A DNA stretch of 64,000 bases from Aequitasia blattaphilus (lineage in GTDB: Bacteria; Bacillota; Clostridia; Lachnospirales; Lachnospiraceae). Position 1 is the first letter of the stretch. The number at the start of each line of letters is the position of its first letter. The DNA lies in the NCBI RefSeq assembly GCF_024721305.1, contig NZ_JAMXOD010000013.1, forward strand, positions 1 to 64,000, written 5' to 3'. The translations under genes and the position numbers were made by a program. Below are positions 1 through 64,000 of this stretch, piece by piece. The notes beneath the pieces were generated by a model that made no database searches, had not been told where the DNA came from, and saw only the letters and a list, made by a program, of their open reading frames with translations.

Positions 1-260
1 TAGTGGATATGGTGCGGTTGGGGCCCATATTTCGTAGGGCCTTTGAGGCCCAAGCTGGTAATAGTCCCTTACAGGGACAGAGCAAACCACCGGCTGAGCC
101 GGTGGTCATGATTATTTTTTGTAGTAGTTTATGGTAGCTACACCAAGATATTTCCGAAATTAGATTTCAGTCAAAATCCTTTTCATTGCCGACAGGCAAG
201 TAAATCAATTCATCTCACTCCCTATAGAGGAAGGAGAATTCTTGATGTTTTTGTTAAAAT
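1..260 (+). mobile_element. Possible remnant or right end of an IS200/IS605-type (TnpB) element
   Basis: Three hairpins follow one another: GGGCC/GGCCC at 37-51, GTCCC/GGGAC at 64-78, and a 9-bp ACCACCGGC/GCCGGTGGT stem at 86-106. A second motif at about 208-252 (TTCATCTCACTCCC, then GGAAGGAG, AATTCTTG) resembles the subterminal hairpins of IS200/IS605 elements as I remember them. Such elements often carry a structured guide RNA (omega RNA) at the right end. No tnpA or tnpB reading frame is visible, so the element would lie upstream of the window or be decayed. The hairpins could instead belong to another structured RNA or a terminator. Confidence 0.35.
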
Positions 261-449
261 CAATATCAAAAAAATCCTAAATTAATGGTAGTGGAAAAGA
301 ATTAAGCGACCATTAGTAGACAAGAGAGAAGGTGTCCGATATAATTATATAAGTATGAAGGGATGAAAAAAGAACTGTTAGAAATGCACAAAAACAGAAA
401 TGAAAATTCTGTAAAACATACAGAAAAAGATAAAGAGAAAAGAGTATTA
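261..449. other. A/T-rich intergenic stretch
   Basis: No reading frame with a ribosome site and no clear RNA structure is visible here. It separates the hairpin-rich segment from the promoter of the LacI-type regulator. Confidence 0.5.
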
Positions 450-478
450 TTGACATTTAATAAAAAAAGTATTAAAGT
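450..478 (+). promoter_or_regulatory. Promoter of the LacI-type regulator
   Basis: A perfect -35 TTGACA (450-455), a 17-base spacer and TAAAGT (473-478) place the start of transcription near 485. That is directly before the palindromic operator at 488-501, consistent with autorepression. Confidence 0.65.
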
Positions 479-487
479 GTAATCAGT

Positions 488-501
488 TGGAACCGGTTAC
501 A
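488..501 (+). promoter_or_regulatory. LacI-family operator O1
   Basis: TGGAACCGGTTACA matches the perfect 14-bp palindrome at 1583-1596 at 13 of 14 positions. It lies at the predicted transcription start. A central CG inside an inverted repeat is the usual form of LacI-family operators, so the adjacent regulator is the likely ligand. Confidence 0.7.
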
Positions 502-522
502 TGGAATCGGGAGGATGGTTCA

Positions 523-1554
523 ATGGGAGAAACAACGATAGATGATATAGCTAAAGAAGCAGGAGTTTCAAAGGCAACAGTATCCAGAGTTATTAACAAT
601 TCCAGTTCGGTAGCACCGGACACGCGGGAAAAAATCCAGGCAATTATAGATAAGAGGCATTATTCGCCATCAGCAGTGGCGCGAGGCTTATCGAAACGAA
701 CTTCCTCAACGATAGGAGTGGTAGTACCAGAAGTGGATAACCCTTTTTTTGGAGAAATACTGAGAGGAGTGACAGAGATAATTGACCGGAATAATCTAAG
801 TTTGATCTGCTGTAACTCAGACGATGATTCCAAGAAAGATTACAAGGCATTAGAAATGCTGAAAGAGAATCGCGTGCGGGGGCTCTTGTACACACCGGCA
901 ACAGATTATAGTGATAAGAAACAGAAGAAGAGATTGGAAAAACTTTTAAACGAGATTGACACACCGGTTGTATTACTCGATCGGAAGATTGGACTTGATT
1001 TTGATGGGGTCTATTTCGATGATCGCCAAGGAATCTATGATGCAACTCAAGCACTTATTAAAGGTGGACACACCAAAATTGGTATTATCAATGGGACATT
1101 GGATAGAGTACTGGCAAGGATTCGGCAAGATGGATATCTGGAGGCATTAAGAGATGCAGGTATTGAGCCAGAGGAGCGATATATGTTTTTTGGAGATTTT
1201 CGAATGGGTACGTCGTATAAACTTTCCAGTCAACTATTGTCCATGGAAGACCGGCCTACAGCAGTATTGACTTGTAATAACCGAACAAGTATGGGATTTT
1301 TTAAAGCGCTGTTTGAAAGAGGAGAATCCATGCCGAAAGATATCGTTTGCATAGGATTGGATCGCATTGAGGCGCTAGAGTTGTTTCAAACAGATTTTGT
1401 GTATATTAAGAGAGATGCGTTTAAGATGGGACGTAAAGCTATGGAATTACTCATAAGCAGAATGGCATTTCCGGACAAACCGATTTCCAGTATTATATTA
1501 GATGCTCCCTTAAGTAGAGAAGATGCGGAGAGCTTGAAACGATTTAAAAAGTAA
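523..1554 (+). CDS. LacI-family transcriptional repressor of the sugar operon
   Basis: A 343-residue regulator with an N-terminal LacI helix-turn-helix (TIDDIAKEAGVSKATVSRVINN) followed by a periplasmic-binding-protein-like effector domain (IGVVVPEVDNPFFGEILRG). I start it at ATG 523, which has GGGAGG about 8 bases upstream. A longer frame from TTG 487 would run through the operator and has no ribosome site. Matching palindromes just upstream (488-501) and just downstream (1583-1596) suggest it represses both itself and the following transport and isomerase genes. The effector is unknown but is presumably the imported sugar or its phosphate. Confidence 0.9.
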   Translation: MGETTIDDIAKEAGVSKATVSRVINNSSSVAPDTREKIQAIIDKRHYSPSAVARGLSKRTSSTIGVVVPEVDNPFFGEILRGVTEIIDRNNLSLICCNSDDDSKKDYKALEMLKENRVRGLLYTPATDYSDKKQKKRLEKLLNEIDTPVVLLDRKIGLDFDGVYFDDRQGIYDATQALIKGGHTKIGIINGTLDRVLARIRQDGYLEALRDAGIEPEERYMFFGDFRMGTSYKLSSQLLSMEDRPTAVLTCNNRTSMGFFKALFERGESMPKDIVCIGLDRIEALELFQTDFVYIKRDAFKMGRKAMELLISRMAFPDKPISSIILDAPLSREDAESLKRFKK

Positions 1555-1582
1555 ATGTTGCGATTTACTTTTTTGACAAAAA

Positions 1583-1596
1583 TGTAACCGGTTACA
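1583..1596 (+). promoter_or_regulatory. LacI-family operator O2
   Basis: TGTAACCGGTTACA is a perfect 14-bp palindrome between the regulator and the RpiB-like gene. A TTGACA lies just upstream (1573-1578), but no -10 hexamer is found at 15-18 bases. The site may act as a roadblock or looping operator on read-through from the regulator promoter, or control a weak promoter of its own. Confidence 0.7.
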
Positions 1597-1618
1597 TGGA
1601 AAAGAAAGGAGAATGTTT

Positions 1619-2074
1619 ATGGAACAGCAGTTGAAATTAGTGATAGGGTGTGATTTTGCGGCCTACGATTTTAAAACTGAAATACTAGAAAACATGAAAA
1701 AAAATGGATATCAAATTGTAGATGTAGGATGTGATTCTTCAAAAGAGGGATTGTATGCTCCAGTGGCAAAAAAAGTTGCAGATGCAGTTGCAGCAGGAGA
1801 ATATGATTATGGTATTTTGCTGTGCGGAACTGGACAGGGAATGGCAATGGCTGCAAATAAGGTGCCAGGAATCAGAGCAGTCCTTTGCTACGATGTTCTT
1901 CCGGCTGTTTTAAGTAAAGAGCATAACCACGGCAATATATTATGTACTGGAGCTTGGATGATGAATGTGCCCGATGCATTGAGAATGATAGAGGCGTGGC
2001 TCTTTGCAAAGTATGCAGGAAATAACGATGAAGGTGTTCAGTTAATGAAGCAGTATGAGAGAGAAGGCAGGTGA
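1619..2074 (+). CDS. RpiB/LacAB-family sugar-phosphate isomerase-like protein
   Basis: 151 residues. The family core is clear: GILLCGTGQGMAMAANKVPGIRA (split here as GILLCGTGQG, MAMAANKVPG, IRA), with the conserved Cys69 and the CGTG loop. This family interconverts aldose and ketose phosphates such as ribose-5-P/ribulose-5-P or allose-6-P/allulose-6-P. Some expected residues differ: the usual D-H near the N-terminus is D12-F13, HNDAN is H102-N-H-G-N, and the C-terminal arginines that bind phosphate are not obvious. Start ATG 1619 is chosen over ATG 1613 because AGGAG at 1607-1611 then has normal spacing. The substrate is unknown; allose-6-phosphate is one candidate given the AlsE-like epimerase downstream. 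Confidence 0.75.
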   Translation: MEQQLKLVIGCDFAAYDFKTEILENMKKNGYQIVDVGCDSSKEGLYAPVAKKVADAVAAGEYDYGILLCGTGQGMAMAANKVPGIRAVLCYDVLPAVLSKEHNHGNILCTGAWMMNVPDALRMIEAWLFAKYAGNNDEGVQLMKQYEREGR

Positions 2075-2077
2075 AAG

Positions 2078-2641
2078 ATGGAAGACAAATTTCAAAAGAC
2101 TGCATTAGGAGCAGTCAGTGAATTGAAACAAGTATTTGAAAGAATACAGATAAAAGATGTTGATATTTTACTTCAAAAGATTCAGGAGAAGAGCAGAATT
2201 TTTTTGTTAGGAGCAGGTAGAGAAGGCATTGCTGTCAGAGCATTCACAATGCGCTTAATGCATTTAGGTAAGGAAGTTCATTGGATATGGGATGAAACGA
2301 CACCAGCAGTTCAAGAAGGAGACCTTTTTATTTGTGCCTGTGGATCTGCTGATGTAGGACATGAAAATTATATTTGTAAGATGGCCAAAGAAGCTGGTGC
2401 AGAGCTATTGCTTATTACACCGGCAAATACTGGATACCTACTGGAAATTGCAGATTATATTGTACAAGTTCCAGCTGAAGCTTATAAGGCACAAGGTGAT
2501 TTTGTACCAACACAGCAATTGATGGGAAATTTATTTGAACAAGCTTTATTTATTTTTTTTGATGTAGTAATTATGCTTCTAAAAGAGGAGCTACACATTT
2601 CGTCCAAAGAGATGGTTGCGCGGCATAGAAATGTGGAATAA
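2078..2641 (+). CDS. SIS-domain protein, PHI-like, with altered sugar-phosphate loop (SIS1)
   Basis: 187 residues, exactly the length of the two other SIS proteins of the operon. It resembles 6-phospho-3-hexuloisomerase: GAGREG at 45-50, RLMHLGKEV, MGNLFEQALF, and a C-terminal RHRNVE. The serine-rich phosphate loop, normally GSGSGET, is replaced by CGSADVG around 88-94, so activity on the usual substrate is doubtful. It follows the RpiB-like gene by three bases and precedes the binding-protein gene, so it belongs to the operon. It could be an isomerase with changed specificity or a sensor/regulatory partner of the intact paralogues at 9087 and 10298. Confidence 0.8.
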   Translation: MEDKFQKTALGAVSELKQVFERIQIKDVDILLQKIQEKSRIFLLGAGREGIAVRAFTMRLMHLGKEVHWIWDETTPAVQEGDLFICACGSADVGHENYICKMAKEAGAELLLITPANTGYLLEIADYIVQVPAEAYKAQGDFVPTQQLMGNLFEQALFIFFDVVIMLLKEELHISSKEMVARHRNVE

Positions 2642-2642
2642 A

Positions 2643-2673
2643 GCCCTATAAGGGCCGCAGAAAGGAACTGCGG
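2643..2673 (+). other. Tandem small stem-loops before the binding-protein gene
   Basis: GCCCT/AGGGC (2643-2655) is followed at once by CCGCAG/CTGCGG (2655-2673). There is no T-tract, so these are more likely mRNA-stabilising or processing structures in the 5' part of the binding-protein message than a terminator. Confidence 0.4.
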
Positions 2674-2707
2674 GATAACATATAATTTAATTTTAAGGAG
2701 GAACTGT

Positions 2708-3811
2708 ATGATGAAGAAAATGAAAAAAATGGTAGCATTATTATTGGCAACAATCATGTGTTTATCAATGGTTGCGTGTTCGAATGAGAGTGATACCAAG
2801 GACACAAGTAAAGCCGATAGTGAAAGTAGCACATCAAGCGATTTGTTTGATTTGGCACAATACAAATCAGATAAAGACAAGTCAGAGTGGACGATTGCTG
2901 TTGTAACAAAGGATAATACTGCAAACTGGTTCAAAAGAATGGAAATTGGTGTTAATGAATTTGGTGAAGAGCAATCCATCAAAGTAATTCAAAAAGGTCC
3001 AGCAAATGCAGATGCGGCATCACAAGTTCAAGTAATTGATGATTTAATTAATCAAGGTGTAGATGCACTTTGTGTTGTACCAATCGATCCAGGTGCAATT
3101 GAAGCGTCCTTAGAGTCAGCAATGAAACAAGGGATAGTTGTTGTTACTCACGAAGCATCAAACCAAAAGAATACGCTATTTGATGTAGAGGCATTTACAT
3201 CAGAAGATTTTGGTGCAGCACTCATGGATGCATTGGCAAAAGAGATGGGAGAAAAAGGGAAGTACGGTATGATGGTAGCATATACAACCAGTACAACCCA
3301 TATGGAATATGCTGAAGCACAAAAGGCGCGTCAAGAAGAAGCTTATCCAGATATGGAGCTTGTTAATGGTGGTGCAGTCCCAACTTGTGAATCAGAAGAA
3401 AGTATTGATACCGCTTATGAAAGAGCAAAAGAAGTGTTAAAGGCAAATCCAGACATGACAGGATTTACTGGAGTTGCATCTACCGATTGCCCAGGAATTG
3501 CAAAAGCAATTGAGGAGCTAGGATTAGGTGGAAAAGTTAAGGTTGTTGGAGTAGGAACTCCAAATGAATTCAAAGAATATGTGAATTCTGGTACAATTTC
3601 AAAGATTAAATTATGGGATCCAAAAGATTCAGGATATGCAATGTGCTCTATTGCGGCTAAAATTCTTGCTGGTGAGGAAGTAGGAGATGGAAGTGATTTA
3701 GGTGTAGCTGGATATGAGAGTGTTAAGTTAATCGAAGGTGACAACAGATGCTTGATTGGTGAAGCAGACATCGAAATTACGAAAGATAATATTGAGGATT
3801 TTGACTTCTAG
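2708..3811 (+). CDS. Sugar ABC transporter substrate-binding lipoprotein
   Basis: 367 residues. The signal peptide ends in a lipobox (LSMVAC, Cys24), so the mature protein should be lipid-anchored on the outer face of the membrane. The body is a ribose/galactose-type binding fold (Peripla_BP_4 class): WTIAVVTKDNTANWFKRMEIG, GVDALCVVPIDPGAIE and VVGVGTPNEFKEYV (each within 21 residues of a strand-turn unit). A perfect AAGGAGG sits six bases before ATG 2708. It feeds the ATPase and two permeases downstream. The sugar cannot be named from sequence. A strong hairpin follows, which would raise this gene's transcript over the rest of the importer. Confidence 0.9.
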   Translation: MMKKMKKMVALLLATIMCLSMVACSNESDTKDTSKADSESSTSSDLFDLAQYKSDKDKSEWTIAVVTKDNTANWFKRMEIGVNEFGEEQSIKVIQKGPANADAASQVQVIDDLINQGVDALCVVPIDPGAIEASLESAMKQGIVVVTHEASNQKNTLFDVEAFTSEDFGAALMDALAKEMGEKGKYGMMVAYTTSTTHMEYAEAQKARQEEAYPDMELVNGGAVPTCESEESIDTAYERAKEVLKANPDMTGFTGVASTDCPGIAKAIEELGLGGKVKVVGVGTPNEFKEYVNSGTISKIKLWDPKDSGYAMCSIAAKILAGEEVGDGSDLGVAGYESVKLIEGDNRCLIGEADIEITKDNIEDFDF

Positions 3812-3827
3812 ATAAAAGAAGTATGAC

Positions 3828-3880
3828 AGGCATATCGCACATCTGAAAGAGAGTTTGTAAGTGATGTGTGATATGCCTTT
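3828..3880 (+). terminator. Intra-operon hairpin, partial terminator or 3' stabiliser
   Basis: A 16-bp stem (3828-3843 with 3863-3878, one G-U pair) is followed by TTTGTT. It lies between the binding-protein gene and the ATPase gene. Hairpins in this position commonly protect or partly terminate the binding-protein transcript so that this component is made in excess. Confidence 0.7.
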
Positions 3881-3922
3881 GTTACTGTATTGTATGAAAA
3901 AAAGTGGGAGGCTGGAAATGAT

Positions 3923-5404
3923 ATGGCAGAGAATATTCTTTCAGTAAAAGGAATTAAGAAATCATTTGGTGGTGTTCACGCGTTAAAAGGTGTTGACCTT
4001 GTGATTAAGAAAGGTGAGACACATTGTCTTGCGGGTGAAAATGGTTGTGGTAAGTCCACTATTATTAAAGTAATATCAGGCTTTTATAAGCCGGACGAAG
4101 GAAGTATAGAGGTTGATGGAAAAGGTTATCCTGTTATGACTCCAGCAGAGGCAATTCGTGCGGGAATTCAGGTGATTTATCAGGATTTTTCGATTTTTCC
4201 GAATTTGACTGTGATTGAAAATTTAGCATTCAATCAAGTTTTAGCAAATAAGAAAAAGGTAGTAAATAGAAAAGAATTTCGCCGCATTGCAGAAGAAGCG
4301 GTGAAGAAAATCAATTTTGAAGTTGATTTGGATGCACTCGTTGAGACTCTTCCGGTAGCTGATAAACAGTTGATTGCGATATCGAGAGCCCTTTTAGATA
4401 ACGCGAAACTAATTATTATGGATGAGCCCACAACAGCGTTGACGAAAAAAGAAATTGAAAGATTATTTGAGATTATTGCAGATTTGAAAAAAAACGGCGT
4501 TACAATTCTATTCGTTTCACATAAATTAGATGAAGTATTTGAACTTTCAGATAGTATTACAATATTGCGTAATGGAGAGAATGTGATTTCTTGTGCAACT
4601 AGTGAGATGACAGAAGAAAAGTTTGCCTATTATATGACAGGAAGACAATTTGAAAAGCACGAAAAAGTTGTAAATAAAAGGAATGATGAAGTGGTTCTAG
4701 AAGTCAAAGAATTAAGTGCCCCAGGATTTGAAGACGTGAGTTTTCAGCTACATAAGGGTGAAATCCTAGGCATTACAGGACAGTTAGGCTCAGGAAGAAC
4801 CGAGTTATCACTGGCGTTGTTTGGACTGCTGAAGACGACATCTGGAACAATCACTATGAATGGAAAGGAAGTTAGTATTTCAAGTGTACAAGCAGCACAG
4901 AAACTAGGAATTGCTCTGGTACCAGAAGATAGATTGACAGAAGGGTTATTCCTTCCACAATCAATTATTCGCAATATTACAGTGACAAAATTGGATCAAT
5001 TGGCTAAAAAAGCAGGAATCATTAATACGAAGACTTTGGAAGAGGAATCAGCAAAGTGGGTAGCAGATATTGGAGTAGCAACAAAAGACCACTCCTTACC
5101 TGTGCAAACCTTGTCGGGTGGAAACCAACAGAAGGTGGTGCTTGCTAGATGGCTTGCAAATAACCCAGACGTACTCATTTTAAATGGACCAACGGTAGGT
5201 GTTGATATAGGTGCGAAGCATGATATCCACAAATTGCTTAGAGAGTTAGCAAAAAAAGGGATGGCAATTATTGTTGTTTCAGATGATGCTGCGGAAGTGA
5301 TTGAGACTTGTGACAATGTAATAGCGATGCAAGGTGGAAAAGTGACGGGGTTCTTGAGCGGTGAGGATTTAAACACGTATTCACTTGCTGCCATGAATGT
5401 TTAG
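3923..5404 (+). CDS. Sugar ABC transporter ATP-binding protein (two NBDs)
   Basis: 493 residues with two fused nucleotide-binding domains, as in RbsA/MglA. NBD1 has Walker A GENGCGKST (38-46) and Walker B IIMDEPTTAL. NBD2 has the signature LSGGNQQKVVLARWL and a lysine-free Walker A (GQLGSGRTE), normal for this class. Its Walker B, however, reads LILNGPTVGVD where LILDEPTxGxD is usual, so the aspartate and catalytic glutamate are both absent. I start at ATG 3923 (MAENILSVKG) because this matches family N-termini; the upstream TTG extension overlaps the hairpin region. It works with the permeases at 5424 and 6447. Confidence 0.9.
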   Translation: MAENILSVKGIKKSFGGVHALKGVDLVIKKGETHCLAGENGCGKSTIIKVISGFYKPDEGSIEVDGKGYPVMTPAEAIRAGIQVIYQDFSIFPNLTVIENLAFNQVLANKKKVVNRKEFRRIAEEAVKKINFEVDLDALVETLPVADKQLIAISRALLDNAKLIIMDEPTTALTKKEIERLFEIIADLKKNGVTILFVSHKLDEVFELSDSITILRNGENVISCATSEMTEEKFAYYMTGRQFEKHEKVVNKRNDEVVLEVKELSAPGFEDVSFQLHKGEILGITGQLGSGRTELSLALFGLLKTTSGTITMNGKEVSISSVQAAQKLGIALVPEDRLTEGLFLPQSIIRNITVTKLDQLAKKAGIINTKTLEEESAKWVADIGVATKDHSLPVQTLSGGNQQKVVLARWLANNPDVLILNGPTVGVDIGAKHDIHKLLRELAKKGMAIIVVSDDAAEVIETCDNVIAMQGGKVTGFLSGEDLNTYSLAAMNV

Positions 5405-5423
5405 AAGAGGAAAGGAGAAAAAG

Positions 5424-6446
5424 ATGAGTCGTCTTAGTTTAAAGAAATTGAAAAAACAAACAGAGTTTTATGTGTTTTTGATTATCATTGCTTTAGCTGT
5501 TTTTATCCAAATACGTTCAGGTCTGTTTTTTACAAATAATAACTTAGTTGATCTGCTTAGGTCGATGATTGTTCCCTCTATATATGCGTTGTGTGCACTT
5601 CTTGCATTTGTGAGTACGGGGCCGGATGTTTCATTTCCACTAATCGCAGCATTAAGTAGTTATTTGGCGACAGATATTGCAACCAAAATGAACTATAAAG
5701 GACCAGTTGTTTTTGTGTTTTTAATAGGCATGTTTTTTGGGATGCTAATGGGAGCGTTGAACGGATTTATTATAGTGAAATATAAATTCCCAAGTCTAAT
5801 AGTAACACTAGGTACATCTACCATTTTCAGCGGTATTTTATTGGGAGCATTTGAAGCAGAACGTATGGATTTGCCAGAGAGTATGGCACGATTTGGTAAA
5901 CAATCTCTGCTTACTGTCGTCAATGCAAAATCAGGACTGGGTTCTACTTTGCCCATGACTTTTATTATCTTAATTATTTTATATGTAATTGCCTATTTGA
6001 TTCTTAATTTTACGATGGTAGGACGAGGCGTATATGCCCTTGGAGGAGATGAAATTTCAGCGGAACGTGCTGGATTTAATGTGAAGGCTATTCGGTTTGG
6101 AGTATTCGTTGTAAATGGAGGAATAGCAGCAATAGGAGGTCTGTGTTACAGCATTATGTCAATGAGATATCTTCCAACAGAGTTTGCTGGCGGTGAGATG
6201 ATTGTTATTGCTGCTGTAATTCTTGGAGGTACACGTATGACTGGCGGTGTTGGTACGCTAAAGGGATGTTTACTGGGAACGTTGCTTTTAACAATGGTAT
6301 CAAATAGCTTAATTCTAATTGGGGTGGCAGTATCCTGGCAGAAAGTATTTATTGGAGCAATTATTATAATAGGAACGGCAATATCAGCATTACAGAGCCG
6401 CTCTGGAGCGATTATAAAGAAAAAAATAAAAAAGGAGGCTGCATAA
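5424..6446 (+). CDS. Sugar ABC transporter permease 1 (RbsC-like)
   Basis: About 340 residues, hydrophobic throughout with roughly 8-10 membrane segments, of the BPD_transp_2/RbsC type. The EAA-like region reads YALGGDEISAERAGFNVKAI, with the family's glycine-rich helix ILGGTRMTGGVGTLKG. Start ATG 5424 follows AAAGGAGA; the frame from 5397 overlaps the ATPase gene and lacks a ribosome site. Together with the next gene it should form the heterodimeric membrane channel. Confidence 0.9.
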   Translation: MSRLSLKKLKKQTEFYVFLIIIALAVFIQIRSGLFFTNNNLVDLLRSMIVPSIYALCALLAFVSTGPDVSFPLIAALSSYLATDIATKMNYKGPVVFVFLIGMFFGMLMGALNGFIIVKYKFPSLIVTLGTSTIFSGILLGAFEAERMDLPESMARFGKQSLLTVVNAKSGLGSTLPMTFIILIILYVIAYLILNFTMVGRGVYALGGDEISAERAGFNVKAIRFGVFVVNGGIAAIGGLCYSIMSMRYLPTEFAGGEMIVIAAVILGGTRMTGGVGTLKGCLLGTLLLTMVSNSLILIGVAVSWQKVFIGAIIIIGTAISALQSRSGAIIKKKIKKEAA

Positions 6447-7442
6447 ATGAATCGTACAGGAAAGAAAATCGATGATAATATTTTAAGATTACTGGTTGTT
6501 CTAGTTGTATTTGTGCTGATAGCATGTACGACCAAAACCAGCATGTTTATGCAGGTGGGCAATTTTCAGTCGATTGGTAAACAGCTTGCGGAATATGGGT
6601 TAATGGCATTGGGTGTCGGAATTTGTATGATTTCTGGTGGTATTGATCTCTCGACGGTTTATATAGCGAATCTTTGTGGAATCGTTTCGGGTCTGATGAT
6701 GCAGCGATTGATTCCTCAAGGAGAGGAAAATAGTGGGATTGTGATACTTGCAATGCTGACCGCAATCGTAATAGGAGCACTGTGTGGAGCGTTTAATGGT
6801 TTTCTGATTTCAAAATTGAATATACCAGCTATGCTTGCAACATTAGGAACGTATCAGCTTTATATGGGAATTGCAGTTGTTATATCAGGTGGTAGTACAG
6901 TAAGTGGACTTCCCAAGGGATATACAGCTCTTGGAACGACATTGGTAGGTGGAATTCCTTTGGCGTTTCTTGTTTTTCTTGTTGCGGCAATTGTATTGTC
7001 CTTCATAATGAGTAAGACAAAATTTGGTACAAGAGTATATCTTGTCGGAACAAACGAAAAGTCAGCAGTTTTTGCCGGTATTAAAAAGAACAGTACGTTG
7101 ATTCGTACTTATATGATATCTGGTGTGATATCAGCAATTGCAGGTTTGGTTAGCCTGGCTAGAATTAACTCAGCAAAAGCAGATTTTGGAAGCAGCTATA
7201 CGATGCAGTGCATATTGATTGTAGTATTAGGAGGGGTAAATCCAAACGGTGGATTTGGTTCTATTCCTGGAGTTGCAATTGCAGTGGTAATTCTTCAGGT
7301 GTTATCGTCATATTTGAATATGTTTCCAGATATCAGCAACTATTTCCGAGACTTGATCTGGGGTGTAGCCTTAATTGCAGTGCTGATTATCAACTTTGTA
7401 ATTAATAAAAGAAAAACAGCAAGACTTGCAAAATTAAGTTAG
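6447..7442 (+). CDS. Sugar ABC transporter permease 2 (RbsC-like)
   Basis: 331 residues, multi-pass, paralogous to permease 1. It carries GICMISGGIDLSTVYIANLC near the second helix, YLVGTNEKSAVFAGIKK in the cytoplasmic coupling loop and VVLGGVNPNGGFGSIPG near the C-terminus. It starts directly after the stop of permease 1 with AAAGGAGG in front, so the two are made together. Having two different permeases suggests a heterodimer, unlike the single-permease importer at 22081. Confidence 0.9.
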   Translation: MNRTGKKIDDNILRLLVVLVVFVLIACTTKTSMFMQVGNFQSIGKQLAEYGLMALGVGICMISGGIDLSTVYIANLCGIVSGLMMQRLIPQGEENSGIVILAMLTAIVIGALCGAFNGFLISKLNIPAMLATLGTYQLYMGIAVVISGGSTVSGLPKGYTALGTTLVGGIPLAFLVFLVAAIVLSFIMSKTKFGTRVYLVGTNEKSAVFAGIKKNSTLIRTYMISGVISAIAGLVSLARINSAKADFGSSYTMQCILIVVLGGVNPNGGFGSIPGVAIAVVILQVLSSYLNMFPDISNYFRDLIWGVALIAVLIINFVINKRKTARLAKLS

Positions 7443-7460
7443 TAAAAAAGGAGAAACAAC

Positions 7461-8405
7461 ATGTCAAAACCAAAAATATTAGTAGTCGGAAGCATGAATA
7501 TGGATGCTATGATATATGGTGTTCCGAAGATTCCTGATTTCGGTGAATCGGTTTTATGCCGTTATTATGCATATGTTCCAGGAGGAAAAGGATCAAATCA
7601 GGCAATGGCAGCAGCTTTTCAGGGAGCAGATGTGACAATGGTTGGTCGGGTTGGTGATGATGACAATGGTTATGCCTTGGTAAATGACTTGAAAAAGGCA
7701 GGAGTAGATACACAATTTATTGTTTTTGATCCAGATGAGCAAACAGGTTTTGACCCGATTATGGTAGATGAGTCAGGAAAATATGTATCCTATGTGGTGA
7801 TGGGAGCAAATGATAAGTTGGATTTTAATCAGGTGAGAAGTGCTATTGATGCGAAAGACTATGATATGGTAGTGATGCAGCTGGAAATGCCACTTGAAAC
7901 AGTATATAAAACTTATGAGTATGCTTCTGAAAAAGGAATTCGAGTGTTTTTAGATGCTGGTCCAGCACAGAGCATATCTTTAGAAAGACTGAAAAATATT
8001 TTTATTATTTCTCCTAACGAAGCAGAAACAAAGGCCCTTACAGGAATTGATGCAGATACAGAAGAAAAAGCAATTGCCGCAGCAAAAAAACTATATGATG
8101 AGGTAAAGCCCAAGCATGTCATCTTAAAAATGGGGTGCAGGGGAGCACTTTTATATAATGAGAATACCGTTAAAATAGTACCTTGCTTTAAAGTAAATGC
8201 ACTTGATTCTACAGCGGCAGGTGATACATTTGGAGCAGCACTGGCAATACAACTATGCAAAGGAGAAGGGATGGAGACAGCGATTCGTTTTGCTCATGCT
8301 GCAGCCGGAATCTGTGTATCACGAAAAGGCGCGCAGACATCAATCCCAACAGAAGAGGAAGTGATTGCATTCTTGAAACGTTATGAAAAGGAGGAAGTGA
8401 AGTAA
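7461..8405 (+). CDS. PfkB-family sugar kinase (ribokinase-like)
   Basis: 314 residues. It has the N-terminal PfkB glycine motif GGKGSNQA (41-48) and the C-terminal anion-hole/catalytic motif DSTAAGDTFGAAL, in which the usual DTTGAGD is slightly changed. The family phosphorylates a sugar hydroxyl using ATP in the cytoplasm. In this operon it would phosphorylate the imported sugar before isomerisation and epimerisation. The overall frame is closest to ribokinase, but ribose is not established. The stop overlaps the next start (TAATG). Confidence 0.85.
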   Translation: MSKPKILVVGSMNMDAMIYGVPKIPDFGESVLCRYYAYVPGGKGSNQAMAAAFQGADVTMVGRVGDDDNGYALVNDLKKAGVDTQFIVFDPDEQTGFDPIMVDESGKYVSYVVMGANDKLDFNQVRSAIDAKDYDMVVMQLEMPLETVYKTYEYASEKGIRVFLDAGPAQSISLERLKNIFIISPNEAETKALTGIDADTEEKAIAAAKKLYDEVKPKHVILKMGCRGALLYNENTVKIVPCFKVNALDSTAAGDTFGAALAIQLCKGEGMETAIRFAHAAAGICVSRKGAQTSIPTEEEVIAFLKRYEKEEVK

Positions 8406-9079
8406 TGATAAGAAAAATTTCGCCTTCAATGATGTGTGTTGATTTGATGAATGTGGAGAGAGACATTCGCAGTCTTGAAGCGGCTCAGGTGGATTATCTG
8501 CATATCGATATTATGGATAATCATTTTGTTCCTAATATTACCCTCAGTACAGATTTCGTCAACAGTGTTAGAGAGATTACCGATATTCCATTGGATATAC
8601 ATCTTATGATTGAAAATCCAGAGAATAGTCTTTTGGCATTCAAAGGGCTAGATGCCAATGATATTGTATGCATTCATTGTGAAGCAACAAGACATATTCA
8701 GAGAGCACTCAGTATGGTAAGGGAGCTAGGAGTAAAGGTGGGAGTTTCATTAAATCCAGGTACTCCGCTGTACATGGTAGAAGATTTGCTCGAGGATTTA
8801 GATGTCATTATTATTATGACTGTTAACCCGGGATTTGCTGGTCAGAAACTTGTTCCAGCAACCTTGGATAAGATTCGAAATTTACGAAATATGCTTGATG
8901 AGAGAGGGTATGGAGATATTTTAATAGAAGTAGATGGTAATGTGAGTTTTGAACATGCAAAGAGTATGTCTGAAATGGGTGCTAACATATATGTAGGTGG
9001 AAGCTCTAGCATTTTTTCAAAGGAAGGTACCATTGTCGAAAATACAAGAAAATTAAGGGAAATCATACAGGCGGTGTAA
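8405..9079 (+). CDS. Ribulose-phosphate/allulose-6-phosphate 3-epimerase family protein
   Basis: 224 residues, a TIM barrel of the Rpe family. Metal-binding residues are in place: H33 and D35 (YLHIDIMDNHFVPN), H66 (PLDIHLM) and D177 (LIEVDGNV). The phosphate loop is VGGSSSIF. The N-terminus ISPSMMCVDLM is closer to remembered AlsE (allulose-6-P 3-epimerase, ISPSLMCMDLL) than to housekeeping Rpe (IAPSILSADFA). An AlsE-type reaction would convert allulose-6-P to fructose-6-P. The choice between Rpe and AlsE is an inference from these few residues. Confidence 0.85.
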   Translation: MIRKISPSMMCVDLMNVERDIRSLEAAQVDYLHIDIMDNHFVPNITLSTDFVNSVREITDIPLDIHLMIENPENSLLAFKGLDANDIVCIHCEATRHIQRALSMVRELGVKVGVSLNPGTPLYMVEDLLEDLDVIIIMTVNPGFAGQKLVPATLDKIRNLRNMLDERGYGDILIEVDGNVSFEHAKSMSEMGANIYVGGSSSIFSKEGTIVENTRKLREIIQAV

Positions 9080-9086
9080 AGATGTT

Positions 9087-9650
9087 ATGACAAATGAGTA
9101 TTTGAAAAACAGTTTATCAATAATAGAAGAGTGTCAAATGGCTCTTGAGGCCGTAGCGGAAGAACAGGTTCAAGCTTATCTAACCATTCTTGAAGAGGCA
9201 GACAAGGTGTTTTTTGTCGGAGTTGGTAGAGTCTTACTGGCATTAAAAGCAATTGCGAAGCGCTATGGTCATTTAGGAATAAAGGCTGTAGTAGTAGGAG
9301 AGATTACGGAGCCAGCTATTACAGATAAAGATGTTTTAATTGTGGGCTCTGGAAGCGGTGAAACATTGTTTCCGTTAGGAATTGCAGGAAAGGCCAAACA
9401 ACTCGGTGCAAAAGTCGTACATATTGGAAGTAATCCAGAGAGTAGTTTAAGTCAGTATACAGACCTTTTTCTTCGTATACCGGTAGAGAGTCGAGCAAAA
9501 AAAGAAGATGAAATTGCCTCTCGTCAACCGATGACTTCATTGTTTGAACAATCCTTATTGCTCTTTGGAGATGCGACTGCTATGATGATTATCAAACAGC
9601 GGGATTTAGATATGGAACAATTGTGGGAGTATCATGCAAATCTAGAATAA
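9087..9650 (+). CDS. SIS-domain sugar-phosphate isomerase, PHI-like (SIS2)
   Basis: 187 residues. It has GVGR at 45-48, an intact GSGSGET loop at 87-93, SLFEQSLLLFGDA and the C-terminal YHANLE. It is more divergent from 6-phospho-3-hexuloisomerase than SIS3, since the usual RSG after GAG is replaced by RVL and RLMHLG by KRYGHLG. It sits directly before the hexulose-phosphate synthase gene. Its reaction is probably an aldose/ketose or ketose/ketose phosphate isomerisation. The ribosome site is weak, so it may depend on translational coupling to the epimerase gene seven bases upstream. Confidence 0.82.
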   Translation: MTNEYLKNSLSIIEECQMALEAVAEEQVQAYLTILEEADKVFFVGVGRVLLALKAIAKRYGHLGIKAVVVGEITEPAITDKDVLIVGSGSGETLFPLGIAGKAKQLGAKVVHIGSNPESSLSQYTDLFLRIPVESRAKKEDEIASRQPMTSLFEQSLLLFGDATAMMIIKQRDLDMEQLWEYHANLE

Positions 9651-9662
9651 GAGGTGAAATGA

Positions 9663-10301
9663 ATGAAATTACAATTGGCAATAGATGATTTGAGTATGGA
9701 AGAAGCCCTAAAACTTACGGATAGTATTTTGGAATATATTGATATCATTGAAATGGGAAGTCCCTTTTTAATGGAGTATGGGATGGAAGCTGTACGCAGT
9801 TTTAAAAACCGATATCCGGAAAAGGAAATCTTAGCAGATTTGAAAATTATGGATGCAGGTTTCTTTGAGGCGGAATTGGCTTTTCGTGCAGGCGCAGATT
9901 ATGCCACTGTATTGGGGGTGACGGATTTACTTACTATCCAGGGGTGCCAGGATGCAGCTGAACAATACGGACGTAAAATATATGTGGATATGATTTGCGT
10001 TCCAGACATTCCAACGCGTATGAAAGCAATTGAAGAAATAGGTGTTTTTGGTATTTCTGTTCATACTGGGGTTGATCAGCAGGCTGCAGGCCGTAGTGCG
10101 ATAGATGATCTTAAGTTAATGCTTGAACACAGGCAGAAAGCAGAGATTTCTGTTGCTGGAGGAATTCATTCGGGTACGATTCAAAGTTATATAGATGCAG
10201 GCGCAGATGTGGTGATATCAGGGGGAGGTATTTGCCATTCGGAGAATCCAAGGCTAGAAGCAGCTAAAATAGCAAAGTGCATAGCGGAAAGGACCAAATG
10301 A
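9663..10301 (+). CDS. 3-hexulose-6-phosphate synthase-like protein (OMPDC superfamily)
   Basis: 212 residues. The family DxKxxD triad is D59-x-K61-x-x-D64 within ADLKIMDAG, preceded by D8 in the first strand. SVHTGVDQQAAG (132-143) and VVISGGGI match HPS rather than ascorbate-type KGPDC, which I remember as DAKIADAG. HPS condenses formaldehyde with ribulose-5-phosphate to arabino-3-hexulose-6-phosphate, or cleaves it in reverse. Beside PHI-like SIS3 this gives the HPS-PHI pair of the RuMP route. Its presence in a sugar-import operon suggests use in the cleaving direction or on a related phosphate. GAGGTG precedes ATG 9663. Confidence 0.85.
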   Translation: MKLQLAIDDLSMEEALKLTDSILEYIDIIEMGSPFLMEYGMEAVRSFKNRYPEKEILADLKIMDAGFFEAELAFRAGADYATVLGVTDLLTIQGCQDAAEQYGRKIYVDMICVPDIPTRMKAIEEIGVFGISVHTGVDQQAAGRSAIDDLKLMLEHRQKAEISVAGGIHSGTIQSYIDAGADVVISGGGICHSENPRLEAAKIAKCIAERTK

Positions 10302-10861
10302 TGAGAGAGTCAAAGGTGTTAATAGAGATTGTAGAAGAAATAGCACGATATACACGTCAGATAGATGAATTAGAGATGCTCAAAATGGTTGAGTTGATTC
10401 AGAATGCCTCGAAAATTTTTGTTGTTGGAGCTGGCAGGTCGGGCTTTTGTGCAAGAGCATTTTCAAATCGTCTGATGCATTTAGGAAAGCAAACGTTTTT
10501 TGTGGGAGAACCAACTACTCCTTCAATTGGAGAGGGGGATTTGCTAATCATTGGTTCGGGCTCAGGAGAGACAGAGAGCCTTAAAGTTATGGCAGAAAAA
10601 GCTGCACGAATTGGAGCGGATGTAGCGACTGTTACAATTTTTCCGGAAGCAACAATTGGTAAATTAGCAAAAGCAGCAATCTGCATTCCAGGGGGTACGC
10701 CTAAGAGTGAACGAAAAGATTCTGTGAAATCAGTGCAACCAATGGGAAATTTATTTGAGCAGCTGAGCTGGATTGTGTATGATGGACTGATAAAGATGCT
10801 TATGAAAGAAGACAATATATTAGAAGATGAAATGTTTAAGAGACATGCAAATCTGGAATGA
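10298..10861 (+). CDS. 6-phospho-3-hexuloisomerase-like SIS protein (SIS3)
   Basis: 187 residues from ATG 10298, which overlaps the HPS stop as ATGA. ATG 10301 is equally well spaced from AAAGGA. It is the most canonical of the three SIS proteins: GAGRSG (44-49), RLMHLGKQTFFVGEPTTP, GSGSGET (86-92), PMGNLFEQ and a C-terminal RHANLE. PHI converts arabino-3-hexulose-6-phosphate to fructose-6-phosphate and is normally the partner of HPS, which is exactly the gene upstream. It is the last gene of the operon, followed by a strong hairpin. Confidence 0.88.
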   Translation: MMRESKVLIEIVEEIARYTRQIDELEMLKMVELIQNASKIFVVGAGRSGFCARAFSNRLMHLGKQTFFVGEPTTPSIGEGDLLIIGSGSGETESLKVMAEKAARIGADVATVTIFPEATIGKLAKAAICIPGGTPKSERKDSVKSVQPMGNLFEQLSWIVYDGLIKMLMKEDNILEDEMFKRHANLE

Positions 10862-10871
10862 TTTTATGGAC

Positions 10872-10898
10872 AAGAGCGGGCGATAATCGCCCGCTCTT
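10872..10898. terminator. Bidirectional terminator between sugar operon and regulator
   Basis: A perfect 12-bp GC-rich stem, AAGAGCGGGCGA/TCGCCCGCTCTT, with a TAA loop. It lies 10 bases after the SIS3 stop and 13 bases beyond the end of the convergent regulator gene, so it can serve both strands. Confidence 0.85.
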
Positions 10899-10910
10899 AG
10901 CTATCTTCAC

Positions 10911-13478
10911 CTACACAATATGATTTGAAAGAGCAATCGACACCGCATCCGCCCCATTTTTTGCCCCGAGCTTTAAATAAATATTACTCAGAAACTTTTG
11001 AACTCCACTGACGGAAATATTCAAGCTCAGTGCGATTTCCGCCCGGGATAAGCCTTGGGTAAGAAGTTTCAGAACCTGTTTTTCCCGGGGAGTCAGAGTG
11101 GTTTTTACAGGAGCCTTACTATTCTTTGTGTGAAAGAATGTTTTTTGAATCGATTCAAGATGGGATACAAATTCTCTTGTCTTATTCTCTAGAGATTTCA
11201 GCCATTCGTCATCATAATAAGGATCATTTTCTCTTCGTACCAGTTGGATAATCGGAAGTATATGTGTACCCAACTCCATAAACAAAAAAGATATATTGTG
11301 TTTGTAAACCATGTCATAGCTTTCTCTAAAAGCGGCAAGAGCCTTGTCTTTCCTGTCGAGATGCAGGTAGGAGATGGAATACAAAATATGGTTTCGTACT
11401 TTTAAGGGCCAAAGGCCACGTGTAGTTGTAACTTGATTTAACTCATCTACTAAGGTATGGAACTTAGGATAGTCTTTTTCATACAGAGCATAGAGAGCAC
11501 AGGCAATTATATTTCTGCCAATGGCATCTTGCTTGTCCCGATAGTGATTCAAATCCCCTTCTTTAATCCACTCTGGCACAGAATCAAAGTTTTCCAGATA
11601 AAATCCATAAATAGCTTGAAAGATATCGTTTAAATCATGAAGCATATGAGGTGTATACTGTTTGTAATATTTGTTCCCATTGCGATAGTAGGTCTTTAAA
11701 GAGCTATAGTTGCCTAAAGCAAATGCAATGCGTACTAGTATGTGATATGCATTTAAGACAATTCCATGCTGCCCTTCGATGGAGGCCTTAAACACTGCTT
11801 GTTTTGCGTAATAGGACGCCTTTTCATAGTCGCAGGTCATTAGCTGAGCTTCACTATGAAAAAGATAATCATAACCGGCTAATTGCTCTTTATTGATTTG
11901 TGAAATACAAAAAGTATAGTCGGAAATATAGTCCACCATATCCTGAATAGTAATATCTTCATCAGGTGGAAGAAAAAATCCCGAATTTTCCACAATAGAA
12001 TAAGTGTTGTGAACACTCATAATACTGCCGTCACTTAAAAGAGGGATGTGTTCTTTTAGGATTGAAAGATCAAAAAGCCTATTTTGAGCAATGGAAATAT
12101 TTGCAAGCATAACGTAGCTTTCTCCGATAATCCTTTTGTATTCAGGTTGTGTAGAATCCAAAGAATCAATGAGTGAATAAAAAGCAGACTTTGATAATTC
12201 CAAATCCCGGGCTTTAAAATGCAGCAAGGCAATAAAAAAATCAATCCAGGGATGAGTATCTCTGTATTCCTTTGGAATTTGCAATAGAAATTGCAGAAAG
12301 GCCTGTATGTAAGAAGATTCTACATTGTAGGGTGCCAGAAGAATCAAGTACTTTGAAAGCCCTTCATAATTTTTTGTCTGGATATAGAGGGTCATAATTG
12401 TTCGGATGTCCAGAGAGTCAAAAGGATAGCTGCTGGCGCTGCTTAGAGTGTGAATTTGTTCTCTTGACTCCAATGAGAAAAATGTTGAGATTAAAAAATC
12501 TCTATAAGGAATAAGGAAACGGAATTGTAAAATCTCATAGGAATATTCAATAAAAGGATTTTTTATAATAATTTCCAGGGTTTGCTCATAAAGCTCTTTT
12601 GACTCATCAATGGTTAAATCAGAAATCATTTTGTGGGAAAATGATTGAAACACAATGAGTTTTGTCAAAATTTCTTGTGTTTTTATAGAGTAATTTCCAA
12701 AATAGTACTTTTCAAAAAGCTTGTACACAGAAGAAATAAGATTTTCCATATTTTGAGAGGAGTCTGCTGCAATAATATGAAGCATTAGTGGCCATCCTTC
12801 GGTCTGCTGCAGAAGTCTTTGTGCCTCTTCTTCTTTAATATTTTTACCGTATATGCTGAAAAGACTTTGTATTTCCCGTATATTTAATGACAAATCTCTT
12901 GCAGTGATAATGAGGTTTTGATGCATTTGATTAACGGAAATATTAGAAGGTGCAATGGTAAGGTCTTTAATATTCTCATTTGCAATAATGATTTGATGAA
13001 TATTTAATGGAGCATATAGCAAATTTACTGTATGTAACTGGAAAAAGAAGTTTGATATTTTTGTGTTTGTAATCAGTTCATAATTGTCCGTAATGAGTAC
13101 AATCTTGCCATATTTTTCCTCAATAACCTTGTCTAATACCGTATCCATTACAAAAGCAGACATCTCATCGATTGTCTCGGGAAAAGTATGTCTTGAAATA
13201 ATGTCTGAAACCTCAGGGAGTTCTTTTTGTGCAGCAATACTTAAGGTTTTCCAAAAGAAGGCTGGGTTGTTATCCAGAACAGATAAGCTAATCCAGATAA
13301 TAGGCAGTTTCAGTTTTTTGACATACTCGGAAACCAGGGAAGTCTTACCGTAACCGGGTCCTGCAAGTATAGTAGTCATTGAATTATTCAAAGAATGAGA
13401 AAGCTTGTGACTGATGCGGGGTAATTTCACAAAACCAGTAGGCAAAGGCTGGTTTGGAAGATAGTCAGAACGATTCAT
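10911..13478 (-). CDS. MalT/LAL-type LuxR-family ATP-binding regulator next to the pilus locus
   Basis: 855 residues. The N-terminus has a Walker A (GPGYGKTS, 40-47) and a STAND-type ATPase region. The middle is helical and repeat-like, and the C-terminus (about 790-850) is a LuxR helix-turn-helix: LTPREKQVLKLLTQGLSRAEI, then SVSGVQKFLSNIYLKL. Proteins of this shape are large ligand- and ATP-dependent activators like MalT. The start is supported by GGAGGT on the minus strand. Divergent orientation to the pilin operon, and a repeated AAAAAGACAGT in the shared promoter region, suggest it activates the pilus genes and controls itself. Confidence 0.88.
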   Translation of the reverse strand: MNRSDYLPNQPLPTGFVKLPRISHKLSHSLNNSMTTILAGPGYGKTSLVSEYVKKLKLPIIWISLSVLDNNPAFFWKTLSIAAQKELPEVSDIISRHTFPETIDEMSAFVMDTVLDKVIEEKYGKIVLITDNYELITNTKISNFFFQLHTVNLLYAPLNIHQIIIANENIKDLTIAPSNISVNQMHQNLIITARDLSLNIREIQSLFSIYGKNIKEEEAQRLLQQTEGWPLMLHIIAADSSQNMENLISSVYKLFEKYYFGNYSIKTQEILTKLIVFQSFSHKMISDLTIDESKELYEQTLEIIIKNPFIEYSYEILQFRFLIPYRDFLISTFFSLESREQIHTLSSASSYPFDSLDIRTIMTLYIQTKNYEGLSKYLILLAPYNVESSYIQAFLQFLLQIPKEYRDTHPWIDFFIALLHFKARDLELSKSAFYSLIDSLDSTQPEYKRIIGESYVMLANISIAQNRLFDLSILKEHIPLLSDGSIMSVHNTYSIVENSGFFLPPDEDITIQDMVDYISDYTFCISQINKEQLAGYDYLFHSEAQLMTCDYEKASYYAKQAVFKASIEGQHGIVLNAYHILVRIAFALGNYSSLKTYYRNGNKYYKQYTPHMLHDLNDIFQAIYGFYLENFDSVPEWIKEGDLNHYRDKQDAIGRNIIACALYALYEKDYPKFHTLVDELNQVTTTRGLWPLKVRNHILYSISYLHLDRKDKALAAFRESYDMVYKHNISFLFMELGTHILPIIQLVRRENDPYYDDEWLKSLENKTREFVSHLESIQKTFFHTKNSKAPVKTTLTPREKQVLKLLTQGLSRAEIALSLNISVSGVQKFLSNIYLKLGAKNGADAVSIALSNHIV

Positions 13479-13510
13479 TTCAGGTTACCTCCATCATAAT
13501 TTATATTTCC

Positions 13511-13539
13511 ATAATACTATAAAAAAAGACAGTCTCCAA
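13511..13539 (-). promoter_or_regulatory. Promoter of the MalT/LuxR-type regulator
   Basis: Reading the minus strand, TTGGAG (plus coordinates 13534-13539), a 17-base spacer and TATTAT (13511-13516) form a plausible sigma-A promoter. One copy of the AAAAAGACAGT repeat (13523-13533) lies inside the spacer. Confidence 0.5.
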
Positions 13540-13566
13540 TAGAAAAAAGTTACAGAAAAAGACAGT
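13523..13566 (+). repeat. Two direct repeats AAAAAGACAGT in the divergent promoter region
   Basis: Identical 11-mers at 13523-13533 and 13556-13566 have starts 33 bases apart, about three helical turns. The first overlaps the regulator promoter and the second ends 20 bases before the pilus -10 box. They are good candidates for the binding sites of the adjacent LuxR-type protein. Confidence 0.6.
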
Positions 13567-13586
13567 ATATATTCCGTTTTCTTTTC

Positions 13587-13592
13587 TATAAT
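13587..13592 (+). promoter_or_regulatory. -10 box of the pilus operon, no -35
   Basis: A perfect TATAAT with AGTATA at the -35 position (13564-13569), which does not match consensus. A good -10 without a -35, with a repeat immediately upstream, is typical of an activator-dependent promoter. Confidence 0.6.
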
Positions 13593-13629
13593 GAATCTGC
13601 ACATAGCAATGAAGAAGGTGAGGTGGATT

Positions 13630-15906
13630 ATGGTAAAGAAAATCCTAATATGTGCTGTGTTATTTTTTGCATTTCTTTTTTTAAGTGCATTTCAACTACG
13701 TGTTAACGCTGAGTCTGATGAAGAGCTTTTTCCAGTGTCGGAAATACAACCAAGGAATACTACGGGAAGCCTTACAGGAGTGAAGACAGCTTCCAGAGAA
13801 GAAGGAGACGACCGAATTCATAAGATACAGGTAGAAATAGAAGGGCAACCAGGGGTTACTACTGTTACAGAAAATGTTCCAGTCGATGTTGTACTCGCGG
13901 TGGATTTGAGCTCCAGTATGGATAATAACCAGTTTGAAAACTGGAAACCATCCATGAGGGCGATGGATCATATTATCAATCAATTATTGGGAGAGTCGAG
14001 AGCTGGCGGAGACATACGAATCGGTATGGTAGGATTTGGCTCCTCCTATTCCAGTAATTACGTAGGGAAAGCCCACAAGACCTTAATAGATTTTACAGCG
14101 GATGCCGGAGCGTTAAAAAGTGTATATGCCGGTAAAACGGCAAAACAAGTGCGGGAATCGGGAGAGTATAAGATTGCCGGGAGCACCAATTCAGAGGCGG
14201 GATTCATAGGTGCCAGACAGATGTTGGAAAGAAGGAGTGAGGAAGAGAAGCGAGACAGACAAGGAATCGTAATTTATTTAACGGATGGAGAGCCTTCCGT
14301 ACACTATATTGTTCAGGACGAAGAGAATGACTACTATGTAGAAAGGGAAGATAGTTCCTTTCAAGAAGCTAAGGATGAGGGGAAAAAAGTAAAGGATTTA
14401 GGATACGTAGTCTATACGGTAGGATTAAACACAGGAGAATCTGGAAATTCCAGAGATTTTTTGGAATATGTGGCAACGGATTTGGAAAAATTTGTAAGTA
14501 CGAATACGAGTAATCTGGAGGCTGCCTTTGAAGCTATTGGACAGGATATACAGGAAGAACCCTATCCAATCGAACACGCAAGGGTAAAGCTGATTGATCC
14601 AATGAGTGAATATGTCACCTATTTTGAGCGGGATCAAGGACAGGGGATGAGACTGGAAATGTCTACAGATCAAGGCCTGTCATGGGAAGATGTTTCTCCT
14701 GACGAATGGAATGGAAGCTATGATGATACGACGAAAACATTAGGCTGTGAGATTTTCAACTTTCATTCGGAACGGCGTTATCGTTTTTCTTATTACGTTC
14801 AGATTACTGAGGCAGGAATCGGGAAAAAATTACACAAAGATCAAACCAGTGGAGGAATGCCGGAAGAGGGACAAGATGGTGTTGTGGCTAATGGGTATAC
14901 GTATCTGACTTCGAATATTGTGGAAGAACAGGAGGTTCTGGTACCAACTGTTTACACGCCCCTGGTGGAACCTGCAAAACTGGAGGGAGACAAGAATGAA
15001 ACGTTGATAGATATTTATGATGGTACCTATACAATAACAGTCCGATTTCGAGGGGAACAAGAGAAAAAGGATGGGGAAGTGGTACAAGAGCTTAAAAATG
15101 TTGTTTTAGTAGACTACATGAGCCAATACGTAGAACTTACCCATTTTGACTCTGCCATGAGTACCGATATTGGAGAAGAAAACTGGGTTGACACACCCGG
15201 GATTTATGCAGGATATTTACCCAGTCAGAGAGCTGTTGTGTGGAATCTGGGGGGAGGGTTTCAGGAGGGGAAAGAATACAAGCTTACTTATCGAGTGCAG
15301 GTAAAAGAAGAGTATGAAGGAAAACGAATGCATAAGACTCAGACGAGTGGAAGCTTACCAGAGGGTGGAACGGCAGGAGTTGTTGCCAACGGATACACAG
15401 GGCTACATTCCAATTTGATTGTTACAGAGATTATGGTGCCCGCGGTGTATCGGGAAGTTCAACAATCATCCTTTTCCTTTCGGAAAATAAAAGAAGAAGA
15501 GGAAAGGGATGTATTTTTGCAAGGGGCTGAGTTTACCCTTGAGAAACAACTGAATGATGAGATTTTGACTAGAGTATCCGATGAAAATGGTTTGGTAGAT
15601 TTTGGTGCACTCGAACCAGGAGAGTATGTGTTGAGAGAAATAAAAGCTCCCTATGGATACGAGACACCGAAAGGATATTGGGTTGTTGAAATAAATCGGA
15701 ACAGAGAAATTAAAATAATTGGTTATGGAGATGAGGGGAAAAAGCCGCCGGCCTTTAAACAAGTAGCGGAAGAATACCGGCTGCCAAACCTAAAAACAGT
15801 AACTCTCCCATTAAGTGGAAAGCAAGGAATCAGAGGCTTCATTTTGGTGGGTTCTGCTTTGATTATGGGAGGAATTATTATGACAAAGAGAGGAAGAAAT
15901 AAGTAG
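13630..15906 (+). CDS. Pilus tip adhesin with von Willebrand A domain
   Basis: 758 residues from ATG 13630, chosen because upstream in-frame starts overlap the -10 box and this one has AAGGTGAGGTGG before it. A signal peptide (residues 1-27) is followed by a VWA domain with MIDAS D92-L-S94-S-S96 and TDGEP. Two similar modules follow, each ending in a Q-T-S-G ... GVVANGYT ... N(I/L) ... VP motif, so the middle is an internal duplication. A Cna-B/SpaA domain comes next, then the sorting signal LPLSG (726-730) with a hydrophobic helix and an R/K tail. LPLSG departs from LPxTG at the fourth position. The gene order with backbone pilin and sortase points to a tip adhesin. Confidence 0.88.
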   Translation: MVKKILICAVLFFAFLFLSAFQLRVNAESDEELFPVSEIQPRNTTGSLTGVKTASREEGDDRIHKIQVEIEGQPGVTTVTENVPVDVVLAVDLSSSMDNNQFENWKPSMRAMDHIINQLLGESRAGGDIRIGMVGFGSSYSSNYVGKAHKTLIDFTADAGALKSVYAGKTAKQVRESGEYKIAGSTNSEAGFIGARQMLERRSEEEKRDRQGIVIYLTDGEPSVHYIVQDEENDYYVEREDSSFQEAKDEGKKVKDLGYVVYTVGLNTGESGNSRDFLEYVATDLEKFVSTNTSNLEAAFEAIGQDIQEEPYPIEHARVKLIDPMSEYVTYFERDQGQGMRLEMSTDQGLSWEDVSPDEWNGSYDDTTKTLGCEIFNFHSERRYRFSYYVQITEAGIGKKLHKDQTSGGMPEEGQDGVVANGYTYLTSNIVEEQEVLVPTVYTPLVEPAKLEGDKNETLIDIYDGTYTITVRFRGEQEKKDGEVVQELKNVVLVDYMSQYVELTHFDSAMSTDIGEENWVDTPGIYAGYLPSQRAVVWNLGGGFQEGKEYKLTYRVQVKEEYEGKRMHKTQTSGSLPEGGTAGVVANGYTGLHSNLIVTEIMVPAVYREVQQSSFSFRKIKEEEERDVFLQGAEFTLEKQLNDEILTRVSDENGLVDFGALEPGEYVLREIKAPYGYETPKGYWVVEINRNREIKIIGYGDEGKKPPAFKQVAEEYRLPNLKTVTLPLSGKQGIRGFILVGSALIMGGIIMTKRGRNK

Positions 15907-15907
15907 T

Positions 15908-17434
15908 ATGCTATATAAAAAGATGAAAAAAGCAATTGTGTTGTTTGGAATTATTATGTCGCTTAACACCACTAGTCTGGTAGCTGTGGCTGACAATGAG
16001 GAAACACCGGATCCAAGTGTGAAGGGAAGTATTACGGTTCACAAGTTTGGAATAAATAATGAACCGACAGAAGCCGGAGACGGGCTTGAAATTACCGATG
16101 CAGATAAGCTGAAGGAATTTGGAGAACCCTTAGACGGAGTAGGCTTTACCCTCTATATGGTAAAGGATGATTTCGAAATCACTCAATCAACTACTCCGGA
16201 AGAAGCAAAGGCAAATGCCGTAAAAGTGGGAAATGAAGAAATCGCTGAAAATGGAAAAATTGTATTTCCTAATCTGGATTCTGTTCGATACTATGTATTA
16301 GAAGAGACAACACCTCCAGAGGGTGAGTATGCTCCAATGGATATGGTTATTGTATCGGTACCTTACGGTTACACAGGGACTGGTTCTGGCTGGAACTATA
16401 ATGTACATGTATATCCTAAAAATGTAAATATTGAGGAAGTAACCAAGGAGGTTGTAGACGAGGAGATAAAATATTTTGTTGGAGATACGGTTACCTGGAA
16501 AATAAGCGGAAGGATTAATAAGGAAATTCGAAAAGGCGAGGCTGGTTCCTATGAATATGGATACTATCGTCTTGTGGATACCTTGGATTCAAGACTGTAT
16601 TTTACTCCAGGAAGTGAAACGGTGCAGGGAGTGCGCCCGGATGGAACCACAATTCCATTAATAATTGAAAATGATTATATTGGAACCTCTACAAGTGGCA
16701 GTCATACTGTAACTTTTGAGCTGACAGAAAAGGGGATTGATCGTCTCTTGGACGGAGGGGCAGGAAGAATTGAAGTAATTATGGATACAATGATTGGTGA
16801 TACGGCATTTAGTACGAATCCCAATAATGGAAGGATTGAAAATGATGTAACCAAACAATGGAGCAACCATGATGAAACGGAGACAAAGGAAGCAAATCCG
16901 GCAAATAAGCCAGGTATAAATCTTGCCTATGTGGAAATTATGAAGGTGGATCATGAGGATCATGGAATTAAGCTTGATGGAGCCCAATTTAAGATTGCTG
17001 CTTCTTTAAAGGATGCTCAGGACAGGAAGTTTATAAAGAATGACAAAGGTGAAGATTGGGTGGTAACCTCAGGTGCCGACAGCAGATCCGGCGGGGAAGA
17101 GCATGGATTTGGAATTTTTATTGGACTAACAGAGGTAAGTGGGCAGGACAAAGACTTTTATCTTGTAGAGGTAAAAGCACCAAATGCACCGTCTTCTCAT
17201 TCGGATTGGAAGTATGTATTACGCCCAGATGTAATAAAAGTGACGATTCCAGAAGAAGAGCCAGGAGCTACTGTGACGATTGAGAATACAAGAGTAGGGA
17301 AAGACGGTCCCGGGCCAGTGTTTATGCTTCCTATGACAGGAGGAAGGGGGACGATTCTCTTTACTGTTGTAGGAGTGCTTTTGATAGGAGTAGGAGTGAT
17401 TGCTCTTAAGAAAACGAAGAAAGAAAGAGAGTAA
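15908..17434 (+). CDS. Major (backbone) pilin, SpaA/fimbrial isopeptide type
   Basis: 508 residues. It has a signal peptide, then ITVHKFG with the lysine expected to form an intradomain isopeptide bond, an E-box (YYVLEETTPPEGEY), the pilin motif YPKN (169-172) whose lysine links subunits, a second Cna-B-like C-terminal domain (FYLVEVKAPNAP), and the sorting signal LPMTG (474-478). Sortase C would join the threonine of LPMTG to the YPKN lysine of the next subunit. ATG 15908 lies one base after the adhesin stop with AGGA about 13 bases upstream; ATG 15923 is an alternative start. Confidence 0.92.
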   Translation: MLYKKMKKAIVLFGIIMSLNTTSLVAVADNEETPDPSVKGSITVHKFGINNEPTEAGDGLEITDADKLKEFGEPLDGVGFTLYMVKDDFEITQSTTPEEAKANAVKVGNEEIAENGKIVFPNLDSVRYYVLEETTPPEGEYAPMDMVIVSVPYGYTGTGSGWNYNVHVYPKNVNIEEVTKEVVDEEIKYFVGDTVTWKISGRINKEIRKGEAGSYEYGYYRLVDTLDSRLYFTPGSETVQGVRPDGTTIPLIIENDYIGTSTSGSHTVTFELTEKGIDRLLDGGAGRIEVIMDTMIGDTAFSTNPNNGRIENDVTKQWSNHDETETKEANPANKPGINLAYVEIMKVDHEDHGIKLDGAQFKIAASLKDAQDRKFIKNDKGEDWVVTSGADSRSGGEEHGFGIFIGLTEVSGQDKDFYLVEVKAPNAPSSHSDWKYVLRPDVIKVTIPEEEPGATVTIENTRVGKDGPGPVFMLPMTGGRGTILFTVVGVLLIGVGVIALKKTKKERE

Positions 17435-18259
17435 ATGAAAAAAGCTGGACTTCGGAAAATTTTTATCATTACGATTATTGTTATAGGAGTAATTGTATTG
17501 TCCTATCCATTTATCAGTTCATGGTACAATGCATACCGGTTCACTACAGTCGCAGAGGGATATGAACGAAAGGCAGGCTTCTTAAGTGATGAGACTCTTG
17601 AGAAAGAATGGCAGCAAGCAATGGACTACAATCATGCATTGGAAGGGGAACCGGTGGAGGATCCCTTCGTACCAAACAGTGGAAGGGTTCTGCCTAAAAA
17701 TTATTTGTCAACACTCAACATGGATGGGGTCATGGGGAGAATCAAGATTCCAGAGATTGATGTTGACCTTCCGATTTATCATGGAACAAAGGAAAAAAAT
17801 TTAGAAAAGGGCATTGGGCACATAGAAGGAACTGCTTTGCCAATCGGTGGAGAGGATCATACCATCTTAACCGGACATACCGGGCTGCCCAATGCGGTCT
17901 TGTTTACGAAGCTTGATAAGCTGAAAACAGAAAGTGTTTTTTACGTAACGGTATTGGATAAAACATTCGAATACCAGGTGGACAAAACAGATGTGATTTT
18001 ACCAGAGGAGTTTTCTTTTCATGAACTGAAGCATGGAGAGTACATTACTCTGGTTACTTGCACACCCTATGGAATTAACTCTCATAGATTATTGGTTCGA
18101 GGAAGATTGGTTGGGGAGGTTGAGGGTCAAGAGGTTGTGATGAAAGAAAAAAGTAAGCTCTGGATAATCATCCTTGTTTTACTGGTTCTTATTGGATGTG
18201 GCATAAAGATACATCGAGTTTATTGTGAAAGACTTACAAAGATAGAAAATGAAATTTAG
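17435..18259 (+). CDS. Class C pilin-polymerising sortase
   Basis: 274 residues. It has an N-terminal membrane helix (9-30), a C-terminal membrane helix (about 235-255) and catalytic H148 (TGHTG), C209 (LVTCTPYG) and R218 (SHRLLVRGR). The C-terminal helix and the TCTPYGxNxHRLLVRG block are typical of class C enzymes that polymerise pilins. It starts right at the stop of the backbone pilin gene. No signal peptidase or second sortase is nearby, so cell-wall anchoring must use a housekeeping sortase elsewhere. Confidence 0.93.
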   Translation: MKKAGLRKIFIITIIVIGVIVLSYPFISSWYNAYRFTTVAEGYERKAGFLSDETLEKEWQQAMDYNHALEGEPVEDPFVPNSGRVLPKNYLSTLNMDGVMGRIKIPEIDVDLPIYHGTKEKNLEKGIGHIEGTALPIGGEDHTILTGHTGLPNAVLFTKLDKLKTESVFYVTVLDKTFEYQVDKTDVILPEEFSFHELKHGEYITLVTCTPYGINSHRLLVRGRLVGEVEGQEVVMKEKSKLWIIILVLLVLIGCGIKIHRVYCERLTKIENEI

Positions 18260-18422
18260 ACAAGTTGATGATTGTAATTGGAGAGAAAGGATGGTATTCT
18301 TTATTTAACAACTTATTTAATATTCTTAAAGAAGTGAATGAAAAACAAGATTAGGGAATGGTTAAAGGCTGAAAAATCAAGGCGAAAACATAATTAAGAT
18401 GATTAAAAATGGAGACTTGAAA

Positions 18423-19451
18423 ATGAAGAAGACGAGATTAACAGGACAACCCAATACAATGAAACAGGTAAATCAAGGATTGATAAGAAATGCACTTATT
18501 CTTGCAGGGACAGCAACCAGAGTTGAGCTATCAGAGGCGACAAAGGTAAGCCAGCCAACGGTGAATGCAATCATAAAGAAGATGGTGGAGAATGGCGAAG
18601 TAGTTGAGATGGGATATGCATTTTCCAGTGGTGGAAGAAAAGCGATGCGCTACGGATTTAATCATGAACGAAGCTCAGTGGCAGCAGTGATTTTAAACAA
18701 AGAGAGCATGATTTATGAAATTGGAGACTTAAGCGGGAAGTCATTGGAAAAAGAGGTTGTTCCGATTCAAGAGGGGAAGACATATTTGGACAATCTCAGT
18801 GGATTAGTTGAAAAGATATTGGATAAAAGCTTTCATGTAAAGGGGCTTGCAGTGGGAGTGCCTGCGGCGGTTGCCAAGAATGGACAGTTATTTGCAATAC
18901 CTCAGATTCCAGAGCTTGAAGGTGTGAACCTGAAAGAGGAGCTTCAAAAGCAATTTGAAGTGTCAATCAATGTTTTAAACGATATTAACACAGTGGCATA
19001 TGGATATTACCGGAAAGGGATTGACGCGAGAATCGAAGATATGGTTTACATTCATGCAGGGCAGGGTCTTGGAGCGAGTTTGATTGTAAATCAAAAGGTG
19101 GTAAATGGTTTTAGCAGCTTCGCCGGTGAAATTGGTTATATGCGGGTGAATGGTGAAGAGAATGTGGAACAGCTTTTAGCAAAAGAAAATAAGGAATCAA
19201 AGGGAGATATTATGTCCCGAATTGTTGCAAACATTATTTCTATGATTAATCCTCCTTTAATGGTTTTTGGTGGCAGCAATTTTTGTGACGGACTTTTAGG
19301 TGAGATTAAAAAGTACTGTATTGCGAATCTTCCTTCCGGTATGGTTCCGAATCTTATGATTGTGGAGGATGAGGAAAAATATTATCTTGAGGGAGCAATT
19401 CAAGTTGCAATTGACTCAGTCAGAGAGGAAATACGTTTGGTATTGAATTAG
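18423..19451 (+). CDS. ROK-family transcriptional repressor
   Basis: 342 residues. An N-terminal winged helix (RNALILAGTATRVELSEATK, then SQPTVNAIIKKMVENGEVVE) precedes a sugar-binding ROK domain (VKGLAVGVPAAVAKNGQLF, IHAGQGLGASLIVN, GFSSFAGEIGYM). Start ATG 18423 follows GGAGA by seven bases, and the upstream ATG 18399 lacks a ribosome site. It heads a cluster with a barrel enzyme, an ABC importer and a ROK kinase, so it most likely represses that cluster until the sugar binds. I found no convincing promoter in the 163 bases before it. Confidence 0.88.
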   Translation: MKKTRLTGQPNTMKQVNQGLIRNALILAGTATRVELSEATKVSQPTVNAIIKKMVENGEVVEMGYAFSSGGRKAMRYGFNHERSSVAAVILNKESMIYEIGDLSGKSLEKEVVPIQEGKTYLDNLSGLVEKILDKSFHVKGLAVGVPAAVAKNGQLFAIPQIPELEGVNLKEELQKQFEVSINVLNDINTVAYGYYRKGIDARIEDMVYIHAGQGLGASLIVNQKVVNGFSSFAGEIGYMRVNGEENVEQLLAKENKESKGDIMSRIVANIISMINPPLMVFGGSNFCDGLLGEIKKYCIANLPSGMVPNLMIVEDEEKYYLEGAIQVAIDSVREEIRLVLN

Positions 19452-19467
19452 ATAAGGGGAGGAAATA

Positions 19468-20571
19468 ATGAAATACACGGTGCAGTTTTTTACAGGGGGA
19501 TGGAAGAATCCTCTCTATGAAAAAGATGTGATTCTAAAACGCATTATAGAAGTGACGCAATTGTTGGATGTAAAAAGAATTATTATTGGCTGGAATCTTG
19601 AGACGGAAATTTATAAAGAGGTAAAAAAAGCAATAGGGGATGAAATTGAGTTGTATCTTTGGCTTCCGGTTTTTTCTGAGATTGGCATGGTAGAGGAGAT
19701 GAAGCCGGCAATTGATATTTATGGGAAACAGGTCGCGGCTTTTCATCTTCAGGAAGGAGAATCTTTCACCTTCTATTGTCCCTCTGCAAAGGAGAATCAT
19801 CAGAGTATTCTCAAGGTATTTGATGAAAACTTTAAGGACATTGGATTTGACGGAGTGTTTTTGGATAAGATTCGCTCTCAGTCGTTTGTTGCAGGCTTGT
19901 CGGGGGTGATGAGCTGCTGCTGTCACAAGTGTCAGGAACTCTTTTTGAAAGAGGGAGTAGAATTGGATGAGATTCGACAGGCTCTTGCAAAGAAATCCAG
20001 CGGAGAAGTTATGGCTATAGCTGATTATCAGGAGCCACGGGGGATTACATTTGCAGATGAGAAAATCCAAAGGTTTATGAGGGGAAAGCAAGAGATATTA
20101 ACAAGGCAATTGGAAAGCTTGGTTCTAAGCTTTCGCAAGCGTGAGCTTAAAATTGGCATGGATGTATTCTATCCTTTTATGTCTTGGTATGTAGGACAAA
20201 ATATTTATCGGCTTTCACAGTTTGCAGATTTCATCAAACCGATGATGTATCGAAAGACGTGGGCGCCTGCAGGTATGAGCTTTGAATATCATACTATGGA
20301 AGAAGCGCTTGGGTGTAAATTTACTCACAAGGAAATAAGCCCTCAAGATCTGGAAGCTCAAGTAAGGGTACTGGTGGAGCACTGTGATTGCGCTGTTGCA
20401 CCAGGGATTGAGGTGAATTATGACGAGAAAATAGCCCGGACAAGTGAGGGATATATTCAGGAAAGCATTCGTGGGGTTAAAAGTGGGGGAGGTAAGGAAG
20501 TGGTGCTGTCCTGGGATTTGATGAAAGCACCGATGGAGCATTTGATTGGTATCAGTAAGGAAGCTGGGTAA
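19468..20571 (+). CDS. Putative glycoside-hydrolase-like TIM-barrel protein
   Basis: 367 residues, no signal peptide, so cytoplasmic. Beta/alpha-barrel features include DGVFLDKIRSQSF with an acidic residue at a strand end, IGMDVFYPFMSWYVGQNIY, FADFIKPMMYRKTWAP and VAPGIEVNYDE. A cysteine cluster, CCCHKC after the DGVFLD strand, resembles CxCxxC segments seen after the corresponding strand in several hydrolase-like barrels. I do not recognise a named family. Position between the ROK repressor and the importer suggests it acts on an internalised glycoside. Confidence 0.6.
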   Translation: MKYTVQFFTGGWKNPLYEKDVILKRIIEVTQLLDVKRIIIGWNLETEIYKEVKKAIGDEIELYLWLPVFSEIGMVEEMKPAIDIYGKQVAAFHLQEGESFTFYCPSAKENHQSILKVFDENFKDIGFDGVFLDKIRSQSFVAGLSGVMSCCCHKCQELFLKEGVELDEIRQALAKKSSGEVMAIADYQEPRGITFADEKIQRFMRGKQEILTRQLESLVLSFRKRELKIGMDVFYPFMSWYVGQNIYRLSQFADFIKPMMYRKTWAPAGMSFEYHTMEEALGCKFTHKEISPQDLEAQVRVLVEHCDCAVAPGIEVNYDEKIARTSEGYIQESIRGVKSGGGKEVVLSWDLMKAPMEHLIGISKEAG

Positions 20572-20572
20572 A

Positions 20573-22081
20573 ATGGAAAAATTATTAGAAATGCAAGGAA
20601 TCAACAAAAGTTTTTCAGGAGTAGAAGTACTTCGAAATATTGATTTTTTCCTGGAAACGGGAGAGGTTAGAGCATTGCTTGGGGCAAACGGAGCGGGAAA
20701 ATCTACTTTGATGAAAATTCTCTGTGGTGTGTATACCAAAACATCTGGAAAGATTATCATGGAGGGAAAAGAGGTTCAGATTGATCGCCCACAGGATGGG
20801 AAGAACCTGGGAATTGGTATTGTCCATCAAGAATTAAGTATTATTCCAACACTAAGTGTGATTGAAAATTTTTTTCTGGGAAGAGAGATAAAAAAAGGAC
20901 AATTATTAGACCAGAAAAGAATGCGGAAGATCTTTTTTGAAAGCTGTGAGGAGTTTGGATTTTCCATTGAGCCGGATATTAAGGCGGGGAGTCTTTCTGT
21001 AGCCAAGCAGCAGATGGTTGAGATAATGAAAATCCTAAGTCAGGATGCAAGAATCATTATTATGGATGAGCCAACAACTTCTTTGACGAGGGACGAAAAA
21101 AAGAATCTCTTTAACATTATTATTGACTTAAAGAAAAAGGGAAAAACAATTGTGTATATTTCCCACATACTAGAAGAGGTATTTCAATTAAGTGATTATG
21201 CAACCATCATGCGTAATGGAGAGATTGTTGGTACTTATAAAACAGAATCTCTGAATGTGGCATCGATTAGTGAGCATATGTCTGGAGCAAAGTATGTTGG
21301 AAAACAAAGGACTCATTCCTATAAGCAAGATGATAAAACGGCAATTATGAAAGTGGAAAGTTTAAAAAGAAATGGAATCGTGAACAATGTTTCTTTTGAA
21401 GTGCTGCCTGGAGAGGTGGTTGGTTTTGCAGGGCTGGTTGGAGCAGGACGAACGGAAATCGTAAAGGCAATCTATGGCGGAGACCGAAAGGATGCAGGCA
21501 AAATCTTTGTAAAGGGAAGAGAAGTAAAGATTCGTTCCCCGAAGGATGCTATTGCAAATGGAATTGGACTCATTCCGGAAGACCGAAAGGGAGAAGGACT
21601 AATTCTGAAGCAGGAAATATATAAAAATGCTGCTTTGGTACAGTTGAAGAGATTTCGAAAGTTCAAGTTATTGAATGAGAAAAATGAAAAAGTATATGCA
21701 CAGGAGTCAGTTGAAAATCTTTCAATCAAGGTAAATAGTGTAAAAGATGCAGTTGTGAAATTAAGTGGTGGAAACCAACAGAAGGTGGTCATTGCAAAGT
21801 GGCTCAGTCAAAACTTTGATGTACTTATTTTTGATGAACCAACAAAAGGGATTGATATTGGGGCAAAAGAAGATATTTTTCGTGTCATTGAAGAGATGGC
21901 AAAGGAAGGAAAAGGTATCATCTTTATCTCATCGGATCTTGATGAGGTAATACGGGTGTCGGATCGGATTTGTGTCATTCGAGATGGAAAAATAATTAAG
22001 GAAATGGAAAACGACAATGTTGAGCAAAAGGATATTATGAATGCTATTTTGGCGTATACGGATCAGGAGGAGAAGAATTAA
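20573..22081 (+). CDS. Sugar ABC transporter ATP-binding protein (two NBDs)
   Basis: 502 residues, RbsA/MglA type. NBD1 has GANGAGKST and IIMDEPTTSL. NBD2 has the usual lysine-free GLVGAGRTE, the signature LSGGNQQKVVIAKWL and an intact Walker B LIFDEPTKGID, unlike the paralogue at 3923. I start at ATG 20573, two bases after the preceding stop, with AAGGAAG upstream; the frame from 20546 overlaps the barrel gene. It should energise the permease at 22081 with the binding protein at 23041. Confidence 0.92.
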   Translation: MEKLLEMQGINKSFSGVEVLRNIDFFLETGEVRALLGANGAGKSTLMKILCGVYTKTSGKIIMEGKEVQIDRPQDGKNLGIGIVHQELSIIPTLSVIENFFLGREIKKGQLLDQKRMRKIFFESCEEFGFSIEPDIKAGSLSVAKQQMVEIMKILSQDARIIIMDEPTTSLTRDEKKNLFNIIIDLKKKGKTIVYISHILEEVFQLSDYATIMRNGEIVGTYKTESLNVASISEHMSGAKYVGKQRTHSYKQDDKTAIMKVESLKRNGIVNNVSFEVLPGEVVGFAGLVGAGRTEIVKAIYGGDRKDAGKIFVKGREVKIRSPKDAIANGIGLIPEDRKGEGLILKQEIYKNAALVQLKRFRKFKLLNEKNEKVYAQESVENLSIKVNSVKDAVVKLSGGNQQKVVIAKWLSQNFDVLIFDEPTKGIDIGAKEDIFRVIEEMAKEGKGIIFISSDLDEVIRVSDRICVIRDGKIIKEMENDNVEQKDIMNAILAYTDQEEKN

Positions 22082-23025
22082 TGAGGTTGAAAAAGATAAA
22101 TTTAAGAGATTATGGAGTAATTATAGGTTTTGTGGTATTATGCGTTGCCATTAGCATAGCCTCTCCAACGTTTCTAACCAGTAGAAACATACTGAATCTT
22201 CTTCGTCAATCAGCAGTTGTGGGGATTTTATCAGCAGGGATGACATTGGTTATTATATCGGGGAATTTTGATATTTCAGTAGGCTATATTTGTGGGTGTG
22301 CAGGTGCAATTATGGCTAAGCTTATGTCAATCGGAGTACCGATACCAGCGGCAATACTTGCAGCGCTTTTAGCAGGGGCTGTAATTGGAGTATGCAGTGG
22401 CGTGGCAGTTGCGAAGTTTGGAATTCCATCAATGATTGCGACTTTGGCAACAGGACAGATTATTAATGGTGTTTTGCTATTGGTAACAGGGGGATATCCA
22501 ATTTCCGTCAGCAATAGGGTGCTTGACTTTGTTGGAAAAGAGAGCGTTCTTGGAATTCCGGTTCCAATCTATCTCTTTTTAATCTCGATTATTCTTGTGA
22601 ATTTTATTTTAAAAAAGCTCGTAACGGGGCGGCATATTTATTCCGTTGGTGGCAATGATGAGGCCAGTCGATTAAGTGGTGTAAGTGTAAATAAGATTAA
22701 GATTATTGTCTTTGTTATAAGCTCTATGCTGGCAGCATTTTCAGGTGTGGTTTTAACAGCCAGAGTTGGAACTGCTACGGCAACAGCTGGAGTTGGGTAT
22801 GAGTTAGACGCTATTGCAGCGGTGGTGATAGGAGGAACAAATGTAGCAGGTGGAGAAGGAAATGCATGGAAGACAATAGTCGGGGTATTGTTTATGAGTG
22901 TAATTGCCAATAGCTTTAATCTGCTGGAAGTACATGTTTATTTCCAATTTATTTTCAAGGGTCTAATCATTTTGTTTGCAGTAGGGTTTGATAGTTACAA
23001 CAGAATTAAAAGAGGTAAAAACTAA
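22081..23025 (+). CDS. Sugar ABC transporter permease (RbsC-like)
   Basis: 314 residues, multi-pass, with SAGMTLVIISGNFDISVGYI, a coupling loop HIYSVGGNDEASRLSGVSVN and VVIGGTNVAGGEG. Its ATG overlaps the TAA of the ATPase gene by one base. As the only permease here it probably works as a homodimer, as in the ribose system. The imported compound is likely a monosaccharide or small glycoside. Confidence 0.92.
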   Translation: MRLKKINLRDYGVIIGFVVLCVAISIASPTFLTSRNILNLLRQSAVVGILSAGMTLVIISGNFDISVGYICGCAGAIMAKLMSIGVPIPAAILAALLAGAVIGVCSGVAVAKFGIPSMIATLATGQIINGVLLLVTGGYPISVSNRVLDFVGKESVLGIPVPIYLFLISIILVNFILKKLVTGRHIYSVGGNDEASRLSGVSVNKIKIIVFVISSMLAAFSGVVLTARVGTATATAGVGYELDAIAAVVIGGTNVAGGEGNAWKTIVGVLFMSVIANSFNLLEVHVYFQFIFKGLIILFAVGFDSYNRIKRGKN

Positions 23026-23040
23026 TTGGAGGAAAAAAGT

Positions 23041-24018
23041 ATGAAAAAGATGAAACAAGTAGTAGTATTATTAGTGGTATTTGCAATGCTATTGGTTAGC
23101 ATTACAGCGTGTGGCAAAAAGGAAGAATCAAAGGATTCATCCGAGAAAAAAGATGCAGAGTATAATATTGCAGTATTAATCCCCGGATCAGTAGCATATT
23201 TTACTGCAACAAGAGCAGGAGCAGATAAGGCGGCTGAAGAGCTGGGTGTAAAGCTTAGTTACTCTGATGCCAACTGGGACGCGGCAAAGCAGCTCTCTCA
23301 GATTGAAGATGCTATTTCTAAAAATGTAGATATGATTGCCGTATGTGCAGCGGATGCAGAAGGCATTTTGCCGGGAATCCAGGCAGCAAATGATGCAGAA
23401 ATCCCGATTTTAACATTTACAAATGCAGTTGGATCTGATGAATCAGGAACCGTTGATGGTGTGGTATCTTATGTTGGACAAAGTGAAACTGAAACGGGTA
23501 TGCTTTGTGCGGAGATTGCAAAAGAGCTGCTTCCAGATGGCGGGAATGTCGTTTGTATCGAAGGAAAGCCAGGTACTTATCCTCAGATTTACAGAAGCAA
23601 GGGCTTTGAAGAAGGAATTGAAGGCAGCAATCTTAAGGTTGTTTACAATCAAACAGCAAACTGGGATAAGGAAGAAGCAATGTCTATCACAGAAGATTTG
23701 ATTCAAAAAGGAACGGATATTGATCTCTTCTTCTGTCAGGATGATGGCATGGCAACAGGAGTTGGCCAGGTTTTAGAAGAAGCAGGGGTTCGTGATAAAA
23801 TCAAGGTAATTGGACTGGGAGGTTCTATCCAGGGGCTTCAGGCATTAAAAGACGGCTATATGGATGCAAATACGTATATGTCAGCGGAAGAAGAAGGACA
23901 TACGGCTATTGAAACCTGTGTTCGATATTTAAAGGGAGAAGATGTTGAAAAATTAACACTTTTAAAGCAGGTTGAAGTGAATCAAGAAAATGTAGATGAC
24001 TTTAAAGGCGAATGGTAA
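23041..24018 (+). CDS. Sugar ABC transporter substrate-binding lipoprotein
   Basis: 325 residues. The lipobox is VSITAC with Cys24. The mature part has a ribose-binding-type fold: YNIAVLIPGSVAYFTATRAG, NVDMIAVCAADAEGILPGIQ, FFCQDDGMATGVGQVLEEAG and VIGLGGSIQGLQALKDGYM. Start ATG 23041 has GGAGG upstream. The TTG at 23026 contains the ribosome site itself and is rejected. It is the sugar receptor of this second importer. Confidence 0.92.
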   Translation: MKKMKQVVVLLVVFAMLLVSITACGKKEESKDSSEKKDAEYNIAVLIPGSVAYFTATRAGADKAAEELGVKLSYSDANWDAAKQLSQIEDAISKNVDMIAVCAADAEGILPGIQAANDAEIPILTFTNAVGSDESGTVDGVVSYVGQSETETGMLCAEIAKELLPDGGNVVCIEGKPGTYPQIYRSKGFEEGIEGSNLKVVYNQTANWDKEEAMSITEDLIQKGTDIDLFFCQDDGMATGVGQVLEEAGVRDKIKVIGLGGSIQGLQALKDGYMDANTYMSAEEEGHTAIETCVRYLKGEDVEKLTLLKQVEVNQENVDDFKGEW

Positions 24019-24033
24019 GTTGGTGACGGGAAT

Positions 24034-24891
24034 ATGAAATGTTATGTAGCCATAGATATTGGTGGTACAAAAATCAAATATTGCCGGGTGAATGAAGCAG
24101 GAGAAACCAGTGAGGTTTCTTCTGCGGATACTCCCCATGATGTTACAGGGGGGCAGGTGATTTCCTTTTTGCAAAGCATTGTTGAAAAGGTGTGGATTGA
24201 AGGTGTGGAAGGGATTGGGATTTCTACACTGGGGATTGTGGATGAAGAAGGGCGAGTGATTGGTGCCTGTGATAATTTTCCTGAATTACAAAACTTAAAT
24301 ATTAAGAAAGCATTGGAAGACTTATTCCAAAAGCCTGTTTATGTAATGAATGATGTGAATGCGGCGGCTCTTGGAGAAGCATACTTTGGTGCGGGAAAGC
24401 AATTAGACACATTCTATTGTCTGACCTTAGGCACAGGTATTGGTGGTGCTTTAGTTTTAAATAAGAAGGTCTATTTAGGTGCCAATGGTATGGCAGGAGA
24501 GGCTGGTTACTTATGGAATCATGAAAATGAACGTTATGAAGAGAAGGCTTCAGTAAAAGCTTTTTTAGAACAAATTGATGAACAGGACAAAGGGGATTTA
24601 GGGCTTCATGTATTTGATAGTCTCATAAAAGGGGAAGAACGATACAAGACACTTTTTCAGGAGTGGATTGAGAAGGTGTCGGAAGGGATTAAGGATATTA
24701 TCTATATCATAGATCCCGGAGTCATTATTATAGGTGGTGGGATATCGGAAAGAGGCCGATTTCTAACGGATGCGGTACAAGAGTCTTTGGAGAGACAGAT
24801 AATGCCGGATTTTAAGGGGAAAACAAAAATAATTCCTGCCAAGCATTATAATATGGCAAATCTTCTTGGGGCGATATCTCCATTTGTATAG
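24034..24891 (+). CDS. ROK-family sugar kinase
   Basis: 285 residues. It has an ATP-binding DIGGTKIKYCRV at the N-terminus, VMNDVNAAALGEAYFGAG with the catalytic aspartate, and LTLGTGIGGALVLNKKVYLG. The zinc-binding CxCGxxGCxE block found in many ROK kinases is absent; GANGMAGEAGYLW is followed directly by non-cysteine sequence. It would phosphorylate the sugar released or imported by this cluster. It is the last gene before a bidirectional terminator. Confidence 0.87.
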   Translation: MKCYVAIDIGGTKIKYCRVNEAGETSEVSSADTPHDVTGGQVISFLQSIVEKVWIEGVEGIGISTLGIVDEEGRVIGACDNFPELQNLNIKKALEDLFQKPVYVMNDVNAAALGEAYFGAGKQLDTFYCLTLGTGIGGALVLNKKVYLGANGMAGEAGYLWNHENERYEEKASVKAFLEQIDEQDKGDLGLHVFDSLIKGEERYKTLFQEWIEKVSEGIKDIIYIIDPGVIIIGGGISERGRFLTDAVQESLERQIMPDFKGKTKIIPAKHYNMANLLGAISPFV

Positions 24892-24911
24892 CTTCAAAAT
24901 AAAAGAATTAA

Positions 24912-24966
24912 AATAGCACTTTACCCAAACTATGCAATGCGTAGGCAGTGGGTGAAGTGCTATTTA
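24912..24966. terminator. Bidirectional terminator (ROK kinase / nagB)
   Basis: A 16-bp stem, AATAGCACTTTACCCA with TGGGTGAAGTGCTATT (24912-24927 and 24949-24964, one G-U pair), lies between two convergent genes. A-rich and T-rich flanks are present on both sides. Confidence 0.85.
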
Positions 24967-24977
24967 TTATACTTTAT

Positions 24978-25703
24978 TTACAGTAAAGCGGCAGCTTCTG
25001 CATCTGCAATAATTGTCACATCAGGATGCAGTTGCAAAATAGAAGCAGGTACTTCCGGCGTGATGGGTCCATTTACTACTTGAGCCAAAATAGAAGCTTT
25101 GGCACTTCCGCTTACTAAAACTAAGATTTTTTTTGCAGATAAGATTCCCCTGTAGCCCATTGTATAAGCTTGTCTGGGTACTTCGTCAGAAGAATTAAAA
25201 TAACGTGTATTTGCATCAATCGTACTTTGAGTAAGCTCAACACAATGAGTATTCTTTTCGAAAACAGTGTTTGGTTCATTGAATCCAATGTGTCCATTGT
25301 GCCCCAAGCCAAGTAACTGTAAATCGATTCCACCAACACCATCGATGATTGCTTCGTAATCAGTGCATGCCTTCTCGCTATCAGGCTCAAGACCATCAGG
25401 GAGATAAGTGTTTTCTTTGACAATATCCACGTGGTCAAATAAATTTGTGTTCATAAAATAGCGATAGCTTTGTGGGTGAGTACCATCAAGACCCTTGTAT
25501 TCGTCCAGATTAACGGAGGTAATATCTTTAAAGCTAATGCTTCCGTCCTGGTAAGCTTTAATCAATCGTTGGTAAGTTCCAACAGGACTTCCTCCTGTGG
25601 CCAACCCCAATACACAATTCGGTTTCATGATGATTTGAGCGGCTATAAATTGTGCTCCTTTTTTACTGAGTTCTTCATAATCTGTAACTTTCTTGATTAC
25701 CAA
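24978..25703 (-). CDS. nagB: Glucosamine-6-phosphate deaminase
   Basis: 241 residues. NagB motifs are present: LGLATGGSPVGTYQRLI, SVNLDEYKGL, LLGLGHNGHIGFNEP and LTQSTIDANTRYF. It converts glucosamine-6-phosphate to fructose-6-phosphate and ammonia. The start is TTG 25703, with AAGGGAAGG about nine bases upstream; the nearby ATG is out of frame. It is convergent with the ROK sugar cluster, so it may be an independent amino-sugar gene. No nagA is seen in the window. Confidence 0.93.
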   Translation of the reverse strand: MVIKKVTDYEELSKKGAQFIAAQIIMKPNCVLGLATGGSPVGTYQRLIKAYQDGSISFKDITSVNLDEYKGLDGTHPQSYRYFMNTNLFDHVDIVKENTYLPDGLEPDSEKACTDYEAIIDGVGGIDLQLLGLGHNGHIGFNEPNTVFEKNTHCVELTQSTIDANTRYFNSSDEVPRQAYTMGYRGILSAKKILVLVSGSAKASILAQVVNGPITPEVPASILQLHPDVTIIADAEAAALL

Positions 25704-25741
25704 TATAACATACCTTCCCTTTCCTTCTTTTTCATAGAGTT

Positions 25742-25747
25742 ATTATA
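25742..25747 (-). promoter_or_regulatory. -10 box upstream of nagB
   Basis: The minus strand reads TATAAT 39 bases before the TTG start. No matching -35 was found at 16-18 bases, so the promoter may be weak or assisted. Confidence 0.45.
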
Positions 25748-25783
25748 CCATAGAAAGCCTGTAAAGTCTCTCTTTTTAGATGG

Positions 25784-25812
25784 TTGAAGATGAAGAATTA
25801 GTGTGTTATTAT
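25784..25812 (+). promoter_or_regulatory. Promoter of the membrane-channel operon
   Basis: TTGAAG (25784-25789), a 17-base spacer and TATTAT (25807-25812) put transcription start near 25819, 26 bases before ATG 25845. This also argues against the GTG at 25803 as start codon. Confidence 0.6.
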
Positions 25813-25844
25813 TAGTAAATCGAGAGAGAAGAGGAGCGGGAAAA

Positions 25845-26933
25845 ATGCAGAAAGTAACCTTTCAAAAATGGCAGGTAAAAAAACTGGTAACCTGGTTTGT
25901 TTTAATACTAATTATCGGGGGGAGCTACCTGTGCTATTCAACCTGGCAGTTATATAATGATAAGGCTATGGAGAATACATATTGGAACAATGAATTAACA
26001 GATACGCCAGAAGAACAGGAACGTATTGAAAAGCTATCTGAAAATGCAACGAAAGTTAAAGTGGGAACATATGTAGAAAGCCTAAAAGAAATCAACATGA
26101 AAAGCAGCTATTTTAGGATTGTAGGTAAAGTATGGTTTAGTTGGGAAGGAGATCCCGACCTGGATATGGTTAATAACTTTCATGTTTATAATGGAACCAT
26201 GAATTCTAAAGTAGTGGAGAAAGATATTACAGAAGGAAATATGCACTATCAGTTATGCAAAATTGATGTCAGTGTCTTTAAGAATTTTTGGACAAAGCGA
26301 TTCCCTTTGGAATCACATCAACTAAGATTTTATATTGAGCCAAGCCAAGTTATTGATTATGTGGTGTTTGTGGAGGATGAAGGACATTCTACCGTAAATC
26401 CTTCTTTTAGTATTGCAGGATATAATCTGATTCGTTACGATCATGGAGTGCATACAAATGAATACAATACAACCTATGGAGAACCGGGAGTGGAAAAGGG
26501 AGCTATTACCTCAGAGTTTCTAACTCAAATTGAGCTGAACAGAGACAGTTTGGGGACATACACAAAATGCTTCATTGCCCTTTTTGGAACGGCCCTTTGG
26601 GTTTTTATTACTATGTTTTTGTGTACCTATCATCGGGTGGATCCCCTTAGTATGATACCAGCAGCGCTTTTTGGTGCAGTATCCAACATTATGGTGGGAG
26701 CGAATCTCCTGCCGGATGCATTGGAGATAGGACTTTTGGAGTACGTGAATGTATGGGGAATTTTGACCATATTAGGAGGTGCTTTAGTTGTCATCAATAT
26801 AAACCGCATACGAACAAGATACAATGATAACAAATTCGCAGCATTGTTTGGGAGAATTATCACCTTTGAGTTGGTGTTTATTGTCCTTTTAGGACATGTT
26901 CTTATGCCAATGGCTGCCTATATGTGGCAGTAA
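25845..26933 (+). CDS. Divergent pentameric ligand-gated ion channel-like membrane protein
   Basis: 362 residues. The order is an N-terminal membrane helix (13-33), an extracellular beta-rich domain (about 65-235) and four C-terminal helices (about 242-262, 268-289, 297-318, 334-358). VKVGTYVESLKEIN followed by VWFSWEGD matches the first strands of pLGIC ligand-binding domains. RFPLESHQLRFYIEP (152-166) matches the Cys-loop region of prokaryotic channels, remembered in GLIC as RYPFDSQTLHIYL. The pre-M1 strand TQIELNR and the M2-M3 segment ending in LLP align without gaps to GLIC as I recall it. The M1 proline is missing and M2 has Pro and Gly at unusual sites. It heads a four-gene membrane operon. 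Homology is inferred by eye; function is unproven. Confidence 0.6.
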   Translation: MQKVTFQKWQVKKLVTWFVLILIIGGSYLCYSTWQLYNDKAMENTYWNNELTDTPEEQERIEKLSENATKVKVGTYVESLKEINMKSSYFRIVGKVWFSWEGDPDLDMVNNFHVYNGTMNSKVVEKDITEGNMHYQLCKIDVSVFKNFWTKRFPLESHQLRFYIEPSQVIDYVVFVEDEGHSTVNPSFSIAGYNLIRYDHGVHTNEYNTTYGEPGVEKGAITSEFLTQIELNRDSLGTYTKCFIALFGTALWVFITMFLCTYHRVDPLSMIPAALFGAVSNIMVGANLLPDALEIGLLEYVNVWGILTILGGALVVININRIRTRYNDNKFAALFGRIITFELVFIVLLGHVLMPMAAYMWQ

Positions 26934-26955
26934 AAAAGAAGGGAGATTATGAAAA

Positions 26956-27678
26956 ATGAAAGAATACAAGTCAAATATCTTAACGGTTATTTGGGATGTT
27001 AAAAGTATCCTCTTGCTGGTGCTGTTAAGCTTGATTGATGTTGCAATGGTTTACTTTCTTGATAACCTTTCAGGGTTTCCGCTCTTTTTTGATTACTTTG
27101 GAGCGATGGCAGGAGCATGTATAGGAGGACCTATTTTAGGAGTACTTATTGCACTTTTAAGCACGATTATCCGTATAATATTTGGAATTAATGAAGTTAA
27201 TATTATATTTGTATTGGAAGCAATTGCATTAGCGGTCTTTGTAGGTGTTTATGTAAGACTGGGATTTTTTTACAAAAAGAGAGGTGTGATTATCGGAGCA
27301 GTTTTATGTGCTCTCATGGAAGCGTTTTTCATCACAGCAATGCATTTAGCGCTTTACGGTGCACAGCCACAGAATTATTCCCTCTATAAAAGTCTCTTTT
27401 TCATGATGAGACGAATCGGAATGTTAACACCCTTCGCAAGCTTGGTAGGTTTTTTTGTTACGAATGTATTGGACAAAGGAATTATTCTTTTCATCATATA
27501 TTTTCTAATTACAAAAATGCCAGATTCGATTGCGAAATTTTTCGAGATTTCAAAAGATTTTCCTCAGGCAGTTGTGGTAAATAACCAGGGAGAAGAGGAT
27601 TTCCTGGCTGAAAGTGAAAAGCTAAAGGCAAAGGCGCAGGAAAAGATTGATAAACGAAGGGAAAAAGAGGAATCATGA
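26956..27678 (+). CDS. Six-TM membrane protein resembling ECF transporter S components
   Basis: 240 residues with about six membrane helices and a charged C-terminal tail (LKAKAQEKIDKRREKEES) that is probably cytoplasmic and helical. The segment LFFDYFGAMAGACIGGPILG, then VLIALLSTIIRIIFG, follows the D-x-x-G-(A/T) ... GP-x-x-G pattern of ECF S components and related sensor membrane domains. No ECF ATPase or T component is in the window. It lies between the channel-like gene and the potassium channel gene, overlapping the latter by four bases, so the three are translationally coupled. It may be a small-molecule binder or transporter; the substrate is unknown. Confidence 0.55.
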   Translation: MKEYKSNILTVIWDVKSILLLVLLSLIDVAMVYFLDNLSGFPLFFDYFGAMAGACIGGPILGVLIALLSTIIRIIFGINEVNIIFVLEAIALAVFVGVYVRLGFFYKKRGVIIGAVLCALMEAFFITAMHLALYGAQPQNYSLYKSLFFMMRRIGMLTPFASLVGFFVTNVLDKGIILFIIYFLITKMPDSIAKFFEISKDFPQAVVVNNQGEEDFLAESEKLKAKAQEKIDKRREKEES

Positions 27679-28400
27679 GAAAAAAGCTATATTCGCTAGT
27701 TGAAAAAGCAGAAAAAAACAATTCGATTAGTTTCTTTTATGATTGGCTGATTATGGGAGCGTCGATACTCAGTATTCTTCCTATGATGTTTCGGGATGTC
27801 CCTCAAGAGGTGACGGAGTGGATTGAGACACCGACGGTCTACCTTTTGTTTTTCGACTATATGCTGCGTTGGTTTACCCATGATTACAGACGAAAGAGCA
27901 CGAGTAAGTGGTCTTTTGTTTTGTATCCATTTACACCTCTTGCAATTATGGATTTAATGGGAATATTACCTTCTCTGGGGCTTCTTCATGGAAGCTTTAA
28001 AGCATTTCGCTTATTTAGACTGGGTAAACTAATTCGTTATTCAAAGAGCTGTCAAAGAATTGGAAATGTTTTCAAAAATCAAAAGAAAACCTTATTATCT
28101 GTTTTAAGTATTGCAATTGCATATATTTTCATCTCGGCTCTTATTATGTTTGTGTCGGAACCACCGGAGAATTTTCCCAACTTCTTTGATGCCCTTTACT
28201 GGGCTACAACGGCATTGACAACAGTAGGATATGGAGATATCTATCCAAGCACTCAGCTGGGTAAGGTGATTAGTATGATTTCCTCTATCTTTGGTGTGGC
28301 GGTCATTGCAATGCCGGCAGGTATTGTGACAGCTGGATTTTTGGAGGAGCTTAATAAAGATTTTCATGAAGGGGAAGAAAAACATGACGAAGAATCCTAA
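27675..28400 (+). CDS. Voltage-gated-type potassium channel (six TM)
   Basis: 241 residues. The selectivity filter is TVGYGD at 183-188, in ATTALTTVGYGDIYPS. An S4-like helix at 108-123 (FKAFRLFRLGKLIRYS) carries basic residues at every third or fourth position, and four helices precede the pore. This is the Ion_trans/Kv architecture of short prokaryotic channels. The acidic, histidine-containing C-terminal tail (HEGEEKHDEES) is short, with no RCK or cyclic-nucleotide domain. ATGA overlap with the previous gene and overlap with the next indicate tight co-expression with the other three membrane proteins. Confidence 0.9.
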   Translation: MRKKLYSLVEKAEKNNSISFFYDWLIMGASILSILPMMFRDVPQEVTEWIETPTVYLLFFDYMLRWFTHDYRRKSTSKWSFVLYPFTPLAIMDLMGILPSLGLLHGSFKAFRLFRLGKLIRYSKSCQRIGNVFKNQKKTLLSVLSIAIAYIFISALIMFVSEPPENFPNFFDALYWATTALTTVGYGDIYPSTQLGKVISMISSIFGVAVIAMPAGIVTAGFLEELNKDFHEGEEKHDEES

Positions 28401-28926
28401 AACAAAACGATATGCTCTCATCATGGGAATCGGGATTATTATGAATTTGGGTTTTTATGCTTTGGCACATTTTTTCCATTTACCTATGTGGCTGGATTCA
28501 ATTGGAACAGCCTATGCGGCTGTTGCGTTAGAGCCAGTAGCCGGTCTTCTCATTGCCTTTGTAACGAACTTTATTCAATCGGCATTTATTTACGGAACCA
28601 GTTCGATTGTCTACTATTTTGTAGGTGCGTTAGCAGCCCTGTGCTTTGGTCTTCAATCGAAGAAGCTGGGAAGGGCAATGGTGTCCTATTTTTTTCTTGC
28701 TACCTTATTGGCGGGTTTATTAACCGTATGGAGAACGAAGGGAATTCCGGATAGTGCATGGGAACGCTATTTTTATGACTTGGCGGTGGGAAGAGGCTTC
28801 CATCCTTATGTGGCATGTTTTTTTGGAACGGGAGTGCTAAAGTTTGGAGATACCATTGTAATGGGAGTTTTGGTTCCGATTTTTGCGGGTTTATCGAAAA
28901 GGGGTAAGTTGACTCTTTCGGAATAA
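28384..28926 (+). CDS. Small membrane protein resembling ECF S components, paralogue of 26956
   Basis: 180 residues from ATG 28384, which has GGGGAAG seven bases before it and overlaps the potassium channel gene by 17 bases. About five membrane helices. MWLDSIGTAYAAVALEPVAG, then LLIAFVTNFIQSAFIYG, repeats the pattern seen in the protein at 26956, so the two look related. Known relatives of such segments bind vitamins or other small molecules within the membrane. The lack of transport ATPases nearby leaves a sensing role open. Confidence 0.55.
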   Translation: MTKNPKTKRYALIMGIGIIMNLGFYALAHFFHLPMWLDSIGTAYAAVALEPVAGLLIAFVTNFIQSAFIYGTSSIVYYFVGALAALCFGLQSKKLGRAMVSYFFLATLLAGLLTVWRTKGIPDSAWERYFYDLAVGRGFHPYVACFFGTGVLKFGDTIVMGVLVPIFAGLSKRGKLTLSE

Positions 28927-28969
28927 TCAAGTATCATAAAAAAAGAATTTTAATATATTGGAGGACGTT

Positions 28970-29977
28970 ATGAGTAAACTTACAATTCCCGAAAATTATA
29001 CATCGGCTTTAGATTTATACGAAACACAAGTCGCAATTGGAAAATTACGAACGATTTTTGAAGAGAAGCTGGCAACAGCAATCAGCTTAAAAAGAGTTTC
29101 AGCACCTCTCTTTGTCAATCCTTCTACCGGATTAAATGATGATTTGAATGGTGTTGAGAGACCAGTCTCATTTGAGCTGAAGGAAACCGGAGAGACTGCT
29201 CAGGTGGTACATTCCTTGGCGAAATGGAAGAGAATGGCATTAAAAGAGTATGACTTCTATGATGGAAATGGACTTTATACCGACATGAATGCGATACGAA
29301 GAGATGAAGAACTCTCGAATATCCATTCTGTATACGTGGATCAATGGGACTGGGAAAAAGTAATCACCAAAGAAGACCGAAATATGGATTTCCTTAAGGA
29401 TACAGCGAATCGAATCGTAGGAGCTATTTATGATACAGCAGACGAAATTTGCCGTATATATCCTGCTCTTACCAATGATTTGACCCGGGAGGTTAAATTC
29501 CTTACAACCCAGGAATTGGAAGATATGTATCCAGATAATTCACCAAAGGAAAGAGAAGATCTTATTACGAAAAAGTATAAGACGGTATTTTTAATGCAGA
29601 TAGGTGATAAGCTTGCTTCAGGGGAAAAACATGATGGAAGAGCACCAGACTATGATGATTGGTCATTAAACGGAGACATACTATTTTGGAATGATTTATT
29701 AGGGAGAGCTTTTGAAGTATCCTCCATGGGAATCCGTGTAGATGAAAAGGCATTGGATGAACAGCTGACAAAGGCAGGCTGTGATAATCGAAGAGAATTA
29801 ACCTTCCATAAGATGCTTTTGAATGGGGAACTTCCATTAACGATTGGTGGAGGAATTGGTCAGTCCAGAGTATGCATGCTAATCTTAAAGAAGGCGCACA
29901 TTGGAGAGGTGCAGACTTCTCTTTGGGATAAAGAAACAAAAGAAAAGTGTAAGGAAGCAGGAATCCGCTTACTTTAA
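28970..29977 (+). CDS. asnA: Aspartate-ammonia ligase (asparagine synthetase A)
   Basis: 335 residues, the normal AsnA length. Characteristic stretches are KRVSAPLFVNPSTGLNDDLNG, VVHSLAKWKRMALKEYDF, GLYTDMNAIRRDE and GGGIGQSRVCMLIL. It makes asparagine from aspartate, ammonia and ATP in the cytoplasm. Start ATG 28970 follows GGAGG; the TTG at 28958 contains that ribosome site. It sits next to the Asn-tRNA operon, which fits a local asparagine-supply cluster, though it has no T-box of its own in the 43 bases upstream. Confidence 0.95.
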   Translation: MSKLTIPENYTSALDLYETQVAIGKLRTIFEEKLATAISLKRVSAPLFVNPSTGLNDDLNGVERPVSFELKETGETAQVVHSLAKWKRMALKEYDFYDGNGLYTDMNAIRRDEELSNIHSVYVDQWDWEKVITKEDRNMDFLKDTANRIVGAIYDTADEICRIYPALTNDLTREVKFLTTQELEDMYPDNSPKEREDLITKKYKTVFLMQIGDKLASGEKHDGRAPDYDDWSLNGDILFWNDLLGRAFEVSSMGIRVDEKALDEQLTKAGCDNRRELTFHKMLLNGELPLTIGGGIGQSRVCMLILKKAHIGEVQTSLWDKETKEKCKEAGIRLL

Positions 29978-29997
29978 ATAGAAAATTTTATTTACAA

Positions 29998-30049
29998 AAG
30001 AGACCCACCATTAGCTATAGCGGGTCTCTTGTAAATAGAATTTTTTTTG
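29998..30049. terminator. Bidirectional terminator after asnA
   Basis: AAGAGACCC (29998-30006) pairs with GGGTCTCTT (30022-30030), and TTTTTTTT follows at about 30041. The convergent DUF975-type gene ends inside the loop. Confidence 0.75.
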
Positions 30050-31615
30050 TGGCTGCGACTGGTAATCCGTAATTCCCTTCCCGGTATTCGGGTGGGAACG
30101 AGAGTAAACAGAGTCTAAGCAAAACAAACAGACCAGAATGAGAGCGATCGAAATCAGAACTTTTCTTGGCAGCTTACTAATCAAGTTATCAATAATCGGT
30201 GCGGCAATATAAATAATAGCATAGCAGCCTAGCCCAAATACCAATAATCCTTCCAGGCAGACACGGCCGTTAAGGTTTAGCAAATACCCGGAATAATCCC
30301 ACCATTTCATATGATGAACTCTTTCCAAAAAGTAGGAGGTACTGTACTCAATGATTCCACAGAGAGCAGTGGCAAGGAAAAAGGTTAAAATATGCCGGTT
30401 TCGGAAAGGCTTTAGCAAAAACAATACAAGAACGGTACCAGAGCCGTAAATGGGAAGCCAAGGTCCGAACATGGTTCCGCGGTTAACAAAGGTACCATCC
30501 TGAAGGAGATGGAGGCTTACCTCCCAGCACCAGCCAACCATGGAAAAAATGAAAAAGATTAGAATCAAATGCAAGAGAGTATAGTTGCGATTAAAGTCAA
30601 TCTCCAGCCATTTTCTTGCAGGTGCAGAGGGGATTTCAAACCCATCCGCTGGATAAGTATCATCTTGAGCGATAGGGATATCCAAATAAACATCTTTCAA
30701 AAGATATGAAAATGCGCCATTGTTATCGATATAATTTCTCCGAAGCGCCATATAGACTTCACTTTCTGTAGCCAGACGATAAGGATTTAGATAAAAGATT
30801 CCTAAAAGACCAAAGGTCAGTACATTCAGTATATTCCACCCCAGAAAAGAAAACTGGAGAATAAAAAGTTTCCATTTGTATCCCTTCATCATTTGACGGG
30901 ATATTTTAATTGCGGTCTTTCCGTTGATATCAGGATTCTCTGCAAGGATAAAAGGAACCATATAGTAGGAGTAGAATTTAATAACGCCCCCAATTACGGT
31001 GAACATCCAAAGCATAAGGTAAACTGTATGGCGAAGCATGGAAAGTCCAACCTTTATCACTCTTTTTACGTGATACATAAGAAAGACACGTTCTGTGTTT
31101 GTATCATGGTATCGTCTGCTTTCTAAGGCGAATCTTCTTCCCCCTACGGATAAGACTTGTCCCACAAAAAGAAACCACATCAGCTGTAAAAGAGTAGAGA
31201 TTAATATGACAATACCTTCTCCAATACGGGAGCTAAACACCATATGGTTGACTGTGTTAAGTACGCCTGTTGTCAGATTTCCGGTGGCTGATACACCGTT
31301 GAAGAACTGTGCAAGAACCCCTCGTGTAGGGTGATAACTTGCAAATTTTTTCACGGTATCATCCTTGGTCTTTTCCAATGTGCCGACGCCCTCCGCAAAA
31401 TCAGCTATAACTCCAGAAGAGTTATTTAAGGGAAGACGGTTGATTTCGTCCTCAGCATCTGTGGTGGTAGTTACAGTATCGGTTAAGGAATAGTAAGTTC
31501 CAACAAATTCTCCGGAAATAAATAGAAGAATTAAACAGATAACTACGTAACGGCGATAATTTTTTTTGAAGCTGATTTTTCCCTGAGATTTTAAATTTTT
31601 TCGATTCCAATTCAT
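30011..31615 (-). CDS. DUF975-like and CmpB-like fused integral membrane protein
   Basis: 534 residues from ATG 31615, which has AGGGG upstream. The longer frame adds 29 residues over the likely promoter region. The N-terminal two thirds match the DUF975 pattern: FYSYYMVPFILAENPDINGK, SRQMMKGYKWKLFILQFSFL and LGIFYLNPYRLATESEVY. From about residue 350 a second membrane block (FSMVGWCWEVSLHLLQDGTF, NRGTMFGPWLPIYGSGTVLV, KWWDYSGYLLNLNGRVCLEG) matches the CmpB-like putative ABC permease family. Both families are of unknown function, and I normally think of them as separate proteins. It is divergent from the T-box operon. Confidence 0.75.
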   Translation of the reverse strand: MNWNRKNLKSQGKISFKKNYRRYVVICLILLFISGEFVGTYYSLTDTVTTTTDAEDEINRLPLNNSSGVIADFAEGVGTLEKTKDDTVKKFASYHPTRGVLAQFFNGVSATGNLTTGVLNTVNHMVFSSRIGEGIVILISTLLQLMWFLFVGQVLSVGGRRFALESRRYHDTNTERVFLMYHVKRVIKVGLSMLRHTVYLMLWMFTVIGGVIKFYSYYMVPFILAENPDINGKTAIKISRQMMKGYKWKLFILQFSFLGWNILNVLTFGLLGIFYLNPYRLATESEVYMALRRNYIDNNGAFSYLLKDVYLDIPIAQDDTYPADGFEIPSAPARKWLEIDFNRNYTLLHLILIFFIFSMVGWCWEVSLHLLQDGTFVNRGTMFGPWLPIYGSGTVLVLFLLKPFRNRHILTFFLATALCGIIEYSTSYFLERVHHMKWWDYSGYLLNLNGRVCLEGLLVFGLGCYAIIYIAAPIIDNLISKLPRKVLISIALILVCLFCLDSVYSRSHPNTGKGITDYQSQPQKKFYLQETRYS

Positions 31616-31691
31616 AGTATTTCCCCTTGTTTTTCCCTTTTTGATAACTAAAAAAACTATAGCATTGAACAATTTTTCTGTCAAATTATAC

Positions 31692-31720
31692 TTGCATCTC
31701 AAAAAAACATGTGATAAGAT
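31692..31720 (+). promoter_or_regulatory. Promoter of the T-box operon
   Basis: TTGCAT (31692-31697), 17 bases and TAAGAT (31715-31720) place the start near 31727, just ahead of the T-box leader. Confidence 0.55.
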
Positions 31721-31737
31721 AGGCTAAATTTATTCCA

Positions 31738-31998
31738 AAGGCAATGAAAGAGACTCTGTTTTTGAAACTTGACAGGAATGAGGAGGCCACCGACTGAGAG
31801 CACCTCTTGAGGGAAAAAGACAAAAGGGAACACTCTGGAGCCGATTATCTGAAAGTGAAGTAGGGTAATACGTATAATACGCGTTAAGTATTCTTAAAGT
31901 GGAACCTTTGGTTCAACGCGGGTGGTACCGCGGGTTATTAAAATAATCCGTCCCGGGACTGTTGCAATTAGCAGCAGCCCCGGGATTTTTTCGTTTTG
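31738..31998 (+). ncRNA. T-box leader, likely tRNA(Asn)-responsive
   Basis: The antiterminator T-box sequence is unmistakable at 31916-31934 (ACGCGGGTGGTACCGCGGG). The terminator arms are TCCCGGGACTGTTGC (31951-31965) and GCAGCAGCCCCGGGA (31971-31985), followed by six Ts. In Stem I, CTCTGGAGCC pairs back to GGCAATGAAAGAG, and the loop before CTCT reads GGGAACA, which gives AAC (31829-31831, Asn) followed by the usual purine. The antiterminator bulge is UGGU, so a G73 discriminator would need a G-U pair, a mild reservation. Uncharged tRNA(Asn) would allow read-through into AspRS2 and gatCAB. Confidence 0.9.
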
Positions 31999-32050
31999 CG
32001 AAAGAATCCCGGGAGAAAAAACTCTAGTGACAAATTAAGGAGGTACTACA

Positions 32051-33361
32051 ATGGAAACAAAAAGCATTATGCAGCTGCAAAAGAAAGAAGGACTAGGTGA
32101 GTCTGTAAAGGTGAAAGGTGCCATACACAATATTCGTGATATGGGAAATATCATCTTTCTCCTCATTCGCACCAGAGATGGAATCATACAGTGTGTCTAT
32201 GAGGGAAAGGATACGGATGCATTAGAGGTTCAGAAAAGACGGGCAGAGGATTGTGTATGTGTTGGAGGAATACTGACAGAGAACGAGAAGGCACCAGGAG
32301 GTGTAGAGATTCGTCTGGATTATCTGGAGGTTTTAAGTACAACAAAAGCAGAGATGCTGCCACTCCCTGTATCAAAGTGGAAGCTAGACACCTCATTGGA
32401 AGCGAAGCTGAACTATCGTTCTATTTCCTTGCGGAACATAAAGGAACGGGCAAAGTTTCGGATTCAAGAAGGTTTGGTTCGTGCTTTTAGGGAATATTTA
32501 TATCGGGAAGGTTTTACAGAAATTCACACACCGAAGATTGCAGGAAAGGGAGCAGAGGGTGGAGCTAACATGTTTAAGCTGGATTACTTTCATAAGAGTG
32601 CAGTTCTTTCTCAAAGCCCTCAGTTTTATAAGCAAATGATGGTGGGTGTTTTCGACCGTGTATTCGAGACGGCACCAGCATTTCGTGCAGAAAAGCACAG
32701 TACAAAAAGACATTTGAATGAATACATTAGTATGGATCTTGAGATGGGATACATTGATGGGTTTGAAGATATTATGAAAACAGAAGCAGGATATCTGGAA
32801 TATGCTGTGGAGCTGCTTGAAAAGGAATACAAAAAAGAGTTGGAAATCTTAAAGGTAAGACTGCCAAAAGTAAAAGACATTCCAGTAGTACGTTTTCAGG
32901 AAATTAAAGAGGAAGTTTCCAAAGCTTATGGAACGACGATTAAAAATCCCAATGATTTAGAGCCGGAGGAGGAACTTTTGATCGGGAAATATGCAAAGGA
33001 GAAATGGGATGCAGATTTTGTCTTTGTTACACATTATCCCACAAAGAAAAGACCATTTTATGCTATGGAAGATCCTCAAAACCCAAACTATACTTTGAGC
33101 TTTGATCTTTTATTTAAAGGATTAGAAATTACAACAGGGGGACAAAGAATCCATAATTATGATACACTAATAGAAAAGATAAAAAAACGAGGAATGGAAA
33201 AGGAAGGAATGGAAGCATACCTGGATACTTTTTATTATGGTATGCCCCCTCACGGTGGCCTTGGAATCGGACTGGAGAGATTGACGATGAGGCTCTTAGA
33301 CGAAGAAAATGTAAGGGAGACAACACTCTTTCCAAGAGATATTAAGCGCCTCGAACCTTAG
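32051..33361 (+). CDS. aspS: Archaeal-type aspartyl-tRNA synthetase (AspRS2), probably non-discriminating
   Basis: 436 residues, much shorter than the bacterial AspRS of about 590 because the bacterial insertion domain is missing. An N-terminal OB fold (GESVKVKGAIHNIRDMGNII) precedes a class IIb catalytic core: LSQSPQFYKQMMV, ETAPAFRAEKHSTKRHLNEY (motif 2) and GGLGIGLERLTMRLL (motif 3). SQSPQ is the AspRS form, distinct from AsnRS. With gatCAB downstream and an Asn T-box upstream, it likely charges tRNA(Asn) with aspartate for later amidation. AAGGAGG precedes ATG 32051. Confidence 0.92.
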   Translation: METKSIMQLQKKEGLGESVKVKGAIHNIRDMGNIIFLLIRTRDGIIQCVYEGKDTDALEVQKRRAEDCVCVGGILTENEKAPGGVEIRLDYLEVLSTTKAEMLPLPVSKWKLDTSLEAKLNYRSISLRNIKERAKFRIQEGLVRAFREYLYREGFTEIHTPKIAGKGAEGGANMFKLDYFHKSAVLSQSPQFYKQMMVGVFDRVFETAPAFRAEKHSTKRHLNEYISMDLEMGYIDGFEDIMKTEAGYLEYAVELLEKEYKKELEILKVRLPKVKDIPVVRFQEIKEEVSKAYGTTIKNPNDLEPEEELLIGKYAKEKWDADFVFVTHYPTKKRPFYAMEDPQNPNYTLSFDLLFKGLEITTGGQRIHNYDTLIEKIKKRGMEKEGMEAYLDTFYYGMPPHGGLGIGLERLTMRLLDEENVRETTLFPRDIKRLEP

Positions 33362-33370
33362 GAGAAGAAT

Positions 33371-34384
33371 ATGAATAAGAATGAGTGTACCCTTTGTGGT
33401 GGAAAAGTAGGAAGAGACGGAAAATGTGTAGAATGTGGATTTACAAACCGAGAGAATTCAAAGGCAGTACAGCAGCCAGTGCGACAACCAGTACAGCAGC
33501 CAGTACGACAACCAGTACAGCAACGGATGCAGCAGCCTGCCCAACCGTACCAATATTCTCAATCAACAAATAGAAAACCAGCAAAGAAGAAAAATTATTT
33601 CAGAGGATTTATTGCGATTGTTGCGATTATCGTGAGTATATCCAAGTTCATTCCAGGAATTATAAGAAATTACCAAGATAAAAAATTTGAGAAGGTGTAT
33701 GAATCTATTAACGACTCTACTTATGAGGAGTATGATCCATATATGAATCGTCAGGATATCCCTGTTGGTGATGGTAAAGAGGTAGAATATGAATTGGCTC
33801 CCGGAATGTACACAGTTGGAGTCCATTTGGAAGAAGGACAGTATCGAGTGGATGAGCTGCCGGAGGGTGGAAGTATCAGCGTAACCGATCGGGAAAATGG
33901 CATATTTCTGTACGAGAGCACCTATACGGAGACCACCATACGGGATGATATCCGGTTGTTTAAGGGGGCGAAATTGGAAATTTACGGAAAAGAGCCGATT
34001 ACATTTAAATCAGATGATGTGAAAGAGGATGGAATTCACGGAATAGAGAACCCTTTAACAGAAGAAGTGCTTTTGACAGTCACAGAGGATGGAGTGACCG
34101 CTGGAAAAGACTTTGAACCAGGAGTCTATGACATTGTTATGGAAGGGGAAGGAAGAGACGGAGTATTTGGTATTTATTCATCCGAGGGTATGGAAGCTGA
34201 ATCTTTGATCCAGTCCTTTTATTTTTACGAGTTGGAGAATGGAGAAAAGGATCGGTTTAATAATTATATCTTTCCGGAAGGGTACACAATTGTAACAGAT
34301 GAAGGCCGAGAAACCCAAGTAAGACTTGTTCCCAGTAAAGTGATTCAATCCACAGACTATGGAGCAGATGCGAAAGGATATTAA
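33371..34384 (+). CDS. Zinc-ribbon membrane protein with Q/P-rich repeats, unknown function
   Basis: 337 residues. The N-terminus is a zinc ribbon with two CxxC pairs (CTLCGG, then CVECGF). It is followed by a Q/P/V/R repeat encoded by a 24-base tandem DNA repeat (33465-33535), a basic stretch (RKPAKKK), one membrane helix (about 75-95) and an extracellular part of about 230 residues. That part contains two similar beta-rich modules ([20 protein letters not shown] and [15 protein letters not shown]). I recognise no named family. Its place between aspS and gatC, 10 bases after one and 3 before the other, is unexpected for a tRNA-amidation operon. Confidence 0.75.
33465..33535 (+). repeat. 24-base tandem repeat inside a coding region
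   Basis: Units at 33465-33488 and 33489-33512 differ at one base, and a degraded third unit begins at 33513. It encodes alternating QQPV/RQPV. Such repeats can vary in copy number between strains. Confidence 0.8.
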
Positions 34385-34386
34385 AG

Positions 34387-34686
34387 ATGACAGAAAAGAT
34401 AACCGATGAAACAATGGACTATGTAAGTATACTTGCAAAACTTTCTCTTTCTGAAGAAGAAAGAGAAGAAGCAAAAAAAGATATGGAGAAAATGCTGAAT
34501 TATATAGATGTTTTGCAAGAGTTGGATACAGAAGGGATTGAGCCTTCTGCCCATGTCTTTCCTATTTACAATGTAATGAGAGAAGATGAATCTTTTGAAA
34601 AAGATACCTCAGAGCTTTTGAAAAATGCACCAAAAGAAAAAGATGGCTGCATTGTAGTTCCAAAAACAATCGGAACGGAGGCGTAG
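34387..34686 (+). CDS. gatC: Asp/Glu-tRNA amidotransferase subunit C
   Basis: 99 residues, the normal GatC length. [20 protein letters not shown] and [20 protein letters not shown] fit the family, as does MREDE. GatC clamps GatA and GatB together. AAAGGA lies eight bases before the start. It is followed after three bases by gatA. Confidence 0.92.
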
Positions 34687-34689
34687 ACA

Positions 34690-36135
34690 ATGGAAATTAT
34701 TAAGTTATCAGCACTGGAAATAGGAGAAAAGATTCAAAAACGAGAAGTCTCTGTTCCGGAGGTGGTAAAAGCCTTTTACCATCAAATTGAACAGAAGGAA
34801 AAAGATATAAATGCTTTTATTACGTTGGATGAAGAACAGGCAATGAAAAGAGCAGCACAAGTGCAGGAAGGTATTGAAAAAGGGATATATACCCATCCGC
34901 TGGCAGGAGTACCGGCGGGAATAAAGGACAATATTTGCACAAAAGAATTTAAGACGACCTGTGGATCAAAAATGCTGGAAAATTTTACCCCCTTTTATGA
35001 GGCAAATGTAATAGAGAGTCTCAAGAGTATAGGAGCCGTTCTGATTGGAAAGACAAATATGGATGAGTTCGCTATGGGCAGTACAACAGAGACCTCATAC
35101 TTTGGTGTGACGAAAAATCCACACAATACAGACCATGTGCCAGGAGGATCCTCTGGAGGTTCTTGTGCAGCAGTGGCAGCAAAAGAGTGTGCCTATTCCT
35201 TAGGGAGTGATACGGGTGGCTCCATTCGTCAACCCAGTTCATTTTGCGGAGTGGTAGGAATGAAGCCGACCTATGGAACAGTTTCCAGATATGGTCTGGT
35301 TGCTTATGGCTCTTCATTGGATCAGATTGGGCCTATTGGAACAAATGTGTCTGATGTAGCAGCAATTTTAGAGGTGATTGCCTCTTATGATAAGAAAGAC
35401 TCCACTTCAATTCAAAGAAAAGATTACCAATTTATGAAGGCCCTACATGAGGATGTAAAAGGAATGAGAATAGGAATCCCGAAAGGTTATGTGGGGGATG
35501 GATTAGATGATGAAGTAAAAGAAGCTCTTTACAATATGGCAAAAACCTATGAAAAGGCGGGAGCAAAGGTAGAGGAATTTGATTTGGATTTAGTAAAATA
35601 TGCGATTCCTACTTATTATACGGTTGCTTCAGCAGAAGCAAGTTCAAATCTGGCAAGATTTGATGGGGTGAAATATGGATACCGCACTGAAAAATCCAGT
35701 GGATTAGAAGGGATGTATAACCACACGAGAACAGAAGGGTTTGGGCAAGAGGTGAAGCGCAGAATCATGTTAGGATCATACGTCTTAAGCTCCGGTTATT
35801 ATGAAGCCTATTATTTGAAAGCATTAAAAGCAAAGGCTTTGATAAAAAAATCTTTTGATGAGGCTTTTTCAACATATGATATTATATTGGCTCCGGCAGC
35901 ACCAACAACTGCCCCGGCAATTGGAGAAAGCCTAAAAGATCCGTTGAAAATGTATCTTGGTGATATCTACACAATTTCTGCGAATCTGGCAGGACTCCCT
36001 GGAATATCAATGCCGGTTGGAAGGGACACCAAAGGACTGCCAATTGGAATTCAGTTGATTGGAAACTGTTTCGAAGAGTCAAAATTAATTCAAGCAGCAT
36101 ATACTTATGAAAGCCTTACAGGAGGTGGAAAATAG
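34690..36135 (+). CDS. gatA: Asp/Glu-tRNA amidotransferase subunit A (amidase)
   Basis: 481 residues. The amidase-signature Ser-cisSer-Lys triad lies in GIKDNICT (Lys) and PGGSSGGSCAAVAA with LGSDTGGSIRQPSSFCG (Ser, Ser). GatA releases ammonia from glutamine or asparagine for use by GatB. Paired with the AspRS2 upstream, its likely product is Asn-tRNA(Asn). Confidence 0.96.
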   Translation: MEIIKLSALEIGEKIQKREVSVPEVVKAFYHQIEQKEKDINAFITLDEEQAMKRAAQVQEGIEKGIYTHPLAGVPAGIKDNICTKEFKTTCGSKMLENFTPFYEANVIESLKSIGAVLIGKTNMDEFAMGSTTETSYFGVTKNPHNTDHVPGGSSGGSCAAVAAKECAYSLGSDTGGSIRQPSSFCGVVGMKPTYGTVSRYGLVAYGSSLDQIGPIGTNVSDVAAILEVIASYDKKDSTSIQRKDYQFMKALHEDVKGMRIGIPKGYVGDGLDDEVKEALYNMAKTYEKAGAKVEEFDLDLVKYAIPTYYTVASAEASSNLARFDGVKYGYRTEKSSGLEGMYNHTRTEGFGQEVKRRIMLGSYVLSSGYYEAYYLKALKAKALIKKSFDEAFSTYDIILAPAAPTTAPAIGESLKDPLKMYLGDIYTISANLAGLPGISMPVGRDTKGLPIGIQLIGNCFEESKLIQAAYTYESLTGGGK

Positions 36136-37566
36136 ATGAGGGATCAGTTTGAAACCGTAATCGGTCTTGAGGTACATGTAGAACTTGCAACAAGCTCAAA
36201 AATATTTTGTTCCTGCTCCACGAAGTTTGGACAAAAGGTGAATACACAAGTGTGTCCGGTGTGTATGGGTATGCCGGGAGCACTACCGGTCTTAAATAAA
36301 AAAGTAGTGGACTACGCCATGGCAATTGGACTTGCAACGAATTGTGAAATTACAAAAAACAGCCGCTTCGACCGAAAAAATTATTTTTACCCGGATAATC
36401 CTCAAAATTATCAGATATCACAACTCTATTTTCCAATTGCCAGAAATGGATATATTGAAATTGAATTGGAAGATCAAAAGAAAAGAATTGGAATTCATGA
36501 AATGCATATGGAAGAGGATGCGGGAAAGTTGATCCATGATGAGTGGGAGGACGCCTCTTTAGTGGACTACAATAGAAGCGGTGTTCCTTTGGTGGAAATT
36601 GTATCAGAACCAGATCTTTCTTCTCCGGAAGAGGTGGTTGCATATCTGGAAACACTGCGAAGAACCATACAATATTTGGGAGCCTCGGATTGTAAACTCC
36701 AGGAAGGGTCTATGCGTGTAGATGTAAACCTTTCCGTTAAGAAGCTCGGCAGTAAAGAACTGGGGACCAGGACAGAGATGAAGAATTTGAACTCTTTTAA
36801 GGCAATTAAAAGAGCAATTATAGAAGAACGTAACCGGCAGATTGAAGTTTTAGAAGATGGAAAACAAGTTGTGCAAGAGACACGGCGTTGGGATGATAAC
36901 AAGGAAACATCCTATGCAATGCGTTCCAAGGAGGAAGCGCAAGACTATCGCTATTTTCCAGATCCGGATTTAGTACCACTGTTGATTTCAGATGAGTGGA
37001 TTGATCAAATACAAAAAAGTCAGCCGGAGCTAAGGGGAGATAAGAAAAAGCGTTATATAGAGGAATATAAATTGCCGGAATATGATGCAGATATTCTGAC
37101 CCAAAGCAAAAAAATGGCAGATATTTTTGAAGAGACACTTCAGTGGTGCAGGCAGCCGAAAAAGGTATCCAACTGGTTGATGGTTGAGACATTTCGTTTG
37201 TTAAAGGAAAACAATATGGAGCCAGAGGATATCCGCTTCTCACCGGAAAATCTTGGAAAGCTTATAAATCTTACCTTAGATGGGGGAATTAACAATACAG
37301 TTGCAAAAGAAGTATTTGAAGAAGTTTTTTATAAGAACATTGATCCGGAAGCGTATGTGCAGGAAAATGGATTAAAAGCCATTGATGATACGGAAGCCTT
37401 AAAAGAAGTGATACAAAAAATCCTTCAGGACAATCCAAAGTCGGTGGAGGATTTTAAAGGCGGAAAAGAAAAAGCATTTGGCTTTTTAGTAGGTCAAACA
37501 ATGAAAGTGATGAAAGGCAAGGCAAATCCAACACTGGTCAATCAAATCTTAAGAGAAATATTATAA
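36136..37566 (+). CDS. gatB: Asp/Glu-tRNA amidotransferase subunit B
   Basis: 476 residues, full length. FETVIGLEVHVELATSSKIF, the zinc-site CSC...CPVC, GMPGALPVLN, RKNYFYPDNPQNYQISQ and GRSGVPLVEI-like NRSGVPLVEIVSEPDL are all typical, and a YqeY-like tail occupies the last 150 residues. GatB phosphorylates the misacylated Asp or Glu on tRNA and transfers the ammonia. Its ATG follows the gatA stop directly, with GGAGGTGGA overlapping the end of gatA. Confidence 0.96.
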   Translation: MRDQFETVIGLEVHVELATSSKIFCSCSTKFGQKVNTQVCPVCMGMPGALPVLNKKVVDYAMAIGLATNCEITKNSRFDRKNYFYPDNPQNYQISQLYFPIARNGYIEIELEDQKKRIGIHEMHMEEDAGKLIHDEWEDASLVDYNRSGVPLVEIVSEPDLSSPEEVVAYLETLRRTIQYLGASDCKLQEGSMRVDVNLSVKKLGSKELGTRTEMKNLNSFKAIKRAIIEERNRQIEVLEDGKQVVQETRRWDDNKETSYAMRSKEEAQDYRYFPDPDLVPLLISDEWIDQIQKSQPELRGDKKKRYIEEYKLPEYDADILTQSKKMADIFEETLQWCRQPKKVSNWLMVETFRLLKENNMEPEDIRFSPENLGKLINLTLDGGINNTVAKEVFEEVFYKNIDPEAYVQENGLKAIDDTEALKEVIQKILQDNPKSVEDFKGGKEKAFGFLVGQTMKVMKGKANPTLVNQILREIL

Positions 37567-37617
37567 TTTTTGTGTTATTATATTTAAGACAAATAGATGA
37601 TTATCAGGAGAATGCAG

Positions 37618-38322
37618 ATGAGTGAATTTGTGAAATTATCAGAGGTTAGGAAGATATATAAGGTTGGTGAGGTTGAAATACCAGCAGCAGACGGCATTGA
37701 TTTTGAGATTAAAAAGGGAGAGTTTGCGGTCGTGGTAGGTGCCAGTGGTGCAGGAAAAACCACAGTATTAAATATACTTGGTGGTATGGATACGGCAACA
37801 AGTGGACAGGTTATGGTCGATGGCAATGATGTGGCAAAGTATACCCAGCATCAGCTAACGACCTATCGGAGAGATGATATTGGATTTGTGTTTCAATTCT
37901 ATAACCTGATTCCAAACCTTACTGCCTTGGAAAATGTGGAGCTTGCTCTTCAAATATCGAAAAATCCTAAAAGTGCTGAAGAGACGCTCATTCAAGTTGG
38001 ACTGGAGCAGAGGATGGGAAATTTCCCGGCTCAGCTATCCGGTGGAGAGCAGCAAAGAGTATCGATTGCCCGGGCTTTGGCAAAAAATCCGAAGCTTTTA
38101 TTATGTGATGAACCAACGGGGGCACTGGATTACCAGACTGGTAAAGCAATATTGAAGCTATTACAGGATACTTGCCGGGAACAAGGGATGACCGTTGTAT
38201 TAATTACACACAATTCAGCAATTGCGCCTATGGCAGATCGAATTATAAAGATAAAAAATGGAAAGGTATCTTCTACAATTTTAAATGACACTCCAACACC
38301 TGTTGAAGAAATTGAATGGTAG
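37618..38322 (+). CDS. MacB/LolD-type ABC transporter ATP-binding protein
   Basis: 234 residues. Walker A is GASGAGKTT, the signature [19 protein letters not shown] and Walker [13 protein letters not shown], with the H-loop [25 protein letters not shown] is the usual form of the MacB/LolD class that works with FtsX-like permeases, and such a permease is encoded next. Start ATG 37618 has AGGAG nine bases upstream; upstream in-frame ATGs are worse spaced. Confidence 0.93.
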
Positions 38323-38331
38323 GTGAGTCAT

Positions 38332-41300
38332 ATGAAAACAAAAGCAAGTAGAAAAAACTTTTTTATGGCAATAAAGAAAAGCCCGGGTAGATTTTTATCT
38401 ATCCTTTTTATCGTGGCTTTAGGAACCTCCTTCTTCTCAGGTGTGCGTGCCAGTGAACCGGATATGCGTGTCACAGCAGATACGTATTATGATCGAAGCG
38501 ATTTAGGGGATATTAAGGCCTATAGTACATATGGGGTTACAGAAGATGAAGTAAAGAAATTTAGTGAAATTGAAGGGATAAAAGAGGCCGAGGGCCGTTA
38601 TGCCATGGATTTTCTATCCTCAAAAGGTGATAAGCAGTATGTTCTCCATATCTTTTCTTTGCTTCCAACGATGAATCAGATTGAAGTCAAGGAGGGAAAG
38701 CTTCCTCAAAAGGAGGGAGAATGTCTTGTTGACAGCAGTATGAATTACAAAATTGGAGATAAGATACACTTAAGTTTAGAAGGAAAAGAAAAAGTCTTGG
38801 ATTCTTTAAAAACAGATGAGCTTACTGTGGTAGGAGTAGGAGATTCTCCAGAGTATATTTCCTTTAACCGAGGGAATACTACGATCGGAACAGGTGTCAT
38901 ACAAGGTTTTTGTGTGGTTGCCCAAGAGACCTTCGATATGGAGGCTTTTACAGAGGTTTATCTGCAAGTTGAAGGTGCTAAGGATGAAATGGCATACACA
39001 GATGCTTATGATGATTTGATTGATGACAAAATTGATTCTCTGGAAAAAGATACAAAGGAATTTGGGAAAGAGCGCTATCAAGAGATTCAGGATGAAGCAA
39101 TTAAGACACTTGAAAAGGAAGAAAAGAAGGCAAATAAGGAGATTGCAAAAGCGAGAACGGAGCTTGAGGATGGAGCAAAGGCTCTGGCAGATGGGAAAAA
39201 GGAAATCGAAGATGGTGAAGCCGCATTAAACGCTGCAAAAGCTGAATTGGCAGCGAAAGAAGCAGAATTAAATGACGGAATCAATCAGTATAATGACGGA
39301 CGAAATGCTCTTAATGAAGGAATAGCAGAGTACGAAAGAGGACGGGAAGAGTATGAAGCCACTAGACAGGCATCCGAACCATTACTCGCTCAAGGAGAAG
39401 TAGAGCTTCGTGCAGCGCGGGATGAGCTGGATCGTCTGTGGAATACTTATCAACAGTTAGTGGATGCCGGACAAACCCAGGAAGCAGAAGTACTAAAAGG
39501 TGAAGCCGAAAAGGGAGAGGAATCCTATCAAATTGAGGCAGAGAAAATCAATCAAGGAAGAAAGCAGCTTGAGGATGCCAATCTCGCCTTAGAGGCGGCA
39601 GCAGCTGAGATACAGGACAATGCTGCGATGCTGAATGAGACAAGCCTTATTTTAGAGGATGGAAAGGCGCAGCTGGAAGCAGGAAAGGTGGAGCTGGGAA
39701 CACAGGAAAAAGTGCTGCAGGATGCCAAAGCTACTTTGGAGGAAAAGGAAAAAGAATTACTGGATGGAACGGAGAAGCTGGAGAAAGAAGAAAAAAAGGC
39801 AAAGAATGAGATTAAGAAAGCCAAAAAAGAGATTGAAGATTTAAAGGAGCCAAAGTGGTACGTTGAAGACAGAAGTGTTTTTCCAGATTATACAGGATAT
39901 GGAGACAATGCAATCCGAATCGGAAAAATTGGACGGGTATTTCCAGCAATTTTCTTTTTAGTAGCAGCATTAGTAAGTTTGACAACAATGACACGATTAG
40001 TAGAGGAAGAGAGAACTCAAATCGGTACATTTAAAGCATTGGGGTACTCCAGAGGAGCAATTGCTTTTAAGTATATCGGGTATGCTCTCCTTGCAACAGT
40101 GTCTGGAAGTATATTTGGAGTTCTAATAGGAGAGAAGATATTCCCATATATTATCATTCATGCCTATAAGATGATGTACCAGACTTTACCGGATGTAATT
40201 GTACCTTACAATTTGTATTTGGGAGTCTATGCTACAGTGATTGCGGTATTTAGTACTCTTTTAGCTACAGGGTTTTCCTGCTACAAGGAGCTCAGAGAAA
40301 AGCCAGCAATTCTGATGCGTCCTCCGGCACCCAAAAAAGGAACACGTGTGTTTTTGGAAAGAGTAACGTTTATATGGAAACGATTAAATTTCACGTGGAA
40401 GTCTACAATCCGTAATCTCCTTCGCTACAAAAAGCGGTTTTTTATGACAGTTTTTGGTATTGGTGCATGTATGGCTCTTTTGATGACGGGGTTTGGACTG
40501 CGGGATTCCATATTTGATATTACAAAGATTCAATACTCCGATATACAGCTGTTTGACGGTCAAGGTATTTATAAAGATGATACGACGAAAGAAGAGAGAG
40601 ATGAGCTTCATGATTTAATGAAGGAAGAAGGAAACATTAAGGAGTCAATGGATGCTTATCTTAAGAATATTGAATTGAAAAATGGAAAAGAGAAATGGGA
40701 AACCTATTTGTTTGTTCCGGAAAATCTGGAAGAAATCACCCATTATGTCCATTTTCGCAACCGTGTGACTCACAAGGAATACCAGCTAGATAAGGACACT
40801 GTGATTTTAACAGAAAAGGCAGCAAAGGAGTTGGGCGTCCAGGTAGGGGACACCGTAACTATAAAAGGTGTAGACGGCGAGCTTAAGGTGGGTAACATTG
40901 CAGAAAATTATCTGGGTCACTATATCTACTGCTCACCGACCTTGTACCAAAAGCTTTACAACGAGGAACCAACGTATAATACACTTCTCTTCACGGCAAA
41001 GACGAAGGATGTAAAGGATATTGAAAAGACAGGGCAAAGACTGTTAGAGGAGGATCCACTTTTAAGCATCCGTTATACCAAGGATATGGGAAAAGAGATG
41101 GACCATATGCTAGAATCTTTGGACTTGGTAATTGTGGTACTGATAACAGCGGCTGCACTTTTGGCCTTTGTAGTTCTTTATAACCTCAATACGATTAATA
41201 TTTCGGAGAGACGAAGAGAGCTTGCAACTATTAAAGTACTTGGATTTTATGATATGGAAGTTGGCGCCTATGTTTACCGGGAGAATATTATTTTAACCAT

Positions 41301-41520
41301 AGTTGGAATTTTGGCGGGCATAGGAATCGGTATTTTTCTCCATCAATACATTGTTCAAACGGCAGAGGTTGAATACGTAATGTTTGGCAGGAGAATGAAG
41401 GCAGCAAGTTATATCTATAGTATTTTATTTACTTTTGCATTTTCCTTTTTTGTCAATTTCGTAATGTTTTTCAAGCTTCGTAAGATTGACATGGTTGAAT
41501 CACTTAAGAGTAATGAATAA
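38332..41520 (+). CDS. FtsX-like ABC transporter permease with long coiled coil
   Basis: 1062 residues. A membrane helix near the N-terminus (RFLSILFIVALGTSFFSGVR) is followed by an extracellular part with a coiled coil of about 280 residues (roughly 240-520) rich in E, K and A and containing repeated EDG/ALNA units. Two FtsX permease blocks follow: VFPAIFFLVAALVSLTTMTR with FKALGYSRGAI, and VIVVLITAAALLAFVVLYNL with TIKVLGFYDMEV. This shape suits export or mechanotransmission rather than import. It could move peptides or lipids or control a cell-wall enzyme; nothing in the sequence fixes this. The start is ATG 38332 with AGGTG six bases ahead. Confidence 0.88.
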   Translation: MKTKASRKNFFMAIKKSPGRFLSILFIVALGTSFFSGVRASEPDMRVTADTYYDRSDLGDIKAYSTYGVTEDEVKKFSEIEGIKEAEGRYAMDFLSSKGDKQYVLHIFSLLPTMNQIEVKEGKLPQKEGECLVDSSMNYKIGDKIHLSLEGKEKVLDSLKTDELTVVGVGDSPEYISFNRGNTTIGTGVIQGFCVVAQETFDMEAFTEVYLQVEGAKDEMAYTDAYDDLIDDKIDSLEKDTKEFGKERYQEIQDEAIKTLEKEEKKANKEIAKARTELEDGAKALADGKKEIEDGEAALNAAKAELAAKEAELNDGINQYNDGRNALNEGIAEYERGREEYEATRQASEPLLAQGEVELRAARDELDRLWNTYQQLVDAGQTQEAEVLKGEAEKGEESYQIEAEKINQGRKQLEDANLALEAAAAEIQDNAAMLNETSLILEDGKAQLEAGKVELGTQEKVLQDAKATLEEKEKELLDGTEKLEKEEKKAKNEIKKAKKEIEDLKEPKWYVEDRSVFPDYTGYGDNAIRIGKIGRVFPAIFFLVAALVSLTTMTRLVEEERTQIGTFKALGYSRGAIAFKYIGYALLATVSGSIFGVLIGEKIFPYIIIHAYKMMYQTLPDVIVPYNLYLGVYATVIAVFSTLLATGFSCYKELREKPAILMRPPAPKKGTRVFLERVTFIWKRLNFTWKSTIRNLLRYKKRFFMTVFGIGACMALLMTGFGLRDSIFDITKIQYSDIQLFDGQGIYKDDTTKEERDELHDLMKEEGNIKESMDAYLKNIELKNGKEKWETYLFVPENLEEITHYVHFRNRVTHKEYQLDKDTVILTEKAAKELGVQVGDTVTIKGVDGELKVGNIAENYLGHYIYCSPTLYQKLYNEEPTYNTLLFTAKTKDVKDIEKTGQRLLEEDPLLSIRYTKDMGKEMDHMLESLDLVIVVLITAAALLAFVVLYNLNTINISERRRELATIKVLGFYDMEVGAYVYRENIILTIVGILAGIGIGIFLHQYIVQTAEVEYVMFGRRMKAASYIYSILFTFAFSFFVNFVMFFKLRKIDMVESLKSNE

Positions 41521-41524
41521 ATTG

Positions 41525-41551
41525 TTAGCACTCGATTTCAAAGAGTGCTAA
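41525..41551. promoter_or_regulatory. CIRCE element (HrcA operator) before htpG
   Basis: TTAGCACTC, nine bases, GAGTGCTAA is a perfect CIRCE inverted repeat. It lies immediately upstream of the htpG -35. The hairpin plus following TTTTTT may also terminate the upstream ABC transporter transcript. Confidence 0.95.
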
Positions 41552-41558
41552 TTTTTTG

Positions 41559-41587
41559 TTGACTTTTATCTATTCCCGTATTATTAT
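41559..41587 (+). promoter_or_regulatory. htpG promoter
   Basis: TTGACT (41559-41564), 17 bases and TATTAT (41582-41587), directly downstream of the CIRCE element. HrcA bound there should block RNA polymerase. Confidence 0.75.
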
Positions 41588-41626
41588 ATGTTATAGCATA
41601 TATAAGAGATAGGAGTGGTATTAAAA

Positions 41627-43615
41627 ATGGGAACGAAAAAAGGTAGTCTAAAAATTAATAGCGAAAACATTTTTCCAATTATAAAAAAGTGGGTTTATTC
41701 TGATCATGATATTTTTGCCCGTGAGCTGATATCAAATGGTACAGATGCCATTACGAAATTAAAGAAATTAGATATGATGGGAGAATATTCTCTGCCAGAT
41801 GATTATAAAGGGAAAATTAAAGTTGAAGTAAATACGGAAGAAAAGAAATTAACTTTTACAGATAATGGATTGGGTATGACAGCAGAAGAAGTAGAAGAGT
41901 ATATTACTCAAATTGCTTTTTCAGGTGCAACACAATTCCTTGAAAAATATAAGGACAAGACAACTGAAGATGATATGATTGGTCATTTTGGATTAGGATT
42001 CTACTCTGCATTTATGGTGGCAGATGAAGTTCATATCGATAGTCTTTCCTATAAAGAGGGAGCAAAACCAGTACATTGGGTTAGTGATGGCGGTACGGAA
42101 TATGAAATGGAAGAAGGAACAAAGGCTGAAATCGGGACAACGATAACTCTGTACATCAGCGACGCAAGTATTGAATTTGCAAATGAGTTCCGTATGAGAG
42201 AAGTCATTGAGAAATATTGTTCTTTTATGCCTGTTGAAATCTTTTTAAATAAAGAGAATGCAGAAGTTGAGTACGAAACAATCGACGAAGCAGACTTAAA
42301 GGATGAAGATGTGGTTGTGGAGAGAATCCATGACGAAGAGAAGGATGAAGACCAGGTTAAAATAGAGAAAAGACCGGTCTCAATCAGTGATACAACACCT
42401 CTGTGGACCAAGCATCCAAATGAGTGTAGTGATGATGATTATAAGGATTTTTATCGAAAAGTTTTTATGGATTATAAAGAGCCACTGTTTTGGATTCATT
42501 TGAACATGGATTATCCCTTCAATTTAAAGGGAATCTTGTATTTCCCAAGAATTAATACAGAGTACGAGTCTTTAGACGGTACCATAAAGCTTTATAACAA
42601 TCAGGTATTTATTGCCGATAATATAAAAGAAGTAATCCCAGAGTACTTAATGGTATTAAAGGGAGTAATTGATTGCCCGGATCTTCCGTTAAATGTATCC
42701 AGAAGTGCATTGCAAAATGATGGATTTGTACAAAAGATTGCAGATTACATTTCAAAGAAGGTTGCTGATAAGCTTGCAGGAATGTGCAAAACAAAGAAGG
42801 CAGAGTATGAAGGATATTGGGATAACATTAGTCCATTTATCAAGTTTGGAAGCCTGAAAGATGAAAAGTTTGCAGATAAGATGAAAGATGCAATTCTGTA
42901 TAAAAATCTTGAAGGAAAGTATCAAACTCTGACAGAGGTAGTGGAAGCAAATGGCGGTGTTATAGTAGAAGAAAAGAAAGAGACTGAAGAGACTGAAGAC
43001 AGTGCAGAGGATATTAAGACCACAGTGTACTACGTAACAGACGAACAGCAGCAAGCACAGTATATCAATCTTTTCAAGAGCCAGGAAAAGGATGCTGTAG
43101 TCCTGACCCATCCAATCGATGCGTCTTTCATCACAATGGTGGAGCAAAAAAATAAGACGGTTCGTTTCCAAAGAATTGATGCCAGCATTACAGAGGATGC
43201 AAAAGAAGAAATCAAAGAGGACGAAAAAGAAGAATTTAAAAAAGTATCAGATAGCTTGATTGAAATCTTCCGTAAAGCAATTGGAAATGAGAAATTGGAT
43301 ATTCGTATTGAAAAAATCAAAGATGAAAATATTGCCTCTATGGTAACACTTTCAGAAGAAAATAGAAGAATGCAGGAAATGATGAAATCCTATGGAATGG
43401 ATCAAATGGATATGTCTGGTCAGGAAACACTGGTACTAAATGCAAACCATCCATTAGTGAAATTTGTAGTAGAGCATAAGAGAAGCAAAAGCGTTCCTGT
43501 AATCTGTAAGCAGCTCTATGACCTTGCAATGCTTTCACATAAGCCATTAAGTGCAAGTGAGATGACAGAATTTGTCAATAGAAGTAACGAAATAATGATG
43601 TTATTAACAAAATAA
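41627..43615 (+). CDS. htpG: Chaperone HtpG (Hsp90)
   Basis: 662 residues. GHKL ATP-binding motifs are FARELISNGTDAITKL (the usual NASDA is NGTDA), TDNGLGMT and GHFGLGFYSAFMVAD. The middle domain has FWIHLNMDYPFNLKGILYFP and LPLNVSRSALQND. A cytosolic ATP-dependent chaperone dimer. Start ATG 41627 has AGGAG 11 bases upstream; the GTG at 41615 overlaps that ribosome site. The perfect CIRCE site makes it a HrcA-regulated heat-shock gene, which is not the case in Bacillus subtilis. Confidence 0.96.
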   Translation: MGTKKGSLKINSENIFPIIKKWVYSDHDIFARELISNGTDAITKLKKLDMMGEYSLPDDYKGKIKVEVNTEEKKLTFTDNGLGMTAEEVEEYITQIAFSGATQFLEKYKDKTTEDDMIGHFGLGFYSAFMVADEVHIDSLSYKEGAKPVHWVSDGGTEYEMEEGTKAEIGTTITLYISDASIEFANEFRMREVIEKYCSFMPVEIFLNKENAEVEYETIDEADLKDEDVVVERIHDEEKDEDQVKIEKRPVSISDTTPLWTKHPNECSDDDYKDFYRKVFMDYKEPLFWIHLNMDYPFNLKGILYFPRINTEYESLDGTIKLYNNQVFIADNIKEVIPEYLMVLKGVIDCPDLPLNVSRSALQNDGFVQKIADYISKKVADKLAGMCKTKKAEYEGYWDNISPFIKFGSLKDEKFADKMKDAILYKNLEGKYQTLTEVVEANGGVIVEEKKETEETEDSAEDIKTTVYYVTDEQQQAQYINLFKSQEKDAVVLTHPIDASFITMVEQKNKTVRFQRIDASITEDAKEEIKEDEKEEFKKVSDSLIEIFRKAIGNEKLDIRIEKIKDENIASMVTLSEENRRMQEMMKSYGMDQMDMSGQETLVLNANHPLVKFVVEHKRSKSVPVICKQLYDLAMLSHKPLSASEMTEFVNRSNEIMMLLTK

Positions 43616-43628
43616 ATAGAAATTACAA

Positions 43629-43656
43629 TGAGGTTGCGGCAAGTGCCACAACCTCA
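43629..43656. terminator. Hairpin between htpG and a convergent gene
   Basis: TGAGGTTG and GGC pair with GCC and CAACCTCA (43629-43656), one internal mismatch. It lies 14 bases after htpG and 8 before the end of the minus-strand gene. T-tracts are poor. Confidence 0.65.
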
Positions 43657-43663
43657 ATTAGTA

Positions 43664-44143
43664 TCATAGTATATCAAAGGGAATATCCAACTGATAGAAA
43701 TAATCAAGAGCCCTGTGATCCCAGGCATGGTCTATGGATTTATCCAAAGAGAAGCTTTTAAGAGAAGTTCCTGTTGTACAATTAAGCTGTCCATTTTCGT
43801 AATGAAAATTAAGATATAAGCCAATAACTTCAGAAGGATCATAAGAAAGCTCATATTCAATTAAAAAGTTCGCAATTTCCTTTTTACTAAGAGTGAAGAT
43901 GAAGCGAAAGTTAAGTGGAGTTTTTTTCCCTTTAATCAAGCTGAGGCAGTACCCCTTTAAAGCCTTCCATTTGGAATATTCCTCTTTGGGTAACTCATCC
44001 AGATATTCTTTTTTGAGCCTTCCATTAAATGAGAAGGTATTGAAGGTGGTCACTTCACCCTCAATTAATAAAAATAAATCGAAACTATCCTTTAGTAAAA
44101 GGTGATTCATGGTTGTTTTTGTTTGCAGCGTTAAGGTTTTCAT
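43664..44143 (-). CDS. Hypothetical protein, conserved-looking, possibly leaderless
   Basis: 159 residues, no signal peptide or membrane helix. The reading starts MKTLTLQTKTTMNHLLL and contains GRLKKEYLDELPKEEYSKW, with a beta-rich composition. I suspect an uncharacterised Clostridia-specific family but cannot name it. The minus strand has TTGTGA-17-TAGAAT ending only seven bases before the ATG and no ribosome site, so the message may begin at the start codon itself. Confidence 0.65.
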   Translation of the reverse strand: MKTLTLQTKTTMNHLLLKDSFDLFLLIEGEVTTFNTFSFNGRLKKEYLDELPKEEYSKWKALKGYCLSLIKGKKTPLNFRFIFTLSKKEIANFLIEYELSYDPSEVIGLYLNFHYENGQLNCTTGTSLKSFSLDKSIDHAWDHRALDYFYQLDIPFDIL

Positions 44144-44149
44144 GTCTGT

Positions 44150-44178
44150 ATTCTAACATGGATGACTTGTATTCACAA
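44150..44178 (-). promoter_or_regulatory. Promoter of the minus-strand hypothetical gene
   Basis: On the minus strand, TTGTGA (plus 44173-44178), 17 bases and TAGAAT (44150-44155). Transcription would start at or next to the ATG at 44143. Confidence 0.55.
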
Positions 44179-44195
44179 TTAGCAAATGCTAGAAT
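44167..44195 (+). promoter_or_regulatory. Promoter of the sfp-like to clpX-like operon
   Basis: TTGTAT (44167-44172), 17 bases and TAGAAT (44190-44195). It overlaps the opposing promoter, so the two transcripts may compete. Confidence 0.6.
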
Positions 44196-44210
44196 GAGAG
44201 GGATTTATAT

Positions 44211-44807
44211 ATGGTAAGAACTTATTATTTGAAGTGGAATTCCGATATTCTCTATAGTGATGTTGAAAAGTATGAGATCCTTCTTTCCAAACAAAGAAGA
44301 GAAAAGGTACATAAATACCTGCAGGAGAGTGATAAGATTACCTCGATATTAGGGGGATTGTTGATTCAAAGAGGACTTGATAAAGAGCGGGTGGAATTTT
44401 ATTTTAACTCACATGGTAAACCAAAAGCAAGACAGAGCAATCTGGAGTTCAATCTTTCGCACTCAGGAAACCATCTTTTGTGCAGTGTATCCAATGAAGG
44501 AGCGATAGGGGTGGATATTGAAAGAAAAAGAGAAGCACCCTTGCCTCTGATGAAGAGATACTTTCATCCGGAGGAGATAGAATATGTAGATGGGAAAAAG
44601 AAGTTTTTTGAAATCTGGACAAAAAAGGAAGCCTATGTAAAAATGACAGGAGAAGGTTTAACGAAGGAGTTGTCGGGAATCAATACCTTTCGTATTCCGG
44701 CGTTTTTTCAAACAGAGGAGACAAAGGAGACAATCTATACTTTATGTATGAGGAAGGAACCAAAAGAAATGGTGTTTGTTGAAGTGAAACTGGAGGATTT
44801 AATATGA
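44211..44807 (+). CDS. 4'-phosphopantetheinyl transferase (Sfp type)
   Basis: 198 residues. The two family motifs are GVDIERKREAP and FFEIWTKKEAYVKMTGEGL, with the metal-binding aspartate and glutamates. LEFNLSHSGNHLLCSVSNEG is the third. It transfers phosphopantetheine from CoA to carrier proteins. No NRPS, PKS or carrier gene is in the window, so the target is unknown. It is the first gene of an operon; its stop overlaps the next start. Confidence 0.93.
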   Translation: MVRTYYLKWNSDILYSDVEKYEILLSKQRREKVHKYLQESDKITSILGGLLIQRGLDKERVEFYFNSHGKPKARQSNLEFNLSHSGNHLLCSVSNEGAIGVDIERKREAPLPLMKRYFHPEEIEYVDGKKKFFEIWTKKEAYVKMTGEGLTKELSGINTFRIPAFFQTEETKETIYTLCMRKEPKEMVFVEVKLEDLI

Positions 44808-45559
44808 TGCGTTTAAATAAGTATTTAAGCGAGTCAGGTATCTGCTCCAGAAGAGAGGCTGATAAGCTGATTAAGGCAGGGCAAATATATGTAAACGGGG
44901 AAAAAGCCGATTTGGGTATGCAGGTAGATGATACAATGGATATATCCATTGGAAAGAAACGCATTATTAACCGCAAGGAAAAAATTGTGTTGGCTTTTTA
45001 TAAGCCACGAGGAATTGTATGTACCGAAAACCCCAGAGAACGAAAAAACATTATTCGTTACATCAATTATCCGATCCGAATCACGTATGCAGGGCGGCTG
45101 GATAAAGAATCAGAAGGTTTAATGATTATGACCAATGACGGCGATTTGATTCATGAAATTATGAAAGCAGGTCACCAACACGAGAAAGAATATCGTGTCA
45201 CGGTAAACGAAGAAGTGACAGATGAATTTATAAAGAATCTCTCTAAAGGAGTTCATATTCAAGATGATGAGAAAGAAATTGATACCATAACAAGAAAAGC
45301 AGTGGTGAAAAAAGTGGGGAAATATACTTTTGACATCATATTAACCCAGGGCATAAACAGACAGATTAGAAGAATGTGTGAAAGCCAGGGGTATAAGGTC
45401 ACGAAGTTAAAGCGAACCAGAGTCATGAATATTACTTTAAAGGATTTGGCAGTTGGAAAATACAGAAAATTAACAACACAGGAGTTGGATGAATTATATG
45501 AAAAAATCGAAGAAAGCAAGAATGGAAGAGCTTGTCAGTCTCCTTACGAAAGCCGCTAA
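44804..45559 (+). CDS. RluB/RluF-family 23S rRNA pseudouridine synthase
   Basis: 251 residues. An N-terminal S4 RNA-binding domain (MRLNKYLSESGICSRREADK) precedes the pseudouridine synthase core with catalytic aspartate in GRLDKESEGLMIMTNDGDL and INRQIRRMCESQGYKV. GRLDKxSEGL is the RsuA/RluB/E/F form; the RluF-like spelling suggests 23S rRNA, but the exact site cannot be told. The start codon pair ATGATG overlaps the previous stop, and its 3' end overlaps ligA. Confidence 0.9.
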   Translation: MMRLNKYLSESGICSRREADKLIKAGQIYVNGEKADLGMQVDDTMDISIGKKRIINRKEKIVLAFYKPRGIVCTENPRERKNIIRYINYPIRITYAGRLDKESEGLMIMTNDGDLIHEIMKAGHQHEKEYRVTVNEEVTDEFIKNLSKGVHIQDDEKEIDTITRKAVVKKVGKYTFDIILTQGINRQIRRMCESQGYKVTKLKRTRVMNITLKDLAVGKYRKLTTQELDELYEKIEESKNGRACQSPYESR

Positions 45560-47465
45560 GGCTTACTATGTGGATGCAGAAGAAATCATGAGTAATTATG
45601 CTTATGATCAGCTTTATGATGAATTACTGGAGCTGGAAAAAGAGACAGGAATCGTTCTCGCCCAAAGTCCAACGCAAAATGTTGGTTATGAAACCATGAG
45701 TGAGCTTCCCAAAGAAAGACATGAAAGTCCAATGCTTTCCCTGGATAAAACGAAAGAAGTCACTGATTTGATTGAGTTTGCAGGAAATCAAAAAGTTCTG
45801 GTTTCCTGGAAATTAGATGGACTTACTATTGTACTGACCTATCGAGAGGGAGTCCTCTATAAAGCGGTTACTCGAGGGAATGGCGAAGTAGGTGAAGTGG
45901 TGACGAATAATGCAAGAGTATTTAAAAATCTCCCCCTTCAAATCCCTTATAAGGATGAGCTGGTGTTAAGAGGGGAAGCGATTATTACTTATTCTGATTT
46001 TGAAAAAATAAATGAAGAGATTGACGATGTGGACGCAAAATATAAAAATCCCAGAAATCTTTGCAGTGGTTCGGTACGTCAATTAAATAATGAAATAACG
46101 GCAAAACGAAACGTTCGTTTCTTTGCTTTTACCTTGGTGAAAGCCGAAGGTGTTGACTTTCACAATTCAAGAGAGAAGCAGCTGCAATGGATAAAAGAGC
46201 AGGGTTTTGAAATCGTGGAATATGAAAGTGCGGCTGGTGATACCCTTTCGAAAGAAGTTCTTAAGTTTTCGGAAAAAATCACAGACAATGATTTCCCTTC
46301 CGATGGTCTTGTGTTAACATATGATAACATAGCCTACGGAAGTTCTTTGGGGGCAACCTCAAAGTTTCCAAGAGATTCCTATGCTTATAAATGGGAAGAC
46401 GAGACGAAAGAGACTACTTTGACAACCATTGAGTGGAGCCCCTCCAGAACAGGACTTATCAACCCGGTTGCAATTTTTGAACCAGTTGAACTGGAAGGAA
46501 CGACAGTAAGCAGAGCCAGTGTCCACAATATTAGTGTTATGGAAGAATTGGAGCTGGGGGTTGGAGACCGAATCCAGGTTTATAAGGCCAATATGATTAT
46601 CCCTCAGATTTCAGAAAATTTGACAAGAAGTGGTGTAAAGGATATACCAGTCCAATGTCCAGTCTGTCAGGGAGAGACAAAGATTCAGAAGGAAGGGAAT
46701 GCAAAAACCCTGTTTTGCCCGAATCCGAACTGTCAGGCGAAGCACGTGAAGTCTTTTTCTTTGTTTGTAAGCAGAAATGCGCTGAATATAGAAGGTCTTT
46801 CAGAAGCAACCTTGACCAAGTTTATTCAAAAAGGCTTTATCAAAGAATATCGAGATGTTTTTCATTTGGATCGATATGAAAATGAGATAAAAGAGATGGA
46901 AGGATTTGGAGAAAAATCCTATGTGAATTTAATCGACAGTATACAGAAAGCAAAGCATACAACTTTGCCCAGACTAATTTATGGCTTGGGAATTGCAGGA
47001 ATTGGAATTGCAAATGCAAAATTAATCTGCAAAGAGTTTCGCTATGACATAGATAAGATAGTGGATGCCTCTAAGGATACATTAGTGGCGATACATACGA
47101 TTGGAGAGATACTGGCAAATGCTTTTGTAGAATATTTTTCAGACGAGACTAAAAGGAGAGCTTTTTTTGACTTGATAAAAGAATTGGAGATTGAAAAACC
47201 GGAAGCTCCCAAAGAACAGATATTTGAACAAAAGAATTTTGTGATTACAGGAAGTGTAAATCATTTCCAGAATCGTAATGAAATGAAGGAAGTAATTGAA
47301 AGCCGAGGGGGCAAAGTGACAGGGTCTGTCACTTCGAAAACCGATTACTTAATAAATAATGACACACACTCAACATCTTCAAAGAATAAGAAGGCAAAGG
47401 ATTTAAATATCCCAATTATATCAGAGGAAGATTTTCTGAAAATGATGGCCCAGGATGATGAGTAG
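45489..47465 (+). CDS. ligA: NAD-dependent DNA ligase (LigA), divergent
   Basis: 658 residues. The adenylation lysine is in SWKLDGLTIV. The next nucleotide-binding motif reads TRGNGEVGEVVTNN where TRGDGxxGEDVTxN is usual. A four-cysteine zinc finger (CPVC ... CPNPNC), a helix-hairpin-helix region (LIYGLGIAGIGIANAKLI) and a C-terminal BRCT domain (NFVITGSVNHFQNRNEMKEV) complete the LigA plan. Start ATG 45489 has AGGAG four bases away; ATG 45498 or 45522 are possible. It overlaps the pseudouridine synthase gene by up to 71 bases. The motif change raises the chance that this is a second ligase copy. Confidence 0.9.
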   Translation: MNYMKKSKKARMEELVSLLTKAAKAYYVDAEEIMSNYAYDQLYDELLELEKETGIVLAQSPTQNVGYETMSELPKERHESPMLSLDKTKEVTDLIEFAGNQKVLVSWKLDGLTIVLTYREGVLYKAVTRGNGEVGEVVTNNARVFKNLPLQIPYKDELVLRGEAIITYSDFEKINEEIDDVDAKYKNPRNLCSGSVRQLNNEITAKRNVRFFAFTLVKAEGVDFHNSREKQLQWIKEQGFEIVEYESAAGDTLSKEVLKFSEKITDNDFPSDGLVLTYDNIAYGSSLGATSKFPRDSYAYKWEDETKETTLTTIEWSPSRTGLINPVAIFEPVELEGTTVSRASVHNISVMEELELGVGDRIQVYKANMIIPQISENLTRSGVKDIPVQCPVCQGETKIQKEGNAKTLFCPNPNCQAKHVKSFSLFVSRNALNIEGLSEATLTKFIQKGFIKEYRDVFHLDRYENEIKEMEGFGEKSYVNLIDSIQKAKHTTLPRLIYGLGIAGIGIANAKLICKEFRYDIDKIVDASKDTLVAIHTIGEILANAFVEYFSDETKRRAFFDLIKELEIEKPEAPKEQIFEQKNFVITGSVNHFQNRNEMKEVIESRGGKVTGSVTSKTDYLINNDTHSTSSKNKKAKDLNIPIISEEDFLKMMAQDDE

Positions 47466-47477
47466 TTAGGAGGAGCT

Positions 47478-48872
47478 ATGTCAGAGAAAGATCAGGAAGA
47501 AATTATTGTAGAAGATATAAAAGAAGAAAAACAGGAAGATGAGTATGAAAAGGTATGTTTCATATGTCACAGACCAGAAAGTGTAGCAGGGAAAATGATT
47601 GATCTTCCCAATAATATTTCCGTATGCAATGATTGTATGCAAAAAAGCTTTGATGCAATGAAGGGTGGGAATATGGATTATTCCCAGCTGCTGAACAATC
47701 AGAATTTCCAAATGTTTAGCATGCAGGATATGGAGCAAAATGTTCCGAAAAGCCAGAAACTTAAGAAAAAGAAGACAGAAGAAGAGGTTGAGCCTCTGAT
47801 TGACATTAATAATCTGCCGGCACCTCATAAGATTAAGGGAAGCTTGGATGAATACATTATCGGACAGGAACATGCGAAGAAAGCCATATCTGTTGCGGTT
47901 TATAATCATTACAAAAGAGTGGCAACAGACACGATGGATGAAATTGAAATCGAGAAATCAAACATGCTTATGATTGGTCCAACGGGTTCTGGAAAGACCT
48001 ATCTTGTAAAGACTTTAGCAAAGCTTTTAGATGTTCCTCTTGCGATTACGGATGCCACTTCTCTAACAGAGGCAGGTTACATAGGGGATGATATTGAAAG
48101 TGTGGTTTCCAAACTTTTGGCTGCTGCAGATAATGATGTACAGAAGGCAGAGCAGGGAATTATCTTCATCGATGAAATTGACAAGATTGCCAAGAAGAAA
48201 AATTCCAGTCAAAGGGATGTAAGCGGTGAATCGGTACAGCAAGGAATGCTAAAGCTTCTGGAAGGAAGTGATGTGGAGGTACCGGTAGGGGCAAATAGTA
48301 AAAATGCTATGGTTCCTCTCACTACGGTAAGTACAAAAAATATTTTGTTTATTTGTGGAGGAGCATTTCCGGATTTAAGTAATATTATTCAGGAACGTCT
48401 TACAAAGCAGGCATCCATTGGTTTTGGAGCGGATTTAAAAGATAAGTACAAGAATGATAAAAACATTCTTTCCAGAGTTGCCATGGAGGATTTGCGTGGA
48501 TTTGGTATGATACCGGAGTTCTTGGGAAGACTGCCAGTTGTGGTAACTTTAGAAGGTTTGTCAGAAGATATGTTAGTTGAAATATTAAAGGAGCCAAAGA
48601 ATGCCATACTTAAGCAATACCAGAAGCTTTTGGCTTTGGACGAGGTAAAGCTGGAGTTTAATGAAGAGGCTCTTCATGCAATTGCTCGAAAAGCAATGAA
48701 AAAAGATACAGGAGCCAGAGCCCTTCGGGCAATTATCGAGGAGTTTATGTTGGATATTATGTATGAGATTCCGAAGGATGATAATATTGGGCAGGTAGTT
48801 ATTACAAAGGAATACATTGAAGGAACCGGAGGTCCAGTGATTAAGCTTAGAAACCAGAATGTTCATGGATAG
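47478..48872 (+). CDS. clpX: ClpX-like AAA+ unfoldase subunit
   Basis: 464 residues, slightly longer than common ClpX (about 420-430). The N-terminal zinc-binding domain is CFICHRPESVAGKM ... CNDC. Walker A is GPTGSGKTYLVKTLA, Walker B IIFIDEIDKIAKK, and the sensor and RPEF-like region GMIPEFLGRLPVVVTL. The ClpP-docking loop IGFGAD is present, so it should work with ClpP. Several core residues depart from the usual form (GYIGDDIESVVSKL). It lies beside ligA, away from any tig-clpP genes, so it may be a second ClpX paralogue. AGGAGGAG precedes ATG 47478. Confidence 0.88.
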   Translation: MSEKDQEEIIVEDIKEEKQEDEYEKVCFICHRPESVAGKMIDLPNNISVCNDCMQKSFDAMKGGNMDYSQLLNNQNFQMFSMQDMEQNVPKSQKLKKKKTEEEVEPLIDINNLPAPHKIKGSLDEYIIGQEHAKKAISVAVYNHYKRVATDTMDEIEIEKSNMLMIGPTGSGKTYLVKTLAKLLDVPLAITDATSLTEAGYIGDDIESVVSKLLAAADNDVQKAEQGIIFIDEIDKIAKKKNSSQRDVSGESVQQGMLKLLEGSDVEVPVGANSKNAMVPLTTVSTKNILFICGGAFPDLSNIIQERLTKQASIGFGADLKDKYKNDKNILSRVAMEDLRGFGMIPEFLGRLPVVVTLEGLSEDMLVEILKEPKNAILKQYQKLLALDEVKLEFNEEALHAIARKAMKKDTGARALRAIIEEFMLDIMYEIPKDDNIGQVVITKEYIEGTGGPVIKLRNQNVHG

Positions 48873-48886
48873 GAGGAGGTATGAGT

Positions 48887-49168
48887 ATGCAGGAATTTAT
48901 CGATGATTTAGGAAAACGGGTAATGAGTGTAGCGAAAGATGTAGGAGAAAAGGCGGAAGAAGTGATTGGAATTCAAAAGCTAAAAAGTGATATTCGTTCT
49001 CTGGAAAGAGGGAATAACCGTGACCTTCTACACATTGGAAAAATGGTTTATGAAAAGTTTAAAGATGGAGAAACAGTGGATTTGAATTACATAACTCTTT
49101 GTGAAGGAATTGAGCAAAGGGAAGAAGAAATCGAGAAAAAAGAAGAAGAAATTGATAGTATGAAATAA
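48887..49168 (+). CDS. Small helical cytoplasmic protein, unknown function
   Basis: 93 residues. It starts MQEFIDDLGKRVMSVAKDVG and ends in a highly charged coiled-coil-like tail (EQREEEIEKKEEEIDSMK). There is no signal peptide or membrane segment. ATG 48887 is seven bases from AGGAGG, while ATG 48881 is too close. It closes the operon that begins with the phosphopantetheinyl transferase, eight to fourteen bases after the ClpX-like gene. It could be an accessory factor for that ATPase, but nothing shows this. Confidence 0.75.
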   Translation: MQEFIDDLGKRVMSVAKDVGEKAEEVIGIQKLKSDIRSLERGNNRDLLHIGKMVYEKFKDGETVDLNYITLCEGIEQREEEIEKKEEEIDSMK

Positions 49169-49177
49169 CAATAGAAT

Positions 49178-49219
49178 TCCCCTCGGCCAGATGTAAATGG
49201 CGGAGGGGAGTATTTGTTT
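49178..49219. terminator. Bidirectional terminator
   Basis: TCCCCTC with CCA (49178-49189) pairs with TGG and GAGGGGA (49198-49209), followed by TATTTGTTTTT. It ends the clpX-like operon and the convergent dehydrogenase gene. Confidence 0.8.
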
Positions 49220-49223
49220 TTCG

Positions 49224-50159
49224 TCAAATTGAAAACATTTCCTTTACTTGATGGTAAATAGTATCCATTAGGCGGTTTCTTGCCTCTACACTTGCCCAAG
49301 CGATATGAGGAGTGATAAAAAGCTTCTCGCTGTTTTTGATTGCTAATAAAGGATTTTCTTCGCTCATTGGTTCCTGGGTAAGCACATCCAGACCGGCAGC
49401 AGCAATCATATCCTTTTCCAAGGCAATCTTTAGATCCGACTCGACAACGATAGGGCCTCTTCCTAAATTGAGCAGGATAGCTGATTTTTTCATTTTTTTA
49501 AGATTGGAAAGATTCATTAAATTCTCGGTGTACTCATTCAGTGGGGCGTGAATGGAAACTATGTCAGAAGTAGAAAGTAAGGTATCTAAATCCACTTGAG
49601 TAAAGCCGGCTTGAGGTGGGCTTCCGGAAGGAGAGGTGTAGATAACATTCATTCCAAATGCAGTGGCAATGGTACTTACCTTTCTTCCGATATTACCCAA
49701 TCCAATGATGCCGAAAGTTTTATCTTTTAGTTCAAAGAACACCTGGTCAAAATGGGTAAAGACAACATCATTTACATAAGAACCACTTTTCACATATTCG
49801 TCATAGTAACGGAGCTTTTCTAATAGGTAGAATAAAAGAGCAAAGGTATGCTGGGCAACAGAATCGGTAGAATACCCGGCAACATTTCTCCACTCTATAT
49901 TTCGCATCTTTAAAAAATCCTTATCCAGGTTGTTTGTTCCGGTGGCTGTAACGCAAACAAGTTTGAGATTCTTTGCATTTTCCAATGTATATTTGTTTAT
50001 ATTTACTTTGTTCACAATAACCACATCTGCATTTGCTAAACGCTCTCGAGCTTGCGTATCTGTTGAAAAAGAATACTTGGTTACGGTTCCAAGGGAATCG
50101 AATTTTGCTAAATCAATGTCATCTCCAATTGTTTTTGCATCTAAAAAGACAATGTTCAT
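49224..50159 (-). CDS. D-2-hydroxyacid dehydrogenase family protein
   Basis: 311 residues. NAD-binding glycine motif FGIIGLGNIGRKVSTIA, the catalytic arginine in LLNLGRGPIVVE, glutamate in DVLTQEP and histidine in FITPHIAWAS are in place. It would reduce a 2-keto acid with NADH or oxidise the hydroxy acid. Candidates such as glycerate, lactate or hydroxyisocaproate cannot be told apart here. AGGAGG precedes the ATG on the minus strand. It stands alone between two convergent or divergent units. Confidence 0.9.
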   Translation of the reverse strand: MNIVFLDAKTIGDDIDLAKFDSLGTVTKYSFSTDTQARERLANADVVIVNKVNINKYTLENAKNLKLVCVTATGTNNLDKDFLKMRNIEWRNVAGYSTDSVAQHTFALLFYLLEKLRYYDEYVKSGSYVNDVVFTHFDQVFFELKDKTFGIIGLGNIGRKVSTIATAFGMNVIYTSPSGSPPQAGFTQVDLDTLLSTSDIVSIHAPLNEYTENLMNLSNLKKMKKSAILLNLGRGPIVVESDLKIALEKDMIAAAGLDVLTQEPMSEENPLLAIKNSEKLFITPHIAWASVEARNRLMDTIYHQVKEMFSI

Positions 50160-50220
50160 TTATGAAGCCTCCTTCTATCTATATATTTAAGGTTAGTATA
50201 ACATAAGACAATCATAAATG

Positions 50221-50249
50221 TTGTGGAGTTTACAACTTTCGTGTATAAT
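50221..50249 (+). promoter_or_regulatory. Promoter of the C39-like peptidase gene
   Basis: TTGTGG (50221-50226), 17 bases and a perfect TATAAT (50244-50249), followed by a leader of about 20 bases with AAAGGAAG before ATG 50277. Confidence 0.6.
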
Positions 50250-50276
50250 GGAGGTCGATAAAAGGAAGTGTATGCA

Positions 50277-51119
50277 ATGAACGAAAAAAGAAAACAACAA
50301 GTATTAAGACATAAAATTGTCTTAGCCACTCTGGGGATAGTGGTAATCATATTAGGAAGTGTTTTGTGGGCGAAAAAAAGCCAAAAAAATGAGAAGCCAT
50401 CGGAGAGCAGTAATGTTACAGCTGCAAAGACAATCCAGCAGAAAACCCAGGAAAAGACAACGGAAGAGCGGATTGAAGAGGCAAGGCAGCTGGGTATCGA
50501 AAAGGGTTATCCAGAGTCCTTGATGGAAGCATTTGAGATGAATCCTCAGGAGGTGCTGCCACTTGTGGAGCAGTATGAAAAGTTAAAAGATCAGGAACCT
50601 GTGTCAGATATAGGAAGTGACTATATTGAGGGAAGTATTCCGACTCTTTATCAGTGGGATGAAAGATGGGGACTTGCCAGCTATGGTTCGAGTCTTTTGG
50701 TTCGGGCGGGTTGTGGTCCAACGGCTCTTTCCATGGTAATGATTTATGTGACAGGTGATCCCTCCTTTGTTCCAAGCTGGGTTGCAGGCTATTCTATGCA
50801 ACGGGGTCTTGTAGATGAGGACAATTTGACACTATGGCAGCTGATGCGTGTTTTGCCAGAAGATTATGGCATAACGGTTACAGAAGGACATCCCTCCGAT
50901 GAAGAATGGGTTAAGAATACTCTGAATGAAGGTCATCCGATTATCTGCAGTATGGGACCAGGTGATTTTACAGGAGAGGGTCATTTTATTGTGGTTACAG
51001 AATACAAAGAAGACGGAACGGTAGTCGTTCACGATCCCTTTCGAAAAGTAAATACTATAAAAGAATGGAAATATGCAGATATCATTCCTCAGATCAATGC
51101 AATCTGGGCCTATAATTAA
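50277..51119 (+). CDS. Membrane-anchored C39-like cysteine peptidase
   Basis: 280 residues. An N-terminal membrane helix (about 14-31) and a charged linker are followed by a papain-like domain: PTLYQWDERWG (oxyanion Gln), RAGCGPTALSMVM (catalytic Cys), GEGHFIVVTEY (His) and VVHDPFR (Asp). The topology puts the peptidase outside the cell. No bacteriocin or transporter is nearby, so it may process wall or secreted proteins. GTG 50268 overlaps the ribosome site and is rejected as start. Confidence 0.88.
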   Translation: MNEKRKQQVLRHKIVLATLGIVVIILGSVLWAKKSQKNEKPSESSNVTAAKTIQQKTQEKTTEERIEEARQLGIEKGYPESLMEAFEMNPQEVLPLVEQYEKLKDQEPVSDIGSDYIEGSIPTLYQWDERWGLASYGSSLLVRAGCGPTALSMVMIYVTGDPSFVPSWVAGYSMQRGLVDEDNLTLWQLMRVLPEDYGITVTEGHPSDEEWVKNTLNEGHPIICSMGPGDFTGEGHFIVVTEYKEDGTVVVHDPFRKVNTIKEWKYADIIPQINAIWAYN

Positions 51120-51130
51120 GATACAACAAA

Positions 51131-51157
51131 TTAGCACTCGTCTCTTGACAGTGCTAA
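51131..51157. promoter_or_regulatory. CIRCE element (HrcA operator) before clpB
   Basis: TTAGCACTC, nine bases, CAGTGCTAA matches CIRCE at 17 of 18 arm positions. The -35 TTGACA (51145-51150) lies inside it. A following TTTTT may let the hairpin terminate the upstream peptidase transcript too. Confidence 0.92.
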
Positions 51158-51172
51158 TTTTTGTGTTATATT
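51145..51172 (+). promoter_or_regulatory. clpB promoter inside CIRCE
   Basis: TTGACA (51145-51150), 16 bases and TATATT (51167-51172). HrcA bound to CIRCE would directly cover the -35. Confidence 0.7.
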
Positions 51173-51207
51173 GTATCTAGAACAGATTTATACGAGGAGG
51201 TAACGAT

Positions 51208-53790
51208 ATGAACATAAATAAATTCACTCAAAATTCTATGCAGGCAATTCAGACTTGTGAAGGGCTGGCAGCAGAATATGGAAATCAGGAGATAGCCCAA
51301 ATACATCTCTTTTACGCACTGCTTACCCAAGAAGATAGTTTGATTTTAAAGCTCTTTACAAAAATGGGAATTGAAAAAGATAGTATCCTTAGAAGAGCAG
51401 AGGAAGGAATAAGCAAACGCATCAAAGTGCAAGGAGGAAATCCTTATGTTGGACAAGCATTAAATAATGTTTTGATTCATGCAGAAGATGAGGCAAAGCA
51501 AATGGGAGATGAATACGTCTCAGTAGAACATCTGATGCTTGGAATGATTAAATATGCGGATTCAGATATGAAAGTCCTATTTAAGGAGTTTGGAGTTACG
51601 AGAGACGTGTTTTTACAGGTTCTTTCCACAGTCCGGGGAAATCAGCGGGTGACCAGTGACCATCCAGAGGCTACCTACGATACACTAAATAAATATGGAC
51701 AGGATTTAGTAGACAGGGCAAGAGAACAGAAGCTTGACCCCGTTATAGGCAGGGATGCAGAAATAAGAAATGTGGTAAGAATTCTTTCAAGAAAGACGAA
51801 AAATAATCCAGTCCTTATTGGAGAGCCGGGCGTTGGTAAGACGGCGGTAGTGGAAGGGCTTGCCCAGAGAATTGTGAGAGGTGATGTCCCGGAAGGATTG
51901 AAAGAAAAGACGATTTTCTCCCTGGATATGGGTGCTCTGGTAGCAGGTGCAAAATACCGTGGTGAGTTCGAGGAACGGCTGAAAGCAGTTTTGGAAGAAG
52001 TGAAAAACTCGGATGGAAGGATTATCTTATTTATTGATGAGCTTCATACGATTGTTGGAGCCGGCAAAACAGATGGGGCAATGGATGCAGGAAACATGCT
52101 AAAACCAATGCTGGCAAGAGGAGAGCTTCACTGTATTGGTGCAACAACCTTAGATGAGTATCGGAAGTATATTGAAAAGGATGCAGCGCTTGAGAGAAGG
52201 TTTCAGCCAGTTATGGTAGAAGAGCCAACAGTGGAGGATGCAATTTCAATCTTACGAGGATTAAAGGAACGGTATGAGGTGTTCCATGGAGTTAAAATTA
52301 CAGATGGAGCCTTAGTGGCAGCAGCAACCCTTTCAGACCGATATATTATGGATCGGTTTTTACCGGATAAAGCCATTGATTTAGTGGATGAGGCATGTGC
52401 CTTAATTAAGACAGAGCTGGACTCTATGCCTGCAGAATTAGATGAATTGCAAAGAAAGATTATGCAGCTTGAAATCGAAGAGGCAGCATTGAAAAAGGAA
52501 GATGACCGACTCAGCAGGGACCGCTTGACACATTTACAGGAAGAGCTTGCAAACCTAAGAGAAGAATTCAGTGGAAAAAAGGCTCAATGGGATAATGAAA
52601 AAGGAGGAGTTTTGCGTCTTCAAAAAATCAGGGAAGAAATTGAAGAGGTAAATAACGAAATTAAAAAGGCTGAAAGAGATTATGACTTGAACAAAGCAGC
52701 GGAATTACAATATGGCCGTCTGCCAGAGCTGCAAAAAGAATTAGAAGCAGAGGAAGAAAAGGTTTCCAAAGAGGACAATACCCTGGTTCATGAAAATGTA
52801 ACCGATGAAGAGATCGCAAAAATTGTTTCCAGATGGACAGGAATACCGGTTGCGAAATTAAATGAAAGTGAACGAAACAAAACGCTTCATTTGGCAGAAC
52901 ATTTACATAAAAGAGTCATTGGTCAGGACGAAGGAGTGCAGCTGGTAAGTGAAGCAATCCTAAGATCAAAGGCAGGGATAAAGGATCCAACAAAACCGAT
53001 TGGCTCATTCTTGTTTTTAGGACCTACAGGAGTTGGTAAAACAGAATTGGCAAAGGCTTTGGCAGAAGATCTTTTTGATGATGAAAGCAATATCGTAAGA
53101 ATTGATATGAGTGAGTATATGGAGAAGCACTCCGTATCACGACTAATTGGAGCACCTCCGGGATACGTAGGATACGATGAAGGAGGACAGCTTACGGAAG
53201 CAGTTCGGAGAAAGCCTTACAGTGTAGTGCTGTTTGATGAAATTGAAAAAGCACATCCAGACGTATTTAATGTTCTCCTTCAAGTATTGGATGATGGAAG
53301 AATTACTGATTCTCAAGGGCGAACCGTAGATTTTAAAAACACCATATTGATTATGACTTCAAATATTGGTTCTTCCTACTTATTAGATGGAATCGATGAA
53401 AATGGAAATGTTTCAGAGGAGGCAAAAGAGATGGTGGAAACTTCCTTAAGAGCTCATTTCCGGCCAGAATTTTTAAATCGCCTGGATGAGATTATCAACT
53501 TCAAACCGTTGACGAAAGATGATATTTATGACATCATTGATTTATTAATAGCAGATGTAAATAAACGGTTAAGAGACAGAGAGGTTTCCATAGCTTTAAC
53601 AGAAGAGGCTAAAAAATATGTACTGGAAGGTGGATATGACCCAACCTACGGTGCAAGACCTTTGAAAAGATTCCTGCAAAAACACGTTGAAACACTGGCG
53701 GCAAAATTAATGCTGCAAGGGGACATTGGAGCAGGCAGTGAAATTCTAATTGATGTGGATAATGGAGCCTTAACAGCAAGGAGCAGATAA
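51208..53790 (+). CDS. clpB: ATP-dependent disaggregase ClpB
   Basis: 860 residues, the usual ClpB length. It has N-terminal Clp repeats, NBD1 with [18 protein letters not shown] and [14 protein letters not shown], an M-domain coiled coil (about 400-525), and NBD2 with [16 protein letters not shown] and [20 protein letters not shown]. The long M-domain marks ClpB rather than ClpC or ClpA. It rescues aggregated proteins with DnaK. AGGAGG precedes ATG 51208. Control by CIRCE places it in the HrcA regulon along with htpG. Confidence 0.96.
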
Positions 53791-53792
53791 AT

Positions 53793-54989
53793 TTGAGTAT
53801 CATCTTCCATATAGACGTAAATTCCGCCTTTCTTAGTTGGAGTGCGGTAGAAGAATTAAAAGAAGGAAAGGGTCGGGATTTACGGGAAATTCCCTCCATT
53901 GTGGGAGGGGATCAAAAATCCAGACGAGGTGTTGTATTGGCGAAGTCAATTCCGGCCAAGAAGTATGGAATCCGGACAGGAGAGCCTGTTGCAAATGCCT
54001 TTCGTAAGTGTGGAAATTTAACCAGTGTTCCACCGAACCATAAGAAGTATAGTGAGTATAGCCGACAGTTAATGAGGTTCCTGCTGGAAGTGAGTCCGGT
54101 CTTAGAGCAAGTCAGCGTAGATGAATGCTATTTAGACTATTCTCAAGCGTATGATTATCGTGAGGATTATAAAGCGGCCGCTCAAAAGATTAAAGATGAG
54201 GTGAAGCAGAAATTTGGTTTTACAGTAAATGTCGGAATATCAAGTAACAAGCTTTTGGCAAAAATGGCATCTGATTTTGAAAAGCCGGATAAGGTGCACA
54301 CCTTGTTTCCAGAAGAAATCAAAGAGAAGATGTGGCCATTGCCCATCGGAGATCTTTATATGGCAGGGAAAAAAAGTGTGGAGACCTTAGAAAAGCTGGA
54401 AATCCGTACCATAGGAGAGCTTGCAAAAGCAGATCCTGAGCTCGTGAGTATTCATCTAAAAAGTCACGGCAGAAAGCTGTGGGAGTTTGCAAATGGCTAT
54501 GGAACCCAGGAAGTGAAGATTGAACGGGAGGATGCGAAGAACATCGGAAACTCCACAACGCTTTCAAAAGATGTTGTACTGCAAGACGAAGCATTAGAAG
54601 TAATCAATAAGCTATCTGTGAAGGTTGCAGGAAGATTACAGAAGGCAGGACAAAGGGCATATAACATTGGTGTGGAGATTAAATACTATGACTTTACTTC
54701 TGCCTCTCATCAGACTCAGCTACGGACTGGGGTTTCGGACGGAGAAAGTATTTATCAGGTTGCAAAGGAACTTTTTCAGGAGCTGTGGGATAAAGAACCT
54801 ATTCGTCTGTTGGGTGTGAGAAGTTCAAAATTGGAAGATATAAATGAACCGACTCAGCTCACGCTTTTTGAGGTGGAGGAGGAGGTTCTGCAGCTGAAAG
54901 AGAAGTATGAGAAGGAAAGAAAGATTAAAGAAGCAATGAATGAAATTCATAAGAAATTTGGTGATGACATCATAAAAAAAGGGATTTGA
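53793..54989 (+). CDS. dinB: DNA polymerase IV (Y family)
   Basis: 398 residues. The catalytic acidic residues are in FHIDVNSAFLSWSAVEEL and VSVDECYLDYS. The finger region GVVLAKSIPAKKYGIRTGEP and little-finger domain (RLLGVRSSKLED) are present, and a beta-clamp-binding QLTLF sits near the C-terminus. It does translesion synthesis. The start is TTG 53793, with AAGGAG nine bases before it and no in-frame ATG nearby. It follows clpB after two bases, so it may be heat-shock co-transcribed. No LexA-type box was seen. Confidence 0.92.
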   Translation: MSIIFHIDVNSAFLSWSAVEELKEGKGRDLREIPSIVGGDQKSRRGVVLAKSIPAKKYGIRTGEPVANAFRKCGNLTSVPPNHKKYSEYSRQLMRFLLEVSPVLEQVSVDECYLDYSQAYDYREDYKAAAQKIKDEVKQKFGFTVNVGISSNKLLAKMASDFEKPDKVHTLFPEEIKEKMWPLPIGDLYMAGKKSVETLEKLEIRTIGELAKADPELVSIHLKSHGRKLWEFANGYGTQEVKIEREDAKNIGNSTTLSKDVVLQDEALEVINKLSVKVAGRLQKAGQRAYNIGVEIKYYDFTSASHQTQLRTGVSDGESIYQVAKELFQELWDKEPIRLLGVRSSKLEDINEPTQLTLFEVEEEVLQLKEKYEKERKIKEAMNEIHKKFGDDIIKKGI

Positions 54990-55015
54990 CAAAAGGGCTT
55001 CTAAAGGGATATACT
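54986..55015 (+). promoter_or_regulatory. Promoter of the yitT-like gene
   Basis: TTGACA (54986-54991) overlaps the dinB stop; an 18-base spacer is followed by TATACT (55010-55015). The predicted start near 55022 is immediately before a terminator hairpin. Confidence 0.6.
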
Positions 55016-55023
55016 TGTAAATG

Positions 55024-55073
55024 AAAAGAGCAATTGCGATCACATTTTATTGAGACGCGAGTGCTCTTTTTTT
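55024..55073 (+). terminator. Terminator hairpin in the yitT-like leader
   Basis: AAAAGAGCA (55024-55032) pairs with TGCTCTTTT (55062-55070), and inner bases TGCG/CGCG add pairing; a run of seven Ts ends at 55073. It can end dinB transcripts, or, because it lies just after a good promoter, act as an attenuator or yield a very short RNA. Confidence 0.7.
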
Positions 55074-55112
55074 GTATCGTGTGAGATTTTAATGAGAAAG
55101 AGAGGTTTTCAT

Positions 55113-55994
55113 GTGAAAAAATTGAATTTAGATTTTAAAGAACTGGGAATGGATGTATTAGTAGATATTATAGCAGGTTTTTTGATTGGGATTGGTTTGC
55201 ACAATTTTGCTCTGAACGCAGAATTTCCAGTGGCAGGTTTTTCGGGGATTGCCATTGTATTATATCATTTGATAGGATTACCAATTGGTCTTGGTACATT
55301 ATTGATAAATATCCCAGTTGTTATCATATGTTTTCGGTATTTAGGGCTGCCATTTTTCCTGAAATCTTTAAAGTCCATGGTGATATCATCGGTTATGATT
55401 GATTATATTGCCCCTCTGTTCCCGGTTTATGATGGCAGCAGACTTTTGGCAGCAATCTGCATGGGAGTGATTTGTGGGGTGGGTTATGCAATGATCTTTA
55501 TGCGGGGATCGTCTACAGGTGGCCAGGATTTTATATCCGTATCAATAAAGAAAGCAAAACCTCATATTACGTTAGGTATCATCACATTCATGTTAGATGT
55601 GGTAACAATCATTATTGGATTCATAACTGTATTTAAGGATGTGGACGGATTGATTTATGCAATCCTTGTAACGTATCTTCTGGCAGTGGTAATGGATCGG
55701 CTGCTTTATGGAGTAAATGCAGGAAAAATGACCTTGATTGTAACGGAAAGAGGACATGAAATTGCAGAAAAAATAGATGAATATGTTGGAAGAGGTGCTA
55801 CGATTTTGAAGGGAGAAGGGAGCTATTCTAAAAAAGGCAAAGATGTTATCATGTGTGCGTGTAATAACAAGCAAATGTATGTCATAAAAAAAATGGTTCA
55901 TAAGCTGGATCCCAAGGCATTTACAGTGATTGTTGAATCCAATGAAGTTGTAGGAGAAGGTTTTAAGGAAGAGATTAAGGATATTGAATTATAG
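55113..55994 (+). CDS. YitT-family membrane protein (DUF161/DUF2179)
   Basis: 293 residues from GTG 55113, with AGAGAGG seven bases ahead; the nearby ATG is out of frame. Five to six membrane helices with AGFLIGIGLHNFALNAEFPV and FMRGSSTGGQDFIS are typical of YitT. They are followed by a cytoplasmic DUF2179 domain (MTLIVTERGHEIAEKIDEYV, TILKGEGSYSKKGKDVIMCA). The family is widespread in Firmicutes with no settled function. Confidence 0.9.
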   Translation: MKKLNLDFKELGMDVLVDIIAGFLIGIGLHNFALNAEFPVAGFSGIAIVLYHLIGLPIGLGTLLINIPVVIICFRYLGLPFFLKSLKSMVISSVMIDYIAPLFPVYDGSRLLAAICMGVICGVGYAMIFMRGSSTGGQDFISVSIKKAKPHITLGIITFMLDVVTIIIGFITVFKDVDGLIYAILVTYLLAVVMDRLLYGVNAGKMTLIVTERGHEIAEKIDEYVGRGATILKGEGSYSKKGKDVIMCACNNKQMYVIKKMVHKLDPKAFTVIVESNEVVGEGFKEEIKDIEL

Positions 55995-56000
55995 GCTTAG

Positions 56001-56045
56001 AAGAAAGGGAAATCATGATAATAGTTATTGTGATTTCCCTTTCTT
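56001..56045. terminator. Bidirectional terminator (yitT-like / pepT)
   Basis: A perfect 15-bp stem, AAGAAAGGGAAATCA with TGATTTCCCTTTCTT, between two convergent genes. A/T-rich arms give T-rich 3' ends on both strands. Confidence 0.85.
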
Positions 56046-56062
56046 TGCTCCTGTGATATAAA

Positions 56063-57283
56063 TTAAAATGTACTATAAATCTTTACCAACTCTAAAGCCA
56101 TTTCTTTTGATTTTTCCATTCCCTCTTTCGTTATATGCTCAAAAGGTCCATGGTATGCATGACCGCCAGTGCCAAGATTTGGACAAGGCAGGCCCATAAA
56201 GCTTAAGGTGGCACCGTCTGTTCCGCCTCTTATCGCTTCAATAATAGGAGTGAGTCCTACGCCAGTGGCAGCCTCTTTGGCAGAGTCAATGAGATGCATT
56301 GATTCCGCAATGATTTCAGCCATATTCCGATATTGATCTTCAATGACAAGTGTAACGGTACCGTCTCCCCATTTTTCGTTCAAATTTTTTTCAATTAGTC
56401 GAAGAGTATTTTTTCTTCCCTGGAATAGATGAGGATTATGATCCCGTACAATATAATTGAGTGTGGCTTCGCCAACCTCACCGGTCATGCTGACTAAATG
56501 GTAAAAACCTTCATAGCCTTCTGTTCCGCGAGGAGTCTCAAAAGCTGGAAGAGCCTGAATAATCTCCATTGCCACAAGGCTGGCATTTACCATGATGTTT
56601 TTCGAAGAACCGGGATGTACATTGAGGCCTTTTATGGAGAAAGTTCCTTTACAAGCATTAAAGTTTTCATATTGTATTTCTCCTTCGGTATCCCCATCAA
56701 GAGTATAGGCATATTTCGCTCCAAACTGTTCCACATTGAAATGGTGTGCCCCAAGTCCGATTTCTTCATCTGGTGTAAAAGCAATAGAAAGAGGACCATG
56801 AGGAATTTCCAGCTGAATCAGTTCTTCGACCATGGTGAGGATAATAGCAATTCCTGCTTTATCATCTGCCCCCAAAATTGTTGTGCCGTCGCTGGTGATA
56901 AGAGTACGTCCTTTCAAGGCTTTGAGATGAGGAAATACTTTTGTGCTTAAGATACGTCCGCTGGTTCCTAAGGGAAAGTCTTCCCCATTATAGTTTTCTG
57001 TAATGATAGGTTGGATGTTTCCTTCGACGAAGTCGGAGACAGTATCCATATGAGCAATAAAGCCAATGGGAGTCCTGTGTTCATAGCCTTTGGTTGCAGG
57101 AAGCTTTCCATAGAGATAACATTTTTCGTCCAAAATCACATCATCCATCCCAAGAGAAATCATCTCTTCCTTGAGAATTCCAGCCAAATCAAATTGTACT
57201 TGGGAGGACGGAACTGTTTCACTGTTCTCGTCACTGGGTGTTTTAATTACCACATATTTGAGTAATCTCTCTAAAGTATCCAT
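56063..57283 (-). CDS. pepT: Peptidase T (tripeptide aminopeptidase)
   Basis: 406 residues, the usual length. Metal ligands and catalytic residues lie in IGFIAHMDTVSDF, TILGADDKAGIAI, AFTPDEEIGLGAHHF and IRGGTDGATLSFMG. It removes the N-terminal residue from tripeptides in the cytoplasm. GAGGAG precedes the ATG on the minus strand. It is divergent from priA. Confidence 0.95.
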   Translation of the reverse strand: MDTLERLLKYVVIKTPSDENSETVPSSQVQFDLAGILKEEMISLGMDDVILDEKCYLYGKLPATKGYEHRTPIGFIAHMDTVSDFVEGNIQPIITENYNGEDFPLGTSGRILSTKVFPHLKALKGRTLITSDGTTILGADDKAGIAIILTMVEELIQLEIPHGPLSIAFTPDEEIGLGAHHFNVEQFGAKYAYTLDGDTEGEIQYENFNACKGTFSIKGLNVHPGSSKNIMVNASLVAMEIIQALPAFETPRGTEGYEGFYHLVSMTGEVGEATLNYIVRDHNPHLFQGRKNTLRLIEKNLNEKWGDGTVTLVIEDQYRNMAEIIAESMHLIDSAKEAATGVGLTPIIEAIRGGTDGATLSFMGLPCPNLGTGGHAYHGPFEHITKEGMEKSKEMALELVKIYSTF

Positions 57284-57364
57284 ATTAAAATCTCCTCTCT
57301 ATGACAATATACTGGTTTCATTGTAACTCCATAGATACGCCTAGCGCAAGAGGGGAATAAGTGG

Positions 57365-57370
57365 TATACT
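57365..57370 (+). promoter_or_regulatory. -10 box directly before priA
   Basis: TATACT ends nine bases before the priA ATG, so transcription would start at about 57377 and leave almost no leader. No -35 consensus was found. Confidence 0.45.
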
Positions 57371-57379
57371 ATCCATACT

Positions 57380-59611
57380 ATGTATGCAGATGTTATTGTA
57401 GATATTACTCATGAAAAATTAGATAAAATATTTCAATATTCCATTCCAGAAAATCTAAAGAATAATCTTGTGATTGGATCAAAGGTTTTAATTCCTTTTG
57501 GCAAAGGAAATAAACTGATTCAGGGATATGTAATTGGACTTGGAGAAAAAACAAGTTATGATCCAACAAAGATTAAGGAAATTCACGCTCTTTCAGAAGA
57601 AGGAATTAATCCTTCTGAAAAACTCATCCGTCTTGCTGCCTGGATAAGAGAAGAATATGGCGGTACGATGATAGCAGCTCTAAAAACTGTCCTTCCCATT
57701 AAAAAAAAGGAAAAAGAAAAAGAAGTAAAGAAGGTTACTTTAAGGGTTTCCAAAGAGGAAGGTGTAAAGTTATTAGAGGAGCTTTTAGGAAAGAATCAAA
57801 GAGCGAGGGTGCGTGTACTTTCTCTTTTATTAGATCAGAAAGAATGGGATCATAAAACGTTATTAACGAAGGCACAAGTATCTCTTGAGGTCTTAAGAAG
57901 CATGGAAAAAATGGGGATTTTATCCATGCAGACAACCAGAGTTTATCGCAAGGTATTACCGGAGGGTGCTGTAGGAAAGCAAGAGATTCATTTGAATGAA
58001 GAGCAAGAAAAAATCATGCAGACCTTTCGCAGAGACCGGCAAGAAAGTACAAGAAAAACCTATTTGATTCATGGAATAACAGGAAGTGGAAAAACCCAAA
58101 TATATATGGAAATGATTGATGAGGTTGTAAAAGAGGGAAAGCAGGCAATTCTTCTGATTCCAGAGATTTCTCTGACGTATCAGGTGGTTGGAAAATTTCA
58201 AAATCGTTTTAAAGAGAGAGTTGCAATTTTGAATTCAAAGCTTTCTCCAGGAGAACGCTGGGATCAAATGGAACGTGTAAGGCAGAAAGAGGTAGATGTT
58301 ATGATAGGTCCGCGGTCTGCGCTTTTCACACCTTTTGAGAACCTTGGCTTAATTGTGATTGATGAAGAACATGAACCCACCTATAAAAGCGAGCAGGTGC
58401 CACGCTACCACGCAAGAGAAGTGGCAATTCAAAGAGCAAAAGAGGAAGGCGCAGGAGTAGTATTAGGATCGGCAACACCATCTCTGGATTCATACTATAA
58501 AGCAATGCAGGGTGAATACTCCCTTATGCAAATCGATAAAAGAGCAACCAAATCAAAACTTGCGGAAGTCGAAATTGTGGACATGACAAAAGAACTGAAA
58601 GAGGGAAACCGCTCGATTTTAAGCGACAGACTAAAGGAACTGATTGAGGATCGGCTGGAGAAAAAAGAACAAGTTATGCTTTTCTTAAATCGACGTGGAT
58701 ATGCAGGGTTCATATCTTGCAGAGCCTGTGGATATGTAGTAAAATGTCCCCATTGTGATGTGTCCTTGTCCTACCACAAAAAGAGCGGAAAACTAATCTG
58801 CCACTATTGTGGGTATGAACAGGAAAATGTACATACATGTCCGGAATGTGGCTCCCCTTATATTGGAGGATTTAAAGCCGGTACACAACAAGTGGAAGAA
58901 TTGATACAGAAGAAGTTTCCAACAGCCAGAGTTCTTCGCATGGATATGGATACCACAAGAAAGAAACATAGTTATGAGGAGATTTTAAAAGTCTTTGATG
59001 AACAGAAGGCAGATATCTTAATTGGCACCCAGATGATTGTGAAAGGACATGATTTTCCCAAAGTAACTTTAGTTGGAATCTTAGCGGCGGACATGTCCCT
59101 TTATGGAAATGATTACCGTGCAGGAGAGCGAACCTTTCAGCTCCTTACCCAGGCAGCAGGAAGAGCAGGAAGAGGTGTGGATGGAGGAGAGGTAGTTATA
59201 CAGACCTATAGCCCGGAACATTACAGTATTGAGTTGGCGGCAAAGCAGGATTATCTTGGCTTCTACAAGAAGGAAATGGAATTCCGCAGGATGCTGTCTT
59301 ATCCTCCAGTGGAAAATATGATGGCAGTTTTGATGACAGGAAGTGACGAAGAAAAATTGATGGTAGCGGCGAAATATTTAAAGGAATTTGTATTTCTTCT
59401 GAAAAATATTGAGAAACACCAAGTGATTGGGCCGGCACCTCCTTACATAGGAAAGCTCAAAGATACTTATCGACAAGTAATCTATATAAGAAGTGAGTCA
59501 AATAACGAATTAATTCACATAAAAGACAAAATGGAGGAGTATATTGATATCAACAAAGGTTTTCAGGAACTTTATATTCAATTTGATTTCAATCCTCTAA
59601 ATGCATTTTAA
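57380..59611 (+). CDS. priA: Primosomal replication restart helicase PriA
   Basis: 743 residues. The N-terminus YADVIVDITHEKLDKIFQYS is typical and fixes the start at 57380 although no ribosome site precedes it. Helicase motifs are GITGSGKTQIYMEMI (Walker A), VIDEEHEPTYKSEQ and GSATPSLDSY. Eight cysteines form the zinc-binding insert (CRAC, CPHC, CHYC, CPEC). It reloads the replisome at stalled forks. It heads the operon priA-def-fmt-metallopeptidase-rsmB-rlmN. Confidence 0.96.
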   Translation: MYADVIVDITHEKLDKIFQYSIPENLKNNLVIGSKVLIPFGKGNKLIQGYVIGLGEKTSYDPTKIKEIHALSEEGINPSEKLIRLAAWIREEYGGTMIAALKTVLPIKKKEKEKEVKKVTLRVSKEEGVKLLEELLGKNQRARVRVLSLLLDQKEWDHKTLLTKAQVSLEVLRSMEKMGILSMQTTRVYRKVLPEGAVGKQEIHLNEEQEKIMQTFRRDRQESTRKTYLIHGITGSGKTQIYMEMIDEVVKEGKQAILLIPEISLTYQVVGKFQNRFKERVAILNSKLSPGERWDQMERVRQKEVDVMIGPRSALFTPFENLGLIVIDEEHEPTYKSEQVPRYHAREVAIQRAKEEGAGVVLGSATPSLDSYYKAMQGEYSLMQIDKRATKSKLAEVEIVDMTKELKEGNRSILSDRLKELIEDRLEKKEQVMLFLNRRGYAGFISCRACGYVVKCPHCDVSLSYHKKSGKLICHYCGYEQENVHTCPECGSPYIGGFKAGTQQVEELIQKKFPTARVLRMDMDTTRKKHSYEEILKVFDEQKADILIGTQMIVKGHDFPKVTLVGILAADMSLYGNDYRAGERTFQLLTQAAGRAGRGVDGGEVVIQTYSPEHYSIELAAKQDYLGFYKKEMEFRRMLSYPPVENMMAVLMTGSDEEKLMVAAKYLKEFVFLLKNIEKHQVIGPAPPYIGKLKDTYRQVIYIRSESNNELIHIKDKMEEYIDINKGFQELYIQFDFNPLNAF

Positions 59612-59634
59612 TATAAGAAAGGCAGGAAAATAAA

Positions 59635-60126
59635 ATGGCAACACGTATCATAAGAGAGTTGGGAGAACCGGTATTAAACAAGGCAGCAAAACCGGTGAAG
59701 GAAATAACGCCTCGTGTGAAGGAATTAATAGAGGATATGCTGGATACCATGTATGAAGCACATGGAGTTGGACTGGCAGCACCTCAGGTAGGGATTTTAA
59801 AACAAATCGTTGTAATTGATATCGGAGAAGGTCCCCTTATTTTAATCAATCCGGAGGTCATAGAAACGGAAGGGGAACAGACAGGTGAAGAGGGCTGCCT
59901 AAGTGTTCCGGGAAAGTATGGTATCGTAACGAGACCTCAGAAGGTTAAAGTTAGAGCTTATAATGAAAAGATGGAAGAATTTGAAATTGAAGGAGAAGAT
60001 CTCCTGGCAAGAGCTTTCTGTCATGAGTTGGATCATTTATCAGGTAAAATGTATGTAGATATGGTATTAGACGGCCTGCATGATGTAGGAGAAGAGCCTC
60101 AGGAGGAGGTAGAAGAATGCGAATAA
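59635..60126 (+). CDS. def: Peptide deformylase
   Basis: 163 residues. All three motifs are present: GVGLAAPQVG, EEGCLSVPG and CHELDHLSG (HExxH). It removes the formyl group from nascent proteins and so works with Fmt, encoded next. The last ten bases overlap fmt. Confidence 0.96.
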   Translation: MATRIIRELGEPVLNKAAKPVKEITPRVKELIEDMLDTMYEAHGVGLAAPQVGILKQIVVIDIGEGPLILINPEVIETEGEQTGEEGCLSVPGKYGIVTRPQKVKVRAYNEKMEEFEIEGEDLLARAFCHELDHLSGKMYVDMVLDGLHDVGEEPQEEVEECE

Positions 60127-61049
60127 TCTTTATGGGAACACCGGATTTTTCAGTGCCTGTATTAAAGGCATTAATGGACAATGGCCATGAAGTGGTTTTG
60201 GCTGTTACACAGCCGGACAAACAACGGGGAAGAGGGAAAAAAGTGACTTATTCCCCAGTAAAAGAAGAGGCACTGGCTCGTGATATTCCAGTATTTCAGC
60301 CAAAGAAAATACGAGAGGAAGAAAATATAGAGTTTTTAAAGAAGTACGAAGCAGATGTGATGGTTGTAGTGGCCTTTGGCCAGATTTTACCAAAAGCCAT
60401 TTTGGAAATGACTCCATACGGATGTATTAATGTCCACGCTTCCTTGCTGCCGAAGTACAGAGGAGCCGCTCCGATACAATGGGCTGTTTTGGAAGGCGAA
60501 AAAGTTTCAGGAGTCACCATTATGCAGATGGATGAAGGACTGGATACCGGGGATATGCTTTTGAAAAAAGAAGTAGAGCTTACAGCTACAGAGACTTATG
60601 AAAGCCTTCATGATAAGCTTAGCCCTTTGGGCGCAGAGGCTCTAATTGAAACATTGAAGCAAGTGGAAGAGGGAGAGGTAAAGCCAGTTCCCCAAGGAGA
60701 AACACCAACCCCATACGCTCGTATGATTGAAAAAGAGATGGGAAATATTGACTGGTGCAAAGATGCCATTCAGGTTGACCGCTTAATCAGAGGGTTGAAC
60801 CCCTGGCCTTCGGCATATACGATGTTAGAGGATAAAGTCATGAAAGTATGGAAGGGCGAGGTCTTAACAGAGGATTTGGGAAAATCTCCAGGAGAGATTG
60901 TAAGAGTCGATAAAGATGGTTTGGTGGTGCAGACTGGTAAGGGCTGCATTAAGATAACAGAGCTTCAGGTTCCAGGAAAAAAGAGGATGCTGGCTTCAGC
61001 TTTCCTATTAGGATATAAAGTACCTGTTCATACAGTGTTAACACAATAA
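60117..61049 (+). CDS. fmt: Methionyl-tRNA formyltransferase
   Basis: 310 residues. RIIFMGTPDFSVPVLKAL at the N-terminus, the formyl-folate site NVHASLLPKYRGAAPIQWA and the C-terminal tRNA-binding domain are normal. The start ATG lies inside def behind GGAGGAGG. Confidence 0.96.
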   Translation: MRIIFMGTPDFSVPVLKALMDNGHEVVLAVTQPDKQRGRGKKVTYSPVKEEALARDIPVFQPKKIREEENIEFLKKYEADVMVVVAFGQILPKAILEMTPYGCINVHASLLPKYRGAAPIQWAVLEGEKVSGVTIMQMDEGLDTGDMLLKKEVELTATETYESLHDKLSPLGAEALIETLKQVEEGEVKPVPQGETPTPYARMIEKEMGNIDWCKDAIQVDRLIRGLNPWPSAYTMLEDKVMKVWKGEVLTEDLGKSPGEIVRVDKDGLVVQTGKGCIKITELQVPGKKRMLASAFLLGYKVPVHTVLTQ

Positions 61050-61063
61050 GAGAGGAAGATTTT

Positions 61064-61759
61064 ATGTTTTGGTTTTGGGATTCAACGTATATTTTAGTGA
61101 TTATTGGAATGGTTATTTGTCTGATTGCTTCTTCTAAAATGAATGCTACCTTTTCAAGGTATTCGAAGGTAAGAAGCAGAAGCGGAATGACGGGGGCACA
61201 GGCTGCACAGAGAGTCTTGCAAAGTGCTGGAATTTATGATGTAAAGATTGAGCATGTGAGAGGGAATTTATCGGACCACTATGATCCAAGAGGGAAGGTT
61301 TTAAGACTGTCTGATTCCACCTACAACTCTACATCGGTTGCAGCAATTGGCGTTGCAGCTCATGAATGTGGTCATGCGATGCAGGACGCAAAAGGATATG
61401 TACCTCTTCGATTAAGAGCTTCGTTGGTTCCAGTGGCCAATATTGGCAGTACCCTTGCCTGGCCATTGATTTTAATCGGTCTGATTTTTAATGGTCAGTC
61501 ATCCATGCTGTTTATTAACCTTGGAATCCTGCTATTTTGTGGAGCAGTGCTTTTTCAAGTTGTCACTCTTCCTGTGGAATTCAATGCTTCAGCAAGAGCA
61601 CTGCAATGTGTTGGGAGTACAGGCCTTCTGTATGATGATGAAGTTGTTATGACCAAGAAGGTATTACAGGCGGCTGCAATGACCTATGTTGCAAGTGCGG
61701 CATCCTCTATTTTACAGTTGCTTAGATTATTGATTTTAACTGGAAACAGACGAGATTAG
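61064..61759 (+). CDS. Membrane zinc metallopeptidase (YugP family)
   Basis: 231 residues. An N-terminal membrane helix precedes the HExxH site AAHECGHAMQDAKGY, and two or three further helices follow (LAWPLILIGLIFNG, LFINLGILLFCGAVLFQVV). The conserved LPVEFNASARAL is present. The substrate is unknown. It is commonly found between fmt and rsmB in Clostridia. Confidence 0.93.
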   Translation: MFWFWDSTYILVIIGMVICLIASSKMNATFSRYSKVRSRSGMTGAQAAQRVLQSAGIYDVKIEHVRGNLSDHYDPRGKVLRLSDSTYNSTSVAAIGVAAHECGHAMQDAKGYVPLRLRASLVPVANIGSTLAWPLILIGLIFNGQSSMLFINLGILLFCGAVLFQVVTLPVEFNASARALQCVGSTGLLYDDEVVMTKKVLQAAAMTYVASAASSILQLLRLLILTGNRRD

Positions 61760-61771
61760 AAGGAGATAAAT

Positions 61772-63067
61772 GTGGCAAATACAGTAAATAATCGAGAAGT
61801 GATACTGGATACAATGCTTCTGATAACCAAAGAGGGAAAGCATTCCCATATTGCACTTCGGGGAGTGCTTGATAAATATCAATACTTAGAAAAAAAGGAG
61901 CGTGCCTTTATTACAAGAGTAGTAAATGGCACGCTTGAACGCATGATAGAATTAGACTATGTGATTTCTCTTTTTATTAACTTGAAAATCAATAAGTTAA
62001 AGCCGGTTATCCGAGCTATTTTAGAAACAGGAGTTTTCCAGATTCTGTATATGGATGGGATACCAGACAGTGCAGTATGCAATGAAGCGGTTAAATTGGC
62101 GAATCAAAGAGGGTTTCGCAATTTAAAAGGCTTTGTGAATGGAGTCCTGCGGAATGTAGCCAGAAAAAAGGAAGAAATCTCTTATCCAAATCTTGCAGTA
62201 CGCTACTCTCTGCCGGAATGGATTGTTAAGATGTGGGAAGAAAGCTATACAGAACAAGAAATTGAAGTGATGGGTGCCTACTTTCTTGCGGAGAAGCCTT
62301 TTAGTATTCGATTTGATCCGGAAAGAATTCAAAAAGAACAACTGATTAAGCTTCTCAAAGAAGAAGAGATAGAGTCAGAAGAAATTCCAGGGTATTCAGA
62401 TGCTCTTTATCTAAAGAACATTGATTATTTAGGCAAACTGAAAAGTTTTCAAGAGGGTCTTTTCTACGTACAGGATATTAGTTCGATGGAAGTGGGAAGA
62501 TGGGCGCAACCTCAAAATGGAGATTACTGTATTGACTTGTGTGGTGCTCCCGGAGGGAAAACAATACATTTGAGTCAGCTTCTTAAAGGAAGTGGAATGG
62601 TGGATTGCCGAGACGTGTCTGAATATAAGGTGGACTTAATTCGAGAGAATCTAAAGAAAAGCCACATAGACAATGTGAAGGTAAAAGTCTTTGATGCAAG
62701 GCTGCTGGATGAAGACATTATAGACAAGGGAGATATTGTGATTGCAGATTTGCCTTGTTCTGGTCTGGGTGTATTGAACCGAAAGCCGGACATAAAATAT
62801 CATTTAACAGAAGAAGGGCTGGTAAGCCTTGTTGAATTGCAAAGAGAGATATTAAAAAATGCAAGGAAATATGTAAAACCAGGTGGGAAACTCATCTATT
62901 CTACTTGTACAGTGAATAAAAAAGAAAATGAAGAGAATACAAGCTGGTTTCTTGAAAACAATTCGGATTTTAAGTTAATACGTGAAAAACAGCGTATTCC
63001 AGGTGTTGATATGGGAGATGGATTCTATCTGGCCCAGTTTCAAAAGGAGAAACATGACGAAGATTGA
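61772..63067 (+). CDS. rsmB: 16S rRNA m5C967 methyltransferase RsmB
   Basis: 431 residues. An N-terminal NusB-like RNA-binding domain (about 1-140) is followed by a SAM methyltransferase with CIDLCGAPGGKTIHLSQLL, DLPCSGLGVLNRKPDIKY and IYSTCTVNKKENEEN carrying the catalytic and helper cysteines. The start is GTG 61772 behind AAGGAGA; the ATG two bases earlier is out of frame. Its 3' end overlaps rlmN by 14 bases. Confidence 0.95.
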   Translation: MANTVNNREVILDTMLLITKEGKHSHIALRGVLDKYQYLEKKERAFITRVVNGTLERMIELDYVISLFINLKINKLKPVIRAILETGVFQILYMDGIPDSAVCNEAVKLANQRGFRNLKGFVNGVLRNVARKKEEISYPNLAVRYSLPEWIVKMWEESYTEQEIEVMGAYFLAEKPFSIRFDPERIQKEQLIKLLKEEEIESEEIPGYSDALYLKNIDYLGKLKSFQEGLFYVQDISSMEVGRWAQPQNGDYCIDLCGAPGGKTIHLSQLLKGSGMVDCRDVSEYKVDLIRENLKKSHIDNVKVKVFDARLLDEDIIDKGDIVIADLPCSGLGVLNRKPDIKYHLTEEGLVSLVELQREILKNARKYVKPGGKLIYSTCTVNKKENEENTSWFLENNSDFKLIREKQRIPGVDMGDGFYLAQFQKEKHDED

Positions 63068-64000
63068 TATATGTTCTTACAATTTAGAAGAGCTGATACA
63101 GGAACTAAAAAATATAGGTGAAAAGAGCTTTCGGGGAAAACAGATTTATGAATGGCTTCATATTAAGCTGGTCTCAGATTTTGACGAAATGACAAATCTC
63201 TCAAAGGATCTCAGGAATAAGCTAAAGGAGTCCTATCAAATTTGTAAAATGAAAAAAGTTGCTCAGCAGATTTCAAAGAAAGATGGAACCAGGAAATATT
63301 TGTTTGAGTTGGAAGATAAGAATGTAATTGAAAGTGTATTAATGAGTTATGATTACGGGAATTCTATTTGTATTTCGTCTCAAGTTGGCTGCAAGATGGG
63401 CTGTCGGTTTTGTGCTTCGACAATTGGTGGATTGAAACGTAATTTAAGAACCTCTGAAATGCTTCGGCAAATCTATGAGGTACAAAAAGAGCTGGGTGAA
63501 AGGATTTCCAATGTTGTCATTATGGGAACCGGAGAGCCTATGGATAACTATGATAATTTTGTAAAATTTGTTCGAATGATTAGTGATTCTAATGGGTTGT
63601 GTATCAGTCAACGTAATATAACCGTATCCACTTGTGGTCTGGTTCCGGAAATGAAGAAGCTCTCGAAAGAAGGCTTTCAGATAACATTGGCCTTGTCCCT
63701 GCATGGGGCAACCCAGGAAAAGAGAAAAGAACTGATGCCAATTGCAAATCAGTATTCCATTGACGAGGTATTATCTGCCTGTGAAAATTATTTTAAAGTA
63801 ACAGGGAGACGTGTGTCTTTGGAGTATTCATTAGTGAAGGGTGTTAATGATACAGAAGAGTCAGCAAGAGATTTGATTCGCTTAATAGGAGGGAAGGGTT
63901 ATCATTTAAATCTGATTCCGGTGAACCCGGTAAAAGAGAGACAATATGAGAAGCCAGACCCTAAAAATGCTCTTGCTTTTAAAAATAAACTTGAAAAAAA
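63054..64000 (+). CDS. rlmN: Dual-specificity RNA methyltransferase RlmN, cut by window end
   Basis: At least 315 residues are visible from ATG 63054 (AAGGAGA upstream), and the frame stays open to the window end. The radical-SAM motif CKMGCRFCAST, VVIMGTGEPMDNYDNFVKFV, NITVSTCGLVP and LALSLHGATQEKRKELMPIA identify RlmN, which methylates A2503 of 23S rRNA and A37 of some tRNAs. A length of about 345 is normal, so about 30 residues are missing. In related genomes a PPM phosphatase and PASTA kinase often follow. Confidence 0.95.
   Translation, partial: MTKIDICSYNLEELIQELKNIGEKSFRGKQIYEWLHIKLVSDFDEMTNLSKDLRNKLKESYQICKMKKVAQQISKKDGTRKYLFELEDKNVIESVLMSYDYGNSICISSQVGCKMGCRFCASTIGGLKRNLRTSEMLRQIYEVQKELGERISNVVIMGTGEPMDNYDNFVKFVRMISDSNGLCISQRNITVSTCGLVPEMKKLSKEGFQITLALSLHGATQEKRKELMPIANQYSIDEVLSACENYFKVTGRRVSLEYSLVKGVNDTEESARDLIRLIGGKGYHLNLIPVNPVKERQYEKPDPKNALAFKNKLEK

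Follow-up and report, generated by a model that had tools for sequence, protein, structure and literature searches.

The window, a 64,000-nucleotide stretch of Aequitasia blattaphilus DNA (contig NZ_JAMXOD010000013.1), holds four membrane-protein genes in a tight row on the same strand (Table 1). According to the ORF list of the window, P1 and P2 are spaced by 22 nt, P2 and P3 overlap by 4 nt, and P3 and P4 overlap by 17 nt; these coordinates bear out an earlier, sequence-only reading, which described a row of membrane-protein genes with overlaps or short gaps and no ABC ATPase gene among the four. That reading also placed the row behind one promoter. A site with promoter-like hexamers does precede gene 1, but the scan as a whole gave 23 sites where shuffled sequence gave 15.9 (sd 4.1), not clearly more, and a single promoter is not established. 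A longer P1 frame opens with a GTG at 25803, and a GAGGAG at 25831-25836 lies ahead of the ATG at 25845. A terminator scan of the window was not informative, and an Rfam search of the window returned no family.

Table 1. Features of the four-gene row (window positions)
Feature	Position	Strand	Description
Promoter-like site TTGAAG-17-TATTAT	25784..25812	+	TG before second hexamer; 32 nt before gene 1 ATG; consensus match only
Gene 1, P1 (362 aa)	25845..26933	+	Putative subunit of a GLIC-like pentameric ligand-gated channel; an additional hydrophobic segment at the N-terminus is conserved
P1 pro-loop FPLE, residues 153-156	26301..26312	+	[F/Y]PxD signature (PMC4795631)
P1 M2 region, residues 266-290	26640..26714	+	D266 ... 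L275 ... P290
Gene 2, P2 (240 aa)	26956..27678	+	Diverged S-component-like protein with charged C-terminal tail; accessory
Gene 3, P3 (241 aa)	27675..28400	+	Putative six-helix voltage-type K+ channel
P3 S4 basic ladder	28008..28037	+	R112, R115, K118, R121
P3 selectivity filter TTVGYGD, residues 182-188	28218..28238	+	
Gene 4, P4 (180 aa)	28384..28926	+	Predicted S-component-fold membrane domain; core K+ channel partner

The product of gene 3 matches the Pfam family Ion_trans at 2.2e-25, and its sequence matches in the PDB include Kv2.1, Kv1 and KCNQ. VGYGD is present in all 19 aligned P3 rows. Judged from its sequence, P3 is a six-helix voltage-type K+ channel, as had been proposed from its TVGYGD motif. 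It resembles voltage-gated K+ channels in its six-helix subunit, S4 ladder and filter; unlike them, it has no Pfam match to an RCK or cyclic-nucleotide domain, and its putative regulatory partner would be embedded in the membrane.

The identity of P1 emerges from family profiles. The Pfam search gave no significant match for P1, and ten P1 rows gave weak matches only, beside unrelated families (among them Neur_chan_LBD in one row at 0.07 and Lig_chan in one row at 0.017). PDB searches with the single sequence and with a 5-row profile found nothing; the 10-row and 16-row profiles were the only ones to match. The 16-row profile, whose alignment omits L003, L004, L005, L030, L077 and L082, found GLIC with a best E of 1.5e-5 in an alignment that reaches M2, and the 60 listed of its 71 PDB matches are GLIC, GLIC variants or chimeras. 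GLIC is also the best Foldseek match of the predicted fold (E 6.0e-11, prob 1.00), and the 50 matches listed of 1692 are all pLGICs, although the model is weak (pLDDT 56.1, pTM 0.44) and the query TM-scores are just 0.26-0.35. The pLGIC-like identity suggested earlier is thus supported, as is a pLGIC fold, the latter by a weak model backed by the profiles, and P1 reads as a diverged GLIC-like pLGIC subunit, a remote relative of the receptor channels of nerves. When 149 genomes of the phylum were searched with PF02932, three weak matches came up, all short of the cutoff and none used; two of them, L034 and L036, were not channel-like on inspection.

Several signature residues are retained in P1. 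The pro-loop proline P154, the pre-M1 arginine R233, which aligns to the GLIC arginine before M1, and the M2-M3 loop proline P290 are each present in 16 of 16 P1 rows, and F153 is invariant. The residue two after P154 is E in 11 rows, D in one, G in two and S in two. On our reading of the alignment, the M1 kink proline is not kept, L246 standing at that position. In GLIC prime numbering, and by the 16-row profile alignment, D266 is presumably M2 position 0' and L275 position 9'. We make no claim about ion selectivity from the pore charge, since a two-residue shift would place R264 at the D266 position. For comparison, among pLGICs the pro-loop proline is found in 100%, D or E at the acidic position in 93% and 3%, the pre-M1 arginine in 94%, the M2-M3 proline in 88% and the M1 proline, which is typical but not universal, in 77% (PMC4795631, Table 1). 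P1 would accordingly resemble GLIC and other prokaryotic pLGICs in a predicted extracellular beta domain, four C-terminal helices, an FPxE/D pro-loop and the conserved arginine and M2-M3 proline; it differs in lacking a significant Pfam match and the M1 proline, in its extra conserved N-terminal hydrophobic segment, and in D266, which aligns, as we read the alignment, where 79% of pLGICs have R/K (PMC4795631). Its operon partners also differ from the pLGIC neighbors (PBP-II, Cache and Na+/H+ symporter) named by Tasneem et al. 2004 (PMC549065).

P2 and P4 both match the NCBIfam ECF S-component model CD3073, P2 with 42.1 bits (6.8e-11) and P4 with 36 bits (5.2e-9), scores well below the model's cutoff of 180 bits. 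The S-component-like character ascribed to them is therefore sustained by matches below cutoff. The P4 model (pLDDT 87.0) has as its 13 best PDB hits S-components or chains of ECF-type entries, with prob 0.91-1.00 and none with an E under 0.04, and the P4 profile matches RibU at 0.012. P4 is thus predicted to have an S-component fold, and P2, on sequence comparison, appears to be its distant paralogue. Neither protein has a Pfam match to PF07694 (5TMR-LYT); one distant relative, L048, matches it at 9.5e-6. P4-type domains also occur as N-terminal modules of HD-domain proteins, of one HisKA/HATPase protein (a histidine kinase) and of propeller proteins, and solo S-components are found among the distant relatives as well.

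AXXXA is a docking motif of S-components, and its absence marks receptors according to Partipilo and Slotboom 2024 (PMC11109136). The window's P4 has G15/I19 at these helix-1 positions, and the motif is not present. At the aligned position it occurs in 1/22 cassette P4 rows, 0/7 P2 rows and 0/7 signaling rows, and in 6/13 solo rows. Neither this count nor the tree includes P4 from L081, L082 or L114, and three near-copies (L003 P4, L003 P2 and L066) were also left out of the tree. The test is soft, because two solo S-like genes that adjoin EcfT-type genes, L049 (Pfam-confirmed) and L052 (read by eye), also have no AXXXA. P4 is probably a receptor for a small molecule rather than an importer. 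Some solo relatives adjoin a phosphorylase-superfamily gene or a nucleoside hydrolase, a weak pointer to a nucleoside- or base-like ligand.

The gene set is carried by some members of the class Clostridia. We compared 25 loci with a close P4 homologue, which had been gathered partly with P1 as bait. In 24 of them, P4 is immediately preceded by a K+ channel. P1 is full length or nearly so in 16 (L086 being counted as near full length), a rate that is biased because P1 partly served as bait; it is broken in four and not found in five, and P2 is present in seven. Where P1 is lost or broken, P3-P4 is kept in eight of nine loci: remnants of P1 persist in L030 and L077, and it was not found in L078-L080 and L114, which keep P3-P4. 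The genes are indeed neighbors in related genomes, but the idea that all four form one obligate unit does not survive these counts. Because P3-P4 is near-constant whereas P1 and P2 vary, the core is the K+ channel with the S-domain, and the pLGIC is a frequent, dispensable partner. L029, the same contig as L004, was counted once. Of 12 genomes listed in one search, eight were kept; the matches in G517, G538, G598 and G640 and a second match in G557 were short and weak and were dropped. L032 (G598) recurred in an iterative search, where self-inclusion inflates the score.

This variability bears on whether the row is a minimal bacterial excitability unit, in which the pLGIC would depolarize the cell on ligand or pH, the voltage-type K+ channel would repolarize it and the S-domain would tune the response. 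The S4 ladder and VGYGD filter would suit such a unit, as would the spread of full-length or near full-length P1 with P3-P4 over at least five labeled families and the finding that, among genomes of the window's family, P1 (299 searched) and a close P4 (329 searched) each occur in three, the same three in both cases. We nevertheless consider it unlikely, if plausible enough to keep in view, given that the K+ channel and P4 so often outlast P1 and that P1 may be selective for either charge. The distribution of P1 is patchy and its decay frequent, as might be expected of drifting genes held together by shared transcription and by no common function. The gene order, however, recurs in other genomes amid flanking genes that differ except among near relatives, which indicates more than chance; with the conserved motifs and the fusions described below, this makes drift very improbable.

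Two congeners of A. blattaphilus have P3 and P4 fused in frame as one protein, L009 (424 aa) and, in a second, separate assembly, L114 (433 aa). Between S6 and P4 helix 1, the L009 fusion has no ATG or GTG, only TTG. The L114 linker does contain a Met codon in frame, from which translation of a separate P4 could conceivably start. S4 charges are fewer in the L114 fusion, and voltage gating may therefore not be general. Fusion of channel and S-domain suggests an unusual ligand-controlled ion channel.

P4 and P2 could still be importers, given the softness of the AXXXA test and the two EcfT/CbiQ-family (PF02361) genes that the host genome has outside the operon, which itself has no ECF module genes. 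They would then be ordinary group II ECF S-components served by an ECF module encoded elsewhere, with the channels co-regulated, one conceivable purpose being to keep charge or osmolarity in balance while substrate is taken up. Their fold and CD3073-type matches would fit, and one related solo gene adjoins EcfT and a phosphorylase-superfamily gene. We judge this distinctly unlikely: AXXXA is nearly absent from cassette rows, the K+ channel is the near-constant neighbor and twice the fusion partner, and no metabolic neighbor is shared across the 16 of the 25 loci inspected.

Overall, we favor, with a probability of roughly 0.6, a core, built from P3 and P4, in which a small molecule controls the K+ channel by way of an S-type receptor that binds it. 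In the arrangement we infer, P4 would flank the channel, and its cytosolic N-terminus would adjoin the end of the gate helix, S6. A small molecule binding from outside would tilt P4 and so push or pull S6, adding to any voltage sensing by S1-S4. P1 would supply from the same operon a second ion current, triggered by ligand or protons, which the K+ current would counter, and P2, as a diverged S-type subunit, may add or swap ligand specificity. Against this picture, overlapping genes can also reflect translational coupling without a complex, and P1 is present without P3-P4 at L087 and L088.

A literature search found no description of such a system. In Partipilo and Slotboom 2024 (PMC11109136), the S-component fold is known from importers and from receptors with soluble outputs, an NRAMP fusion is named as the sole S-component assembly with an integral membrane transporter, and a search of the text did not find the word "channel". 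Set against the proteins described there, P4 would share its fold, likely use as a receptor domain and AXXXA loss with S-component-fold receptors (5TMR-LYT histidine kinases) and ECF S-components, and would differ in having a K+ channel as partner. If our reading is true, the output of an S-domain would be an ion channel, and the one-protein version would allow a direct test of how S-domains signal independently of ATP. More tentatively, and at somewhat less than even odds, the operon may represent a new class of ligand-gated K+ channel, usually encoded with a GLIC-type channel, whose gate is controlled by a receptor in the form of an S-domain that derives from transporters and is embedded in the membrane; the two channels would be the ion-admitting and K+-releasing arms with which the bacterium responds electrically to a small molecule. 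To our knowledge, the roles of pLGICs in bacteria are largely unknown, and the gene set gives one group of them a concrete partner and thereby a route to their role.

The electrical or osmotic signaling role first suggested for the row remains an interpretation. Near relatives apart, no flanking gene was shared among the 16 inspected loci, and none that was conserved suggested an osmotic function. Two neighbors were each seen in a single case: an aquaporin-family gene (Pfam) in L010 and a gene read as glycerol kinase in L028.

We take the K+ channel (P3, gene 3) and the S-component-fold protein encoded after it (P4, gene 4) as the functional core of the four-gene operon, with the pLGIC-like channel P1 (gene 1) as a partner in many, though not all, lineages, because the P3-P4 pair is kept in eight of the nine loci in which P1 is broken or was not found. 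The comparison covers 25 different loci that encode P4 or a close homologue (the window, L001-L005, L009, L010, L024-L028, L030, L077-L086 and L114). These loci were gathered with searches for P1, P4 and the K+ channel and include several near relatives; the fractions given here therefore describe this set and are not unbiased rates. A K+ channel lies immediately upstream of P4 in 24 of the 25, split over two frames in L028; in the remaining locus, L081, P4 is truncated. P1 spans its full or nearly full length in 16 (the window, L001-L003, L009, L010, L024-L028 and L082-L086, the first start codon in L086 omitting about 29 profile positions), is broken or a remnant in four (L004, L005, L030 and L077), and was not found in five (L078-L081 and L114). 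P2, the S-component-like product of gene 2, is present in seven (the window, L001-L005 and L009) and a remnant in L030. Two further loci, L087 and L088, have P1 without the P3-P4 pair. Flanking genes vary across the 16 loci inspected, except among near relatives.

In the window, the four genes share one strand; genes 1 and 2 are 22 nt apart, genes 2 and 3 overlap by 4 nt and genes 3 and 4 by 17 nt. The likely ATG of the asnA-like gene is only 43 bases past the stop of gene 4, so that this gene could be transcribed by read-through from the operon. The assembly containing the window is 3.2 Mb; five named relatives are recorded as uncultured Clostridia.

Features of the window and of two related loci, with coordinates
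Feature	Sequence	Position	Strand	Remarks
nagB-like gene	window	24978-25703	opposite to genes 1-4	Glucosamine_iso; flanks genes 1-4
genes 1-4	window	25845-28926		
asnA-like gene	window			Pfam AsnA; other flank of genes 1-4
563-aa ORF	window	30011-31702	-	single frame with DUF975-type and ABC_trans_CmpB-type membrane domains
second, diverged gene-1 homologue	L087	1981-3099	+	28% identity to window P1; no K+ channel pair; no acidic residue at M2 base
aquaporin-family gene (MIP)	L010	10674-11378	-	precedes the gene-1 homologue by 16 nt, same strand; single case

In L009, the K+ channel and P4 form a single open frame of 424 aa counted from the channel ATG, and from S6 to helix 1 of P4 this frame contains no ATG or GTG, only TTG. 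In the ten unfused loci checked, including the window, the P4 frame is +1 relative to the channel; fusion therefore required a change of frame. Of 15 selected genomes searched for K+ channels, 14 gave a match (G1095 gave none), and G533, G556 and G259 each gave another, weaker one. This search led to a further fusion within the same genus, in genome G299 (L114), where a single gene encodes 433 aa and neither P1 nor P2 was found in the 14 kb examined. A base-calling artefact is unlikely to have produced the fusions, because they occur in two separate assemblies; at L114 a separate internal start for P4 is possible, since the linker includes a Met codon. In the fused proteins P4 comes immediately after S6, joined to it by some 25 linker residues, so that movement of P4 upon ligand binding could act on the channel gate. 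We infer this action on the gate, as we do the membrane topology, a ligand and what P1 contributes. Judged by title and the start of the abstract, none of the open-licence PMC papers listed describes the four-gene operon or a K+ channel-P4 fusion. The pLGIC neighbours named in an excerpt of Tasneem et al. 2004 (PMC549065) are PBP-II, Cache and a Na+/H+ symporter, and an excerpt of Partipilo and Slotboom (PMC11109136) describes an NRAMP fusion as the sole one involving an integral membrane transporter.

Gene 3 is identified as a K+ channel by its Pfam and PDB sequence matches, the latter including Kv2.1, Kv1, KCNQ and other K+ channels among the best 60 of 242; VGYGD is present in all 19 aligned rows, and the S4 basic residues are there. 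All 13 P4 homologues given matched the NCBIfam ECF S-component model CD3073, the window P4 with 36 bits against a model cutoff of 180, and in Pfam (E up to 0.1) six of the 13 matched ECF_trnsprt, five GtrA_DPMS_TM and three the riboflavin S-component family. The P4 profile found one PDB sequence, RibU (0.012). The structure model is good (pLDDT 87.0), and its 13 top PDB matches, with E from 0.04 to 0.35, are either S-components or chains that belong to ECF-type entries (for two of them, 4huq_S and 6zg3_C, the listed name does not say S-component); among the 50 matches listed, those below rank 13 have a probability of 0.25 or less. By profile and by its own CD3073 match, P2 is assigned as a distant paralogue of P4. 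In a 46-row tree the six P2 rows form one clade (support 100/100) and the 21 P4 rows another (91/88, slightly under the program's strong-support mark). P4 has an acidic residue, E50, within an L/I-E-P motif; this residue occurs in 22/22 P4 rows from beside a K+ channel and in none of the P2 (0/7), signalling (0/7) or solo (0/13) rows printed.

P1 matched no Pfam or NCBIfam family at a significant score, and PDB sequence searches with P1 alone or a five-row profile found nothing. A 10-row profile gave six matches within an E limit of 10: four to GLIC or its chimeras (E 0.0022-0.021), one to a GABA receptor (0.076) and one to an acetyltransferase, which is unrelated (0.41). With 16 rows there were 71 matches, the best 60 of which, all named proton-gated ion channel, Glr4197 or ligand-gated ion channel, we take to be GLIC, its variants and chimeras. 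The top match is a variant (E 1.5e-5), whose alignment starts in the extracellular domain and reaches M2; entries 3eam and 6zgk share a sequence that scores 2.9e-4. Set against the pLGIC residue table in an excerpt of Jaiteh et al. (PMC4795631), all 16 rows have the pro-loop F and P, the pre-M1 R and the M2-M3 P, 12 are acidic at the pro-loop D position, and the M1 proline is absent. An AlphaFold2 model from seven rows is poor (pLDDT 56.1, pTM 0.44). Foldseek with this model returned pLGICs for all 50 matches listed, GLIC at the top (6.0e-11), with query TM-scores of 0.26-0.35, so that its global arrangement is unreliable. An N-terminal hydrophobic segment is present in 16/16 rows, and conservation of the residues around it suggests an uncleaved helix.

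P1 has a patchy distribution: 3/299 genomes in the window's family, 2/3 in its genus, 8/40 in another family, 12/391 matched in the class (eight accepted), and 1/398 in a phylum-wide sample, the window's own. Strong P4-profile matches (below 1e-60) in the window's family came from 3/329 genomes, the same three that bear P1; G299, whose fusion was found later, was not among the matches listed. In the class, 36/245 genomes matched, 10 of them strongly (below 1e-30).

Weaker P4-profile matches, the distant relatives, are of three sorts: solo genes, and N-terminal parts of signalling or of propeller proteins. Solo S-like genes adjoin EcfT and a phosphorylase-superfamily gene in L049 (Pfam-confirmed) and L052 (by eye), and a nucleoside hydrolase in L065. 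The neighbours in L051 and L054 are presumably DUF523-like, which may hint that the substrate is a base or thio-base. An S-component-like N-terminal membrane module is found on HD-domain (HD-GYP-like) proteins (L057 and L058, Pfam-confirmed; L060 and L061, by eye), and such a domain on one histidine kinase (L064); PF07694 was unmatched in L057 and L058, the two HD-domain proteins checked. S-components and 5TMR receptors have a common fold, and the receptors lack the AXXXA docking motif, according to an excerpt of Partipilo and Slotboom (PMC11109136). In our alignment AXXXA occurs in 1/22 P4 rows from beside a K+ channel, 0/7 P2, 0/7 signalling and 6/13 solo rows. That P4 serves import is possible, because the motif is likewise missing from the two solo rows adjoining EcfT, and two genes of the EcfT/CbiQ family are present in the host genome. 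Long propeller (Reg_prop) proteins in L048 and L063 have an N-terminal S-component-like domain, and the P4-profile matches listed for the window's family include ten that lie in long open frames (about 1180-1630 aa).
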